Assembly (NCBI GenBank): GCA_000308255.3
Contig: HG326665.1
Span: 61,828-125,827 of the forward strand
Direction: 5' to 3'
Source: Anaerococcus pacaensis 9403502
GTDB taxonomy: Bacteria; Bacillota; Clostridia; Tissierellales; Peptoniphilaceae
DNA: 64,000 nucleotides
This document shows, in pieces, positions 1 to 64,000 of the stretch. Positions within the stretch are counted from its first letter, which is position 1, and every line of letters starts with the position of its first letter. The notes under the pieces were generated by a model. That model made no database searches and was not told the DNA's origin. It saw nothing but the letters and a program-made list of their open reading frames with translations. The translations under genes and the position numbers were made by a program.

Positions 1-121
1 ATTCTTCTACTTTTGTTTTGTTAAGATGAATATCAAAAGGCTTCCAAATGATTTTGTTACCTTGTTCTAGTGCACAGGCTGTAAACTTTTCTTTTGATAT
101 ATCTATTCCTATGGATATCAT
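1..121 (-). mobile_element. IS110-family transposase, 5' end only (runs off window)
   Basis: Reading the minus strand from an ATG at 121 gives about 40 residues beginning MISIGIDISKEKF and continuing to a KPFDIH segment, after which the window ends. The GIDISKxK start followed by a PFDI block is typical of the N-terminal DEDD (RuvC-like) domain of IS110-family recombinases; the first Asp is a predicted catalytic residue. A purine-rich ribosome site (AGAAAGAAG) lies upstream. The C-terminal Tnp_20-type serine domain is outside the window, so completeness cannot be judged. Family assignment is fairly sure, subgroup is not. Confidence 0.75.
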
Positions 122-306
122 TTTTTTAACTTCTTTCTTTTAATTTGTAGTTCCTACCTGCACCATTACACTCATTTTAGCTCGTGACACGGACGTTTTG
201 ACCAACCTGCTTAACCGAATATGAATAATGAAGAGGTAGATGACAGTTTTTATGACGGATATTTTAACCCTAAAAGACCCTCGTCATACTACTTCTTCAT
301 TATACA
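122..306 (-). ncRNA. IS110 left end with candidate bridge RNA
   Basis: This stretch between the transposase start and the neighbouring Fur-gene terminator has no ORF but strong RNA-like structure on the minus strand. An imperfect stem pairs 225-244 with 283-303 (about 17 of 20 pairs), enclosing an internal loop region, and a TATAAT-like -10 box lies at 299-304, right at the start of that stem. IS110 elements are known to encode a bridge (seek) RNA of about 180-200 nt in the non-coding end upstream of the recombinase, on the same strand, which is the position seen here. That this is such an RNA is inference from position and foldback; no covariance model was run. Confidence 0.45.
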
Positions 307-348
307 AAAATAGTGCAAGATAGAAATTACTTTCTTTCTTACACTATT
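307..348 (-). repeat. Inverted repeat next to IS110 end
   Basis: An imperfect hairpin (arms about 310-326 and 331-347, 14 of 17 pairs) followed on the minus strand by TTTTTG. It could be a terminator protecting the IS RNA from read-through of the Fur gene, or part of the IS end. The exact IS boundary is not visible. Confidence 0.45.
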
Positions 349-356
349 TATGGTAC

Positions 357-384
357 TAAAAAGACCCCGTATTTTACGGAGTCT
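357..384 (-). terminator. Rho-independent terminator of Fur-family gene
   Basis: On the minus strand GACTCCGT, a short loop and ACGGGGTC are followed by TTTTT. The stem begins at the stop codon of the regulator gene. Confidence 0.85.
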
Positions 385-832
385 ACGATTTGCATTTGGG
401 GCAAATACCCCTATATATGATTTCCTGGCTATTTACAGTATATGAATCAAGACTTTCTGGAAAAGCACTTGTACTTACCTCAAAATCTTCTATTAGCCCA
501 CATGATTCACATATAAAGTGACCGTGGACGTGTTTAGTAAATTCAAATCTCTTACTAGCCATGTTGAAATCTAATTCTTTGATAATCTTTTTATTTTTGA
601 ATAAGTTTAAGGTATTGTATACAGTTGCTTGACTGATAACAGGATCTATAGCTTTTACATCATTATAAATATTTTCAGCTGTGGGATGGCTATTGTCGTG
701 CTCTACTAAGTAATCAAGGATTAGAAGTCTCTGGTGTGATACTCTTATATCATGCTTTTCTAATATAGATTTTTCTTTATTTAACCTATCTTTTTGCTCT
801 AGGTTTTTTATATCATGAATTGTAGATTCCAT
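383..832 (-). CDS. Fur-family metalloregulator (Fur/PerR type)
   Basis: About 149 residues, the usual Fur length. An N-terminal winged helix (HDIRVSHQRLLILDYL, then HPTAENIYNDV and ISQATVYNTLNLF) is followed by the metal domain, with a His-rich KHVHGHF segment, a CESC pair and a C-terminal CPKC pair that should hold structural zinc. The open frame extends 22 codons upstream to 898, but the Met at 832 is the better start: AGAGAGGAAAAGCTAATG gives a good ribosome site and the promoter lies inside the longer frame. Whether it senses iron, peroxide or zinc cannot be decided from sequence; the operator resembles a Fur box. It sits where rpoB often follows rplL, and has its own promoter and terminator, so it is a separate unit. 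Confidence 0.88.
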   Translation of the reverse strand: MESTIHDIKNLEQKDRLNKEKSILEKHDIRVSHQRLLILDYLVEHDNSHPTAENIYNDVKAIDPVISQATVYNTLNLFKNKKIIKELDFNMASKRFEFTKHVHGHFICESCGLIEDFEVSTSAFPESLDSYTVNSQEIIYRGICPKCKS

Positions 833-853
833 TAGCTTTTCCTCTCTAAGCTC

Positions 854-882
854 AGTATACAATCTTTGATTAAGTTTATCAA
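854..882 (-). promoter_or_regulatory. Promoter with overlapping Fur-like operator
   Basis: TTGATA (877-882) and TATACT (854-859) are separated by 17 bp. The -35 box is part of a palindrome at 866-882 whose 15-bp core TGATAAACTTAATCA matches the 7-1-7 Fur box TGATAATNATTATCA at 11 of 14 positions, suggesting autoregulation. Confidence 0.7.
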
Positions 883-900
883 TATAATTTATGTACAATT

Positions 901-928
901 AAAAAAAGCTCATAAAGAGCTTTTTTTC
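901..928 (-). terminator. Terminator after rplL
   Basis: On the minus strand AAAGCTC, a short loop and GAGCTTT run into seven T. It closes the rpmG-rplL operon 10 bp after the rplL stop. Confidence 0.88.
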
Positions 929-937
929 GTTAGTTGA

Positions 938-1324
938 TTAAACTAATTCTACTTCAGCACCAGCTTCTTCAAGTTGTGATTTAAGTGCTTCAGCATCGTC
1001 TTTTGATAGACCTTCAGCTACTTTAGCTGGAGCGCCATCTACTAGAGCTTTAGCTTCTTTTAGACCAAGACCAGCTGCATCTTTAACTACTTTGATTACG
1101 TTGATTTTAGCTTGTCCAGCTGAGTTTAGCATTACGTCAAATGTAGATTTTTCTTCAGCTGCTGCTGCTTCTCCACCTGCTACTGCGCCAGGAGCTGCTG
1201 CTACTACTGCTGCTTGAGCTGTTACGTCAAATTCTTCTTCGATTGCCTTTACTAGGTCAGATAATTCTAGTACTGTAAGATTTTTGATATCTTCTAATAG
1301 TTGTGTTACTTTTTCACTTGCCAT
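938..1324 (-). CDS. rplL: 50S ribosomal protein L7/L12
   Basis: 128 residues, the normal size. N-terminal dimerisation helix ([15 protein letters not shown]), an Ala/Gly/Pro hinge around residues 40-55, and the C-terminal domain with KINVIKVVK and the [13 protein letters not shown] motif that contacts translation factors. It forms the multicopy stalk on L10. It lies 26 bp after rplJ, with an AAGGAGAATTAAA ribosome site, and is the last gene of the operon before a strong terminator. Identification is secure. Confidence 0.98.
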
Positions 1325-1350
1325 TTTAATTCTCCTTGATTTGATTAATA

Positions 1351-2067
1351 TTATTCAGCATCTTCTGCTGTTTCTTCAGTTTTTTCTTCTACTTCTTCTG
1401 TTTGAGTTTCTTCTGTCTCTGGTGCATCTTCAGCTGCTGGTGCTTCAGTTTCGATTGTTTCTTCTACTGCTGTTTTTTCTTCACTAGCTACTGCATTGCC
1501 AGCAACTGCAGATATATCACTAGCACCAGCTTCTTCAGCTTTAGTGCGTACTGCATCAAGTGCAAGAGCAATTTTAGCAACAGTGTTGTTAAGGTCACCA
1601 GCAAGAGTTCTGATTGGTGATTGGATTACATTTGCAAGCATAGAGTAAAGTACTTCTTTAGCTGGTAATGATGCAATAGCAATCATTTGATCAGCATTTT
1701 GGAAAGCTCCTTCTACAACACCTGCTTTGATTGTAAGTTTGTCTTTGTTTGCGTCGTCTTCTTTTCTATAGTCAACGGCAATTTTTGGTCCATCTACTAG
1801 GTCTCCATTAGAGAATACTAGTGCATTTGCACCTTTAAGCTCATCTGTAATTTCACCAAATCCTAGCTCTTCAAATGCAAATCTCATCATTGTATTTTTG
1901 TAAACTTTGTACTCTGCATTTGCATCTCTGAATTTATTACGTAAATCAGTGATTTCAAGTACATCCATTCTATCAAAGCCTACAAGTGTTACTGATTCAG
2001 CATTTTCAATTTTTTCTTTGATTTCATTTACAACTTCTTGTTTAGCTGCTATAGCTTTTTCGCTCAC
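1351..2067 (-). CDS. rplJ: 50S ribosomal protein L10, with long acidic tail
   Basis: L10 anchors the L7/L12 stalk to 23S rRNA. Residues 1-180 are a normal L10: N-terminal rRNA-binding domain ([34 protein letters not shown]) and the C-terminal helix that carries L7/L12 dimers. The protein is 238 residues against about 165-175 usually; the extra 55 or so residues are almost only Glu, Thr, Ala and Asp. The start is GTG with AGGAGGTGAAAAA ahead of it. The leader upstream predicts autogenous control by L10-L12. The acidic tail is the odd feature; it reads in frame with no sign of a frameshift. Confidence 0.97.
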
Positions 2068-2103
2068 TTTTTCACCTCCTAAAGGCTTACCGTGGTATAT
2101 ATA

Positions 2104-2161
2104 AAAATCCCCACATCGTAAGCATAATTAACCCATGTTAAGTATGCTTACATCGGTGGGG
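2104..2161 (-). terminator. Attenuator hairpin between L10 leader and rplJ
   Basis: On the minus strand a long stem (arms 2109-2132 and 2138-2161, about 20 pairs) is followed by TTTTTATA. It lies between the L10-binding leader and the rplJ ribosome site, where a leader-controlled terminator is expected. Confidence 0.7.
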
Positions 2162-2248
2162 ATGTAAGTTAAAATTCTCCCACCTATACGCAATTATTAA
2201 ACCTTGCGGTCTGCGTAGTCTTTGGTAGCCTGTTTATTTGACTATGAT
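2162..2248 (-). promoter_or_regulatory. Ribosomal protein L10 leader
   Basis: The 220-bp gap between rplA and rplJ contains, on the minus strand, ACCAAAGACTACGCAGACCG followed by GCAAGGTTTAATAATTGCG. This resembles the kink-turn/internal-loop region of the Firmicute L10 leader, which binds the L10(L12)4 complex. Position directly before rplJL supports the call. A covariance search was not possible. Confidence 0.7.
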
Positions 2249-2288
2249 ATTATATCACTATTTTTTATATAATGCAAATAGTTTTTTA

Positions 2289-2999
2289 TTATTTTTCAAC
2301 TAAGTCCATTGCTCTTTGTGGAGATAGTTTAACACCAGGTCCCATTGTTGATGTAACAGTGATTGATCTGATATATCTACCTTTAGATGCAGCTGGTTTG
2401 TCTTTTACGATAGCTGTAACTAGAGCACGGATGTTGTCTGCAAGTTTTTCTGTACCAAATGATACTTTTCCAGTTGGAACGTGAATTAAGTTTGCTTTGT
2501 CAGTTCTGTATTCTACTTTACCTGCTTTGATTTCAGCGATAGCACCAGCAACATCCATTGTAACTGTACCAGTTTTTGGGTTTGGCATAAGACCTTGAGG
2601 TCCTAGGATTCTACCAATTTTACCTACTGTTGCCATCATGTCAGGGGTAGCGATTACTACATCAAAGTCTAGCCAGTTTTCTTTTTGAATTCTATCTGCT
2701 AGTTCATCTCCACCTGCATAGTCTGCACCTGCATCTAGAGCTTCTTGAACTCTATCTTCTTTTACGAATGCTAGAATTTTTTGTTCTTTACCTGTACCGT
2801 GTGGAAGTACGATTGTACCACGTACTTGTTGGTCAGCGTGACGGCTGTCAACACCGAGTTTTAGGTGTAGTTCTACTGTTTCATCAAAGTTTGCTTTAGC
2901 TGATTTTTCAACTAGTTCTAAAGCATCTGTTAATTCATATTCTTGTGTAGAATCATATGATTGTTTAGATTCTAAATATTTTTTTCCTCTTTTAGCCAT
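2289..2999 (-). CDS. rplA: 50S ribosomal protein L1
   Basis: 236 residues, normal L1 length. Starts [16 protein letters not shown]; contains the family patterns [29 protein letters not shown] and [21 protein letters not shown]1 forms the mobile L1 stalk at the E site and in many bacteria represses its own operon. It lies 29 bp after rplK with a TAGGAGGAATTAA ribosome site. Nothing unusual. Confidence 0.98.
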
Positions 3000-3028
3000 T
3001 TAATTCCTCCTAGTGGTCCTAGCGACTT

Positions 3029-3457
3029 TTAGTCTTCCACTGTAACTCCCATGCTTCTTGCTGTACCAGCTATCATACTTACAGCTGCATCAAGGCTTGC
3101 TGCATTTAGGTCTTTCATCTTTGTGTTTGCAATTTCTTCCAGTTGTGCACGTGTGATAGAACCTACTTTGTTTTTGTTTGGTTCACCTGAACCTTTGTTT
3201 AGGTTGATAGCTTTTTTGATTAATACTGGTGCTGGTGGTGTTTTAGTAATGAATGTAAAGCTTCTGTCCGTATATACTGTAAGCTCTACCGGTATAATCA
3301 TCCCAGCTTGGTCAGCTGTTTGTGAATTAAATGCTTGCACGAAGTCCATGATATTGATTCCGTGAGGACCTAGTGCTGTACCTACTGGTGGTGCTGGGCT
3401 TGCTCCGCCTGCTGGCACTTGTAATTTAACGACTGCTTGTACTTCTTTATCTGCCAT
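3029..3457 (-). CDS. rplK: 50S ribosomal protein L11
   Basis: 142 residues. The N-terminal domain has the Pro-rich [19 protein letters not shown] signature that binds the thiostrepton/GTPase centre, and the C-terminal domain binds 23S helices 43-44 ([36 protein letters not shown]). Strong AAGGAGGTAAATT ribosome site. It lies in the usual nusG-rplK-rplA order. Confidence 0.98.
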
Positions 3458-3519
3458 AATTTACCTCCTTGTGGTCATATCGGGGGTTTACCCTCCCACG
3501 TTCTGACAGTATCTTTTAA

Positions 3520-4125
3520 TTAGATTACTTCGATATCCGCAAAGTCCAAATCTATTTGAGTATCTCTACCAAATATATCTACTGTAGCCTTGATGGCTTG
3601 TTTTTCTTTATCAACATCAGTTACAGTTGCAACAAAGTCTTTAAATGGACCTGCGATGATATTTATATCATCCCCAATTGCTACATTTATATCGAGTACG
3701 ACTTTTTCTTCTTTGACACCAAACTTTCTTACTTCAGCTGGTGTAAGTGGAACAGGTTTTCTATCTGGTCCTACAAAGCCGGTTACCCCTTGGGTATTTC
3801 TGATGATATACCAACTTCTATTGGTGATATTCATCTTAACCATTACATAGCCTGGGAATAATTTTCTCGTTTTGACTTTCTTTTGGTCATTTTTTACTTC
3901 GACGTATTCTTCGGTAGGTACGGTGACATCGATGATGTCTGGATCTTGTTCATTTTCGATCATAGACCTTATTTTGTCACACACCCTGTTTTCATAGCCA
4001 GTATATGTGTGAACTACATACCACTTAGCATTGTCTGAAGCTTCATTTTCAGTTTCATTTACAGTATCTTCTACTGCATCTGCTTGTTCTTCTAGGGGTT
4101 CGTTTCTATCGAAATTTTCGCTCAT
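3520..4125 (-). CDS. nusG: Transcription termination/antitermination factor NusG
   Basis: 201 residues: an NGN domain beginning at AKWYVVHTYTGYENRVCDKI (about residue 34), the LFPGYVMVKM motif, and a C-terminal KOW domain (GDDINIIAGPFKDFVATVTDVD). NusG binds the RNA polymerase clamp and links it to Rho or ribosomes. The first 33 residues form an acidic extension not present in short NusG proteins. It follows secE by 8 bp in the standard secE-nusG order. Confidence 0.97.
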   Translation of the reverse strand: MSENFDRNEPLEEQADAVEDTVNETENEASDNAKWYVVHTYTGYENRVCDKIRSMIENEQDPDIIDVTVPTEEYVEVKNDQKKVKTRKLFPGYVMVKMNITNRSWYIIRNTQGVTGFVGPDRKPVPLTPAEVRKFGVKEEKVVLDINVAIGDDINIIAGPFKDFVATVTDVDKEKQAIKATVDIFGRDTQIDLDFADIEVI

Positions 4126-4133
4126 TTAAGCAC

Positions 4134-4316
4134 CTACAAGAATAAACCTAATAGGAGACCAAATAGTTGGTCTAATAAATAGATTAGAACAGCTGTAATA
4201 GCTGAGATAAGTAACACAATGCCTGTATACTCTAGTGTAGTTTTTCTAGTAGGCCATTGGATCTTTTTTCTTTCCCTATTTACAGATGCAAAAAAGCCTT
4301 CATCTTTTTTAGCCAT
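4134..4316 (-). CDS. secE: Preprotein translocase subunit SecE
   Basis: 60 residues, the short single-span Gram-positive form. The amphipathic segment VNRERKKIQWPTRKTTLEYT has the conserved W-P-T/S motif, and one membrane helix follows (IVLLISAITAVLIYLLDQLFG). SecE clamps SecY in the translocon. It sits between rpmG and nusG as in most Firmicutes. Confidence 0.96.
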   Translation of the reverse strand: MAKKDEGFFASVNRERKKIQWPTRKTTLEYTGIVLLISAITAVLIYLLDQLFGLLLGLFL

Positions 4317-4327
4317 TACTTATGCTC

Positions 4328-4477
4328 CTATTTTGTTTCTCTGTGGACTGTGTGCTTTCTGCAGAAAGGACAATACTTGTTTAATTCAAGTCTTTCTTGG
4401 TGATTTTTCTTGTTTTTAGTAGTATCGTAATTTCTGTTCTTGCATTCAGTGCATTCCATCTTTACTTTATCTGCCAT
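4328..4477 (-). CDS. rpmG: 50S ribosomal protein L33
   Basis: Short gene of 49 codons: starts [12 protein letters not shown] and ends [16 protein letters not shown]. Two CxxC pairs (CTEC and CPFC) make it the zinc-binding C+ form of L33. The ribosome site TAGGAGGTGTTTTA precedes ATG at 4477. It is first in the rpmG-secE-nusG-rplKAJL operon, 11 bp before secE. Confidence 0.97.
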
Positions 4478-4523
4478 TAAAACACCTCCTATTTTTATAT
4501 ACGGATAATTCCTACAAGTGAAT

Positions 4524-4552
4524 ATAATACCACCTGATAAGTCCTATGTCAA
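4524..4552 (-). promoter_or_regulatory. Promoter of the rpmG-rplL operon
   Basis: TTGACA (4547-4552) and TATTAT (4524-4529) with a 17-bp spacer on the minus strand, followed by about 45 nt of leader and the rpmG ribosome site. A near-consensus housekeeping promoter, as expected for ribosomal genes. Confidence 0.85.
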
Positions 4553-4553
4553 C

Positions 4554-4871
4554 CTAGATTTCTTCTAGATTATCATAAAATACCTTTCTTTTTTTCATCA
4601 AAAATGATCTCATATCATCCATATCATGATTTGAAAAACATTGGTCCTGATAGCCTAGTAGTATTTCTTCGATATCTGGCAGTATAAATACTCCTTCATC
4701 AAACATTTTTCCAAGATAAATATCCTCCCTATCATAATAGACTTCTGGCGGATAATCATCGAGCTTACTAGTATCAAATACTACAAAGCTATCTTCTGTA
4801 TATACCTTGTTGTTTACTACTAGAACTCGCTCTTTTAGGTCTACTTCCCTACCAGTCTTATAATCTTTCAT
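4554..4871 (-). CDS. Small acidic protein of unknown function
   Basis: 105 residues, not recognised. No signal peptide or membrane segment is visible. It is acidic and rich in Asp, Tyr and Phe in the middle (DDYPPEVYYDREDIYLGKMFDEG), with a basic patch near the end (LMKKRKVF). It starts directly after the glmM stop with no gap and only a weak ribosome site, so it is probably translated from the glmM transcript. Its stop lies 2 bp from the -35 box of the ribosomal operon promoter. Confidence 0.65.
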   Translation of the reverse strand: MKDYKTGREVDLKERVLVVNNKVYTEDSFVVFDTSKLDDYPPEVYYDREDIYLGKMFDEGVFILPDIEEILLGYQDQCFSNHDMDDMRSFLMKKRKVFYDNLEEI

Positions 4872-6218
4872 TTATAGACTAAGCCCTTCTTTATATATAA
4901 CATCGACAATTTCAGCTGCAGATGATTTTGCTAATTCATCAGTTTCTGCTTCTACCATTACTCTAATAAGTGGTTCTGTACCAGAAGCTCTTACTAATAC
5001 CCTTCCGCTGCCGTCAAGTTTGTTATTGATTTCTTCTACTTTATTGTTTACATTTACGTTATTTAAGACAGCTTCTTTGTCAGTTACTTTTACATTTTCT
5101 AAGACCTGAGGATAGATAGTTAGGTCACGAGTTAGAGTTTTGAGATCTGATTTTTGGTCAATCATTGCTTCCATTATTCTAAGAGAAGTAAGGATACCAT
5201 CACCGGTGTTAGCATATTTACCAAAGATAACATGGCCTGATTGTTCTCCCCCTAGCTCATAATCGTGGTCATCCATTTCTTGGTGAACATACTTATCCCC
5301 TACTTGAGTCTTCACATATCCTATACCTAAATTATCAAAAGCCTTGTATAGGCCAATGTTACTCATAACTGTAGTTACTATAGTATTGCTTTCTAGTTTC
5401 CCCTCATCTTTCATATGTTTACCACATATATAAAGGATAGCATCACCATCGACCACATTGCCATCACTATCGACAGCTATACATCTATCCGCATCTCCGT
5501 CAAAAGCAAATCCCACATCTAGGCCATTTTCTACTACGTATTTTTGTAAGTGCTCAATGTGAGTCGATCCTGCCTCTACATTGATATTAAAACCATCTGG
5601 CTTATCATTTATCACATATGTATCAGCACCTAGGGCATCATAAACTGGTTTTGCAATTGTAAAACTTGCTCCATTTGCACAGTCAAGCCCTACTTTAAAT
5701 CCTTCAAAGGACTTATCTACTGTTTGGATTAGATAAGCTATATATCTATTACGGCCACCGATAAAATCTACTGTTCTACCTATCTTATCCCCTACGGCAA
5801 GGTCAATATCAGTGATGTCAGAGTCTATGTATTTTTCTAGATCTTCTAAGAACTCTTCATCCATTTTTTCTCCATCAGAATTTATTAGTTTGATACCATT
5901 ATCATAGTATGGATTGTGGCTAGCAGTAATCATTACCCCGCAGTCAAAATTCTCAGTTCTTACTATATAAGATACTGATGGTGTTGGTGTTACATGGAGT
6001 AGGTGGGCATTTGATCCAGAAGAGGTAATACCAGCTGATAGCGCATCTTCAAACATGTATGAAGAACGTCTGGTATCTTTACCTATTACTATCCTTCCAC
6101 CACGGCCATTTTTTGGTGCAAAGTAATCTCCTAAAAATCTACCGATTTTAAAAGCATGGTAAACATTCAAGCCCTCATTTGCTTCGCCTCTAAATCCGTC
6201 AGTTCCAAAATATTTCAT
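4872..6218 (-). CDS. glmM: Phosphoglucosamine mutase
   Basis: 448 residues. Converts glucosamine-6-phosphate to glucosamine-1-phosphate for UDP-GlcNAc and peptidoglycan. Starts MKYFGTDGFRGEANE; the active serine lies in TASHNPYYDNGIK; the metal loop is DGDADRCIAVD; the sugar loop is GEQSGH; the phosphate site RASGTEPLIRVMVE is near the end. All four phosphohexomutase signatures are present, and FGTDGxRG/VMVE favour GlmM over other mutases. The AGGAGG ribosome site is well placed. It is divergent from the aldehyde dehydrogenase. Confidence 0.96.
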   Translation of the reverse strand: MKYFGTDGFRGEANEGLNVYHAFKIGRFLGDYFAPKNGRGGRIVIGKDTRRSSYMFEDALSAGITSSGSNAHLLHVTPTPSVSYIVRTENFDCGVMITASHNPYYDNGIKLINSDGEKMDEEFLEDLEKYIDSDITDIDLAVGDKIGRTVDFIGGRNRYIAYLIQTVDKSFEGFKVGLDCANGASFTIAKPVYDALGADTYVINDKPDGFNINVEAGSTHIEHLQKYVVENGLDVGFAFDGDADRCIAVDSDGNVVDGDAILYICGKHMKDEGKLESNTIVTTVMSNIGLYKAFDNLGIGYVKTQVGDKYVHQEMDDHDYELGGEQSGHVIFGKYANTGDGILTSLRIMEAMIDQKSDLKTLTRDLTIYPQVLENVKVTDKEAVLNNVNVNNKVEEINNKLDGSGRVLVRASGTEPLIRVMVEAETDELAKSSAAEIVDVIYKEGLSL

Positions 6219-6300
6219 ATAGCCTCCTATACTTAGTATGTCTATTAGTTTTACCTATATTATACACTCATGCCAAAAATCATAAAAGTATGACAAGTAA

Positions 6301-6328
6301 TTGCAAATATATATTGATTATGTATAAA
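6301..6328 (+). promoter_or_regulatory. Probable promoter of aldehyde dehydrogenase gene
   Basis: TTGCAA (6301-6306), 16-bp spacer, TATAAA (6323-6328), then a 35-bp leader to the start codon. The intergenic region is shared with the divergent glmM. Confidence 0.55.
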
Positions 6329-6363
6329 TCATAAGGGGTATTAAATTTATAGAGGTGATTATA

Positions 6364-7788
6364 ATGGATATTAAAAATTTGAATAATGAAAAACTTTATA
6401 TAAATGGAGAATTCGTAGACAGCAAATCTGGTAAATGGATTGATGTAGAAAATCCTGCTACCGAAGAAATTATAGCAAAGATTCCTTTTGCTAACAAAGA
6501 AGATATAGATGCTGCAGTAGATGCAGCCTATGAGGCATTCCCAAGCTGGTCACAAACTGACCTAAGCGAGAGAATTGCTATCATAGAAAGATTTAACGAA
6601 TGGCTTAAGGCACACCTTGATGACTTTGATGAACTTATCCTACTTGAGCTGGGTATACCAAAACACATTGGCCATAAGTCACAAGTAGAAAGACAAGCAA
6701 AAAGGGTAGAAACTTTTATCGAACAAGTACAAAATATAAAAACTGAAGAAGAAGTGCCAGGCGGGCTATTAGTTCGTGAACCAGTTGGTGTAGTAGCATC
6801 TATCACCCCATGGAACTATCCACTTGGCCAAATTATACAAAAAGTAATACCTGCCCTCCTATCTGGTTGTACTGTAGTACAAAAACCAGCAACTCTTACA
6901 CCGCTGACTGCTTATCTATTTGCTCAAGGTCTGATTGAAGCTGGCGTGCCAAAAGGTGTATTTAACCTAATCACAGGCAACGGATCTGATGTGGGTAGCA
7001 TATTAAACTCAAATAAAAAAGTAGCTATGGTATCATACACAGGTTCACTTGATGGTGGAGCTATGGCTGGTAAAAATGCTATGGATACAGCTAAGAAAGT
7101 AGTCCTTGAACTAGGTGGTAAATCACCAGCTGTTTTCCTAAAGGGTGCTGACATCGAAGCTGGTGTAAAACAAGTACTTAATTCAGTATTTAATAACGTA
7201 GGCCAAACGTGCTCTTGCTTTTCTCGTGCTGTTGTTACTGAAGATATCTACGATGAAGTAGTAGATGAATTCCTAAAGCAATATGAAAACTACCCAGTAG
7301 GTAAACCTACCGAAGATTCTACAGTAGTTGGCCCTCTATCAAGTCTAAAACAATTTGAACGTGTCCAAGAATACATTCAAAAAGGTCTAAACGAAGGTGC
7401 AGAATTAGTACGTGGCGAGCTTCCAGTAAAACCTGAGACAGGATACTATGTACAACCTGCTATCTTTACCGGTGTTAAACCAGGTATGACCATCCATGAT
7501 GAAGAAATCTTTGGTCCGGTACTTTCAATCATAATAGTAGCTGACATTGATGAAGCAATTGAAGTGGCAAATGCTGTAGACTATGGCCTATCTTCAGCTG
7601 TAATGGGTGAAGAAGAAGCTGCTCTTAAAGTAGCTCATGCTATAAAAGCTGGTGATTGCTATGTAAATGGCGGCGGCAAAGGCGGATCCAACATGCCATT
7701 TGGTGGCTACAAACAATCTGGTATAGGCCGTGAAGGTGGAATCTACGGACTGCTTGAATACTACGAAATCAAATCTATATATAAATAA
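6364..7788 (+). CDS. NAD(P)-dependent aldehyde dehydrogenase
   Basis: 474 residues, normal ALDH length. The oxyanion Asn is in SITPWNYPLGQ, the cofactor segment in VSYTGSLDGG, the general base Glu in LELGGKSPAVF and the catalytic Cys in NVGQTCSCFSRAVV. The C-terminal half ends with the family motif FGGYKQSGIGREGGIYGLLEYYEIKS. Substrate cannot be read from sequence; relatives oxidise betaine aldehyde or general aliphatic aldehydes. An upstream in-frame GTG at 6355 is part of the ribosome site AGAGGTGAT, so ATG at 6364 is chosen. It is monocistronic with its own promoter and terminator. Confidence 0.93.
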   Translation: MDIKNLNNEKLYINGEFVDSKSGKWIDVENPATEEIIAKIPFANKEDIDAAVDAAYEAFPSWSQTDLSERIAIIERFNEWLKAHLDDFDELILLELGIPKHIGHKSQVERQAKRVETFIEQVQNIKTEEEVPGGLLVREPVGVVASITPWNYPLGQIIQKVIPALLSGCTVVQKPATLTPLTAYLFAQGLIEAGVPKGVFNLITGNGSDVGSILNSNKKVAMVSYTGSLDGGAMAGKNAMDTAKKVVLELGGKSPAVFLKGADIEAGVKQVLNSVFNNVGQTCSCFSRAVVTEDIYDEVVDEFLKQYENYPVGKPTEDSTVVGPLSSLKQFERVQEYIQKGLNEGAELVRGELPVKPETGYYVQPAIFTGVKPGMTIHDEEIFGPVLSIIIVADIDEAIEVANAVDYGLSSAVMGEEEAALKVAHAIKAGDCYVNGGGKGGSNMPFGGYKQSGIGREGGIYGLLEYYEIKSIYK

Positions 7789-7790
7789 AA

Positions 7791-7829
7791 ATTAAAAACT
7801 AGAAGAGAATTTATCTTCTAGTTTTTAAT
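7791..7829. terminator. Bidirectional terminator
   Basis: A perfect 13-bp stem (7794-7806 with 7814-7826) flanked by A-rich and T-rich tracts. It serves the aldehyde dehydrogenase (plus) and the end of the purine operon (minus); the latter's last stop lies inside it. Confidence 0.85.
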
Positions 7830-8199
7830 TTATCTTGATTTCAGGTAGATGGTTAGCAATCACATTGATAACCCTATCCGCACCAACTATCAAGACTTCA
7901 TACATAGCATATTTTTCTAAGACAAAAGGCTCTTTTTTTATCATGTCAATATAGGCAGATTCTTCTCTATAATAAAATGGATAATATAGGTCCGGATCGT
8001 CTATCCACAAATCTGAAGTAAAATATTCGTCAGTTACCATATAGGAATAAACTATATACGGGAAGAAGACTTCTACTTTAACATCTTCTTCAGATGTAGA
8101 TAGGAAGAAGGTGTGACCCTCCTCACTAACCTTGATGTCACCTACGTACAATGCTCTAGAAGGCAAATTGCATACTTCTATTTTTTTATAATCTAACAT
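7825..8199 (-). CDS. Unknown protein at the end of the purine operon
   Basis: 124 residues, not recognised. Soluble, acidic and very rich in Tyr and Phe (FFPYIVYSYMVTDEYF, DPDLYYPFYYREESAY). No known catalytic motif is visible. It begins on the base after the purC stop, with the purC end (GCTAGGTTAG) as its only ribosome site, so it is translationally linked to purC. The link to purine metabolism is only by position. Confidence 0.65.
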   Translation of the reverse strand: MLDYKKIEVCNLPSRALYVGDIKVSEEGHTFFLSTSEEDVKVEVFFPYIVYSYMVTDEYFTSDLWIDDPDLYYPFYYREESAYIDMIKKEPFVLEKYAMYEVLIVGADRVINVIANHLPEIKIN

Positions 8200-8880
8200 C
8201 TAACCTAGCATAATTTTTTCAAGCTCAAGCGGCTTAATGTGCTCATCTTCCCTATAAGCTCTCATATTTCCGCCAGAAATTTCATCGATTAGAGCAATTT
8301 TTCCATCTTCGATTCTGCCAAATTCAAATTTGATATCGTAAAGCTCTAAGTCTTTCTTTGCCAATTCTTCTTTTACAAATTCACCAATATCTAAGGCTAG
8401 TTCTTTTAAGGTTTCATACTCTTCATGAGTCATGATACCTAGTAAAACAAGGGCATCTTCTGTAATAAGTGGGTCGTTTCTCTCATCATCTTTTAGTGTG
8501 ATTTCAACATATGGGTCGATTTTTGTGCCCTCTTCTATATACTTGCCATAACGTCTAATGAAAGACCCAACAGCATAATAGCGAACTATTACCTCTACCC
8601 CTTGGCCAAAAGGTTCGGCTTTTTTAACTACTGCTTCATTTTTATCTAAATCTGCTGATACGAAGTGAGTTGTAAGCCCCTTATCATTTAATTTTTCGTA
8701 GAAATATTTGGTCATAGCTACTGCTTGGTGGCCAGCACCTTCCATGGTAAGTCCTACTGTATTTGCACCAGGGTCAAAGACTCCATCAGTACCAGTCACA
8801 TCATCTTTGAATTTTAATACTACTTCATTATCATTTAGTTCATAAACGTCTTTAGTTTTTCCAGTATAAATCTTATTCAT
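8200..8880 (-). CDS. purC: SAICAR synthetase
   Basis: 226 residues, short bacterial form. Joins aspartate to CAIR to give SAICAR, the eighth step to IMP. Starts MNKIYTGKTKDVYEL (nucleotide loop GKTKDVY), has EVIVRYYAVGSFIRRYG and the late motif ALIDEISGGNMRAYR (usual form DEISPDTxRxW; here GGNMR follows ISxD-like residues). It lies 4 bp after purM and is co-transcribed with the rest of the pur genes. Confidence 0.95.
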   Translation of the reverse strand: MNKIYTGKTKDVYELNDNEVVLKFKDDVTGTDGVFDPGANTVGLTMEGAGHQAVAMTKYFYEKLNDKGLTTHFVSADLDKNEAVVKKAEPFGQGVEVIVRYYAVGSFIRRYGKYIEEGTKIDPYVEITLKDDERNDPLITEDALVLLGIMTHEEYETLKELALDIGEFVKEELAKKDLELYDIKFEFGRIEDGKIALIDEISGGNMRAYREDEHIKPLELEKIMLG

Positions 8881-8884
8881 TATC

Positions 8885-9901
8885 CTACCTTATTTTAATT
8901 TCTTTATTACCAGCTACCACTGTACCAATAACAGCTGCCTCATCTCTTAGAATTTCTAGAGCTTTGTTTTCATTAGATGGGTCAACAAACACAACCATAC
9001 CTATACCCATATTGAAAGTATGATACATCTCATCGATATCAACATCTCCCCAAGATCTAATCATCTCAAATATAGGGTCAATCTCAAGATTTGTTAGGTC
9101 AAAATCTACAGATAAATTTTCACACAATACTCTAGGTACATTTTCATATAGGCCGCCTCCAGTGATATGGGCTATGGCTTTGATTTCTATTTCATTAATT
9201 AAGGCTTTAATCTCTTTGGCATAAATCTTAGTAGGTGTGAGCAATTTCTCACCAATAGTTATCTCACCATTATATTTATCTGACAAGCTGACATTAGCCC
9301 TATTCATAGCCGCCCTTACTAAAGAGAATCCATTTGAGTGTACACCAGATGATTTGATACCGATTGCAATATCGCCTTCTTTTAAACTATCGCCCGTTAT
9401 CATCTTATCTCGATCAGCTAACCCTACTGCAAAGCCTGCTATATCATAGTCATTTTCATTATAAATCCCTGGCATTTCTGCAGTTTCACCACCGATTAAA
9501 GCGCATGATGCCTCTTCACATCCTGCTGCAACTCCACTCACGATATCCGCCATTTTCTCAGGATTTAATTTACCTGTTGCTATATAGTCTAGAAAAAATA
9601 GTGGCCTTGCTCCAGTACATAAGATATCATTGACACACATAGCCACAGCATCGATACCTACTGTGTCATGCTTATCCATCTCCATAGCAAGTTCTATTTT
9701 TGTGCCAACCCCATCAGTACCACTTACTAGAACTGGATTTTTCATGCCAGATATGTCTGGCATAAAAGCTCCAGCAAAGCCCCCTACATCTGCGAGAACT
9801 TCACTAGTGTGAGTTTTCTTTACAATTTGTTTGATGAGCTCCACCTCAGCATAACCCGCGTCTTTGTCTACTCCGGAATCTTTATATGTTAGGCCAGCCA
9901 T
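8885..9901 (-). CDS. purM: AIR synthetase (FGAM cyclo-ligase)
   Basis: 338 residues. Closes the imidazole ring of FGAM to AIR using ATP. Starts [20 protein letters not shown] and has VSGTDGVGTKIELA, the CVNDILCTGARPLFFLDY block, GGETAEMPGIY, GVHSNGFSLVR and HITGGGLYENVPR. It is homologous to the PurL core. The start overlaps the purE stop as TAATG, with AGAGGAAATATA as ribosome site. Confidence 0.97.
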   Translation of the reverse strand: MAGLTYKDSGVDKDAGYAEVELIKQIVKKTHTSEVLADVGGFAGAFMPDISGMKNPVLVSGTDGVGTKIELAMEMDKHDTVGIDAVAMCVNDILCTGARPLFFLDYIATGKLNPEKMADIVSGVAAGCEEASCALIGGETAEMPGIYNENDYDIAGFAVGLADRDKMITGDSLKEGDIAIGIKSSGVHSNGFSLVRAAMNRANVSLSDKYNGEITIGEKLLTPTKIYAKEIKALINEIEIKAIAHITGGGLYENVPRVLCENLSVDFDLTNLEIDPIFEMIRSWGDVDIDEMYHTFNMGIGMVVFVDPSNENKALEILRDEAAVIGTVVAGNKEIKIR

Positions 9902-10377
9902 TATATTTCCTCTAGATTGTGGTCATCTGCTATGACCTTATCAAGCATTTCTTGCTTGTGATCTTTTAATTTTTGAGCGAGGACTGGGTCTGATAAGCCT
10001 AGAATTTGTGCAGCTAGAATCGCTGCATTATCCCCACCATTTAGTGCAACAAGTGCTACTGGAACACCCTTTGGCATTTGCACCATAGATAAAAGTGCAT
10101 CAAAACCTGCTGTTTGTTGGCCGCCAACAGGTACTCCAATGACTGGTTTTGTAGTCATCCCAGCCATGACACCTGCTAGATGGGCAGCCATACCTGCTAT
10201 GCCTATAAATACCTTGGTCTCATCTTCTTCCATTGCTTTTTCAAGTATTGGAAGAGCCCTATGAGCTGAGATTACTCTGACTTCATAAGATATTTCGAAT
10301 TTTCTAAGAATTTTTGTAACTTTTTTTGCTACTTCTATATCCGAAGTAGATCCCATTATTACTTTTACATCTGCCAT
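9901..10377 (-). CDS. purE: N5-CAIR mutase / AIR carboxylase catalytic subunit
   Basis: 158 residues. Starts [16 protein letters not shown]; has the SAHRALP segment, [15 protein letters not shown] and [28 protein letters not shown]. No purK (N5-CAIR synthetase) is in this operon, so whether it works as the PurK-dependent class I mutase or as a direct carboxylase is open. Note the AGMAAHLAG motif, with Met where class I enzymes usually have Ala-Ala. Overlaps purM by one base. Confidence 0.95.
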
Positions 10378-10388
10378 TTATCTAACTC

Positions 10389-16759
<6,371 letters not shown>

Positions 16760-16767
16760 AATGCTCC

Positions 16768-18273
16768 TTAGTGTTTAAAGTGGCGTGATCCACTAAATAA
16801 CATGCTTATACCAAGTTCATTACATCTTTTTATGGAATCTTCATCCTTCATAGATCCGCCTGGTTGCATGATAGCTGCGATTCCCATCTCATGAGCCATT
16901 TCTACCACATCTGGGAATGGGAAGAAAGCATCAGATCCTATTACAGCACCTGTAAAGTCCCTATCTGGAAAGTGGTCTTTGATAGATTCAATGGCCCAAA
17001 TCCTTGATTGTTGACCAGCTCCACATCCTAAAGTCTTTTTGTCTTTGGCTACTACTATTGCATTTGATTTCACGTATTTTACAACCTTTTGAGCAAAGAG
17101 CATGTCTTCAATCTGAGCTTCGCTAGGCTTTTTTTCTGTTACAATATTTATATCATCTAAGCCAAAGTCCTTGTCTTGGATTAGAACTTTGCCATTGAGA
17201 TACCTAATCTCTTCTCTCACTGATTCATTATCAAAATTTACTTTTACAAGTCTTATATTTTTCTTTTGTGTAAGGACTTCTAGAGCCTCATCTGTAAAAT
17301 CCGTAGCTGCTACGATTTCTAAGAAGATTTTATTCATTTCTTCTGCTGTTTCTTTATCCACAACACCATTAAGAGCTACCACACCACCGAATATTGATTG
17401 TGGGTCACATTCATAAGCTTTGATGTATGAATCATAAGCACTATCTCCAACGGCTACCCCACATGGTGATTGGTGTTTTAAGGCTACTAGGCCATTTGCT
17501 CCAAGTTCTTGGGCTAGTTCTAAGGCTGGGTTTAGGTCATTGTAGTTGTTGTAGCTCATTTCCTTGCCGTGGATGACTTCCATATCATCCATTAGCCCTT
17601 TTACGAATGGATCATTATATAAGCCGGCATTTTGTCCAGGGTTTTCTCCGTATCGTAATGAGCTTTCTAGCTCAAAACCATAGGTCTTACACTTATCTTC
17701 TTCACCAGTGAGTTCTTTAAAATAACGAGCGATCACAGAATCATAAAACGCAGTGAGGCTATAAGCCTTCATGGCAAGTTTTTGTCTATATATAAGGTCG
17801 ACTTTATCATTTTTTAGCCTATCAAGAAGTTCATCATAGTCAGCTGGGTCTGTTACTATAATCACATCCTTGTGGTTTTTGGCTGCCGATCTCACCATAG
17901 ATGGGCCACCTATATCAATATTTTCGATGATATTATCAGGGTCTCCACTCTCTAGTGCATTTTGGAAGGCATATAGATTGACAATTACTATATCGATAGA
18001 CTCAATTCCGTGTTCTTTTACAGTATTTACATGGTCTTTATCATCTCTTTTGTAAAGAATCCCACCATGGACATATGGAGATAGGGTCTTCACCCTACCT
18101 TCAAGAATTTCAGGAAAATTCGTTACTTCATCGATTTCAATTACAGGTACACCAGCTTCAGATATTTTCTTGTAGGTCCCACCTGTTGAGATGATTTCTA
18201 TACCAAGTTCATCTAGGCCTTTAGCGAGGTTTTCGATTCCTGTCTTATCTGTGACTGATATTAGTGCGCGCAT
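16768..18273 (-). CDS. purH: AICAR transformylase / IMP cyclohydrolase
   Basis: 501 residues. Bifunctional last two steps to IMP. The N-terminal MGS-like cyclohydrolase domain runs from MRALISVTDKTGIENLAKGL through STGGTYKKISEAG and GRVKTLSPYVHGGIL; the transformylase domain has RYGENPGQNA, ALKHQSPCGVAVG, FFPFPDVVEMA and MQPGGSMKDED near the end. It overlaps the end of purN by 29 bp with its own ribosome site (TTGGAGGAAGAGT). Confidence 0.97.
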   Translation of the reverse strand: MRALISVTDKTGIENLAKGLDELGIEIISTGGTYKKISEAGVPVIEIDEVTNFPEILEGRVKTLSPYVHGGILYKRDDKDHVNTVKEHGIESIDIVIVNLYAFQNALESGDPDNIIENIDIGGPSMVRSAAKNHKDVIIVTDPADYDELLDRLKNDKVDLIYRQKLAMKAYSLTAFYDSVIARYFKELTGEEDKCKTYGFELESSLRYGENPGQNAGLYNDPFVKGLMDDMEVIHGKEMSYNNYNDLNPALELAQELGANGLVALKHQSPCGVAVGDSAYDSYIKAYECDPQSIFGGVVALNGVVDKETAEEMNKIFLEIVAATDFTDEALEVLTQKKNIRLVKVNFDNESVREEIRYLNGKVLIQDKDFGLDDINIVTEKKPSEAQIEDMLFAQKVVKYVKSNAIVVAKDKKTLGCGAGQQSRIWAIESIKDHFPDRDFTGAVIGSDAFFPFPDVVEMAHEMGIAAIMQPGGSMKDEDSIKRCNELGISMLFSGSRHFKH

Positions 18274-18814
18274 ACTCTTCCTCCAAATTTTTGATAACTT
18301 CTTTTAAGATTTGATGCTCTAGTTTTAATACTTCATCTGCGATTTCTTGTGCAGAAGATAGTTTACTTATATCGACTTCTCTTTGAGCTATAATCGCCCC
18401 ATCATCTAGATTTTCATTTACGAAATGAACTGTAACCCCACTGACTTTTTCCTTATTCTCAAAGACAGCTTCGTGGACATGGATACCATAATATCCCTTG
18501 CCCCCGTATTTGGGTAATAGTGACGGGTGGATATTTATGATTGTGAATTTTTCTAAGAGTTTAGGGCTGATTTTTAATAGATATCCGGCAAGCACGATGA
18601 GGTCTATATTAAGATTTTCTAAAGCATTTATTATTTCATCATCATCTTTGCTTATGAGATACGGAATCCCAGCCTCTTTGGCATGAGAAAGGCCTGGGGC
18701 ATCTTTGTTTGATACTACGATTTTAATTTCACTATCAAAATATCCAATTTCCTTTGCATCTATGAGAGCCTTGAGGTTTGAGCCGCCTCCTGATATAAAA
18801 ACTGCTATATTCAT
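18245..18814 (-). CDS. purN: Phosphoribosylglycinamide formyltransferase
   Basis: 189 residues. Transfers formyl from 10-formyl-THF to GAR. Starts MNIAVFISGGGSNLKAL; contains LAGYLLKISPKLL, IINIHPSLLPKYGG (catalytic Asn/His) and VTVHFVNENLDDGAIIAQ (catalytic Asp). A longer frame to 18862 exists, but AAAGGAAGATAT sits before the ATG at 18814 and that ATG overlaps the purF stop as ATGA, the usual coupling. Used as the start here. Confidence 0.95.
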   Translation of the reverse strand: MNIAVFISGGGSNLKALIDAKEIGYFDSEIKIVVSNKDAPGLSHAKEAGIPYLISKDDDEIINALENLNIDLIVLAGYLLKISPKLLEKFTIINIHPSLLPKYGGKGYYGIHVHEAVFENKEKVSGVTVHFVNENLDDGAIIAQREVDISKLSSAQEIADEVLKLEHQILKEVIKNLEEEYARTNISHR

Positions 18815-20157
18815 ATATCTTCCTTTTTTATAGGATAATCCCCGGTAAAACAGGCCGTGCAAAAGTGATTTGGATTGGCCTTTGTAATCTTTAGCATCGA
18901 TTCTAGTGAAATGAATTCTAGGCTATCAGCCCCTATTATCTCACGCATCTGATCGACATTGTATTTGCTTGCTATTAGTTTTTCTTTATCTGGTGTGTCC
19001 ACTCCATAAAAACATGGATTGATAAAAGGCGGTGATGTGACTCTAATGTGGACTTCCTTGGCTCCGGCTTCCCTAATTCTTCTGATGAGCTTCGCACTTG
19101 TTGTCCCTCTAACTATTGAGTCATCGACAAGTATTATTCTCTTGCCTCTTATGACAGATTTTTGTGGATTTAGCTTAAGTCGTACTGCAAGCTCTCTTTC
19201 TTCCTGGGTAGACTTTATGAAGGTCCTACCCATGTACCTATTTTTCACTAGGCCCTCCGCAAATGGGATTCCTGATTTTTGAGCATAACCAATGGCTGAT
19301 GGTGTACCTGAATCTGGGACTGGACATACGAGATCTGCCTCTACCGGGCTCTCTTCACTGAGGACTTCTCCGCAGGCCCTCCTAAACATATAGGAATTTA
19401 TTTTCTCTATATAGGCATCAGACCTAGATGTATAGACATATTCAAATATGCAGTGCTTAGGAGTGATTTCATTATCCATCTGATATGAATGCAAACCATC
19501 GGCATCTATCAAAACTATCTCACCAGGCCTTATATCCCTATAATCATCTATGCTCAAGATTTCAATAGCAGAATTTTCACTAGCTATTATCAAATCTTCG
19601 TCATTCTCACCTACCATCAGTGGCCTTATTCCATGCGGGTCTCTAAAGCCTATTACCTTATCAGGCAGACAAAGTACACAAGAATAGCCACCCTTTATAT
19701 GTTTCATAGTCTCACGAATGGCTGTGATAATATCTCCCTCATAAAATCTAGTGATCAGAAAGAGTATCAGTTCACTATCAGTTTGTGTGTGAAAGGATAT
19801 GCCTTCTTCTTCTAGCTTAGATTTCAGAGCAGAGTAATTAATGATATTGCCGTCATGGGCTATTGAAAACTGCGTATTTTTGGTAAAGCTTACCAAGGGT
19901 TCGATATTAAAATCTTGGTTGCACCCTTCTGGCGAGCAGCGAACATGGCCTATACCAAAGTGTGAGTTTAAATTACCTAAGTTATCTCTTGTATATACAT
20001 CGTGAACTAGGCCTTTGCCCTTAATCCTATTTAGGTTTTTCCCATCAGATAGGACCATGCCAGTAGCATCTTGGCCCCTGTGCTGGATTGAATTTAGGGA
20101 GTAGTAGAACTTTTTGACAATATTATTTACTGAACTTATTGCAACTACACCACTCAT
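18811..20157 (-). CDS. purF: PurF-type amidophosphoribosyltransferase with degenerate glutaminase site
   Basis: 448 residues from the ATG at 20157 (ribosome site GAGGAAATATCT). The phosphoribosyltransferase half looks intact: GIPFAEGLVKNRYMGRTFI and PRPP loop ILVDDSIVRGTTSAK. Cysteines matching the B. subtilis [4Fe-4S] ligands are kept (KHCIFEY, NPCFYGVD, FCTACF). The N-terminal Ntn glutaminase has lost key residues: it reads MSGVVAIS where CGVxGI is expected, so nucleophile Cys1 is Ser; AHNGN is AHDGN, so oxyanion Asn101 is Asp; HVRYST is HVRCSP. An in-frame extension to 20196 (MCNQLEGLYEE) resembles the B. subtilis propeptide (IKGLNEE) but has no ribosome site. Likely ammonia-dependent or with altered chemistry; this is inference. 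Confidence 0.93.
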   Translation of the reverse strand: MSGVVAISSVNNIVKKFYYSLNSIQHRGQDATGMVLSDGKNLNRIKGKGLVHDVYTRDNLGNLNSHFGIGHVRCSPEGCNQDFNIEPLVSFTKNTQFSIAHDGNIINYSALKSKLEEEGISFHTQTDSELILFLITRFYEGDIITAIRETMKHIKGGYSCVLCLPDKVIGFRDPHGIRPLMVGENDEDLIIASENSAIEILSIDDYRDIRPGEIVLIDADGLHSYQMDNEITPKHCIFEYVYTSRSDAYIEKINSYMFRRACGEVLSEESPVEADLVCPVPDSGTPSAIGYAQKSGIPFAEGLVKNRYMGRTFIKSTQEERELAVRLKLNPQKSVIRGKRIILVDDSIVRGTTSAKLIRRIREAGAKEVHIRVTSPPFINPCFYGVDTPDKEKLIASKYNVDQMREIIGADSLEFISLESMLKITKANPNHFCTACFTGDYPIKKEDI

Positions 20158-20196
20158 AGATATTTCCTCATATAAACCCTCCAATTGATTGCACAT

Positions 20197-20222
20197 AAAA
20201 AGGGAACCCGCATGGGTCCCCT
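20197..20222 (-). terminator. Terminator-like hairpin between sORF and purF
   Basis: On the minus strand GGGGACCC, a 4-nt loop and GGGTTCCC are followed by five T. It lies inside the pur transcript, 40 bp before the purF start used here, so it is a likely attenuator rather than an operon end. Confidence 0.75.
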
Positions 20223-20226
20223 TAGT

Positions 20227-20337
20227 TTATCGACGCATAAAAAATCCACCAAAAAATTTTAATTTTTTGATGAATGCATCAGTTGAGTTTGGGCGTAGTT
20301 TGTCTGTATTACAAAAATAGCAAATCTTAGTAACCAT
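20227..20337 (-). CDS. 36-codon sORF leading the purine operon
   Basis: Too short for normal ORF calling, but with one of the best ribosome sites in the window (GAGGAAGAGGGAGGGGTATCT before ATG at 20337). The peptide starts MVTKICYFCNTDKLRP, has one CxxC pair, and ends basic and Phe-rich (KKLKFFGGFFMRR). Its 3' half overlaps an A/T-rich hairpin (about 20248-20273) followed by TTTTTT, and a GC-rich terminator follows its stop. It could be a leader peptide coupling translation to transcription of pur genes, or a small zinc-binding protein. Function unknown. Confidence 0.6.
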   Translation of the reverse strand: MVTKICYFCNTDKLRPNSTDAFIKKLKFFGGFFMRR

Positions 20338-20378
20338 AGATACCCCTCCCTCTTCCTCATTTAAATATATATAACTAT

Positions 20379-20406
20379 ATTATAAGTAATTTTATCATAA
20401 TTTCAA
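20379..20406 (-). promoter_or_regulatory. Promoter of the purine operon
   Basis: TTGAAA (20401-20406) and TATAAT (20379-20384) with a 16-bp spacer on the minus strand. Transcription would start near 20372, giving a 35-nt leader before the sORF. No purine riboswitch aptamer or PurR box was recognised. Confidence 0.65.
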
Positions 20407-20415
20407 GTATTTTGT

Positions 20416-20421
20416 TATAAT
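20416..20421 (+). promoter_or_regulatory. -10 box placing the start at or next to the trmN6-like ATG
   Basis: TATAAT with a TTATCA 18 bp upstream. The ATG at 20428 is only 6 bp beyond, and no ribosome site is present, so the mRNA is probably leaderless. Confidence 0.55.
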
Positions 20422-20427
20422 ATTGTT

Positions 20428-21132
20428 ATGAAAAAATTAGATTATATACCAAAAACTGATATTAAGATGATTCATGTAGACAAGGCCTACACATTTGGAA
20501 TAGATTCAATTATACTGCTCGATTTTGCAAAAATGAAGAAAAACAAAAGCCTGATTGATATAGGAGCAGGATCTGGGATTCTTAGCCTCGGTGCCAATGC
20601 CATGTATGGTTTAAAACAAGTAACTGCGATAGAAATACAAAAAGAAAAAGCCGAGCTATTAGAAGAAAATGTGAAACTTAATAATATAGATAATATCAAT
20701 GTAATTAACGATGATTTAAATAAGGTAGACCTTTCAATAAATTCATACGACTACATTATCACCAATCCACCATATTATAAAATAGATGATAATATCAACA
20801 ATAAAAGCGAAGATTACCTAATTAGCCGCCAGGAAAAATATTTAAAGATAGATCAGATATTTAACTTTGCCAATAAAACTCTAAAGGATAAGGGCAAGCT
20901 CTTTATGATCCACAAACCTGAACGCATCGTAGACATCTTCCTTGCGTCTGGCAAGATCAAGCCAAAAAGAATTAGATTCGCCCATTCAACTTTCGATAAA
21001 AAACCCCAGTTTATCCTTATAGAATTCGTGAAAAACGCCAATGATGGAATAAAAATTGAAGACCCACTTATAATATACGAAGATGGGGCTTATACTCGCG
21101 AAATGAAGTTAATTAGTGGCATAGAAATTTAA
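20428..21132 (+). CDS. TrmN6/YfiC-like tRNA adenine-N6 methyltransferase
   Basis: 234 residues. SAM-dependent class I methyltransferase: motif I is LIDIGAGSGILSLGA (residues 40-55), the acidic end of beta-2 is AIEIQ, and the N6-adenine motif is ITNPPYYK (about residue 110). The HVDKAYTFGIDSIILLDFA start fits the tRNA1(Val) A37 family, which uses a DAxLLA pattern. Substrate in this organism is inferred. It is divergent from the pur operon, with overlapping promoter regions. Confidence 0.85.
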   Translation: MKKLDYIPKTDIKMIHVDKAYTFGIDSIILLDFAKMKKNKSLIDIGAGSGILSLGANAMYGLKQVTAIEIQKEKAELLEENVKLNNIDNINVINDDLNKVDLSINSYDYIITNPPYYKIDDNINNKSEDYLISRQEKYLKIDQIFNFANKTLKDKGKLFMIHKPERIVDIFLASGKIKPKRIRFAHSTFDKKPQFILIEFVKNANDGIKIEDPLIIYEDGAYTREMKLISGIEI

Positions 21133-21138
21133 GTTAAA

Positions 21139-21167
21139 TTGCTAATATATGACATATACTGTATAAT
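21139..21167 (+). promoter_or_regulatory. Promoter of the flavoprotein lipoprotein gene
   Basis: TTGCTA (21139-21144), 17-bp spacer, TATAAT (21162-21167), then a 33-bp leader with an AAAGGAGAG ribosome site. Confidence 0.75.
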
Positions 21168-21199
21168 GACATTGATATAAAAAAAACAAAGGAGAGTAT

Positions 21200-23083
21200 A
21201 TGTATATCAAAAAAAACAACATGATAGCCCTAACTCTAGCACTTTCTCTTGCAATGGTGGGTTGCGACAACAATGCTACACCTACTGCCCCAGCAGAAAA
21301 CGAAGTTGCTGAATCAGAAGTATCAGAAACTGTTGAACCTACAGAAGAAGAGACAGCTGAAACAGAAGTAGTAGAAGAAGAAACCCCAGAAGATACTTCT
21401 GAAGAAGCAGAAGAAGAAAACGAAGAGACAGAAGAAACAGCAAGCGCACCAGGCGAATTAACTGATGGTACATATAAGGCAAGCGCAAATGGCTACGACC
21501 GTGAGCTAAACCTGGAAGTCACAATAGCAGATGGCAAAATCTCAGACATAGCACTTCTAGACTATCACGATTCAGATACCGTAATTGAAAGAGCTTTCCC
21601 AATCCTAAAAGAAAGAATCATAGAAGCTAACAGCCCTGATGTTGACTCAGTCTCAGCAGCTACCCTATCTTCATACGGTATAAAAGAAGCTACTCTTAAG
21701 GCTATGGTAGAAGCAGGTCTTGCTGAAGGTACTATCGAAATCGATAGATCAACAGGCTATGAAGAAGACCGTGAACTAACAGAAGCAGAAGATATTTCAA
21801 CAGATGTACTTGTAATCGGTGCAGGTCCTGCCGGCCTATCTGCAGCTATCCAAGCTAAACAAGATGGCGTAGAAAATGTAATCCTAATCGAAAAATTAGA
21901 CATCATAAGCGGTAATGGTAAATTTGACATGAACTTCTTTGACATGGCAAACTCTGAAGCTATGAAAGCTAATGACAACGAAGTGACTAAAGAAGAATAC
22001 AGAGAAAAATATGCTGAAGGATCATGGGATAGCGAAGATAGAATCGATGCTATCACAGAAGGCGCTTTCGAACTTGATGCATGGCTTAGAGAACAAGATA
22101 TAAGTCTTGACTACAACTTCGGTGGCGAAGGATCAATGAACCACATGGCTAGCGAAAATGAATACGCTGGTAACCATATCCAAAAAGGCCTAGAAAATAC
22201 AGCTGAAAGACTTGGTGTAGAAATCATCACAGGTACAAAAGCAACTGATCTAATCATTGAAGATGGTGTTGCAAAGGGTGCTAGTGTTGAAGATAAGACA
22301 AGCACATATAATATTAATGCTGCATCTACAATCATTGCAACTGGTGGTTTTGGTTCAAACAAGGACCTACTAGCTGAATACATCCCAGGCGCTGAAATCA
22401 TACCAACATCTAACCAAATCGGTACAACAGGCGACTTCATAGAAATAGCTAAAAACCACAATATAAAACTAGGCGATATGGAAAAACCATCAATATTTCC
22501 TAAAATTCTAGAACCACGCCGTGATTTAACAGGAGCTTTTGATAGCAACTTCATCTTTGTAAATGAAAACGGTGAAAGATTCATCGATGAAACTAGCTCT
22601 GGCCTAGAATATGCAACAGCTATAATGGATGCTCGTCCTGTATACTACATCTTTGATGAAGAAGCCAAAGATTCATTTTATAGACTATCTAGCCAGGTAG
22701 AAAAAGGCTATATTGCTACAGCTGACTCAATTGAGGAAGTAGCTGAAGCTATTGGTTGCGATTCTGAAACACTAAAAGCTACATTTGACAGCTACAATGC
22801 CGCTGCTAATGGAGAAGCTGAGGATCCTTTCCGTGAAGAAGCTGGCGAAAGACCTCTTGATACTACTGGTAAACTTTACTATGTAAGAGTTACTCCAGCC
22901 CTACACATGACCAAGGGTGGTATTGTAGCAAATGGAAAGGCAGAAGTCCTAGATAACGACGACAATGTAATCCCAGGCCTATTTGCTGCTGGTGAAGTAA
23001 CAGATACATCTGGCGCATACTCATCATCAGTAATCTTTGGTAGAATATCTGGTTCATCTGCAGCAAGCTATATAGCAGAATAA
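21200..23083 (+). CDS. Extracellular FMN/FAD fumarate-reductase-like lipoprotein
   Basis: 627 residues. Signal peptide with lipobox AMVGC (Cys about residue 22), so a lipoprotein on the outer face of the membrane. A Glu/Thr-rich linker follows (about residues 30-88). Then an FMN-binding domain whose DSVSAATLSS matches the site where ApbE attaches FMN to Thr, and from about residue 195 an FAD-binding domain (DVLVIGAGPAGLSAAIQAK) ending with HMTKGGIVANGKAEVLD and GLFAAGEVTD. This is the fumarate/urocanate-reductase fold used with extracellular electron transfer in Gram-positives. Acceptor unknown. It is likely mono- or bicistronic with rsmI. Confidence 0.92.
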   Translation: MYIKKNNMIALTLALSLAMVGCDNNATPTAPAENEVAESEVSETVEPTEEETAETEVVEEETPEDTSEEAEEENEETEETASAPGELTDGTYKASANGYDRELNLEVTIADGKISDIALLDYHDSDTVIERAFPILKERIIEANSPDVDSVSAATLSSYGIKEATLKAMVEAGLAEGTIEIDRSTGYEEDRELTEAEDISTDVLVIGAGPAGLSAAIQAKQDGVENVILIEKLDIISGNGKFDMNFFDMANSEAMKANDNEVTKEEYREKYAEGSWDSEDRIDAITEGAFELDAWLREQDISLDYNFGGEGSMNHMASENEYAGNHIQKGLENTAERLGVEIITGTKATDLIIEDGVAKGASVEDKTSTYNINAASTIIATGGFGSNKDLLAEYIPGAEIIPTSNQIGTTGDFIEIAKNHNIKLGDMEKPSIFPKILEPRRDLTGAFDSNFIFVNENGERFIDETSSGLEYATAIMDARPVYYIFDEEAKDSFYRLSSQVEKGYIATADSIEEVAEAIGCDSETLKATFDSYNAAANGEAEDPFREEAGERPLDTTGKLYYVRVTPALHMTKGGIVANGKAEVLDNDDNVIPGLFAAGEVTDTSGAYSSSVIFGRISGSSAASYIAE

Positions 23084-23149
23084 TAACTATTTAAACATGT
23101 CCATTTTTTTTGGGTGTGTTTTTTGTTACAATTTATATAAGGAGTTAAT

Positions 23150-23968
23150 ATGGACTATCAGATATATTTTGTACCAACACCTATAGGAAACCTCGAAGAT
23201 ATGACTATCAGGGCTATTAATACCTTAAAAGAAGTCGATATCATAGCCTGCGAAGATACACGCGAGAGTAGGAAACTATTAGATTATTACGGGATTAATA
23301 AACTGCTCACCTCATACCATAAATTTAACGAAATGGCCAAGGGTGAAGAGATTATAAATAATGCAAGATTGGGTAAAACTTACGCCATTATCACAGACCA
23401 AGGCATGCCTGGTATATCAGATCCTGGTCATATACTTATTAAAAAATGTATAGAAGAAAGTGTGAATTACACTATTTTACCAGGTGCAAGCTCTATACTT
23501 ACAGCACTGGTTGGTTCTGGTATGGATAATGATAAGTTTGTCTATCATGGTTTTATCCCAAAAAAAGCATCTGACAAAACTAGATTATATGAAGAACTGA
23601 AGAATGAGAAAAAAACTTCGATATTATTTGATACCCCACACAATCTAGAAAAGACCATTGCAGATTTTAAAGAATATCTGCCGGACAGAAAACTTTGTAT
23701 CGCCCGAGAGCTTACTAAAAAGTTTGAAGAATATGTCTTGGTTGATATAAATGAAGTAGATGTGGATGACATTACCTTAAAAGGCGAATTTGTTTTAGTT
23801 TTATCCGGTAAAACTGAGGATGAAAGCAATGACATAAGCACTTACGAAAAGAAAATCAAATCGCTTTTAGCTGATGGGATGTCAACCAAAGACATAGTTA
23901 AAAATTTAAGAGCCGAAACAGATTTCTCTAAAAATGAAATCTATGAATATGTTTTAAGCTTGTCATAA
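23150..23968 (+). CDS. rsmI: 16S rRNA 2'-O-ribose C1402 methyltransferase
   Basis: 272 residues. SAM-dependent tetrapyrrole-methylase fold: IYFVPTPIGNLEDMTIRAI start, EDTRESRKLL, SDQGMPGISDPG-type loop (here TDQGMPGISDPGH) and LPGASSILTALVGSGM. RsmI modifies C1402 in the decoding centre. AAGGAGTTAAT ribosome site. The gene ends 4 bp before a foldback element. Confidence 0.96.
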   Translation: MDYQIYFVPTPIGNLEDMTIRAINTLKEVDIIACEDTRESRKLLDYYGINKLLTSYHKFNEMAKGEEIINNARLGKTYAIITDQGMPGISDPGHILIKKCIEESVNYTILPGASSILTALVGSGMDNDKFVYHGFIPKKASDKTRLYEELKNEKKTSILFDTPHNLEKTIADFKEYLPDRKLCIARELTKKFEEYVLVDINEVDVDDITLKGEFVLVLSGKTEDESNDISTYEKKIKSLLADGMSTKDIVKNLRAETDFSKNEIYEYVLSLS

Positions 23969-23972
23969 AAAT

Positions 23973-24146
23973 GGGCTGTTGCAATATAGATAAATTGTTC
24001 CAATATCATTCGAGCACCCTCAAAGATGGTGTCTCAGTTCGCCGACGGGCTAAAAGCCTCCATGATCCGGCAGGCTAAATCTCAAACTATCTGTGAGTGC
24101 ACTCTAATGATGGAACAATAATTATCTATTGATTTGTAACAGTCCC
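23973..24146. repeat. 174-bp foldback (MITE-like) element
   Basis: The entire gap between two convergent genes is one inverted repeat. The left end GGGCTGTTGCAA and right end (reverse complement GGGACTGTTACAA) match, and the similarity goes on inwards through ATAGATAA, TTGTTCCA and TCATT for about 40 bp per arm with small gaps. Inside are further short hairpins (GAG..ACC with GGT..CTC near 24012-24034) and a GC-rich core. No ORF. It may be a MITE derived from an IS with GGGCTGTT ends, now serving as terminator, or a structured RNA. Only one copy was noticed in this window. Confidence 0.6.
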
Positions 24147-24147
24147 T

Positions 24148-25134
24148 TTAATTTACTCTATTTTTGCTATCCCCTGTTCTTATTACCTCTAGGGCAGAAT
24201 TTAGGGCAAATTTAGCTTGGTTGTTGATAGCTTCTGTCGTGAAATATGATATGTGTTGGTAGAAATCTATCTTAGGATGATTTAGCATTTCATCAAACAA
24301 TGGATCATCGTAGTCAGGATTGTTGCGATTAACGATTGGCCCTTCTTTCTCATAGACATCTAGGGCAGCATAAGCTAGCCTGCCATTATCAATGGCATCT
24401 ATCAAATCTCTGGTATCAACTAACCCACCCCTAGCGCAATTTACTAATATTGCCCCATCTTTCATTTTCTCAAATGTTTCCTTATTAAAGAAGTGGAAGT
24501 TATCTGCTGTAAGAGCTGAGTGAATTGAGATAATATCAGCCTTAGCAAGTACTTCATCCTGGCTATCAAGCATATCTACGATACCTTCTGCCTGTGGTTT
24601 TTCTCTTGGAGAATAAGATATGATATTAGCCCCAAATGCCTTGACAAGTTTTGCTACATGTAGGCCAATACGGCCTAGACCATAGATCCCAACTGTCTTA
24701 CCTTTTAGGGTCTCACCTATTATTGTGTCATTTTGTCTAAAGTCTTTTTTCTCTAGGTTTAGCCTAATTTGCTTATCTCTTTTAAGGATTTTTAAGATCA
24801 TCATAATAGTAAATTCAGCAATAGATTCTGGTGAATAATCAGGCACATTGGTCACGACAAGGCCAGCATCATTCGCTTTATCTAAATCTATTTTTTCAAA
24901 ACCAACTGATGTAACAGATATTTGCTTTTGATTAAGTTCTGCTAGCCTCTTATATATCTTATCATTGGGTATATGGGTCACTGTAAATACAGACCCATCA
25001 TAGTCCGCTAGTTTTTCTACATTTTCTTCATTAATAAGTTCATTTAGGATATCAACCTTGATATCATTCTCTTCTTCCCATTCTTTTATAGCATCTAGGG
25101 CTAATGGATGTGGTTTATAATATAATATTTTCAT
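24148..25134 (-). CDS. ldhA: D-lactate dehydrogenase / D-2-hydroxyacid dehydrogenase
   Basis: 328 residues. N-terminal catalytic lobe, then the NAD domain with GKTVGIYGLGRIGLHVAKLVKAFG (GxGxxG). Active-site Arg is in NCARGGLVDT, Glu in YAALDVYEKEGP and His in FYQHISYFTTEA. The YEKEGP and HPKIDFYQHISYFT wording is close to D-LDH, which reduces pyruvate to D-lactate; other 2-oxoacids are possible. Two ATGs in a row (25137 and 25134); the second has better spacing from AAGGAG. It is convergent with rsmI. Confidence 0.88.
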   Translation of the reverse strand: MKILYYKPHPLALDAIKEWEEENDIKVDILNELINEENVEKLADYDGSVFTVTHIPNDKIYKRLAELNQKQISVTSVGFEKIDLDKANDAGLVVTNVPDYSPESIAEFTIMMILKILKRDKQIRLNLEKKDFRQNDTIIGETLKGKTVGIYGLGRIGLHVAKLVKAFGANIISYSPREKPQAEGIVDMLDSQDEVLAKADIISIHSALTADNFHFFNKETFEKMKDGAILVNCARGGLVDTRDLIDAIDNGRLAYAALDVYEKEGPIVNRNNPDYDDPLFDEMLNHPKIDFYQHISYFTTEAINNQAKFALNSALEVIRTGDSKNRVN

Positions 25135-25177
25135 CATCTACTCCTTGTTTACAATAATTACCCAAGTTTATGGCAAA

Positions 25178-25204
25178 ATAAAAAGAACCCGTAGGTTCTT
25201 AAAA
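25178..25204 (-). terminator. Terminator after rpsU
   Basis: On the minus strand AAGAACC, a 3-nt loop and GGGTTCTT run into TTTTATTTT, directly after the rpsU stop. Confidence 0.85.
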
Positions 25205-25387
25205 CTATTTATTTTTTCTGTTTTTTCTTTTAGCAGCGTCGTTTTTCTTTTTCTTGATAACGCTTGGTTTTTCGTAGTGTTCTCTTCTTCTGTATTCAGA
25301 AAGTACACCGGATCTTGCGCATTGTCTTTTGAATCTTTTAATTGCACTGTCGATTGATTCGTTTTCTCCAACTCTGATTTCTGTCAT
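25205..25387 (-). CDS. rpsU: 30S ribosomal protein S21
   Basis: 60 residues, very basic. [22 protein letters not shown] start, central [18 protein letters not shown] and a Lys/Arg/Asn tail are characteristic of S21. Frames overlapping the gene on either strand are shadows. Ribosome site is GAGGGGGGATAGAGA. It lies next to mtaB and dnaJ as in many Firmicutes. Confidence 0.96.
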
Positions 25388-25441
25388 TCTCTATCCCCCC
25401 TCTCGTATAACAAAAAATTTTTTCAGGTAAAAGTCAGCAAA

Positions 25442-25777
25442 TCAGCCTGGTGGCCATTGTAGAGATCTGCCGCCTAGTACATGAAAATGCAAGTGAGGAA
25501 CGCTTTGTCCTCCGTCCTCGCCAATGTTGGTAACCACTCTATAGCCTTCTAGTCCCATATCAGCTGCAATCTCTGCAATCTTTAGCATGATATGGCCCAT
25601 TAGGCCTCCGTCACCTTCATCAAGACGAGCTAAACTTGTTATGTGCTTTTTTGGTATAACAAGAACATGGATAGGCGCCTGTGGATCTAAATCATTAAAT
25701 GCAATTATATGATCATCTTCATAGATTGCTTCAGTTGGTATTTCACCATTTGCAATCTTACAAAATACACAATCCAT
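25442..25777 (-). CDS. hinT: HIT-family nucleotide phosphoramidase
   Basis: 111 residues. CVFCKIANGEIPTEAIYEDD start, AFNDLDPQAPIHVLVIPKKHI, and the catalytic histidine triad in SVPHLHFHVLGGRSLQWPPG, including the C-terminal Trp-Pro-Pro-Gly of HinT. Hydrolyses AMP-lysine-type phosphoramidates in the cytoplasm. Own ribosome site (GGGGGTGAAGT). Confidence 0.94.
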   Translation of the reverse strand: MDCVFCKIANGEIPTEAIYEDDHIIAFNDLDPQAPIHVLVIPKKHITSLARLDEGDGGLMGHIMLKIAEIAADMGLEGYRVVTNIGEDGGQSVPHLHFHVLGGRSLQWPPG

Positions 25778-25858
25778 ACTTCACCCCCATTGCTATATAA
25801 TATACCACAAGAAAAAATATCAGTCAATATAATATTGATATTTAAACACTTATATGAA

Positions 25859-27154
25859 TTAAACTATTTCGCCGATTAGCTCAGCATTTTTTATATCGGT
25901 AATTTTTACGTCAACTATGGTATTAGCGGGGATATTTTCTGCTACATTTACCTTTAGATAATTAGTAGAATAGCCTCCACTGTAGCCCTCTAAGTCAGCT
26001 TTTGATTCGATTAGGACAGATAAGGTCTTACCTAGCTGTTCTTCTAAGAATGCTATTCTATTTTTCTCTTCAATTACCTCTAAGTCGTGTAGCCTTTCCT
26101 TTTTAATATTGCCGTTAATTTGTTCTGTCATCTCAGCTGCTCTAGTCCCTTCACGAGGTGAGAACTTAAATAAATGGGTTTTGCTAAAATTAATATTATC
26201 TACAAATTCCATGGTTTCCTTATGATTATCATCAGTTTCTCCAGGGAAACCTACTATAATATCTGTAGTAAGCCCTGCATTTGGGAATACTTCTCTGATT
26301 AAATCACATTTTTCCTTATAAATATCAGTGTCATACTTACGATTCATCGCCTTTAAGACATCGTCTGATCCTGATTGAAGGGATAGGTGGAAGTGGTCGC
26401 AGCCCTTGCTTGTAGCCTTCATTCTTTCTAGAAAATCACGGGTGATGTGTCTTGGTTCCATAGATGATAACCTGATGCGCTCTATTCCATCAACTTCTGC
26501 CACAGCTTCTATGACGTCTATAAGATCAGATCCATCGCCAAAATCCTTGCCATAGCTTGATACGTGAATACCTGTAAGGACAATTTCCTTAAAGCCATTG
26601 GCAGCTAGTCTCTTAGTTTCATCTACAATAGAGCCTATATCACGGCTTACGATATTGCCCCTAGCGTAAGGGATGAGACAATAAGAGCAGTACATATTGC
26701 AACCATCTTGGATTTTTAAATAAGCTCTGGTCATTTCAGTTTGGTTTGAAATCTGAAGTTCTTCAAATGTTTTAGATTCGCTTGGAGCTATGATTTTATC
26801 CATGGCACCCTTGTTTTGAAGTACATCTTCGCATAGGTCTACTACATTTTCTTTATTCCTAGAGCCAAGGACTATATCTACTCCCTCTATAGCTGCGACT
26901 TCTTCTGGTTTGACTTGAGAATAGCAACCCATCACAGCTACTACCGCATCAGGATTGTCGCGACGGGCACGTGATATCATCTGTCTTGATTTTCTATCAC
27001 TCATGTTGGTTACAGTACAAGTATTTATGACGTAAATATCAGCATTTTCGCTAGCTTTTTCAAATCCTCTTTGGAGAAATAGCTCCTCCACAGCCTCTGA
27101 TTCGTATTGGTTTACCTTGCAACCAAGCGTGATTATATTAAACGTACTTGTCAT
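25859..27154 (-). CDS. mtaB: tRNA t6A37 methylthiotransferase
   Basis: 431 residues. Radical-SAM methylthiotransferase that makes ms2t6A37 in tRNA. The N-terminal UPF0004 domain gives three Cys (LGCKVNQYESEA, NTCTVT, MGCYSQV); the radical-SAM motif is CNMYCSYCLIPYARG; a TRAM domain lies at the C-terminus (LEGYSGGYSTNYLKV..). The CKVNQYE start marks MtaB rather than MiaB. The start overlaps the dnaJ stop (TAATG). Confidence 0.95.
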   Translation of the reverse strand: MTSTFNIITLGCKVNQYESEAVEELFLQRGFEKASENADIYVINTCTVTNMSDRKSRQMISRARRDNPDAVVAVMGCYSQVKPEEVAAIEGVDIVLGSRNKENVVDLCEDVLQNKGAMDKIIAPSESKTFEELQISNQTEMTRAYLKIQDGCNMYCSYCLIPYARGNIVSRDIGSIVDETKRLAANGFKEIVLTGIHVSSYGKDFGDGSDLIDVIEAVAEVDGIERIRLSSMEPRHITRDFLERMKATSKGCDHFHLSLQSGSDDVLKAMNRKYDTDIYKEKCDLIREVFPNAGLTTDIIVGFPGETDDNHKETMEFVDNINFSKTHLFKFSPREGTRAAEMTEQINGNIKKERLHDLEVIEEKNRIAFLEEQLGKTLSVLIESKADLEGYSGGYSTNYLKVNVAENIPANTIVDVKITDIKNAELIGEIV

Positions 27155-28272
27155 TATTCAAATAAATCCTTAATCTTTGAGAAGAATCCGCGCTCTTGAA
27201 CTTTTACATCTTCACCTAGGGTTTCAGCGTAGTTTTCTAGAGCCTCTCTTTGGTCACGACTTAGGTTTTCTGGGGTGACTACTTTTACATAGAAGTACAG
27301 GTCTCCCGTTCTTTTAGATCTGCCGTCAGTGATACCTTCTCTTTTTAGTTTAAATTTCGTTCCAGTTTGTGTTCCTGCTGGTATGGTGAATTTTTGAGTT
27401 TGGCTAAGGGTTGGGATTTCTATTTCACCACCTAGGGCAGCAGTTGGGAATGAAATTGGCATTTCATAATAAATATCTAGCCCATCTCTACTAAAGATTT
27501 CGTGGTCTTCGACATCAATTATTACATATAAATCACCATTTGGACCACCATTTTCTCCCGCATGTCCTTTGTTAGATATACGCATGACATTGTTCGTTTC
27601 AACCCCTGATGGTATATCTACCTTGATGCGTTCGCTCTTATAAACCTTACCAGAGCCATTACATACCTTACATGGGTCTTCGATGATTTCACCAGTTCCA
27701 TTACACTTATCACAAGTTACAGTTCTACTCATCCTGCCAAATGGAGTTTGACTGACTTCATTGATCACTCCTGCTCCATTACACTTATCACATGTATGGA
27801 TATCAGATTCGTTATTGGCACCAGTTCCATTACAGGTTTCACATTCTACTTCGCGGCGAACTTGGACTTCTTTGCTCACTCCAAAGGCAGCTTCTGCGAA
27901 AGTAAGCTTTACTATTTGCTGGATATCAGCACCCTTAACTGGTCTTTTGGTATTTTGACTATAGGCACTAGCGCCTCCAAATAGGTCACTAAATAAATCT
28001 CCAAATATATCTCCAAAACCACCTTGGTAGCTATAGCCACCAGCCCCAGCTCCTTCAAAGGCAGCTGAGCCATATCTATCGTATTGGCTTCTTTTTTCGT
28101 GATCTGATAATATTTCATAGCTAAGTGTAGCTTCTTTAAATTTTTGTTCTGCCTCAGTATCTCCAGGATTTAAATCTGGGTGATATTTTTTGGCAAGTTT
28201 TCTATACTCTCTTTTTATTTCATCATCTGTGGCATCGCGACTGACGCCAAGTACTTCATATGGATCTTGCAT
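27154..28272 (-). CDS. dnaJ: Chaperone DnaJ
   Basis: 372 residues. J domain with HPD ([10 protein letters not shown]), Gly/Phe-rich segment ([21 protein letters not shown]), zinc region with four CxxCxGxG repeats ([32 protein letters not shown]) and the substrate-binding C-terminal domains. It stimulates DnaK ATPase. It is separated from dnaK by a terminator-like hairpin, so it is expressed at a reduced level or from its own start. Confidence 0.98.
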
Positions 28273-28291
28273 ACTTCCCCCGTATTCAGAC

Positions 28292-28328
28292 TTAAAAAAA
28301 GCTATTTCAAAAAGAAATAGCCTTTTAT
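28292..28328 (-). terminator. Hairpin terminator between dnaK and dnaJ
   Basis: On the minus strand GGCTATTTC, a T-rich loop and GAAATAGC run into seven T. Probably a partial terminator lowering dnaJ relative to dnaK. Confidence 0.75.
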
Positions 28329-28365
28329 TTTTTTATTATACTTTGATTTTTAATCTTCGCTATAA

Positions 28366-30189
28366 TTATTCTTCGTCATCGATTACTTCGTAGTCAGCAT
28401 CTACTACATCATCGTTAGCATCAGCTGCTCCATCAAAGCCTGCCCCTTCAGCACCAGCATTTGCTTGATACATTCTTTCACTCATAGAATAGATTGTGTT
28501 TTGTAGAGCTTCGGTTTGAGCTTTGATTTCTTCAGTATTATCTGTAGCTATTGCATCTTCTAGTTTTTTGATTTCTGCTTCGATTTCATCGCGTTCGCTA
28601 CCTTCTACATTGGCATCATCTAGAGTTTTACGAGCTTGGTATACTAGGCTTTCTGCATTGTTTTTAGTATCGATAGTTTCTTTTTTCTTCTTATCTTCTT
28701 CAGCAAATTGTTCTGCTTCTTTGACTTTTCTATCGATTTCATCTTCTGATAGGTTTGAACTAGATGTGATTGTAATCTTTTGTTCTTTACCAGAACCTTG
28801 GTCTTTAGCTGTTACATTTACGATACCATTCGCATCGATATCAAATGTTACTTCGATTTGTGGTACACCACGGCGAGCTGCTGGGATACCTGTTAGTTGG
28901 AAACGACCAAGTGTTGTATTGTCTGCTGCCATTTCACGTTCACCTTGTACAACGTGGATGTCTACTTCTGTTTGACCATCAGCTGCAGTTGTAAATACTT
29001 GTGATTTCTTTGTTGGGATTGTTGTATTTCTTTCGATTAGTTTGGTAGCTACTCCACCTAGAGTTTCGATACCTAGAGATAGTGGAGTTACGTCAAGTAG
29101 TAGTAAGTCTTTTACTTCACCTGTTAGTACCCCACCTTGGATAGCAGCACCTAGGGCTACTGATTCATCAGGGTTGATATCTCTTTGTGGTTCTTTACCA
29201 ATGATATCTTTTACTAGGTTTTGTACAGCTGGTATTCTGGTAGAACCACCTACTAGTAAGACTTTTTCTACATCACTTGCAGATAGGCCGGCATCTTTGA
29301 GCGCATCATTTACTGGACCTCTTGTAGCTTCAACTAGGTCTTTGGTAAGTTCATCAAATTTAGCACGGGTTACAGAGATATCTAAGTGAACTGGTTGACC
29401 ATCAACAGCTGTAATAAAAGGTAGGTTTACATTTGTTGTCATTGTTGATGATAACTCTTTTTTAGCCTTTTCAGCTGCATCTTTTAGTCTTTGCATAGCT
29501 GTAAGATCTTTTGTAAGGTCTACGCCAGTTTCTTTTTTGAATTCGCTTGATAGGTAATCTACAAGTTTATTATCAAAGTCATCCCCACCAAGTCTGTTGT
29601 TACCACGTGTTGAAAGTACTTCAAATACACCATCGCCTACTTCAAGGATAGATACATCGAATGTACCACCACCAAGGTCATATACCATGATTTTTGATTG
29701 GTTGCTGTCTTTGTCAAGTCCATAAGCTAATGCTGCTGCAGTTGGTTCGTTGATGATTCTATCTACTGTAAGGCCCGCAATTTTTCCAGCGTCTTTTGTA
29801 GCTTGTCTTTGTGCATCTGTAAAGTAAGCTGGTACTGTGATTACAGCATTTGTTACTGTATCGTTTAGATAATTTTCTGCATCAGCCTTTAGTTTTTGTA
29901 GGATCATAGCTGAGATTTCTTCTGGAGAATATCTTTTGCCATCGATGTCATTTGTCTTATAATCAGAACCCATTTCTCTTTTGATAGATGAAATGGTTCT
30001 ATCAGGGTTTGTGATTGCTTGTCTTTTTGCTGTTTCACCTACTAGTCTTTCGCCATCTTTTGAGAAAGCTACAACTGAAGGTGTAGTTCTGTTACCTTCA
30101 CTATTTGGAATGATAGTAGCGCTACCACCTTCCATAACTGCTACAGCTGAGTTTGTTGTACCTAAGTCAATTCCTATAATTTTTGCCAT
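28366..30189 (-). CDS. dnaK: Chaperone DnaK (Hsp70)
   Basis: 607 residues. ATPase domain with [44 protein letters not shown] and [14 protein letters not shown]; interdomain linker [19 protein letters not shown]; substrate domain and a lid ending in an acidic DDEE tail. The Gram-positive type lacks the ATPase insertion of proteobacterial DnaK. TAGGAGG ribosome site. Third gene of the hrcA operon. Confidence 0.98.
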
Positions 30190-30202
30190 GTTAATTAGCC
30201 TC

Positions 30203-30760
30203 CTATTTTGCTACCTTAACCATTGCTGGTCTTATAACTCTATCGTTTAGTTTGTATCCTTTTTGCAAAGTTTCAATGATATGATCAGCCTCTACCTCAT
30301 CACTTTCCTCTGTGAGGACTGCTTGGTGGAGATTATAATCAAATATTTCTCCATCAGATGGGATTGGCTCTAGTCCTTCATTAGCAAGGATTCTTAGCAT
30401 CTCGTCACGAGTCATAATAACGCCTTTTACTAATGGATCAGATTCATCCGCACCTGTAAGTGCCCTATCAAAGTTATCAAGAACTGGTAGTAATTTTTCT
30501 ACCAGGTTGCTGCAAGCGTACTTTTTAAAGTCAGCCTTCCCCGCTTCTTCTCTTTGCTTATAATTTGTAAAATCAGCTAGTAGTCTTTGATATTTGTCCT
30601 TAAATTCATCAAAATCTTCTTCGATGATTTCTTCTTTGACTTCTTCATCATCATCGACTATTTCGCCATCTATATAATCTTCATCTAAGTCATCTTCGTT
30701 TATTTCTTCAACCAGATCCTCTTCTAATAGATCTTCGTCATGTTGTTTTTCGTTATCCAC
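30203..30760 (-). CDS. grpE: Nucleotide exchange factor GrpE
   Basis: 185 residues. A long acidic N-terminus (about 1-50, Asp/Glu), a coiled coil ([25 protein letters not shown]) and the C-terminal beta domain ending [26 protein letters not shown], a clear GrpE signature. It releases ADP from DnaK. GTG start with AGAGAGG before it. 13 bp before dnaK. Confidence 0.97.
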
Positions 30761-30774
30761 TTCTAACCTCTCTT

Positions 30775-31782
30775 TTATTTATTAAGTAAGTTTGAAATCA
30801 TCAATATTTTATTTATAACTTCTAGGTAGTTTATCCTAGTCAGCCCAACGATTCCAATATGCCCTATCACATCCTCATTTAATTTAAAGTATGAGGTTAT
30901 TACTGTGTTATCCTTTAGTTCATCTAGGCCATTTTCGTAGCCAATACTAATGTATAGGTCATTAAAGTCCCTATCACCGATTAGACTATTTACCTTATCC
31001 TTGCTATCAAATAGCTTAATAAATTCTTTAGCTCTGGCTAAGTCATCATATTCTTTGAAATTGAATATATTGCCTAGGCCCTCTATTTGAACATCTCTAT
31101 CAACTTCACCATAAGAATGAGATATCAGTCTCATCTGGATAAGTTCCATAAGTTTTTTATATTCGCTTAGCAAATTATCTTGTAGGTTTGTGAGATTATC
31201 TTCAATTTTAGATACATCAGACCCCACAATCGACTCTCTTAGAACATTGTTGATATATATGAGCTCATCTATACTTATGTCGTAATCTAAGTACATCCTT
31301 TCATTTAGGATTAGCCCATTGTCAAATATCACCAGTAGCAATACTTGATTTGAACTAATTTTTATAAGCTCCATATTAGAAATTTTTTTAATTTCATTTT
31401 GTAATGTAACCGATACTGCTGTTAGATTTGTAATATCAGCCAGTATCTTTGTTGCAGCCTCAACGATGTCTGTTGCATTGTGGTATCTCTTATCTAACAA
31501 GCTAGCAATCTCATTATTGAAACTATTATTCTTTTCGATGTTGTTTTCTAAGATATAGTCTACAAACATCCTATACCCCTTATCAGAAGGAAGCCTCCCA
31601 CTTGATGTATGAGCTTTTTCAATAAGTCCCATTTTTTCAAGAGAACTCATCTCATTTCTGATAGTCGCAGGCGATATATTCATATTGTAGTTATTTGCTA
31701 GTGACTTTGAACCTATGGGCTCGCCATCTATGATGTAAGAATCTATGATAGAGAATAATATTTCTAATTTTCTATCATTCAA
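30775..31782 (-). CDS. hrcA: Heat-inducible transcription repressor HrcA
   Basis: 335 residues. Winged helix (RKLEILFSIIDSYIIDGEPIGSKSLANNYNMNISPATIRNEMSSLEKMGLIEKAHTSSGRLPSDKGYR is the family start, in pieces GSKSLA, ATIRNEM, SSGRLPS) and a GAF-like C-terminal half with GHIGIVG-type ending. It binds CIRCE and is activated by GroE. The frame extends to a GTG at 31800 inside the CIRCE box; the true start is most likely TTG at 31782, 6 nt after AAAGGAG. First gene of the operon. Confidence 0.95.
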   Translation of the reverse strand: MNDRKLEILFSIIDSYIIDGEPIGSKSLANNYNMNISPATIRNEMSSLEKMGLIEKAHTSSGRLPSDKGYRMFVDYILENNIEKNNSFNNEIASLLDKRYHNATDIVEAATKILADITNLTAVSVTLQNEIKKISNMELIKISSNQVLLLVIFDNGLILNERMYLDYDISIDELIYINNVLRESIVGSDVSKIEDNLTNLQDNLLSEYKKLMELIQMRLISHSYGEVDRDVQIEGLGNIFNFKEYDDLARAKEFIKLFDSKDKVNSLIGDRDFNDLYISIGYENGLDELKDNTVITSYFKLNEDVIGHIGIVGLTRINYLEVINKILMISNLLNK

Positions 31783-31793
31783 CTTATACTCCT

Positions 31794-31820
31794 TTAGCAC
31801 TCATTGTCATCGACTGCTAA
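31794..31820 (-). promoter_or_regulatory. CIRCE operator
   Basis: TTAGCAGTC-N9-GAGTGCTAA on the minus strand, one mismatch from the CIRCE consensus TTAGCACTC-N9-GAGTGCTAA. It lies between the promoter and hrcA, overlapping the upstream part of the ribosome site. Confidence 0.95.
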
Positions 31821-31824
31821 TAAT

Positions 31825-31852
31825 AGTATACGGTGATAATTGTCAGTGTCAA
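31825..31852 (-). promoter_or_regulatory. Promoter of the hrcA-grpE-dnaK-dnaJ operon
   Basis: TTGACA (31847-31852) and TATACT (31825-31830), 16-bp spacer, directly upstream of CIRCE. Confidence 0.85.
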
Positions 31853-31862
31853 GTGGTAAGTG

Positions 31863-32987
31863 CTAAATAATTTCAATTAGAAATTCATTGGACAAATCCA
31901 TGCCTTTTTGGCTAAATCTAAAGGCCTCATCGATAACAAAAAAGTCTCTGTCTTTAAATTTATCTATTGCTTCTTTGTACTTGACTAAGAAGTTACTTCC
32001 AAACTTACTACTAAACTCATTTAGATTGATACCCGAAGTTTCGCGAAGTTTAAAAATAATATATTCGCTTTCGTAAGTTTCTTTATCAATAATAAAACTT
32101 TCCTTTATAGGAAGCTTATTTTTATTTATCATCTCATCATAGTGAATGAAATTTCTGGTGTTGTTGTATCTAGTATTTGACAAATATCCAGACCCACTCA
32201 TACCGAAGGCTATATATCCATCACCTTCCCAGTATTTTTTGTTGTGATATGACTCATAGCCATCCTTAGCAAAATTTGAGATTTCATAACGATTAAGACC
32301 AATTTGAGCTAGTTGATCTATTATAGAATGAAATATTTCCACCTCTTTATCATCATCCATAAGCTGAAGCTTTCCTTTATTATTCAGAGCATTAAATCTT
32401 GATCCTTCTTCAAGTATAAGCGAATACCAAGATAGATGTTCAGGGGAAATTTTTCTTATAATTTCTAGGTCATTTTCAATTGAGGCCATATCCTGACCTG
32501 GTAGGTTTAGCATGAGATCAAAGCTAACATTATCAAAGCCAACTGACCTTATTAAATCTATATCCCTTAGAGCTATATCGCTAGTGTGGTCCCTTCCGAT
32601 AGCCTTTAAAATATCATCGTCAAATGACTGGACTCCTAGAGATATGCGGTTTATGCCTAAATCCTTATAGGTAAGTAGTTTCTCTTTATCTATAGAATTG
32701 GGATTACATTCGATAGTAAATTCCACTGGGTTGACTTTGTGGAATTTTCTTATTTCATCCATTATCTCTTCGATATAATGAGGGTCTATATAAGAAGGTG
32801 TCCCTCCTCCGATATAGATTGAATCAATCTCAACATCAAGCCTATCTTGATAAAGTCTTATTTCTTTTTTTAGATTCATAACATAATTATCTATCCTATG
32901 CTCGACATTCATATATGCGCAAAAATCACAATAATAGCACTTTTTCGCACAGAAAGGAATGTGCACATAGCATCCTACTTTTTTCAT
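31863..32987 (-). CDS. hemW: Radical SAM heme chaperone HemW
   Basis: 374 residues. Starts MKKVGCYVHIPFCAKKCYYCDF, carrying the CxxxCxxC cluster motif plus the extra Cys of the HemN/HemW group; then IDSIYIGGGTPSYI and GINRISLGVQSFDD. It lacks the N-terminal extension of true coproporphyrinogen dehydrogenase, so HemW is favoured. Its usual place upstream of hrcA is kept. The stop is about 10 bp from the hrcA promoter. Confidence 0.92.
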   Translation of the reverse strand: MKKVGCYVHIPFCAKKCYYCDFCAYMNVEHRIDNYVMNLKKEIRLYQDRLDVEIDSIYIGGGTPSYIDPHYIEEIMDEIRKFHKVNPVEFTIECNPNSIDKEKLLTYKDLGINRISLGVQSFDDDILKAIGRDHTSDIALRDIDLIRSVGFDNVSFDLMLNLPGQDMASIENDLEIIRKISPEHLSWYSLILEEGSRFNALNNKGKLQLMDDDKEVEIFHSIIDQLAQIGLNRYEISNFAKDGYESYHNKKYWEGDGYIAFGMSGSGYLSNTRYNNTRNFIHYDEMINKNKLPIKESFIIDKETYESEYIIFKLRETSGINLNEFSSKFGSNFLVKYKEAIDKFKDRDFFVIDEAFRFSQKGMDLSNEFLIEII

Positions 32988-32997
32988 AACTTACTCC

Positions 32998-33027
32998 AAT
33001 AAAAAAGATGGCTCTTGCCACCTTTTT
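32998..33027 (-). terminator. Terminator after the reductase-like gene
   Basis: On the minus strand AGGTGGC, a 4-nt loop and GCCATCT run into six T, between the stop at 33026 and hemW. Confidence 0.82.
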
Positions 33028-33757
33028 ATATAATCATCTTATAATTTTCGAGTGTATTAAATACAATAGCTCTTTTATCATCACTCTTATCTATTATCAT
33101 ATCCTCATCAGCTACTCCAAGATTTCTTAGAGTGTAGAGTGTGTCAAGCACAAATACTTCGCTGCCTACTATATAGTAATAAGGATTTTCATTACCTTCT
33201 ACCACTTCAGCTAGCTTATCAAAATACTCTCTCCTGCTCTCTAGCCATAGTCTAATGCAAAGTGACCCATCTACATTGATAAATTCATCTTCAAATAAAT
33301 GATTATCTTTCTTGTTTACATTGATGCTAAGTAGCTCAGGTATACCAGAACTATCAGCTTCAAACGCCTTGATAAGAGGCCTCATAGTACTCATCGCAAT
33401 CCCCTGTGATAATAGGACTACTGGACGGCCATCGCGTCTTAGCTTCATGTGGGATTTGATTTTAAAAATAGTCACTTCATCACCAACTTCAAGGTCAGCT
33501 AGTGTTTTCTTAAAGATAGACTTTCTGATTGGAATTTTCGTAGTAAATCTAATATTACCCTCATCGGTTAGTGTATTGATACTCAAGTGATGGATGAGCT
33601 TTTTATTAACCTCTTCTCCGTCATCATAGCCTGGTAGGGCTAAGTGAAAGCTTGATCCTTCTTCCCAATCTAAGTGGTCTGGTTTTTCTATAGTATAAGT
33701 GAATACATTCATGTATTCTTCTTTTATATCTAATATTTTAACTTTATCTTTATCCAT
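33026..33757 (-). CDS. Ferredoxin-NADP reductase-like flavoprotein
   Basis: 243 residues. The FNR layout is seen: a beta-barrel FAD domain (residues 1-105; SFHLAL, KLIHHLSINTLTDEGNIRFTTK, LADLEVGDEVTIFK) and an NAD(P)-type domain (PVVLLSQGIAMSTMRPLI, YYYIVGSEVFVLDTLYTLRNLGVADEDMIIDK). The usual RxYS flavin motif is not clear (HHLSIN in its place). No [2Fe-2S] Cys cluster is present. Partner and substrate unknown. It is followed by its own terminator. Confidence 0.72.
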   Translation of the reverse strand: MDKDKVKILDIKEEYMNVFTYTIEKPDHLDWEEGSSFHLALPGYDDGEEVNKKLIHHLSINTLTDEGNIRFTTKIPIRKSIFKKTLADLEVGDEVTIFKIKSHMKLRRDGRPVVLLSQGIAMSTMRPLIKAFEADSSGIPELLSINVNKKDNHLFEDEFINVDGSLCIRLWLESRREYFDKLAEVVEGNENPYYYIVGSEVFVLDTLYTLRNLGVADEDMIIDKSDDKRAIVFNTLENYKMII

Positions 33758-33809
33758 GTTATCTCCTTAATTTATATTAAAGACAATAACATTATACCCC
33801 AATCAATTA

Positions 33810-34964
33810 TCAATCCTCGGGCACTTTTATATTTCTTTTGCCAATATTTAGCAAATTCCTTATATAGTCATAAAACTCTTTGTAATCATGTATCCAGTTA
33901 TCAAGAATACCAGATCTAATGAGGCCAACAATAAATATCATCAGTACCGGCATAAATATAGCCCCCAACACTCCAAAAAGTCGAAGACCCGCATAAAGAG
34001 CAATAACTGAAAGGAGAGGATGTATATCTGCGCTAGAGCCAATCACTTTTGGGGCAAGCACTTGTCGAATCCCTGACCATATAGCAAGAATAATTAGTAT
34101 GGCCACACCTTTTTGTGGATTTGTAAATATTAATACTTCTAGAATAGCCCATGGAATCATCACAATAACAGGTCCTATCATAGGTAGAAGATCTACTATT
34201 CCTATGAGGATAGCAATTGGAATGAAAAATTGCTGGCCTATTATTTTTAGAGCTATCAGCATAAGGATAGTACATAATAATGCTAGTTTTAGTTGTGCTT
34301 TTACATAATTCCAAGTCGAATTTTTAAAGACTTTTCTGACCAGGCTAATATTATCTCTAGATGAATCAGCTACTACTTGAGTGTACTTAAAGGCCGCTTT
34401 CTTCATTTCTCCAAGTATTATATAAAAAGCTACGATAAAAGTAATAGTAAAAAATATAGCATTGGATGAAGTATTTATAAAGGCTGATGTGAAGTTTAGG
34501 GTGATCTTAATAGCATTTGCCTGCAAGTTTTCAAAAAATTCTAAGGCAGACTTGAGTCCTGCCTGTATAGCATTGTGAACAAAAGTAGGCATAAGGTTGA
34601 TTTCGCTATTAATCTTTGCCATAAGCTCATTGGTCGATTTTACAATCTCATTCCAATTGGTAATTATATTTGTCACCAAGCCATTGACTTGATAAATCAA
34701 GATTTGAAATGCCCATAGAAAGATGATTAAAAAAATTATCAAAATTACAGTCCCTACTATATATGACACGGACTTATGCTTTATCGGCAGGGCATCGTCT
34801 ATTTTGTTTATAAGGGGCGCAATAATTAAACATAAGAAAAACGCAAGTATGACAGGCATAAGCGCATCAAATAAAGGCACTGCTAGATTTATAATGAAAA
34901 ATATAGCAAGTAATACAATCAATGTTCTAATTATAATGCGTTCGTAAAGTTTTTTAATATTCAT
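33810..34964 (-). CDS. AI-2E family (PerM/YdiK) membrane transporter
   Basis: 384 residues with about eight hydrophobic segments. N-terminal helices (IIIRTLIVLLAIFFIINLAVPLF, LMPVILAFFLCLIIAPLI), a long loop near residues 100-145, then VDLLPMIGPVIVMIPWAILEVLI and the late GGx-type segment IGSSADIHPLLSVIALYAGLRLFGVLGAIFMPV, which is the AI-2E_transport signature. Members export or antiport small solutes; function here unknown. It is divergent from the sigma factor gene. Confidence 0.88.
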   Translation of the reverse strand: MNIKKLYERIIIRTLIVLLAIFFIINLAVPLFDALMPVILAFFLCLIIAPLINKIDDALPIKHKSVSYIVGTVILIIFLIIFLWAFQILIYQVNGLVTNIITNWNEIVKSTNELMAKINSEINLMPTFVHNAIQAGLKSALEFFENLQANAIKITLNFTSAFINTSSNAIFFTITFIVAFYIILGEMKKAAFKYTQVVADSSRDNISLVRKVFKNSTWNYVKAQLKLALLCTILMLIALKIIGQQFFIPIAILIGIVDLLPMIGPVIVMIPWAILEVLIFTNPQKGVAILIILAIWSGIRQVLAPKVIGSSADIHPLLSVIALYAGLRLFGVLGAIFMPVLMIFIVGLIRSGILDNWIHDYKEFYDYIRNLLNIGKRNIKVPED

Positions 34965-35068
34965 AATATATCCTTAGATTTAATATTTATATTATATCAC
35001 AATAGAAAAAGTTTTTTTATATTGTAAGGTTTATTTAACATAAGAGTCTAATAAGTAAGGAGGGCGAA

Positions 35069-35557
35069 ATGGATATAGAAAAAATTTATAAATTATACTT
35101 CGAAGACATCTACAAATTTCTGCTCTCTTTGACCAAAAATAAGGAAATAGCCCAGGATATCACAAGCGAAACTTTTCTAAAGGTTATTAATAACATGGAA
35201 AAAGTAAACCAAGCTACAAATATCAAATCATATTTATTTACCATAGCCAAAAATACCTATATAACCTATTATAACCGCAACAAAATATTTATAGTTACTG
35301 AAGATATAGAAAAGTTTGATAGGGGTATGGCATCATTTGAAGATGATTTAATTTTAGAATCAGAGCTAGCAAAGTTTAATAAAGCTATTAATAAACTAGA
35401 TGAACCGCAAAGATCTATAGTAAAGCTTAGGCTTGGTGAAATGGATTTTGATAGTATTGGCAGAATTTATGGCAAAACTGCTAATTGGGCTTGTGTGAAT
35501 TTTTATAGGGCTAAGGATAAACTTAGAAAATATATGGAGGATGATTATGAATTGTGA
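35069..35557 (+). CDS. ECF-type RNA polymerase sigma factor
   Basis: 162 residues. Region 2 (residues about 5-70: YKLYFEDIYKFLLSLTKNKEIAQDITSETFLKVI) and region 4 (about 105-160: INKLDEPQRSIVKLRLGEMDFDSIGRIYGKTANWACVNFYRAKDKLRKYM) with no region 3, the ECF plan. Ribosome site TAAGGAGGGCGAA. It overlaps the anti-sigma gene by 11 bp, so the two are made together. Target genes unknown; autoregulation is typical. Confidence 0.93.
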   Translation: MDIEKIYKLYFEDIYKFLLSLTKNKEIAQDITSETFLKVINNMEKVNQATNIKSYLFTIAKNTYITYYNRNKIFIVTEDIEKFDRGMASFEDDLILESELAKFNKAINKLDEPQRSIVKLRLGEMDFDSIGRIYGKTANWACVNFYRAKDKLRKYMEDDYEL

Positions 35558-36440
35558 TGTAATTAAAGATTTGATACCGCTGGTCAAAGAGGATTTGGCA
35601 AGTGCGGAAAGTGATAGATTAGTAAAAGAGCATATAAAAACTTGTGATGAGTGCAGAACTTTCTATGATGATTTAGATAATAATTTAGTTCCTAGCGAAG
35701 TTAAAGAACATACTCCTTTAAATTTTATAGCAAAATCAATCAATAAAGACCGCATGCTTTATGGGTTTATGATAGGTTCTTTACTACTTAGTATATTTCT
35801 AGTGCTAGCATCATTTTTAACCTACCCCCACCCTGTCGAATATAAGGATGGACTAATTACTAAAAATCTAGAAGGAGATATAATCACTCTTAATTTCTCA
35901 GACGAAGTGACCAGGACTTATTTAGACTGGGGTACTTATGATGGCGCTGACATCGCTTATGTAGACGGCAGCTACACCTACCTTGATAGGATCCTTGGCG
36001 GGAGGTCTGTAGGCATTGTTCTTAATAAATCAAAAGTAGATTCTATTTTGTATAACAATAATAATGATACGGCTGCTAAGGTTATCTATGATCCAAAATC
36101 ACATTTCTTAAATGCTGGTGGCACATCCCTACCAAGACTTGTTTTGTCCATGTATTTAAGGCTAGCGATGGGTATATTCATTATATTTTTGATATTAGTC
36201 TTAACTATTTTTAGAAAAAAATCAAAATATACCAAAATTAGAATATTATATGTACCTATTTCCTATATAATTGCAACTTTCTTAATCAAAGGATCAGACC
36301 TAACAAGTCACCATCTAGTAAGAGATTTAGTCTACATATTACTAACTAGTCTTGCTATTTACCTATTAGTAATATCTCTTAGTTTACATTTTGAAAGAAA
36401 AAATAGACTTACGACTAATCTGGGTAATAGTTTAATATAA
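35547..36440 (+). CDS. Zinc-finger anti-sigma factor, membrane-bound
   Basis: About 297 residues. A cytoplasmic anti-sigma domain of the zf-HC2 type: MNCDVIKDLIPLVKEDLASAESDRLVKEHIKTCDECR gives the HxxxCxxC zinc motif (pieces EHIKTCDEC). A membrane helix follows (about residues 70-92), then an extracytoplasmic region of about 110 residues, then three or four C-terminal helices. GGAGGATGATT supports the ATG at 35547 over the one at 35541. It probably holds the upstream sigma factor at the membrane until a signal arrives. Confidence 0.88.
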   Translation: MNCDVIKDLIPLVKEDLASAESDRLVKEHIKTCDECRTFYDDLDNNLVPSEVKEHTPLNFIAKSINKDRMLYGFMIGSLLLSIFLVLASFLTYPHPVEYKDGLITKNLEGDIITLNFSDEVTRTYLDWGTYDGADIAYVDGSYTYLDRILGGRSVGIVLNKSKVDSILYNNNNDTAAKVIYDPKSHFLNAGGTSLPRLVLSMYLRLAMGIFIIFLILVLTIFRKKSKYTKIRILYVPISYIIATFLIKGSDLTSHHLVRDLVYILLTSLAIYLLVISLSLHFERKNRLTTNLGNSLI

Positions 36441-36458
36441 TAAACATTAGGAGGACAT

Positions 36459-36821
36459 ATGTTAGACCACATTTCACTTCAAGTTTCAGACGTAGCTAAA
36501 TCAAAAGATTTCTATGAACAAGTGCTAGCAGAGATTGGCATGAGTAAAAATGTTGAGTATGATGATGCAGTTGCCTTTGGCGTTAAAGAAAGCACAACCG
36601 CTTACGAATTTTGGGTTGTACAGGGCGAACCAAATAAATTCCACGTAGCTTTTAGAGTGAATTCACGTGACGAAGTAGAAAACTTCTACAACAAGGCTAT
36701 AGAACTCGGTGCAACTGATAATGGCGGCCCAGGAATACGAGAAAAATATGCACCAAATTATTATGCAGCATTTTTCCATGACTTTGATGGCAACAATATC
36801 AAAGCAGTATATTACGAATAG
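36459..36821 (+). CDS. VOC-family (glyoxalase/bleomycin resistance fold) protein
   Basis: 120 residues. Starts MLDHISLQVSDVAKSKDFYEQVLAEIG and ends APNYYAAFFHDFDGNNIKAVYYE; the paired beta-alpha-beta units carry His and Glu residues placed as VOC metal ligands (H4, H near FHVAFRV, E at the end). Reaction unknown. AGGAGGACAT ribosome site. It follows the anti-sigma gene by 18 bp and probably shares its transcript. Confidence 0.88.
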   Translation: MLDHISLQVSDVAKSKDFYEQVLAEIGMSKNVEYDDAVAFGVKESTTAYEFWVVQGEPNKFHVAFRVNSRDEVENFYNKAIELGATDNGGPGIREKYAPNYYAAFFHDFDGNNIKAVYYE

Positions 36822-36850
36822 AAAAAGCGACCGGCTGGTCGCTTTTTGTA
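36820..36850. terminator. Bidirectional terminator
   Basis: A perfect 11-bp stem AAAAAGCGACC/GGTCGCTTTTT with a 4-nt loop, between the convergent VOC and 3-hydroxyacyl-CoA dehydrogenase genes. Confidence 0.9.
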
Positions 36851-36880
36851 TGCTTAATTTTAAATATATTGTTTTCAGAT

Positions 36881-37831
36881 CTAATACTTGTAGAATCCTT
36901 CTCCAGTTTCTTTACCCTTTAGTCCTTTTTCAGCTCTGTCGTTTAGTTTTACTAAAGCCTTAGCTAGGTTACTATCTGGGTCTTTGGCAGCTGGGTTCAT
37001 TGACATGATATTGATAACTGTTGTGATGCCTACAGTGTCTATGATTTCAAATGGGCCTTTTGGTGAGCCTGTACCGATTTTCCAGTCCATATCGATATCT
37101 TCATAATCTGCTACTTCACCACCATAAAGATTTAGACCAGCTGTAATAAGTGGAACGAGTATTGAGTTTAGAATGTAGCCTGGTTGTTCTTTTTTGATAA
37201 CTGCTGGATACATGCCTATATTTCTTGCAAATTCTACAACCGTATCAAAGGCTTCATCACTTGTTGTATCATGACGCATTACTTCAGCCAGGTTTTGTCT
37301 GTGGATGTTGTTTGCAAAGTGTAGTGATAGGTATTTATCTTCTCTGCCAGTATATTCTTTAAATTGAGAAGGCATGAGTGTTGATGAGTTTGTTACTATG
37401 ATAGCATCTTCCTTTAAGATAGGAGCTATAGACTCGTAAAAAGCAACTTTTTCATCAGGGATTTCTGCAATTGCTTCTATAACTAAATCAGCATCCTTAA
37501 AACCTTCTTCGAGATCTGATGTGTATTTGATATTTGCAAAAGCATCTTCGTTTGATTTTCTAAGTTCTTCTATACTTTCAACTGTGATATCATCTACGCT
37601 ATTAAAAAATGATCTAGGATAGTTTGCTTTTGGGTCGCCTATATAAGATCCAGCCATTTCTAATTCACTATTATAGATATTGTGAATATTTTCTACTCTT
37701 GGTTTTACCCTATCAATTGAGCCTTCGCTTCTACCCCAAATAGTTACATTGTATCCTTTAAATGAAGAAATATAAGCAATTTGTGCTCCTAGCACGCCGC
37801 CGCCTGCTATTGTTACATTTTTAATTTCCAT
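36881..37831 (-). CDS. 3-hydroxyacyl-CoA dehydrogenase family protein
   Basis: 316 residues. NAD domain start MEIKNVTIAGGGVLGAQIA; the catalytic His is in SLHFANNIHRQNLAEV and the C-terminal dimer domain has QPGYILNSILVPLITAGLNL and GTGSPKGPFEIIDTVG. A longer frame to 37873 lacks a ribosome site, whereas AAAGGAGATATT precedes 37831. It is about 30 residues longer than clostridial 3-hydroxybutyryl-CoA dehydrogenase because of an insert after residue 45. It may act in butyrate-type fermentation, but no thiolase or crotonase is nearby. Confidence 0.9.
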   Translation of the reverse strand: MEIKNVTIAGGGVLGAQIAYISSFKGYNVTIWGRSEGSIDRVKPRVENIHNIYNSELEMAGSYIGDPKANYPRSFFNSVDDITVESIEELRKSNEDAFANIKYTSDLEEGFKDADLVIEAIAEIPDEKVAFYESIAPILKEDAIIVTNSSTLMPSQFKEYTGREDKYLSLHFANNIHRQNLAEVMRHDTTSDEAFDTVVEFARNIGMYPAVIKKEQPGYILNSILVPLITAGLNLYGGEVADYEDIDMDWKIGTGSPKGPFEIIDTVGITTVINIMSMNPAAKDPDSNLAKALVKLNDRAEKGLKGKETGEGFYKY

Positions 37832-37856
37832 AATATCTCCTTTTATATGTTCTATC

Positions 37857-37910
37857 AAAAATAATACCCACAAAATAAGTGTTAAAACTATTTGCGGGTA
37901 TTATTTTTCT
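37857..37910 (-). terminator. Terminator after lepA
   Basis: Long stem (arms about 37859-37875 and 37891-37907) followed on the minus strand by TTTTTGAT; it lies directly after the lepA stop. Confidence 0.75.
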
Positions 37911-37913
37911 TAT

Positions 37914-39734
37914 TTAATTACCATTTTCGTCATCATACTTAAGTACTGCTAGGAATGCATCTTGTGGCACTTCTACGCTACCAAGTTGGCGCATGCGTTT
38001 TTTACCTTCTTTTTGTTTTTCAAGGAGTTTTTTCTTTCTAGATATATCCCCACCGTAGCACTTGGCAATAACGTCTTTTCTAAGCGCTCTTACAGTCTCA
38101 CGTGCAATAACCTTTCCACCTATAGCAGCTTGGATTGGCACTGCAAATTGTTGGCGTGGAATCTCGTCTTTTAATTTTTCTACTATACCACGACCACGTG
38201 CATAAGCACTATCTCTGTGAACTATGATTGACAGAGCATCTACTACCTCATCGTTGATTAGGATTTCCAGTTTGACTAGGTTAGATGGTTCATAACCTAT
38301 CACTTCATAATCAAGCGACGCATAGCCACGAGTTCTTGATTTTAAGCTATCAAAGAAGTTATAGATTACTTCATTGAGTGGGAGTTTGTATTTGATTGAA
38401 ACTCTTGTTTCATCTATATAGGTCATATTTATCATTTCCCCACGGCGAGATTGGCCCAGATTCATGACTTGGCCAATGTAATCTGATGGAGAGATGATTT
38501 CTGCCATAGTTATTGGCTCTTCTATAAACTCGATTGTTGCTGGATCTGGAAAATCATTTGGGTTTTGGATTTCTTTTATCTCATCAGAACCCCTCGTTTT
38601 TACCCTATATATAACTGATGGTGCTGTTGCAATAATATTTAGGTCATATTCACGCTCAAGCCTTTGAGTGATGATGTCCATGTGGAGTAGACCTAAAAAT
38701 CCTGCACGAAGACCGACACCTAGGGCTTGAGAATTTTCTTGTTCAAATACCAGGGCAGCATCATTTACTTGGAGCTTTTCTAAGGCATCGCGAAGTTTAT
38801 CAAAGCTTTCGCCCTCAGCAGGATAGATTCCAGAATAAACCATAGGAAGGACTTCTTTGTAGCCTGACAGAGGCGCATCAGTTGGCTTATCCTTGTGAGT
38901 AATCGTATCCCCTACTCTAGCATCCTTTACTTCTTTTATAGAAGCTTCGATGAAACCTACATCTCCACTACGAAGTTCCTTAGTTTCGATGCGGTTTTTC
39001 ATAGTATAGCCTACAGTGTTTACCTCATAGGACTTACCTGTATTCATCATTTTGATCATATCACCAGGACGAACTACGCCTTCAAATACTCTGACATAGC
39101 AGATTACTCCACGATATGAGTCATAATAGGAATCAAAGATAAGGGCCTTTAGCGGTTTATCATCATGGTCTTCGGGCGCTGGTATATTTTCTACTATATC
39201 TTCTAATACATCCTCGATATTAAGACCAGTTTTAGCAGAAACTAGAGGGATACCTTCAGTAGCAAGGCCTATTTGGTTTTCAATTTCTTTTTTGATCTCA
39301 TCAGGTCTGGCTGATGGCAGATCAATTTTATTTAGTACAGGTAGTATCTCAAGATCTTGTTCGAGTGCCAAATATGTGTTGGCAAGTGTTTGCGCTTCCA
39401 CACCTTGGCTGGCATCTACTACGAGTATTGCTCCCTCGCATGCTTTAAGTGATCTAGATACTTCGTAGTTAAAATCTACGTGGCCTGGTGTATCAATTAG
39501 GTTTAGATCATAGACTTTGCCATCTTTTGCTGCGTAGTGGATTTTGATTGATTTAAGCTTTATAGTTATCCCACGTTCACGCTCTAAGTCCATATCATCT
39601 AGCATTTGGTTGCTCATCTCACGTTCTGATAGACCTTCGGATTTTTCAATCAGCCTATCAGCAAGAGTTGATTTCCCATGGTCGATATGGGCTATGATGG
39701 AAAAGTTACGTATGTTGTCTTTATAAGCTGTCAT
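37914..39734 (-). CDS. lepA: Elongation factor 4 (back-translocase)
   Basis: 606 residues. GTPase with [29 protein letters not shown] and [13 protein letters not shown]-like domains II, III and V, and the LepA-specific C-terminal domain ([36 protein letters not shown], read in pieces). Acts on stalled ribosomes. It lies 3 bp after lepB. Confidence 0.98.
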
Positions 39735-39737
39735 AAA

Positions 39738-40358
39738 TTAGTTTGCTCCATAAGGGTTGTTGTCTATTAGTCCAAAGTCAGAAAATGGATAGAATCTAAT
39801 AAAGGCATGGCCTACTATATCTTGCTTTAGTATTGGTCCAAATCTTCTAGAATCGTTGCTGGCTCCTTCTAGCCTATTATCCCCCATCACAAAATATTGG
39901 TCATCAAATAGATACCATTCTGTGTATTCTGAATCAGGCAGGGTGTAGTCTACAGATGTATATGGCTCGATTAATTCTTCTCCATTTATATATACTTTCT
40001 CATCGGAAAGTTTGACTGTATCACCAGGTTCTCCAACAATTCTTTTTACATATAGTCGATTAGGATAGTCTGGTGCCTTAAGGATAATTATATCTCCCCT
40101 GCTATAATCACCAAAATGCTTACCAATTTTGTTGACCATTAGCATATCATCGTGGTGGAGAGTGTTTAGCATGGACTCACCAGATACGCGGGTAGCATCC
40201 ATGATGAATTGCTTGATAAATATAGCTATTAATAAGGCAATAGCAAAAGTCTTTATCCAATCAAGGACAGCTTCTTTTGTGCTTTGTTTTTTTGGTTCTT
40301 TATCTTTATTATTATTTTCTGGTTCTATTATTTTAACTTTTTTTATTTCTTCACTCAT
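39738..40358 (-). CDS. lepB: Signal peptidase I
   Basis: 206 residues. One N-terminal membrane helix (AVLDWIKTFAIALLIAIFIKQFI), catalytic Ser in RVSGESMLNTL, catalytic Lys in RLYVKRIVGEPGDTV, and the late FVMGDNRLEGASNDSRRFG box. Removes signal peptides outside the membrane. GAAAGGATATATAA ribosome site. Operon with lepA. Confidence 0.96.
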   Translation of the reverse strand: MSEEIKKVKIIEPENNNKDKEPKKQSTKEAVLDWIKTFAIALLIAIFIKQFIMDATRVSGESMLNTLHHDDMLMVNKIGKHFGDYSRGDIIILKAPDYPNRLYVKRIVGEPGDTVKLSDEKVYINGEELIEPYTSVDYTLPDSEYTEWYLFDDQYFVMGDNRLEGASNDSRRFGPILKQDIVGHAFIRFYPFSDFGLIDNNPYGAN

Positions 40359-40385
40359 TTATATATCCTTTCATTCATTATTATA

Positions 40386-40414
40386 TTATAAACTAAAATC
40401 CCAAAACTACCAAT
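40386..40414 (-). promoter_or_regulatory. Promoter of lepB-lepA
   Basis: TTGGTA (40409-40414) and TATAAT (40386-40391) with a 17-bp spacer on the minus strand. Confidence 0.7.
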
Positions 40415-40441
40415 TAATATAAGTCTTTTTTTGTATCGGAC

Positions 40442-40470
40442 TTGTAAGATTTGTAAACTTATGGTAGAAT
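40442..40470 (+). promoter_or_regulatory. Promoter of rpsT
   Basis: TTGTAA (40442-40447) and TAGAAT (40465-40470) with a 17-bp spacer, about 45 bp before the start codon; back to back with the lepB promoter. Confidence 0.7.
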
Positions 40471-40515
40471 AAATCAGTCAAGCAAAAATAGACTACAAAG
40501 AAAGAGGGTGAAATA

Positions 40516-40782
40516 ATGGCAAATATTAAATCAGCTCAAAAAAGAATCGAGACAACAAAGAGAGATACTCTAAGAAATAAATCTCGTAAATCTGAAGTTA
40601 AAACATACATCAAAAAATTTGATGAAGCTATCGAAGCTGGTAATATAGAAGAAGCTCGTGAAATATTCAAAAAAGTTGACAAAAGAATGAAACAAGCTGA
40701 AGCTAAAAACATTTACCACAAAAACAAAGTAGCTAGAACCACATCAAGAATGCAAAGAGCACTAAATACTCAAAACGCATAA
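40516..40782 (+). CDS. rpsT: 30S ribosomal protein S20
   Basis: 88 residues, highly basic. MANIKSAQKRIETTKRDTLRNKSRKSEVKTYIKKF is the S20 start, and KNIYHKNKVARTTSRMQRAL closes the helical bundle. Binds the 5' domain of 16S rRNA. Monocistronic, with AAAGAGGGTGAAATA ahead and a terminator behind; its usual Firmicute place next to holA and lepA is kept. Confidence 0.97.
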   Translation: MANIKSAQKRIETTKRDTLRNKSRKSEVKTYIKKFDEAIEAGNIEEAREIFKKVDKRMKQAEAKNIYHKNKVARTTSRMQRALNTQNA

Positions 40783-40784
40783 TA

Positions 40785-40846
40785 AAATGAGCAACTATCA
40801 GTATTGGATCCTGTCATATGACTGCTGATAATTGCTCATTTTTATT
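40785..40846. terminator. Terminator between rpsT and holA
   Basis: AATGAGCAA pairs with TTGCTCATT across a loop holding a second short pairing, followed by five T on the plus strand; shared by the convergent genes. Confidence 0.8.
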
Positions 40847-41855
40847 GGCTTATTTTATTGATTAGCATCAGGATTTCTCTATTCATATCAAAATCCTCTG
40901 ATTTTTGGCGGTACTCCATGTCAAAAAGTCTATCGTGAATTTGATATAGCTCTTCTAGACTAAAATTATTAGAAAAACTCTTATTCTTCTTTAGTTCAAA
41001 AGGCTTAATGCCCACTTTTTCCATGATTGAACTATCATTATGGCCACTTTGATACAAGCTCTTTACGCCGATTAAATTCCTTATTTGACGAATAATCATA
41101 TGGTATATCATAAACATATCATCTTCTGTATGGGCCATGGATAAATAAGCTTCTGTAGCCGTCTTTCCATTTTTTTGGCTGATGGCATCGGTGAGATTAA
41201 AGATATTTAGATTTAATACCTCATCAAGCTGAGCGTTTACATCTTTTGTACTTACTATCTCGCTTGTAGAATTGGCTATGATCTTATCTACGGTATTTAC
41301 CACATCATATAGGTCGATTTCGCTATCTTTATTTAGGTAAGAAAACCTATCTACTATTTCAGCAACCAATGATTTTTGAATTTTCTTATCAGATCTAGTG
41401 AAACGTCTACCTACAAAGGACTCAAGCTCTGTCCTATTTAATCTGGTAATTTCAACAACTGTTCCATGTTTTTGTATTGCCTTATAAAATTTCCCCTTAA
41501 ATGGCTTATTATCAGAAAAAATTAGAAATGTAGCGAAGTTTGGGAATTTCTCTAGGTCTGGGGTCAAATTATCTAGTACATTTTCATAATCTTTTATAGA
41601 ATTTTTCGATAAATCTATGTCTCTCCAGAGGATATATTTCATATCTTCCATGACTGGATAAGTTTCATAAGCTGTTTTTATATCCTCTATTACCTTGGAT
41701 TCCTTTATGTCTACTAGGTTGAAATCAGGGACGGTTACTGTATTTCTAACTGCTTCTATTATCGTGTCATTTAAAAATTCTTCTTCCGAATCGATAAGAT
41801 AAACCCCAGATGTTTTCTTATCCATTAAAGCATTCATAAAATCCTTATAATTCAT
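40842..41855 (-). CDS. holA: DNA polymerase III delta subunit
   Basis: 337 residues, normal length. Clamp-loader subunit that opens the beta ring. The N-terminal segment SGVYLIDSEEEFLNDTIIEAV and the mid-protein TFLIFSDNKPFKGKFYKAIQKHG match HolA; the C-terminal collar helix region (MIYHMIIRQIRNLIGVKSLYQSG) is typical. Low sequence conservation but the comEC-holA-rpsT order supports it. ATGA overlap with comEC. Confidence 0.9.
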   Translation of the reverse strand: MNYKDFMNALMDKKTSGVYLIDSEEEFLNDTIIEAVRNTVTVPDFNLVDIKESKVIEDIKTAYETYPVMEDMKYILWRDIDLSKNSIKDYENVLDNLTPDLEKFPNFATFLIFSDNKPFKGKFYKAIQKHGTVVEITRLNRTELESFVGRRFTRSDKKIQKSLVAEIVDRFSYLNKDSEIDLYDVVNTVDKIIANSTSEIVSTKDVNAQLDEVLNLNIFNLTDAISQKNGKTATEAYLSMAHTEDDMFMIYHMIIRQIRNLIGVKSLYQSGHNDSSIMEKVGIKPFELKKNKSFSNNFSLEELYQIHDRLFDMEYRQKSEDFDMNREILMLINKISQ

Positions 41856-44032
41856 TTGAAAAACCCTCCCTGTATAAATGGTTCTATGCGAACCGTATCT
41901 TCAAAATATATTTTAACCATACCATTATCTTGGCTGTTATAAATTTTTACGCCATCTAAATTTTCTATTACTTCTTTTGTAGGATGGCCATAGGTATTGT
42001 TGCGGCCAGCTGATATGAGAGCTAGCTTTGGGCTTACTTTTTCTACAAAGGCCCTCGATGTAGACGACCTCGATCCGTGATGGGATACTTTTAATATGTC
42101 CGCTTTAATGTCTAGCTTATCCTCATAATCTTTGCCCAAATCACCCAATGTAAGTATCTTTATCCCCCTAATTTCGATTATAAGGCCCATTGACTCGGCA
42201 TTTTCTTCTCCGAACTCACCCTCATAGATACAAGTAACTTTTCCATTTTTTAACTTTACTTCTTCTCCTAGATTTATTTGTCTAGGGTTAAAGGGTTTTA
42301 GGCCCGTCATATTGTGTTTAGTAGTTATTACATTTTTAACTTTAAACTCTCTACAAAGTCCTGCTAAATTTCCGCTATGGTCCTTATCCTCGTGAGATAT
42401 AAAGACAGCCTCTATTTCTCTAATTCCTAATGATTTTAGATAAGGAATTAGAATCCTTTCTCCCGAATCATAGGACCTATACTTGGGCCCTCCCACATCA
42501 AATAGATAATAATCCCCCTCATCATTTAATAAAAAAGCATCACCTTGGCCGATATCAATCATAGCAAAGCTAAGTTCTGGATGACTAATATCATACCCTA
42601 TACTTATTGCAACAATTAATAGACTAATGCCATAAAATCTTTTAATTAAATTCCTATTTGCTTTCTTGATATAAAAAGCAACCAAAATCAATATGTAAAA
42701 ATATAGGACTATTAAAATATTAGGAGCAGCAAATTCAAATGAAAGTAAACTAAATTTAGCCATTAATCCACTTATATTTAAAATCGAATATAGCAAATAA
42801 TCTAATATCTTAAAAAAGGGATAGGCTAAACCCCTAAGAATTGGATATAGAAAAATCAATCCAAATATCAGATGCATAGCTACAGTGAAAATAGGAACTA
42901 TGATGAAATTTGCAAGGATACTTATTAAATTGACCTTACCGTAATAATACACACTAAATGGTAAAAGGGTCATTTGAATGCTTGTTGTAAATCCAAGGCT
43001 TTCTCCTAGTAAACCAGGACGAAGATATGCCCTGATTTTTGGCCAGATAAGATATACACCACTTGCCGCTACAAAAGTTAAGACAAAACCAGCATTTAGT
43101 ATAGCAAATGGGTTTGCTAGAATTATTACTAGAGCTGCAATCATAAGAGACTTAATCTTATCCTCAGGATACTTTAGTAAAAACGCCATAAAGCCAATGG
43201 TATTTATTATCAAAACCCTAATCACCGAATAAGGAAATCCAATTAAAAAACCATAGAACACACAGAGTACTAGTGAGGTAATATAGGCTATTTTGTAATT
43301 TAGACCAAGCTTTCTAAAAATAAAGAGTATCAGAGCTATTAGCATATCTATATGTAGGCCCGATACAGCCAGGATATGGGCGAGTCCCAGGTCTTTTATA
43401 TCATCATTTTGAATTATATTTTCAGCTAAAACGACAGATATAGCAAAGTCTGCTGCATTTGGACTTAAGTTGAGTTCGAATAAATCGTGTATGTAATTAT
43501 AAAACCGCCCTTTGATAGCTAGCAGTTTACTTTTGCTAACACTTTCTTTATATAAGCTTTTAATCTCCACAGTACTAGCTATATTTTTACTAATAAGATA
43601 ATTTCTATAATTAAACAAATTTGGATTGGTATTTTTATTAGGAATTGTTGGGTCTATTATCCCATAAAACATATCTCCTATTTCATAAGGCTGGTCCATA
43701 TACATCACGGACTTCTCACTTATCCCCTCAGCATCGACATCCACTAAGTACCTATATCCCTCATCAAGTTGCCTTTTTTCACTGATAGTGACAAAACCAG
43801 TCACAAGTCCAGCATCTTTTAGCTTATATGAATTTAGTTTATAAGAAGACAGGCCAAAACCCAACACCATGGCTACTGGCAAAACGATAAGCCTCTTATC
43901 TATTACGAAAAATATGGCAGCTAATATCGTAGCTACGAGTCCAATATAAATCGGATTTAGATCTTCATAGTTTATAAAAATCCCAATTCCAGCTATAAGC
44001 CCTATCAATACAAACAAAATTTTCTTTCTCAT
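41852..44032 (-). CDS. comEC: DNA uptake channel ComEC/Rec2
   Basis: 726 residues. N-terminal membrane helices and OB-like domain, the competence domain (LGLAHILAVSGLHIDMLIALILFIFRK is its signature, in part HILAVSGLHI), several more helices, and a C-terminal metallo-beta-lactamase-like nuclease domain with HEDKDHSGNLAGL and VSHHGSRSSTS. Carries single-stranded DNA across the membrane during transformation. Full length and uninterrupted, so natural competence is possible; comEA is not visible upstream. Confidence 0.95.
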   Translation of the reverse strand: MRKKILFVLIGLIAGIGIFINYEDLNPIYIGLVATILAAIFFVIDKRLIVLPVAMVLGFGLSSYKLNSYKLKDAGLVTGFVTISEKRQLDEGYRYLVDVDAEGISEKSVMYMDQPYEIGDMFYGIIDPTIPNKNTNPNLFNYRNYLISKNIASTVEIKSLYKESVSKSKLLAIKGRFYNYIHDLFELNLSPNAADFAISVVLAENIIQNDDIKDLGLAHILAVSGLHIDMLIALILFIFRKLGLNYKIAYITSLVLCVFYGFLIGFPYSVIRVLIINTIGFMAFLLKYPEDKIKSLMIAALVIILANPFAILNAGFVLTFVAASGVYLIWPKIRAYLRPGLLGESLGFTTSIQMTLLPFSVYYYGKVNLISILANFIIVPIFTVAMHLIFGLIFLYPILRGLAYPFFKILDYLLYSILNISGLMAKFSLLSFEFAAPNILIVLYFYILILVAFYIKKANRNLIKRFYGISLLIVAISIGYDISHPELSFAMIDIGQGDAFLLNDEGDYYLFDVGGPKYRSYDSGERILIPYLKSLGIREIEAVFISHEDKDHSGNLAGLCREFKVKNVITTKHNMTGLKPFNPRQINLGEEVKLKNGKVTCIYEGEFGEENAESMGLIIEIRGIKILTLGDLGKDYEDKLDIKADILKVSHHGSRSSTSRAFVEKVSPKLALISAGRNNTYGHPTKEVIENLDGVKIYNSQDNGMVKIYFEDTVRIEPFIQGGFFK

Positions 44033-44092
44033 CAGCCTTTCCTCGGGTATATTATATCATATATCAACCCACAGAATTAAAGCGAGGCTAGC

Positions 44093-44722
44093 ATGCAGAA
44101 AATATACCTAGAATACCCAGAACTTACAGAAATCCCAGCAAACATTGTATCAAGAAAAATGAGCACAGACAGCACTCAGATTATCCTAGACCGCACTATA
44201 TTTATGCCAGGTTCATCATATCTACTTAAAGATACTGGCAGCATATCAGATATGGAAATCATTAGTATCGATGAAAAGAGAGATAATATTATCCATCTAG
44301 TAAAGGGCAGGCCAGAAAAATCTGAAGTAATATTAAGTCTTGATATGGCCACACGAATGAGAAATCTTTCTTACAATACCGCCTACATAATTTTTAAGAT
44401 GATAATGAGCTCATTTTATATCTATCAAGACATAGATCTTGAGCTCACATATGATAAAGCTAGACTAGTTGTAAATGAATTCTATGATGAATTTGATGCT
44501 GGTTTAATAGAAGAGCAAATTAATTTTCTGATAGAAAAATCCCTACGCATCTCAAATTGGCAAGGAATTACATCTATCTCCCCTCTTGGAGAAGTAGTAA
44601 ATAACGAAATTTCTTTTGATAATACCAGCAAAGTAAGGGGCTTTAAAATCCTCTCTCATGAATTTAAAGGAAATAACCTCCACATTGAAATAAAAGCAGG
44701 ATCTGATATCCTAAACTTATAG
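44093..44722 (+). CDS. AlaX-like protein lacking the zinc/editing motifs
   Basis: 209 residues. The first 110 follow the alanyl-tRNA editing (AlaX/AlaRS domain II) pattern: IYLEYPELTE at the start, IILDRTIFMPGSSYLLKDTGSI where LDxTxFYPEGGGQPxDxG is normal, NIIHLVKG, and LDMATRMRNLSYNTAYIIF where the motif RxxxMxxHTATHLL holds the zinc pair. Both His are gone, the Gly-rich loop is changed, and the later Cys/His (CxxxH) motif is not seen in NWQGITSISPLGEVV. So it is probably a relative that does not bind zinc or deacylate Ala-tRNA. Role unknown. Confidence 0.6.
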   Translation: MQKIYLEYPELTEIPANIVSRKMSTDSTQIILDRTIFMPGSSYLLKDTGSISDMEIISIDEKRDNIIHLVKGRPEKSEVILSLDMATRMRNLSYNTAYIIFKMIMSSFYIYQDIDLELTYDKARLVVNEFYDEFDAGLIEEQINFLIEKSLRISNWQGITSISPLGEVVNNEISFDNTSKVRGFKILSHEFKGNNLHIEIKAGSDILNL

Positions 44723-44747
44723 CAAAGTCATCTTTGCTATTTTTTAT
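44717..44747 (+). terminator. Terminator after the AlaX-like gene
   Basis: ATAGCAAAG/CTTTGCTAT with a 4-nt loop and six T; the stop codon is part of the stem. Confidence 0.85.
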
Positions 44748-44778
44748 GCCTAGTATTTCACCACACATTTACTACATA

Positions 44779-44807
44779 TTTACAAAACTATTTAAAGGTG
44801 CTATACT
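44779..44807 (+). promoter_or_regulatory. Promoter of the leader-ABC exporter unit
   Basis: TTTACA (44779-44784) and TATACT (44802-44807) with a 17-bp spacer; transcription should start near 44813. Confidence 0.75.
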
Positions 44808-44837
44808 TAAGACAGTTTGAAAGAAAGGAGTAAAAAA

Positions 44838-44879
44838 ATGAATAATACATCAAATAATATTAGGAACGTTTGTAACTAG
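44838..44879 (+). CDS. 13-codon leader peptide upstream of ABC exporter
   Basis: ATG with a strong ribosome site (AAAGGAGTAAAAAA) encodes MNNTSNNIRNVCN, then tandem TAG stops. The stop is directly followed by a hairpin, as in leader peptides of translational or transcriptional attenuators. It could instead be a tiny secreted peptide with one Cys; no precursor signal is visible. Translation is likely, function inferred. Confidence 0.55.
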   Translation: MNNTSNNIRNVCN

Positions 44880-44880
44880 T

Positions 44881-44958
44881 AGTCAAAGTAAGTAGATATA
44901 ACTCCTTGCTTTGACTATAAAATAAAATCAAGGAGGATGTGGGAGATTTCCCACGCTT
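44881..44958 (+). promoter_or_regulatory. Alternative hairpins controlling the ABC exporter ribosome site
   Basis: AGTCAAAG (44881-44888) pairs with CTTTGACT (44909-44916). The loop carries CTCCTTG (44902-44908), a perfect complement to CAAGGAG (44929-44935) in the exporter Shine-Dalgarno and also to the leader's own AAGGAG. A third hairpin, GTGGGA/TCCCAC (44939-44954), separates the Shine-Dalgarno from the ATG at 44959; folded, it leaves 6 nt of spacing, unfolded 22 nt. Confidence 0.6.
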
Positions 44959-46704
44959 ATGAAAGAATTAAAATTTATTTTCAAAGAAATGGCGTCAAAG
45001 GACCCATTTATGTATTTTATCATTATTTTCTATGCCTTTTTAGATGGTATATTACCATTTATATGGATTCTGGCACCAGCCTATGTCATAGAAAATAGAT
45101 CAAAAAATCTCGAGTTTTTCCTACTATTTTTTGTAGGTCTATTTCTTATTACTTCAATTATTAGATTCTTAGCTTCTTTTCTCACAGGTAATTACCGCAT
45201 GAGAATGAACAGACTCCGCTATGGACTAAATACAAAAATAATTGAATACTCTCTTGGCCTTTCCTATGCCGACCAGCAAGATAATAAAATTAAGGAAAAG
45301 ATTACCCAGGCTAACAGGGCTATAGAATTCCCATTTGATGGATTTGGTGGGATTGTTCTTTTCATGCCTGAAACTGTAAGTATGATAGTTTCACTAATAG
45401 GATTTTTGTGGATATTTACCGCCTTAGACTGGTATCTGGTAGTCTATATAATCCTTATGACTCTCCTTTCAAGTTTATATTTCTATAAGCTTGCATTCAC
45501 CTATGAGGAATATTGGGAAAACATAGATGATACTTGGGAAAAAATGGAACAGCTAAATTATGAACTAAAAAACCCAATCAGTAAGCTTGATATACTTATG
45601 TATGATATAACAAGTATACTTAAAAAATATTATTTTGGCATAACAGATTTTAGAAATCAGGAGCTTAAGCTAAACAATGCAAAGATAATGAAGCTACAAT
45701 TTAAAGCTAGGCTTCTTGCTCTCTTGAGGGATATACCAGTTTTTATTTGGATGATAGTAAGTCTTTATTATGGCAATATAGGAGTATCAGAATTTTATGT
45801 ACTTTTTACAGCTGTATTTGGATTTATTCTAATCACTTATTACCTATCAATGAATTTAGCTGACATAGCAAAAAACATCAAATTCTTTAGTCCGTATTTT
45901 GATATAGCCTTAAAGCCTTTAAAAAATTATGATGAGGCCAGTTTTGATAAGTTTGAGCTAACACTTAAGGATGTATGTTTTAAGTATCCATCATCTGATA
46001 AAAATATCCTAAATAACATCAACCTAACCATCCATGACAAGGAATCCATAGCCCTTGTTGGGGAAAATGGAGCTGGAAAGACTACCCTTGCCCTAATCCT
46101 AGCAGGATTATATGAGCCTACAAGTGGAAAGATTTTATTAAATGGTAGGGATATTAAAGAATACAACATAGACCAAAAGGCCTATATATCAGCAGTATTT
46201 CAAGACTCCCTCCTACTGCCTTATAGTATAAGAGAAAATGTATTAATGAGCGATAAAGATGCTGATGTTAGTGTTCTTTATAATAAGACAGGCTTAGATA
46301 CTATAGTAGATACTTATGAAAAGGGTGATGAGCAAATACTTCTAAGAACTTTAAGCGATGATGGGGTCGACCTATCTGGAGGCCAAAAACAAAGATTGTT
46401 CTTAGCCCGCGCCTTAAACAAAACTAGCGCTAAGCTATTATTGCTAGATGAGCCAACTGCCCAACTAGATGCTTTAGCAGAACGCGACTTATATGAGCTT
46501 TATAATAGTGAAGCAAAAGATAAGTCAAGTGTCTTTATTTCACACAGACTTGCATCGACCAAGTTTTGTGATAGGGTTATCTTTCTAAAAAACGGTGAGA
46601 TAATAGAAGAAGGTAACCACGATGAGCTGATAGATTTGGGCGGAGAATACAAGGAACTTTTTGAAATACAAGCTAAAAACTACAAGGAGGATCATAATGC
46701 ATAA
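44959..46704 (+). CDS. ABC exporter, permease-ATPase half-transporter 1
   Basis: 581 residues. Six membrane helices in the first 310 residues (exporter type), then an ATPase: Walker A VGENGAGKTTLA (about residue 367), Q-loop AVFQDSLLL, signature LSGGQKQRLFLARA, Walker B LLLLDEPTAQLD and H-loop SHRLAS. All catalytic motifs are canonical. The ATG has no ribosome site at normal distance; AAGGAGG lies 22 nt upstream beyond a hairpin. It pairs with the next gene as a heterodimer. Cargo is unknown (drug, lipid or peptide). Confidence 0.92.
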   Translation: MKELKFIFKEMASKDPFMYFIIIFYAFLDGILPFIWILAPAYVIENRSKNLEFFLLFFVGLFLITSIIRFLASFLTGNYRMRMNRLRYGLNTKIIEYSLGLSYADQQDNKIKEKITQANRAIEFPFDGFGGIVLFMPETVSMIVSLIGFLWIFTALDWYLVVYIILMTLLSSLYFYKLAFTYEEYWENIDDTWEKMEQLNYELKNPISKLDILMYDITSILKKYYFGITDFRNQELKLNNAKIMKLQFKARLLALLRDIPVFIWMIVSLYYGNIGVSEFYVLFTAVFGFILITYYLSMNLADIAKNIKFFSPYFDIALKPLKNYDEASFDKFELTLKDVCFKYPSSDKNILNNINLTIHDKESIALVGENGAGKTTLALILAGLYEPTSGKILLNGRDIKEYNIDQKAYISAVFQDSLLLPYSIRENVLMSDKDADVSVLYNKTGLDTIVDTYEKGDEQILLRTLSDDGVDLSGGQKQRLFLARALNKTSAKLLLLDEPTAQLDALAERDLYELYNSEAKDKSSVFISHRLASTKFCDRVIFLKNGEIIEEGNHDELIDLGGEYKELFEIQAKNYKEDHNA

Positions 46705-48457
46705 TTATATAAGGCTAATTAAGCTAGTAAATGAAAAAGAAAAAGGCTTTACTAAAAAGACAATTATATATTCGATCCTTCTTGGGATTTTGCCACTGCT
46801 AAGGCTAGTAGGTCCTAAGCTTATCATAGATGAATTTAATGGATCTCGCCGTTTAAATGTCATGCTTGCCATAGCCATAGGTGCGCTAGTATTAAATTTC
46901 ATATCAGATATGCTTAGAGTTAAGGCTAGCCAGTATTATATGCTTAGTCTAGACCATGTAAACGACAACCTGGCCTATGACCTAAATGAAAAGATATTAA
47001 AATTGCCACTGGAGATGACAGATAGTAAGAGTATCCAAGATAAGGCCCAAGAGGCAACACAGGGTCTTGGAAACATCTGGGGATTTTTTGAATTTTTAGG
47101 TTTTGGCCTTGGCCAAGTTGCAACAGCGATAGTATCGGTCTTTATCCTAATAAGGCTAAATCCACTTTTACCCTTAGTGTTAGTAGGTCTGTTTTTCTTA
47201 AACAAGCCTCTTAGTAAAAAACTTAAGGAAAATGAAGCTAACAATCAAAAAAGATCTGCTGAAGAAAATCGTATATACAAATACTATTTTAATTTCTCCA
47301 GAGACTTTAAATACTCCAAAGATATTAAGATATATAAGGCAGAAAATTTGATCCTTGATAAGGCAAACTTTCATTTAAACAGGATCTACGAACTAAACCA
47401 CAAATACTATACAGTAAATGGTATATACCTAGGCTTAATTAATGTCATTAATAACTTAGGTATAGTTGGTTCATTTATTTATCTAGGATCTAAATTACTT
47501 GTAAATGCTATAAGTGTAGCTGATTTCACATTATACTTCAACTCCATAAACGGACTTATAGAGGGTCTAAACTCCTTCCAAGGTTACTATCCAGAACTTG
47601 CTAGGGTCAATGTAACAATAGAGGCCTTGTTTGACTTTTTGGATATTGAGGAATCTTGGAATAAAGGTGGAGATATAGATAATATTGATTTATCTGATGT
47701 GAAAATAGAATTTAAAGATGTGTCTTTTAAATATCCTACAAGTAAAGACTACGTCCTAGAAAACTGCTCCTTTGTGATAAATCCAGGAGAAACAGTAGCC
47801 TTAGTTGGTCGAAACGGCGCTGGTAAGTCTACTATTGTAAAGCTTTTGTGTAAATTTTATGAGCCCACTAGCGGAGAGATTTTATTAAATGGTATAAATA
47901 TCAATGATATAGACACCTCATATTATTACCAAATCCTCTCCCCTACCTTCCAAGACTTTAGGTTGTTCCCGTTTAGGATAGATGAAAATGTGACTACTCA
48001 TGCCCATGAAGATATTAATGAGTCGGACTATGAAGAAATGGATAAGTCCTTTGATTTATTAAATATAAAAAATTGGGTATATGATTTGCCAGATGGTAAG
48101 GCTAATTATATATCAACCTTATTTGATAAAAATGGAGTACAGCCATCTGGGGGTATAGGTCAAAAGCTAGCTCTAGCACGCTCCATGTATCACAAGGGCA
48201 AGTTTATTATAATGGATGAGCCAACAAGCGCCCTAGATCCTCGTAGCGAGCAGGAAATATTTGAAAATATGTTAGCTATCACCAAAGATCAAACTTCACT
48301 TTTTATATCCCACAGATTATCTTCAACCAAATATGCAGACAGAATCCTCGTCTGCAACCACGGGCATATAGATGAAGTAGGGACACATGATGAACTTATG
48401 CTAAATGGTGGTTTGTACAAAGAGATGTTTAATACTCAAGCAGAACTTTATTCATAA
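46697..48457 (+). CDS. ABC exporter, permease-ATPase half-transporter 2
   Basis: 586 residues. Overlaps the first half by 8 bp; AAGGAGGATCATA supports the ATG at 46697 over the upstream frame start at 46661. Six membrane helices, then Walker A VGRNGAGKSTIV, Q-loop PTFQDFRLFPF, Walker B FIIMDEPTSALD and H-loop SHRLSS. The ABC signature is altered, PSGGIGQKLALARS instead of LSGGQ, so one of the two ATP sites in the heterodimer would be non-canonical, as in many heterodimeric exporters. Confidence 0.92.
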   Translation: MHNYIRLIKLVNEKEKGFTKKTIIYSILLGILPLLRLVGPKLIIDEFNGSRRLNVMLAIAIGALVLNFISDMLRVKASQYYMLSLDHVNDNLAYDLNEKILKLPLEMTDSKSIQDKAQEATQGLGNIWGFFEFLGFGLGQVATAIVSVFILIRLNPLLPLVLVGLFFLNKPLSKKLKENEANNQKRSAEENRIYKYYFNFSRDFKYSKDIKIYKAENLILDKANFHLNRIYELNHKYYTVNGIYLGLINVINNLGIVGSFIYLGSKLLVNAISVADFTLYFNSINGLIEGLNSFQGYYPELARVNVTIEALFDFLDIEESWNKGGDIDNIDLSDVKIEFKDVSFKYPTSKDYVLENCSFVINPGETVALVGRNGAGKSTIVKLLCKFYEPTSGEILLNGININDIDTSYYYQILSPTFQDFRLFPFRIDENVTTHAHEDINESDYEEMDKSFDLLNIKNWVYDLPDGKANYISTLFDKNGVQPSGGIGQKLALARSMYHKGKFIIMDEPTSALDPRSEQEIFENMLAITKDQTSLFISHRLSSTKYADRILVCNHGHIDEVGTHDELMLNGGLYKEMFNTQAELYS

Positions 48458-48458
48458 A

Positions 48459-48502
48459 AATAAGCGATTAGATTTAGGACTTCCTTTTCTAATCGCTTTT
48501 TC
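48459..48502. terminator. Bidirectional terminator
   Basis: AAGCGATTAGA pairs with TCTAATCGCTT (11 bp) and is followed by TTTTT; between convergent exporter and VTT genes. Confidence 0.85.
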
Positions 48503-49090
48503 TTATCTATTTATTATAAAATCTATACCATAATACCAAGCCAGTGAGTATAAAATTAAGGCTGGTGGTTTACACAGAAAAATAATTAGTGCAAATTTTT
48601 TAAAGCTTATTTTTGATAAACCCGATAAGTAACTTAAAAAGTTATCAGGTGCTATAGGCAGTAAAATTGCAATTCTTAAAAATTTTTCGTATTTATCATC
48701 GCTTATTTTATCTTTGTATTTATTAAACGTGTCCTCACCAAATACGGCAAGCACCAAACTTTGCCCAAAACTTCTTGCTATCAAAAAAGCAGTAAGAGAT
48801 CCGAGGCAAATGGATACGTAATTGTAGATAATTCCCTTAATCGGGCCAAAGGTTATGACACCAAAGGCCTGAATCACTCCTCCTGGTATAAAAGGAACTA
48901 TAACCGACATAATATTTGCTATAAAAAATATTATAAAAGCCCAAGGTCCATAAGATAGGACAAAGCTCCTAAAGCTATCCACTGAGTCAAACAATTCTCT
49001 CTTATAGCCATAATAACCCAACCCTAAAAAAATCAAAAAAATAAGCAGGGAAATAATATTGTATTTATTTTTTCTTAAAAAGTCTTTCAT
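48503..49090 (-). CDS. TVP38/TMEM64 (VTT-domain) membrane protein, copy 2
   Basis: 195 residues, about five membrane segments. Contains the VTT features: IVPFIPGGVIQAFGVITFGPIKGIIYNYVSICLGSLTAFLIARSFG (pieces PFIPGGVI, FGPIKG, GSLTAFLIARSFG) and IAILLPIAPDNFLSYLSGLSKI. Related proteins act in lipid scrambling or membrane homeostasis. It is a close paralogue of the next upstream gene (49097-49693) and lies 6 bp after it. Confidence 0.88.
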   Translation of the reverse strand: MKDFLRKNKYNIISLLIFLIFLGLGYYGYKRELFDSVDSFRSFVLSYGPWAFIIFFIANIMSVIVPFIPGGVIQAFGVITFGPIKGIIYNYVSICLGSLTAFLIARSFGQSLVLAVFGEDTFNKYKDKISDDKYEKFLRIAILLPIAPDNFLSYLSGLSKISFKKFALIIFLCKPPALILYSLAWYYGIDFIINR

Positions 49091-49096
49091 ATCATA

Positions 49097-49693
49097 TCAA
49101 AAATTAAATTTTGTAATTAACCAATCAAAGCCCATGGCCATAGCCATTGAATATAAAAATAGTGAAGGCGGCTTACATAGTAATATGATGGTAACAAACT
49201 TCTTTAGGCTCATATTACCAAGTCCCGTTAGGTAACACAAAAAGTCATCTGGGGCTACTGGAAGTAGTATTGCTATTGCAAAAAACTTCTCATACTTATC
49301 TTCATCTAACTTACTTTTGTATTTGTTGTAAGTCTCCTCACCAACTATCTTTAGGACAACACTCTTGCCAAAAGTTCTAGATATCAGAAATACAATGATA
49401 GATCCTAGACATACAGAGATATAATTATAAATAAAGCCCCAAACTGGACCAAAAATTATCACTCCAAACACCAGTGTTGCTCCACCTGGAATAATCGGCA
49501 CCACTACTTGGATTATATTTACAATCATAAATATAATATACGACGCCGTGCCATAGGATAATATAAATTCTCTAAATGTATCTACTGAGTTAAAGAGACC
49601 CTTCTTGTATCCGAACCATCCAAGAGCGGTCAGTACCACCAAGACTATCAATGAGATTATGTTGTGAATATTTTTCTTTAAGAAGTTTTTCAT
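49097..49693 (-). CDS. TVP38/TMEM64 (VTT-domain) membrane protein, copy 1
   Basis: 198 residues. Same layout as its neighbour: VVPIIPGGATLVFGVIIFGPVWG, GSIIVFLISRTFGKSVV, AILLPVAPDDFLCYLTGLGNMSLKKF. GAAGGTATT before the ATG at 49693 is preferred to the frame start at 49729. The pair reads as a tandem duplication, well diverged (roughly 60% alike by eye). Confidence 0.87.
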   Translation of the reverse strand: MKNFLKKNIHNIISLIVLVVLTALGWFGYKKGLFNSVDTFREFILSYGTASYIIFMIVNIIQVVVPIIPGGATLVFGVIIFGPVWGFIYNYISVCLGSIIVFLISRTFGKSVVLKIVGEETYNKYKSKLDEDKYEKFFAIAILLPVAPDDFLCYLTGLGNMSLKKFVTIILLCKPPSLFLYSMAMAMGFDWLITKFNF

Positions 49694-50035
49694 AATACCT
49701 TCTTTGGTAGTTATTAGCAAATATCTCATAGTTATATAATAACTATGAATTTTAAATTTCTTATTAGCTAATTGTAAAATTTGTACTGTGTTATATACAA
49801 TAGTACGCCTATTTTATCTATACGTCAATTAATTATATTGATTATAATAAAATTAAAACAACATATGTCATAAATTAATAATTATAACCAATAAATTTCT
49901 ATCATTTGGTTTTTGTTATATAAAATGTAGATTTGAATCATTCTAGCCACATCTTATATTGTAGAATTTATTCGTAAATATACTATAGCATAACCGAAAC
50001 TCATCTTTAATAGATACCCAAAGAATTATTTATCA
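49694..50035. other. AT-rich intergenic region, no gene seen
   Basis: About 340 bp of very AT-rich DNA holding the 5' region of the VTT pair. TATAAT-like boxes are frequent but none with a convincing -35. No ORF with a ribosome site, tRNA or clear repeat was found; a decayed gene or IS remnant cannot be ruled out. Confidence 0.5.
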
Positions 50036-50068
50036 TAAAAAAGAGGCCTTAAAAATTTAAGACCTCAT
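50036..50068 (-). terminator. Terminator after the WrbA-like gene
   Basis: GAGGTCTTAAA pairs with TTTAAGGCCTC on the minus strand and runs into six T; 80 bp beyond the stop codon. Confidence 0.8.
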
Positions 50069-50148
50069 GACTAATTTGAATATTTAAAAGTTTAACAATT
50101 TGTAATACAGGATCTTTCATATCCTTAAGTAAATATCAAACAAAAATC

Positions 50149-50757
50149 TTATCCATTAATATATTTTGATGTAATTTCTAGTAATCTTCTAGTTTGATGT
50201 TCTATAGCTGGTTTCACATCTTCGACAATTTCATCATCATCGCCAGCTTGAGTAGCTGATACCCCGTATGGGTTTCCGCCTTGTTCAGTAATTGATGCAT
50301 CAGTATAGCCAGTTGGAACTACGATTGCACCCCAGTGCATAGCTGATGTGTGTATAGCTCTTATAGTTTCTTCTTGACCACCATTTTTATTTTTAGATGA
50401 TGAAAATGCAGTCACAAATTTGTTTACTAGCTTTCCTTCAGACCAAACTCCACCTAGTGAATCGAAATAGTCTTTCATTTGGCTAGCAACATTACCATAT
50501 CTAGTTGGGCTTAATATGATAACAGCATCTGCCCATGCCATATCCTCTGGTGTAGCTACCTTTATATCAGCGCTAGCTTTGATTGTTTTATCCCAAGGTG
50601 AACCTTCTCTTACGTCTTCTGTATCACGAAGTTCATTTACTTTAAGTAATCTTACATCTGCTCCATTTTTTACTGCTTCATCATAGGCATATTGAGCCAT
50701 TTTTAGGTTCACACCTGTTTGTGAGTAAAAAATAATTGCTAATTTAACTTTTTCCAT
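50149..50757 (-). CDS. WrbA-like flavodoxin / NAD(P)H:quinone oxidoreductase
   Basis: 202 residues. Flavodoxin fold: KVKLAIIFYSQTGVNLKMAQYAYDEA carries the FMN phosphate loop, and AVIILSPTRYGNVASQMKDYFDSLGGVW matches the WrbA PTRFGNM motif; SSSKNKNGGQEETIRAIHTSAMHWGAIVVP follows the family. Reduces quinones with two electrons. ATAGGAGATATA places the start at 50757. Confidence 0.9.
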   Translation of the reverse strand: MEKVKLAIIFYSQTGVNLKMAQYAYDEAVKNGADVRLLKVNELRDTEDVREGSPWDKTIKASADIKVATPEDMAWADAVIILSPTRYGNVASQMKDYFDSLGGVWSEGKLVNKFVTAFSSSKNKNGGQEETIRAIHTSAMHWGAIVVPTGYTDASITEQGGNPYGVSATQAGDDDEIVEDVKPAIEHQTRRLLEITSKYING

Positions 50758-50814
50758 TATATCTCCTATCATTCCTAATAAGTTTTGAGTATATATTTGC
50801 CTATTATTTGTTTT

Positions 50815-50842
50815 TAAAAAACTAGGATACGAAATCCTAGTT
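50815..50842 (-). terminator. leuS terminator, now separated from leuS
   Basis: AACTAGGAT/ATCCTAGTT (9 bp) with six T on the minus strand. No minus-strand gene ends here except leuS, whose stop is 760 bp away across the IS200 element. Confidence 0.75.
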
Positions 50843-50943
50843 CTTTATTGTCCACTTTAGTGAGTTGAACGAACGAATGTGAGTGAAACAAAAAACCACC
50901 TGCTATGCAGGTGGAGGAACTTAGCTTTAGCTTCAAGCCAAAA

Positions 50944-51000
50944 AATTCTCACTTGATATATAATTGTGATAACCACATGCACAATCAAACAAGGAGAATT
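50944..51000 (+). promoter_or_regulatory. Stem sequestering the tnpA ribosome site
   Basis: AATTCTC (50944-50950) pairs with GAGAATT (50994-51000), which includes the Shine-Dalgarno; an inner stem ATTGTG/CACAAT (50963-50985) supports it. Such 5' UTR folds are known to keep IS200 transposase low. Confidence 0.65.
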
Positions 51001-51002
51001 AA

Positions 51003-51473
51003 TTGGACAAGAATAGTTTATCACACACCAAATGGCGATGTAAATATCACGTAGTGTTTGCACCAAAATACAGAAGGCAAGTAATCTATGGAAAGCTAAA
51101 AAAAGATATAGGCCAAATACTTAGAGAACTGTGCCAACGAAAAGGAATCAATATAATAGAAGCTGAACTTTGTGTAGATCATGTTCATATGCTGATAGAA
51201 GTGCCACCGAAATATAGTATATCAGAAATAATGGGATACTTAAAAGGGAAAAGTTCATTAATAATCTTCGACCGCCATGCAAATTTAAAATATAAATATG
51301 GAAACAGACATTTCTGGTGCAGGGGTTACTATGTTGATACAGTAGGGCGAAATGAAAAAATGATAAAAGAATATATACAAAATCAATTGAAAGAAGATTA
51401 TTATACAGATCAAATAAGCTTGAAAGAATACTATGACCCGTTTACGGGTGAGTCAGTACCAAAAAGCAAATAA
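51003..51473 (+). CDS. tnpA: IS200-type Y1 transposase TnpA
   Basis: 156 residues, full length. HUH single-strand transposase: KWRCKYHVVFAPKYRRQVIYG start, HUH motif in CVDHVHMLIEVPP, and the catalytic Tyr in KMIKEYIQNQLKED. The FWCRGYYVDTVGRNE block is also typical of IS200. TTG start preceded by AAGGAGAATTAA. Looks intact, so the element may still be active. Confidence 0.93.
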   Translation: MDKNSLSHTKWRCKYHVVFAPKYRRQVIYGKLKKDIGQILRELCQRKGINIIEAELCVDHVHMLIEVPPKYSISEIMGYLKGKSSLIIFDRHANLKYKYGNRHFWCRGYYVDTVGRNEKMIKEYIQNQLKEDYYTDQISLKEYYDPFTGESVPKSK

Positions 51474-51599
51474 AAAACTGCTTAAGCAGTAGCTGTGTTA
51501 GTGGTGCATGTGGAGAATACTCGGAGCCCCAGTAGGGGCGTGCCGGTATTCGCGCCTTATAGGCGCTGTGGAAACTACCAGCTAAGCTGGTAGTTTTGA

Positions 51600-54032
51600 T
51601 TATCCCACAACAATATTTAAAATTTTGCCTGGGACATATATAATTTTTCTGATTTCTTTGCCTTCGATATGGCTAGATACATTATTATCAGCTTTTGCTG
51701 ATGCGATAGCATCTTCCTCAGTAGCATCAATTGCCATTAAGACTTTGCCACGCATCTTGCCGTTGATTTGAACTGGCATTTCAAATTCATCGAGTGTTAG
51801 CTTGTCTTCATCAAAGCTTGGCCAGCTAGTTTCATTTAGCATGCCATCGAAACCAGCCATTTCCCAAAGTTCTTCAGTCATGTGAGGAGCAAAAGGATTT
51901 AGAAGGGTGATATAGGTCTTAAATTCTTTTTTTGTAATAGAACCTTTCGCCTTCATCTCGTTTTGAAGTGTCATCAGTTGAGCTATTGCTGTATTAAATT
52001 TAAGGTTTTCTATATCTTCTGTTACCTTCTTGATTGATTGGTTTATAAGGACTTCAAGGTCTTTTGAGTATGAGTCGCCTTCTACTACAAGGTCAAAAAG
52101 GTTGTACACTCTTTCTAGATATTTGCGGACACCACGAACTCCCTCATCTGACCAAATTGCTGTTGACCCAAAGTCACCTATAAACATCTCATAGGTACGA
52201 AGTGTGTCTGCCCCATAGTCACGGATGATGTCATCAGGGTTTACTACATTGCCACGAGACTTACTCATCTTTTGATGGTCAGATCCTAGGATCATACCAT
52301 GGCTAGTTCTCTTTGCATATGGTTCTTTGGTTGGCACTATGCCAAGGTCATATAAAAACTTGTGCCAGAATCTTGAATAGAGCAAGTGAAGGGTAGTATG
52401 CTCCATACCCCCATTGTACCAATCAACTGGGCTATAGTAATCTAGAGCTTCTGAGCTCGCTAGTGCTCCGTTGTTGTGAGGATCCATATATCTTAGATAG
52501 TACCAGCTAGATCCTGCCCATTGTGGCATAGTGTCTGTTTCTCTAGTAGCAGGCTTGCCACAATGTGGACAGGTAGTATTTACGAATTCAGGGATTTCTG
52601 ATAATGGTGATTCACCTGTTGCTGTTGGCTCGTAACTTTCTACCTCAGGTAGTCTAAGTGGAAGATCAGCTTCATCTACTGGGACCCAACCACAGTCATC
52701 GCAGTAAACCATAGGGATTGGCTCACCCCAATATCTTTGGCGAGAAAATACCCAGTCGCGTAGTTTGAAGTTGGTTGTAGCTTCACCTAGTTTGTTTTCT
52801 TCTATATATTGGATAGCTTTGGCTTTAGCTTCTGTTGCACTAAGGCCATTTAGGAATTCTGAATTGATTGATGTGCCCTTATTTATATCTGTCACTGGAA
52901 GCTCTTCGTTATCTTCTGTTTCGTATACAGCAATGATTGACATATCAAATTTACTAGCAAATTCAAAGTCTCTGCTATCATGAGCAGGAACAGCCATGAT
53001 AGCACCTGTGCCATAGGTCATTAGTACGTAGTCAGATACCCAAATAGGAATTTCTTTGCCTGATAATGGATTTATAGCTGATATTCCATCAAGCATCACA
53101 CCAGTCTTATCTTTATTTAGCTCTGCTCTTTCAAAGTCTGATTTTTTGTTGGCTTCGTCTTGATAGTTTATTACTTCATCAAAATTAGTGATTTGGTCTT
53201 TAAATTCTTCTAACATTGGGTGTTCAGGTGAGATTACCATATAGGTTACACCAAAGATAGTATCGGGACGAGTAGTGTATACTTCTAGCTTGTAGTTACT
53301 ATCTTTAATAGCAAAGTCTACATTTGCCCCCTTGCTTCTACCAATCCAATTGATTTGCTGAGCCTTGATTCTATCTTCATAGTCTACTTCATCTAAATCA
53401 TCAATTAATCTGTCAGCATATTCTGTGATTTTTAACATCCATTGGTTTTTGTTTTTGTGAACTACTTCAGTCCCACATCTCTCACACTTGCCATCTACTA
53501 CTTCTTCGTTAGCAAGACCAACTTGGCAGTCTGGGCACCAGTTTACTGACATTTCTTTTTTATATGCTAGACCTTTTTTATATAACTGAATGAATATCCA
53601 TTGGGTCCATTTGTAGTAGTCTGGATCAGTAGTGTTTACTTCCCTGTCCCAGTCAAATGAAAATCCAATTGATTTTAGTTGGGCCTTAAAGTTATTGATG
53701 TTGTTTTCAGTTACAATTGCTGGGTGGATTTTATTTTTTATAGCATAGTTTTCTGTAGGCAAACCAAATGCATCCCAACCCATTGGGTAAATTACATTGT
53801 AGCCTTCTAGTCTTCTCTTTCTAGCTATTATGTCTAGGGCTGTGTATGGCCTTGGGTGGCCTACGTGTAGGCCTTGGCCAGATGGATATGGGAATTCTAC
53901 TAATGGGTAGAATTTCTTTTTGTCATGGTCTATTTCAGAGTGGAATGTTTTATTATCATCCCATACTTTTTGCCATTTTTTCTCAATAGCATTTGGGTTA
54001 TATTCTGGTGTTGTGGAGTTATATTCGCTCAT
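51600..54032 (-). CDS. leuS: Leucyl-tRNA synthetase
   Basis: 810 residues. Class I synthetase: HIGH form [21 protein letters not shown]1 editing domain ([13 protein letters not shown]), zinc region CDDCGWVPV and [33 protein letters not shown] exact ([13 protein letters not shown]), and a C-terminal anticodon domain ending [14 protein letters not shown]. Complete. Its natural terminator is displaced by an IS200 element right after the stop. Co-directional with asnS, 8 bp apart. Confidence 0.98.
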
Positions 54033-54040
54033 CTTCTCTC

Positions 54041-55429
54041 CTAGTTCTTTTCACTAAAGGCATTTACATATCTTGGGTAAGGGATGACGTCACGGATGTT
54101 TTTCATGCCAGTCACATACATAACTGCACGTTCAAATCCTAGGCCAAATCCAGAGTGGACTACAGTACCAAAACGACGTAGGTCTAGGTAGTTTTGGTAT
54201 TCTTCTTCTGGGAGGTTGTTATCTGCTAGAGATTTTAGTAGCTCATCTAGGTCTTCTTCCCTTTGAGAACCCCCGATTAATTCACCTACCCCAGGCACAA
54301 GCATATCAAAAGCTGCTACTGTTTTACCATCTGCATTTCTCTTCATATAAAATGCCTTGATATCTTTTGGATAGTCGGTTACAAATACTGGTCCATCTAC
54401 GATTACTTCAGATAGGTAGCGTTCGTGTTCTGTTTGTAAATCCATGCCCCATTCTACAGGGAATTCGAATTTTTCTCCAGAATTTTGTAGTTTTTCAATT
54501 GCATCAGTATAAGTAATGCGAGCAAATTCTGCATTGCGTACCTTATCAAGTCTTTCAAATAAGCCTTCATCTATGAATCTATTGAAAAAATCCATTTCAT
54601 CTGGGTTATTTTCTAGTAGGTAATCTATTACATATTTGATCATAGCTTCAGCTACATCCATAGCGCCGTTGTAATCAGTGAAGGCCATTTCTGGTTCTAG
54701 CATCCAGAATTCTGCTGCGTGTCTTGGGGTATTTGATACTTCTGCCCTAAAGGTAGGTCCAAAGGTATATACATCACCAAAGGCAAGAGCAAAGTCTTCT
54801 GCTTCTAATTGACCAGATACAGTAAGGTTTGAGTTTGCTCCAAAGAAGTCTTTAGAATAGTCAACTGCTCCTTCTTCAGTAAGAGGCACATTTAATGGGT
54901 CAATGGTTGTTACACCAAACATTTCCCCAGCCCCCTCTGCATCAGATCCTGTGATGATAGGTGGATGGATATAAAGAAATCCATTTTTGATAAAGAATTC
55001 ATGTAGGGCAAATGCTAGGGCACTTCTTACCCTAAATACCGCCCTATAAGTATTTGTACGAGGGCGAAGGTGTGGAATAGTTCTCATGAATTCAAGAGTT
55101 TGACGTTGTTTTTGGATAGGGAATTTGTCAGAAGATTCACCTAAAACTTTTACATCAGATGCTTGGATTTCAAATGGTGTCTTCTCATTGCCAGTAGCGA
55201 CTAGCTTACCTGTTACTTCTAGTGAAGTAGATAAGTGTTGGTGGCCGAGCTCTTCATAATTTGGCGCATCAGTTGAAACTACGATTTGAAGGTTCTTAAA
55301 GGTAGAGCCATCGTTTAGCTCGATAAAACCAACGTTTTTACCAAATCTTGAGTTTCTTATCCAACCATTTACTGTAACTTCCGTATCCACATACTGGTCA
55401 ACATCTTTTAAAATTTTACTAATCTTCAT
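54041..55429 (-). CDS. asnS: Asparaginyl-tRNA synthetase
   Basis: 462 residues. N-terminal OB anticodon-binding domain ([25 protein letters not shown]), then class II core: [65 protein letters not shown] (motif 2) and [27 protein letters not shown] (motif 3). The [18 protein letters not shown] wording fits AsnRS rather than AspRS. The start overlaps the end of rarA by 11 bp. Confidence 0.97.
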
Positions 55430-56738
55430 AATTTCCTTCCTTTACACTATCTAGTCTTTCATTCATTATCTTTTCATAGCCAACCATCTTGGGCTCATAG
55501 AACGTCTCACCTACAAAATCATCTGGCAGATAATCTTGCTCTACATATCCACCATACTCGTGTGGATAGAGATATGTGTCATGGATGAGATTTTTGCTAC
55601 CCTCATAGTGGGCATCTTTTAGTTTGTTTGGTACGTCCTTATCGGCATTACTTGCCACAAAGTCCATGGCTTTTTGGATTGCCATATAAGTACTATTGCT
55701 CTTAGGAGCCATAGCCAAGTAAGCTACAGTTTGGGCAAGTATTAGCTTTGCCTCAGGCATCCCTACTGTATTTATAGCATCAAAGGTTGCTTGAGCAAGG
55801 ATTAGGGCCTGTGGGTCTGCATTTGATATATCTTCTGATGCAAATATAATCATTCGACGGGCAATGAATTTGATATCCTCGCCACTAGCTAGCATTTTTG
55901 CCAGATAATATATGGCAGCATTCACATCAGAGCCTCTCATCGATTTGATAAAGGCTGATATGGTATCATAATGCCTGTCACCCTTTTTGTCATAGATAGC
56001 TATCTTTTTTTGTATAGAATTTTCTATAGTTTCTTTACCTATTGATATTTTACCATCTTTCTCATCTTCTGAAAATACGGCTATTTCTAGGGCGTTTAAG
56101 AGCGCCCTACTATCACCATTTGAATACTTGATAAGAGTTTTTCTAGCATCATCACTTATAACAATATTTTTTTCCTTAAATACCCTATCTTTAGTAATGG
56201 CCATATCTATTAGCCTATCCAAATCATCATTTGTAAGGGCCTTTAGCTCAAAGACATACATCCTCGATATGAGAGCCTTGTTGACTTCAAAATACGGATT
56301 TTCGGTAGTAGCTCCAATTAGGATAATCGTGCTATCTTCTACATACGGTAATAGAAAATCTTGCTGACTTTTATTAAACCTGTGAATTTCATCTATAAAA
56401 AGTATGGTCTTTTTATTTTGATACTTTAGATTATCTTTGGCTATCTCTATTTTGTTTCGAACATCAGCTATCCCGCTTGATACTGCTGATAATTCTAAAA
56501 ATTCCATATTTGTTGTCTTTGAAATAATCTTTGCTAAAGTAGTTTTTCCTACTCCTGGTGGTCCGTATAAGACCATAGAATATATCCTATCAGCCTTGAT
56601 CATACGGTTGATGATCCTCCCATCTGCTACCAAGTGAGCTTGACCTATATACTCATCTAGGGTCTCTGGCCTTAGCCTATCAGCTAAGGGCGCTGATTTT
56701 TCTAATTGTCTTTGCTTATTTAGTTCAAATAAATCCAT
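55419..56738 (-). CDS. rarA: Replication-associated recombination protein A (AAA+ ATPase)
   Basis: 439 residues. [21 protein letters not shown] start, Walker [15 protein letters not shown], Walker [16 protein letters not shown], sensor 1 [19 protein letters not shown], and the RarA C-terminal oligomerisation domain ([21 protein letters not shown]). Acts at stalled forks. TAAGAGGTTTAA ribosome site. Confidence 0.95.
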
Positions 56739-56763
56739 TTAAACCTCTTATGTAAAAAAGATG

Positions 56764-57231
56764 CTAGTTACTAGCATCCTCTTTTTCTCTTAAGTTTAAT
56801 ATTTCATCATAAAACGAATCGACATCTTTAAATTCTCTATAGACTGATGCAAAGCGCACATATGCTACTGGGTCGAGCTCTTTTAGCTCATCCATGACTA
56901 GCTCGCCTATATGAACAGATGTAACTTCTTTTTTGCCTGTATGGTTTATTTTAATTTCCACATTCCTAGCGACTTGCTCTATTTGATCCATAGACACGGG
57001 TCTTTTTTGACAGCTCTTTACGACCCCACTTATGATCTTTGATGGGTTGAAGGATTCGCGTGTGTCATCTTTTTTTACTACCATGATAGTAGTATCTTCA
57101 TATCTCTCATAGGTAGAAAAACGCCTCTCACAATCCTCGCAAAGCCTTCTACGTCTGATTGCTGTGTCATCTTCTGTGGCTCTAGAGTCTAGTACACGTG
57201 TATTATTTGAATGACAATACGGGCATTTCAT
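56764..57231 (-). CDS. nrdR: Transcriptional repressor NrdR
   Basis: 155 residues. N-terminal zinc ribbon MKCPYCHSNNTRVLDSRATEDDTAIRRRRLCEDCERRFSTYE (CxxC and CxxC) and an ATP-cone domain (VVKKDDTRESFNPSKIISGVVKSCQKRPVS). Represses ribonucleotide reductase genes in response to dATP. It follows ftsZ by one base, so is probably in the division-cluster transcript. Confidence 0.96.
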   Translation of the reverse strand: MKCPYCHSNNTRVLDSRATEDDTAIRRRRLCEDCERRFSTYERYEDTTIMVVKKDDTRESFNPSKIISGVVKSCQKRPVSMDQIEQVARNVEIKINHTGKKEVTSVHIGELVMDELKELDPVAYVRFASVYREFKDVDSFYDEILNLREKEDASN

Positions 57232-57232
57232 A

Positions 57233-58339
57233 TTACTTTAAGAAGTCTGGCAAATCTATATCGTCAAATGGATTCTTGTTAGCTTTTCTTTCAGTATTAG
57301 CTCTATTTTCACGAGTTGGAGCGTCAAATTCTTGACGAGAATTTCTCGAAATAGGTGCTTCTTCTCTACGAGCTGGTCTACCTTGGTTGTCAAAACCTGT
57401 AGCAATGACGGTAATCTTGATTTCATCACCAAGAGTTTCATCACTACCTACACCAAAGATGATGTTTGCATCTGAATCGATGTTATCGCGAATTAATTCA
57501 GCTGCTTCGTTAGCCTCCATTAGACCAACTTCTGCTGCCGTTACATTTAATAGAACAGCCTTAGCACCTTCAATGCTTGTTTCAAGAAGTGGTGAGTTGA
57601 TAGCAGCTTTTGCAGCATCAACAGCTCTGTTTTCACCTGAAGCACGACCGATACCCATGTGAGCAATACCTTGGTCGCTCATGATAGATTCAACGTCCGC
57701 AAAGTCAAGGTTGATTACATTTGGTACTGCGATTAGTTCAGATATACCACTTACAGCATCCATGAGAATCTGGTCAGCAAGTTTAAATGCATCTACCATA
57801 GATGTTCTTTTTTCTACGATTTGTAGTAGTCTATCATTTGGAATAGTAATAAGTGTATCTACGCTGTCTTTTAGGTTTTCAATTCCACCTTCAGCTTGAG
57901 ATTGTCTTTTTCGACCTTCAAATGTAAATGGCTTTGTAACCACACCTACTGTAAGGATGTCCATGTCTTTTGCAACTCTTGCAACAACTGGAGCAGCACC
58001 TGTACCAGTACCACCACCCATACCAGCTGTGATAAATACCATATCAGAGCCTTTTAGGACTTCTGTGATTTCGTTTTTTGATTCTTCTGCTGCTTTTTCA
58101 CCAACTTCTGGATTGGCACCAGCACCTAGACCACGGGTAAGTTTTTCCCCAATTTGTAGTTTGTAATCTGCATTTGATTCTTGTAGAGTTTGTAAATCTG
58201 TATTTACTGCTACAAATTCAACTCCAGATAGTCCATTTTCTCTCATTCGGCTGATAGCATTGTTACCACCGCCACCAACTCCTATGACTTTGATCTTAGC
58301 TAAAGAGTTGTTTTCTGTTTCCATATTAATGTTTGCCAT
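57233..58339 (-). CDS. ftsZ: Cell division protein FtsZ
   Basis: 368 residues. Tubulin-like GTPase: [37 protein letters not shown] (the signature), synergy loop with IPNDRLL, and a C-terminal conserved peptide IDLPDFLK for membrane-anchor binding. Forms the Z ring. GGGGGAAAGT ribosome site. ftsA is not next to it. Confidence 0.98.
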
Positions 58340-58359
58340 ACTTTCCCCCGTGTTACGTT

Positions 58360-59184
58360 TTAATTATTTAAATTCTCACTAAATGATGCTACTTCTACCT
58401 TGACTACTGGGTCTTTTCCATTGTCAAGATCGATTTGTTTGGCTGTCACGCCCTTTACTTTGATATCATTTAGGATTTTATCAAGTATATTCAACTTGTA
58501 GTTGATGTTATTCAAGTCACCGAATTTTACATCTATATCATCTATAATTATACCAATATCAGCTTTATTTTCCAAATTTAATTGTTTTAGCTCTTTAAAA
58601 TACGAAAATTCTTGTATAGCTAGTATGAATTTCATACTAGCTTCGCTGGCTGTAAAGTTTTCACCTGGCGCTTTTCGAAGGCTTGCCCCAGTGATTTCAA
58701 TCAAATCATCAGTTGTCATATCTTCATCAGCTAGGTACTTGCCATTGTTGCTTATGATATAGCTTTCCCCATCATCCCACTGATAAAAAAGTGGATAGTT
58801 TTCAGTAATTTTTACATTTATTAAATTTGGAAATACCTTTTTTATTTTTACATTATCGACATACTTTATTTGTTTTATATCATCCTCATAGGCTTCTGGA
58901 TTGTAGGTTACGATATTTTGTCCGATTGGATTTCTAAGTTGACCTATGATTTCAGTATCGGTTACCTTGTTGTTACCAGATACGTATATCTCAGATATTT
59001 GCATATACGGATGTGAATATAGGTTAAAAATAATAATACCTAGTGTAAGTAGGATAAGAAATGCTACAAAAAGTTTGGAAAATAGCTTTTTACCAGCTTC
59101 CTTGCTATGTTTTTTTGCAACATACGACTTGTTTAAAGTCTTACCATCTTTTTTTACATATCTATCGTCATTAGTATTTGCCAT
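58360..59184 (-). CDS. ftsQ: Cell division protein FtsQ/DivIB
   Basis: 274 residues. Basic cytoplasmic start, one membrane helix ([24 protein letters not shown]), a POTRA domain directly after ([23 protein letters not shown]) and the FtsQ beta domain ([35 protein letters not shown]). Links FtsL/DivIC to the divisome. Only a weak ribosome site, 1 bp after murG, so likely coupled. Confidence 0.93.
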
Positions 59185-59185
59185 A

Positions 59186-60268
59186 TTATTTAGTTAGATC
59201 AAGTACTAGCTCGAGTATTTTTTCAGATGCATTATTATCAGCGAGCTTCTTACTTGCCTCTCCCATCTCTTTCATTTTTTCACTATCTTTTATAATACTA
59301 ATTATATTATCATAAAGCACATCTGCAGAAAGATCTTTTTCTAGTATCATAAGCGAAGCTTTGTTTTTTACATAGGTCTCTGCATTGTATTGCTGGTGGT
59401 TTTCTGTAGTGTAGGCCTTTGGTATAAGTATAGATGGTTTGCCAACAGCAGATATTTCAGCTAGGCTCATAGCCCCACTTGATGCTATGACTAGGTCACT
59501 TACAGCATAAAATAAGTCAATATTATCAATATAAGCAAATGTCTTAAGATACATGTTTGATGGAGTCTCTTCGATAAACTTATCATAGTGGTTTTTACCA
59601 GTTTGATGTAAGAGATAAAATGACCCATCAAGTCTATCTGCCATCTCTGATACAGTCTTATTCATAGATACAGATCCATTTGAACCACCAAATGAAAATA
59701 CTACAGGTATGTCTTTATCAATACCAAGTTCATTTAAATCTGAAATATTATATTCATTAGTAAAATTAGTCCTCACAGGATTGCCTGTAACTACTATATT
59801 TTCCTTGTATTTGAAATGGTCTTTAGCTTCCTTATATGAAATGCAGACCTTATCAACCTTGTTAGATAAGAATTTGCTAGTGAAACCTGGGTATGAATTA
59901 GATTCGTGGATGAGGGTTGGAATCTTAAAATGAGCTGCTTGGTATAAGATTGGCCCACAGACATAGCCACCAGTGCCGATTGCAATATCCGGCTTAAAAT
60001 CTTTTATGATTTTCTTGGCTTGATTAAAACCCTTCATATTTGCAATAAAGGACTTAAACATACGCTTACTAATCTTACGAGGTATGCCCATACCTTCTAT
60101 TGAGCGAAATTCGTAGCCATATTTATTAGCTATCCTCTCCTCGGGACCACCCTTTATGCCTACATAAAGTATCTCACAGTCACCTATATTTTCTTGTAAT
60201 TTCTGAGCAATGGCTATGGCTGGATATATATGGCCACCCGTTCCACCACCTGAAATAATTACTTTCAT
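59186..60268 (-). CDS. murG: UDP-GlcNAc:lipid I GlcNAc transferase
   Basis: 360 residues. GT-B enzyme making lipid II at the inner membrane face. MKVIISGGGTGGHIYPAIAIA start, KPDIAIGTGGYVCGPILYQA, VVFSFGGSNGSVSMNKTV, and IASSGAMSLAEISAVGKPSILIPKAYTTENHQQYNA near the end. ATGA overlap with murD. Confidence 0.97.
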   Translation of the reverse strand: MKVIISGGGTGGHIYPAIAIAQKLQENIGDCEILYVGIKGGPEERIANKYGYEFRSIEGMGIPRKISKRMFKSFIANMKGFNQAKKIIKDFKPDIAIGTGGYVCGPILYQAAHFKIPTLIHESNSYPGFTSKFLSNKVDKVCISYKEAKDHFKYKENIVVTGNPVRTNFTNEYNISDLNELGIDKDIPVVFSFGGSNGSVSMNKTVSEMADRLDGSFYLLHQTGKNHYDKFIEETPSNMYLKTFAYIDNIDLFYAVSDLVIASSGAMSLAEISAVGKPSILIPKAYTTENHQQYNAETYVKNKASLMILEKDLSADVLYDNIISIIKDSEKMKEMGEASKKLADNNASEKILELVLDLTK

Positions 60269-61590
60269 CTAATATTTCCTTTGTACTTTTCGATATATTT
60301 CTTAAATTCTCTGCCCCTGGCCTCATATGACTCATACATATCCCAGCTTGCTGATGCTGGAGCTAAAAGTATGACATCGTTAGCTTCTGCAAGGCTAGTT
60401 GCAAGCTTTACAGCTTCTTCCATATCCTCTACTATTTGATAATCAATCTTATAATCTTCGCATAACTTGGCTAATTGATGTTTGGTCTCGCCCATTAATA
60501 TCATTAGCTTGCCATTTTCCATGAAAGCTTTGATAAAGTCAGTATAGTCTATTTTTTTATCATAGCCCCCAGCTATTATGATAAGAGGGTCAGAGAAACT
60601 TTCTATTGCCTTTATGGCTGAATCCACATTTGTCGCTTTAGAATCATTATATATCTTCACAGCAGAAACTTCATCTACAAATTCCAATCTATGCTCAATT
60701 GATGTAAAAGTTTTGGCGGCTTTTGCAATTTGTTCAAAACTTAAGCCGTATAGGTATGCAGTAAGGATTGCTGCCATTAGATTTTCATAGTTGTGGTTAC
60801 CAATAATTTTAAGGTCCGCAAGTTTTAGAACATCTATTACTTTTCCATCTTTGGCAAATTTGATCATACCTTCTTCAGTATACAAACCACACTCTATTTT
60901 TGACTTTGAAGAAAATTCATAAACATCGGCCTTAAATTCTGCCCTATGCTCATTTATTGTTGGGTCATCATGATTTATAATCAAAAAATCAGAAGAATCT
61001 TGATTAGCATCTATATTTAATTTACTTCCTATATAATCATCTAGGCTCCCATGCCAGTCTATGTGGTCAGGGGTGATATTTAATATGCTCGCTATATGAG
61101 GATGATATTGGCTAGTGTTTTTAAGTTGGAAAGAGGATAGCTCTTCTACAAAAACCGCTTCTTCCTTATACATCCTCCACAAAATACCCTCACCAATATT
61201 ACCAACAGATATAGCCTTTATCCCTGATTCATTTAAGATATGACTTATCATTGATGTAGTAGAAGTCTTGCCATTGGTGCCGGTGACTGCTACAAACTTC
61301 TTGTCAGGAAATAGTCTAAAGGAAAGCTCAATATCTGATAGCATTTCATATCTGCTCGATAATTTTTGGACCATATCATCGCTAGGTTTGATACCTGGTG
61401 ATTTGACTACGAATTCATAGTTATTTTCCAAAATTTTGGAATCAGAAATAGGGCTATAGTTATAGCCCTTTAGTTCGTCTGTTGTAGTTTTATTTTTATC
61501 ATAGGTATAAACTTCATATCCCATGCTAGCTAGCGCTTTCACACTAGATATACCGCTTACACCCAAGCCATATACTAATACTTTTCTCAT
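60265..61590 (-). CDS. murD: UDP-MurNAc-L-Ala:D-Glu ligase
   Basis: 441 residues. Mur ligase: RKVLVYGLGVSGISSVKAL start, P-loop AVTGTNGKTSTTSMISH, LNITPDHIDWHGSLDDYIGSK, and IYNDSKATNVDSAIKAIESF. Adds D-Glu to the stem peptide. The start at 61590 overlaps the mraY end; the longer frame to 61617 has no better ribosome site. Confidence 0.96.
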   Translation of the reverse strand: MRKVLVYGLGVSGISSVKALASMGYEVYTYDKNKTTTDELKGYNYSPISDSKILENNYEFVVKSPGIKPSDDMVQKLSSRYEMLSDIELSFRLFPDKKFVAVTGTNGKTSTTSMISHILNESGIKAISVGNIGEGILWRMYKEEAVFVEELSSFQLKNTSQYHPHIASILNITPDHIDWHGSLDDYIGSKLNIDANQDSSDFLIINHDDPTINEHRAEFKADVYEFSSKSKIECGLYTEEGMIKFAKDGKVIDVLKLADLKIIGNHNYENLMAAILTAYLYGLSFEQIAKAAKTFTSIEHRLEFVDEVSAVKIYNDSKATNVDSAIKAIESFSDPLIIIAGGYDKKIDYTDFIKAFMENGKLMILMGETKHQLAKLCEDYKIDYQIVEDMEEAVKLATSLAEANDVILLAPASASWDMYESYEARGREFKKYIEKYKGNIR

Positions 61591-62537
61591 ATAATTGCCA
61601 CCAATGTTATTAAACATAAAATCAAACTAACTATTGTAAATGCAGTTACGATTTTTGGTTCCTTATAGCCTTTTAATTCGAAATGATGGTGGATAGGAGT
61701 CATAAGAAATACCCTTTTCTTGTTGCGATGCCTGTATGATAGGACTTGGATAATCACAGATAGGGTTTCCATTACATATACACCACCGAGGATGATTAGA
61801 TATATAGGAATTCCCTCTATGATAGTAAGAGCAACCACAGCCCCACCTATAGCCATAGATCCTGTATCACCCATAAATACTGATGCTGGATTGGAGTTAA
61901 AGTATAAAAATCCAACAAGAACTGCAAACATAATGATTGCAAACAGTCTAGTAGTTCCATTGGTAGATAGGATATATAACGCTAAAAACACTGGCAAAGA
62001 CACACTAGAAGCTAAGCCATCTAGTCCATCTGTTAAGTTTACTGCATTTGTTGTACCTACAATTATAAATACGAGGATAGGAAAACCTAGGAAACTTACA
62101 TTTAATGGATAATTGCTAAATGGAATTATAAGTTCAGTCACGCTTTTATTATCGTTAATGTAGGCAAGTATTGTAACTATTATAGCTAAAGTAAATTGTA
62201 ATATAATTTTCTCTTTTGGTTTAAGGCCTTCGGACTGTTTTAAGACCAACTTCCTAAAGTCATCTACAAATCCAATTGCACCAAATCCTATAGTAGTGAT
62301 TAATAAAATAGCTGTATTCATTGTAAATGGAACAAATATAAGTGTCATCAAAAATGCTGCTATTAAAAATATGACCCCGCCCATGGTAGGAGTTCCTGCT
62401 TTTTGATAGTGGCTTTTTGGGCCTTCTTTTCTAATATTTTGACCAATTTTCATATTCTTTAAAATTGGAATAATGACATATCCTAAAAGAATAGTCGATA
62501 TTATGCTTATTATGATTATTTTATATATCTGATCCAT
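61587..62537 (-). CDS. mraY: Phospho-MurNAc-pentapeptide transferase
   Basis: 316 residues, about ten membrane helices. QKAGTPTMGGVIFL is the first MraY signature, FVDDFRKL holds catalytic Asp, NAVNLTDGLDGLAS is the second, and MTPIHHHFELKG the His-rich motif. Makes lipid I. ATG at 62537 follows the ftsL stop by one base and fits the first helix (IYKIIIISIISTILLGYVI); the upstream extension to 62594 overlaps ftsL and is rejected. Confidence 0.96.
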   Translation of the reverse strand: MDQIYKIIIISIISTILLGYVIIPILKNMKIGQNIRKEGPKSHYQKAGTPTMGGVIFLIAAFLMTLIFVPFTMNTAILLITTIGFGAIGFVDDFRKLVLKQSEGLKPKEKIILQFTLAIIVTILAYINDNKSVTELIIPFSNYPLNVSFLGFPILVFIIVGTTNAVNLTDGLDGLASSVSLPVFLALYILSTNGTTRLFAIIMFAVLVGFLYFNSNPASVFMGDTGSMAIGGAVVALTIIEGIPIYLIILGGVYVMETLSVIIQVLSYRHRNKKRVFLMTPIHHHFELKGYKEPKIVTAFTIVSLILCLITLVAII

Positions 62538-62538
62538 A

Positions 62539-62934
62539 CTAATTACCACTTGCATTTCTGCTGCTGTCATCATTTGTCGCATAAACCATGCCAAGTTCTT
62601 CTAGGGCATAGCGCTGGATTCTGTTTAAGTCTACAGAGTTTTCAAGCTTTGCAGCCATCCTATCGCGCCTTAGCTCAGCACTTATTACACTACTCATAAG
62701 TTGGTTGTATTCGCTCCTTTTAGCAGTAAGTTCCATACGCTTTTGAACATTAAAATACCCCATTCCTATGATTAGAGCAAGGGTCAGGATAGATATTATT
62801 GTCTTTATCCTCCTATCCCTTTTTTGTTGGGCCTTTATCCTAGCCTTTGAGCTATGCTTAGGATCAGTTTTGACTTTAAGTCTTCTTCTATTTTCATTGG
62901 TATTTTTAGAATTAATCATCTGTCTTTCTGCCAT
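62539..62934 (-). CDS. ftsL: FtsL-like cell division protein
   Basis: 131 residues. Very basic cytoplasmic region (RRRLKVKTDPKHSSKARIKAQQKRDRR), one membrane helix (TIISILTLALIIGMGYFNV) and a short extracytoplasmic coiled coil ending RIQRYALEELGMVYA, a pattern shared by FtsL and DivIC. Position between rsmH and mraY identifies it as FtsL. AAAGGATTTGAT places the start at 62934. Confidence 0.85.
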   Translation of the reverse strand: MAERQMINSKNTNENRRRLKVKTDPKHSSKARIKAQQKRDRRIKTIISILTLALIIGMGYFNVQKRMELTAKRSEYNQLMSSVISAELRRDRMAAKLENSVDLNRIQRYALEELGMVYATNDDSSRNASGN

Positions 62935-62935
62935 A

Positions 62936-63856
62936 TCAAATCCTTTGACATACTCTAAGCTTTGCACTTTTTGATCTAGAATTATCCGCTAGCTCCTCTT
63001 TGCTTGCGGTAATTGGCTTATTTGTAATAATTTTTATCTTTGCCTCAGTGTCGCATACACATACAGGTAGGCCAGGTGGGCAAGTACAATCTTTTTCTAA
63101 TTCTTTAAACTTATTTTTTACTATTCTATCTTCTAGAGAATGGAAGGTAATCACACATAGCCTGCCACCTACATTTAAATGGTCGATAACTGCTTCTAAT
63201 GTGTTTTCCAAGACTTCTAGTTCTCTATTTACTTCAATTCTAAGGGCTTGAAATACTCTTTTTTCAGGATGGGCTTCCTTGCTATGAACGCTAGCTTGTA
63301 TAAGCTCGCGTAATTTGAAAGTCGTATCTATTCGCTGTTTATTTCGTTCTTCGACTATATTTCTAGCTATGGTCTTTGAAAATCTTTCCTCACCATAGTC
63401 TGAAAATATACGGACAAGCTCATCCTGAGAGTATTCGTTTACTATAAATTCTGCTGTTAACTCATTGGTATCATCCATTCTCATATCAAGTGGCCCATCG
63501 TGCATGTATGAAAATCCACGTTCTGCCGTATCTATCTGATGAGAACTGACACCTATATCCATCAAAGCACCATCAATCTTGTCTATGCCTAGCTCTGCTA
63601 AGACCTTATCAATATTTTCAAAGTTGGTCTTAAGGTATATCACATTTGAAAAATCCTTTAGGTTTTCCTTGGCAGCGGCTATGGCACTTTTGTCTTGATC
63701 AAGTGCGATTAGCTGACCCTCATCTGAGAGTCTTTCAAGAATCCTCTTGCTATGACCGCCCTTACCTAGGGTAAGGTCTACATAAATTCCATTAGGTTTA
63801 ATATTCAAATTTTCTATTACTTCGTCCGCTAAGACTGATATATGTTCAAAATCCAT
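62936..63856 (-). CDS. rsmH: 16S rRNA m4C1402 methyltransferase
   Basis: 306 residues from the ATG at 63856 (MDFEHISVLADEVIENL). SAM motif IYVDLTLGKGGHSKRIL, GALMDIGVSSHQIDTAERGFSYMHDGPLDMRMD (read in pieces), RVFQALRIEVNRELEVLE and a late CTCPPGLPVCVC motif. It methylates N4 of C1402, the same nucleotide RsmI modifies on the ribose. An ATG at 63865 also exists but overlaps mraZ. Confidence 0.96.
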   Translation of the reverse strand: MDFEHISVLADEVIENLNIKPNGIYVDLTLGKGGHSKRILERLSDEGQLIALDQDKSAIAAAKENLKDFSNVIYLKTNFENIDKVLAELGIDKIDGALMDIGVSSHQIDTAERGFSYMHDGPLDMRMDDTNELTAEFIVNEYSQDELVRIFSDYGEERFSKTIARNIVEERNKQRIDTTFKLRELIQASVHSKEAHPEKRVFQALRIEVNRELEVLENTLEAVIDHLNVGGRLCVITFHSLEDRIVKNKFKELEKDCTCPPGLPVCVCDTEAKIKIITNKPITASKEELADNSRSKSAKLRVCQRI

Positions 63857-63857
63857 A

Positions 63858-64000
63858 TTATTCATCCATGATATCGGATAAATTCACCTCTACTTCATTC
63901 ATGTAGGCATCCCATTTTTCTACATCCCATATTTCTATGGAAGTATTGTTGCCTATTATCATAGCTTCGCTGGTAATCCCAGCATAGTCTCTCAAATTTT
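63858..64000 (-). CDS. mraZ: MraZ, C-terminal part (cut by window end)
   Basis: The last 46 codons are in the window: LRDYAGITSEAMIIGNNTSI then EIWDVEKWDAYMNEVE, the second AbrB-like unit of MraZ. MraZ is a DNA-binding repressor of the division cluster. It ends just before rsmH, the standard order. Confidence 0.9.
   Translation of the reverse strand, partial: NLRDYAGITSEAMIIGNNTSIEIWDVEKWDAYMNEVEVNLSDIMDE

Follow-up and report, generated by a model that had tools for sequence, protein, structure and literature searches.

Organization of the exporter locus

The 64,000-nt stretch of Anaerococcus pacaensis 9403502 DNA analysed here (contig HG326665.1; hereafter the window) carries two adjacent genes for ABC exporter half-transporter subunits, preceded by a leader that combines a short putative open reading frame (ORF), a hairpin (P1), an anti-Shine-Dalgarno (anti-SD) sequence, the Shine-Dalgarno (SD) sequence of the exporter and a further hairpin (P4). 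The features, in window coordinates, are as follows.

44779-44807, + strand: candidate promoter-like site, TTTACA-17-TATACT, its second hexamer preceded by TG (sigma-70-like; 10 of 12 consensus positions match)
44824-44830, + strand: leader SD, AAAGGAG
44838-44879, + strand: putative leader ORF of 13 codons, MNNTSNNIRNVCN, plus stop (ATG 44838-44840, stop TAG 44877-44879)
44879-44918, + strand: P1 hairpin, arms 44879-44892 and 44905-44918, 14 bp (G-U pairs included) plus two inner pairs
44902-44908, + strand: anti-SD, CTCCTTG, mostly within the 3' arm of P1
44929-44936, + strand: exporter SD, CAAGGAGG; 23 nt from the end of AAGGAG to the ATG
44939-44954, + strand: P4 hairpin, GTGGGA-GATT-TCCCAC, between the exporter SD and the ATG at 44959
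44959-46704, + strand: ABC exporter half-transporter subunit 1 (PF00005, 6.2e-31)
46697-48457, + strand: ABC exporter half-transporter subunit 2 (PF00005 and PF00664; the ORF list starts it at TTG 46661)

The promoter-like site, the leader ORF, P1, the anti-SD and the exporter SD form one unit, well above chance. Folded alone, P1 reaches -19.0 kcal/mol, compared with a mean of -4.78 for dinucleotide-shuffled sequences (z -6.41; none of 200 shuffles as good), and the leader region as a whole is likewise more stable than shuffled versions of it (z -3.89; matched by 1 of 200). An initial annotation of this DNA had described a 13-codon leader ORF with its own SD that ends at a hairpin, and both observations hold, the last nucleotide of the stop codon (44879) being the first of P1. 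The hairpin that it placed at 44881-44916 is present and longer at both ends, and CTCCTTG, assigned there to the loop, lies mostly in the 3' arm, a position that changes the logic of the switch. The complementarity that it proposed is as described: CTCCTTG matches the exporter SD, CAAGGAG (44929-44935), across 7 nt and the leader's own AAGGAG across 6 nt, with 50 nt separating the leader stop from the exporter SD. The sigma-70-like promoter and P4 had gone unremarked.

The upstream gene ends in a terminator-like hairpin of its own (44719-44740), which makes separate transcription of the exporter probable; by eye, a comparable promoter-like site occupies the equivalent place in several relatives. 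Between positions 44600 and 45200 the only other terminator-like site is at 45120-45137, inside the exporter ORF, and none lies in the leader. Transcription attenuation was set aside on this ground and on the survey of relatives, where a single genome of 28 has a terminator-like site (the P4 of G013; genomes are given by our handles where they must be told apart). No Rfam family matched the window at its gathering score, and the eight sub-threshold matches all fell far below theirs.

The best NCBIfam match of subunit 1 is an MsbA-type family (1.6e-56, below its cut-off), and none of the best 25 families, of the 187 and 185 matched by the two subunits, reached a curated cut-off. Matches of the exporter in the PDB are led by the yeast a-factor exporter and P-glycoprotein-like proteins; for subunit 2 the first bacterial half-transporter among the 60 matches listed is TM_0288 (1.1e-50). 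The gene pair suggests that the exporter is a heterodimer, and since the start codon of the second gene (ATG 46697) lies inside the 3' end of the first, control of the first gene likely reaches both.

Conservation of the leader across the genus

Conservation in relatives, which the initial annotation had named as a check, is confirmed, and the observation now extends from one window to the genus. Among 31 genus genomes, searched at a threshold of E <= 1e-60, 30 have an exporter match, one of them (G012) as a decayed copy, and G023 has no match at that threshold. A leader ORF with SD, P1 and an anti-SD:SD match accompanies 28 of the 30 exporter orthologs; the remaining two genomes (G020 and G021) have the exporter and lack the element, and they were left out of the element analyses after this count. 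The leader in G016 was set by hand because our rule had picked another ORF, and a rule match in G021 was dropped as lying far upstream with no hairpin at its stop. In G012 the leader region is retained despite the decay of the exporter, with the SD CAAGGGGG. The leader lies on both sides of the deepest ingroup split in an exporter tree that was built without G012 and rooted on one distant outgroup.

All 28 genomes counted as leader-bearing have an AGGAG-type SD upstream of the leader ORF and a hairpin equivalent to P1 when folded over an interval that opens 6 nt ahead of the leader stop and closes at nucleotide 21 of the exporter, P1 being less certain in longer folds of some species. Counted from the end of the leader stop, the hairpin begins at offsets of 4 nt upstream to 5 nt downstream in 27 of the 28 (G008 is the exception), a position kept although the length and sequence of the leader vary. 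The pattern CTCCTTG-N8-30-CAAGGAG occurs once in the 2.37-Mb genome, at this locus; it stands at the exporter in 24 of the 31 genus genomes and at four sites elsewhere across all 31, and the reversed control pattern has no match in the set. By eye, the match takes an altered form in G018 and G019 (ACTCCT-ATAAA or GCTCCT-ATAAA with TTTAT-AAGGAG) and in G022 (CCTTGA with TCAAGG).

An RNAalifold consensus of the 23 distinct sequences chose the anti-SD:SD helix as its only structure, which is no independent test of that helix, P1 being out of register between clades in the alignment. Paired cells make up 96.3% of the helix, compared with 37.5-68.3% in slid registers. There were no two-sided covarying changes in the helix and column shuffles were not exceeded, so covariation argues neither for nor against it. 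The exporter SD is nearly invariant for reasons of its own.

Beyond the genus, an order-wide search for the pattern matched 77 of 249 genomes, 26 within the genus and 51 of the 218 outside it, where the reversed control matched about 24 of the 218; genuine elements of a different type may be among these outside matches. A covariance model (R1) that spans P1 to the exporter ATG, built from the 23 distinct sequences, matched 28 of the 31 genus genomes at one site each, these being its own training sequences, and had no match in G020, G021 or G023. Across the 218 other genomes of the order, with the stricter filters that apply to searches of more than 40 genomes, R1 gave two weak matches (E 0.0145 and 0.0196), which were set aside; by eye the adjoining ORFs look DsrE-like and D-serine-dehydratase-like. 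The analysis shows a single-copy element that, at this search sensitivity, is confined to the genus. Outside the genus but within the family, the only exporter match at E <= 1e-95 is in G059 (39% identity), where no such leader was seen by eye; the 56 named loci have 25-39% identity by best segment, and one of them, L032, was viewed by eye.

The leader peptide varies freely

The leader ORF has 12-16 codons in 27 of the 28 genomes and 27 in G008, where the frame runs through P1 and ends 9 nt before AAGGAG; for ribosome masks and peptide counts this leader was cut at the position of P1. With that cut the 28 genomes encode 23 distinct leader peptides, and the sequence is not conserved. Of the 19 codons that vary inside five clades (20 genomes together), 18 are nonsynonymous and one is synonymous-only, while 27 of the 28 genomes preserve the SD, the ATG and a stop placed at P1. 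To judge from these kept signals, the leader is probably translated.

No arrest-peptide signature was seen, either in the codons that vary within the five clades or in a motif count. The motif [KR]x[KR] is a macrolide-type arrest motif. It occurs in 14 of the 23 distinct peptides (shuffle p 0.006) and in 8 of 15 once related peptides are collapsed (p 0.22), and with the enrichment gone we rejected it as evidence. We likewise rejected an amino-acid starvation leader, as no codon run is common to the peptides; asparagine accounts for 6 of the 13 residues in the window's leader, but for 1 of 12 in both MTIIKIGKKTRN and MTKLRKRKKTRN, and the runs of control codons for one amino acid that mark trp-type leaders were not found. 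Because the peptides vary so freely, sensing of leader completion seems favoured over sensing of a particular peptide or amino acid.

A leader ribosome is predicted to close the exporter SD

We folded each leader through the first exporter codons with a 31-nt ribosome mask centred on the first P-site nucleotide (15 nt on each flank); these are equilibrium folds with a fixed ribosome size, computed without pseudoknots or co-transcriptional kinetics. Averaged over 28 genomes, the predicted cost of opening six SD nucleotides is 1.09 kcal/mol in free RNA. A ribosome on the start codon gives 1.16, one on codon 4, 6 or 8 gives 1.25, 1.29 or 1.12, respectively, and one on the stop gives 4.71. The cost at the stop exceeds that of free RNA in all 28 genomes, and when the stretch from leader stop to SD was shuffled (60 times per genome, 1,680 in total) the mean rise was 0.09 (sd 1.15), with 0-3 of 60 shuffles per genome reaching the real rise. 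When the genomes are lined up by the final sense codon of the leader, the mean cost remains at 1.1-1.3 up to codon -4 and then climbs through 2.2, 3.28 and 4.35 to 4.71, so that in the folds closure falls within the last two to four leader codons. The probability that the SD pairs with the stretch between leader stop and SD rises in parallel, from a mean of 0.15 in free RNA to 0.96 once a ribosome sits at the stop, where no genome falls below 0.82. A stop-codon ribosome that disrupts 2:3 and lets 3:4 form, as in trp-type attenuators, is thus found in silico in 28 of 28 genomes. The folds predict that a finished leader turns the exporter off and that an unfinished or unbegun one leaves it on. 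The initial annotation had proposed that a ribosome paused at the leader's end opens the hairpin and changes which pairing forms; this much the folds reproduce throughout, with the consequence that the exporter is predicted to be shut off there.

The predictions are not uniform. Pairing between the leader ORF and the 5' arm of P1 has a mean probability of 0.03 and is highest, at 0.31, in G022. In free RNA the SD is on average 41% paired with something across all 28 genomes, and six genomes show appreciable pairing of it by the anti-SD stretch (G030 0.88, G017 0.69, G014 0.48, G013 0.44, G007 0.42 and G022 0.36); the longer free fold of G022 forms the anti-SD:SD helix and not P1. A ribosome in mid-leader lowers the SD cost by at least 0.5 kcal/mol below that of free RNA in five genomes of 28 (G013, G017, G030, G029 and G003), which would in part be an erm-like feature. 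The effect predicted for the window itself is the smallest of the 28, a rise from 1.34 to 2.68 kcal/mol.

A hairpin lies between the exporter SD and start codon

P4 in the window has a folding energy of -9.7 kcal/mol, matched by 2 of 200 shuffles. A gap of 16-23 nt separates the end of the SD core AAGG(A/G)G from the ATG in 22 of the 28 genomes, with a hairpin of 3-8 pairs in this spacer, and in the other six the spacing is 4 or 11 nt with no hairpin. For each of the 13 distinct spacers only 0-4 of 200 shuffles reach so low a hairpin energy; stem length alone is a weak control, since 29 to 499 of 500 shuffles reach the observed P4 length, and for the G029 group this control took another 3-bp stem. 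The stems differ while pairing stays (GTGGGA/TCCCAC, GCGG/CCGC, GTAGGA/TCCTAC, GAGG/CCTC, GCCGA/TCGGC and GCCA/TGGC). The weakest is that of the seven-genome G029 group, a 3-bp stem followed by five T, too short for our terminator rule but conceivably a terminator all the same. The hairpin-bridged state needs four changes on the exporter tree, at least three of them forced by well-supported branches.

The window has 58 ORFs of 120 codons or more, and that of the exporter is the only one whose start combines a strong SD at a distance of 14-30 nt with a spacer hairpin no weaker than -4 kcal/mol. The same start was flagged as having a near SD in this control because GGAG occurs inside P4, 13 nt from the ATG.

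Discussion

Our analysis shows the parts of a leader switch, their conservation and their predicted pairings, and we infer the translation of its ORF, its direction of control, the role of P4, its signal and the exported substrate. The reading that we favour, and consider somewhat more probable than all others together, is a ribosome-gated translational attenuator of the ABC exporter operon that follows trp/bmrB-type logic. With no ribosome on the leader, or with one delayed within the first two thirds of it, P1 would form and lock the anti-SD away, leaving the exporter SD open and the exporter on. Ribosomes at the last few codons and the stop would cover the 5' arm of P1, and the freed anti-SD would pair with the exporter SD and turn the exporter off. 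Slow, stalled or missing leader translation, caused for example by ribosome-targeting antibiotics, would then raise exporter synthesis. In most species the exporter SD would lie too far from the ATG, and P4 would fold out the excess to give a usable spacing.

A bolder version of this attenuator, which we hold only tentatively and regard as possible though not probable, is a peptide-independent meter of translation failure, in which any failure, including lack of initiation, turns the exporter on and the SD works only via the bridging hairpin. Such a leader would sense whether ribosomes finish a short ORF and not one drug or amino acid; the default would be on, and finished leader translation would be the repressor. 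If the proposed attenuator is real, a whole genus ties a chromosomal ABC exporter to ribosome performance through an SD switch whose default is opposite to that of erm, and leader-controlled drug pumps extend beyond terminators. It would also provide a bacterial chromosomal case of a hairpin-bridged SD, natural stem variants included, and would explain how ribosome-acting drugs could induce an exporter without a dedicated sensor protein.

In erm-type leaders the ribosome-free RNA folds with regions 1:2 and 3:4 paired (regions 1-4 of ermC), which closes the SD, and the drug-arrest peptide is conserved. A switch of this erm/cat type, which would be off by default and release the exporter SD when a drug stalls the ribosome on a particular arrest peptide, was the direction suggested in the initial annotation, and we consider it unlikely here. 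The folds offer little leader:P1-arm pairing (mean 0.03) from which to build a default-off state, and they predict an SD that is cheap to open without a ribosome (mean 1.09 kcal/mol) and costly with one at the stop (4.71). Features that do fit are the short leader ORF with its own SD, found at 28 of 30 orthologs, the SD-sequestering helix and the resistance-type cargo. Closure of the ribosome-free SD appears in silico only as partial coverage in six genomes of 28, which counts in favour of this type, as does the mid-leader fall in opening cost of at least 0.5 kcal/mol in five. A conserved arrest peptide was not found; 18 of 19 variable codons are nonsynonymous, and [KR]x[KR] is not enriched among collapsed leaders (8/15, p 0.22). 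The initial reading is in this sense partly supported, its leader and anti-SD switch being kept and its erm direction not; the exported antibiotic or peptide that it suggested as the signal would be one candidate.

Translational coupling seems to us decidedly unlikely. In that model leader translation would raise exporter synthesis, because ribosomes that terminate on the leader melt nearby structure and then start again, or promote initiation, at the exporter SD. The exporter SD is only 50 nt from the leader stop and the G008 leader ends 9 nt before AAGGAG, both of which suit it, but the predicted structures leave the SD uncovered by P1, an opened P1 goes with a closed SD in the folds of all 28 genomes, and the SD complementarity has no role in such a model. 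We think it very unlikely that P1 and the anti-SD answer a ligand, a protein or a small RNA and that the short ORF is incidental: the strength and conservation of P1 and the unconserved leader peptide would suit a signal of this kind, but 27 of 28 genomes retain the leader's SD, its ATG and the placing of its stop at P1 while the codons between them change, and no Rfam family matched the window at gathering score, the eight sub-threshold matches lying far below.

The ribosome-gated attenuator that we favour shares features with several characterized systems. Among the papers listed in the literature searched, a body of work outside which most subscription journals lie, no exporter with a translational leader switch was found. 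Leaders of other efflux genes do occur among them; that of mef(E)/mel is described as acting by transcription (PMC4335068), and the patAB exporter genes of Streptococcus pneumoniae resemble our locus in being ABC exporter genes under a 5' attenuator, which differs in using a Rho-independent terminator, the abstract of that report describing no SD switch (PMC4319486). At yxjB and vmlR of Bacillus subtilis, according to the reports' summaries, a drug-stalled ribosome on a short leader ORF controls both transcription and translation; unlike the switch proposed here, these systems also use terminators and RNA polymerase pausing, and they control a 23S rRNA methyltransferase and an ABC-F protein instead of an exporter (PMC6851288, PMC9226507). 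For P4 the nearest parallel is in phage T4, where structure between the SD and AUG of genes 38 and 25 is reported to shorten spacings of 22 or 27 nt to 5 or 11 nt (PMC3014915). A long SD-ATG spacing with a hairpin that could absorb the excess is present in 22 of our 28 genomes, where the taking up of spacing is predicted; unlike the T4 genes as that report presents them, the bridge occurs here together with an SD switch, on a bacterial chromosome and with a stem of changing sequence (PMC3014915).

With erm and cat-86 translational attenuation, as outlined in the bmrB report, our element shares a leader ORF, alternative hairpins and SD sequestration (PMC4191407). It departs from them in its scant region-1 pairing, in an SD predicted to be open without a ribosome in most genomes and in the lack of a conserved arrest peptide. 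The closest comparison is with bmrB, the leader of bmrCD in B. subtilis, described as a 53-aa ORF with an internal intrinsic terminator that acts on transcription; its authors model an OFF structure that is favoured when the leader is translated unimpeded and an ON structure that is favoured when translation is slowed, and removal of bmrB translation lowered expression and abolished induction (PMC4191407). We do not count our element as a member of the bmrB class, because no terminator-like site lies in the window's leader (a single genome among 28 relatives carries one) and the target of the switch is the SD. Compared with bmrB as reported there, our leader is mostly 12-16 codons long, its OFF structure covers the SD, and removal of its translation is predicted to raise expression. 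Both have a leader ORF ahead of an ABC multidrug exporter gene pair, here two adjacent half-transporter genes, and in both an unimpeded leader ribosome favours OFF, by prediction in our case; as modelled, and as far as the bmrB report describes that system, the switch would work most like bmrB-bmrCD.

Variation among exporter loci

The exporter gene of G012 (L006/L117) contains several stops and is a decayed copy, in what looks like a recent loss; upstream of it the leader, the hairpin starting at the leader stop (P1), the anti-Shine-Dalgarno (anti-SD) and the hairpin between exporter SD and ATG (P4) are all retained, and the exporter SD reads CAAGGGGG. The leader frame continues through P1 solely in G008 (L089; one of the 28 genomes with the element), where it ends 9 nt 5' of AAGGAG. 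No leader ORF was found 5' of the exporter in G021 (L110), and a long hairpin recognized by eye, ATCTAAATAAAGT/ACTTTATTTAGAT, has its end directly at the exporter SD. With the leader lost, this species possibly controls the SD in another way.

Away from the exporter, two species have a 35-nt site in common whose arms are CTCCTTG and CAAGGAG and whose sequence is the same in both (G013:C12:15711-15745 and G018:C55:13662-13696).

Neighbors of the operon

Window 44093-44722: short AlaXM-like protein, directly upstream (NCBIfam match at 7.3e-13, falling well short of the cut-off)
Window 48503-49729, minus strand: two adjoining VTT-domain membrane proteins (domain matches)

A Pfam search of the AlaXM-like protein returned no match; it is perhaps a shortened alanyl-tRNA editing relative. 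The VTT-domain pair may have arisen by tandem duplication.
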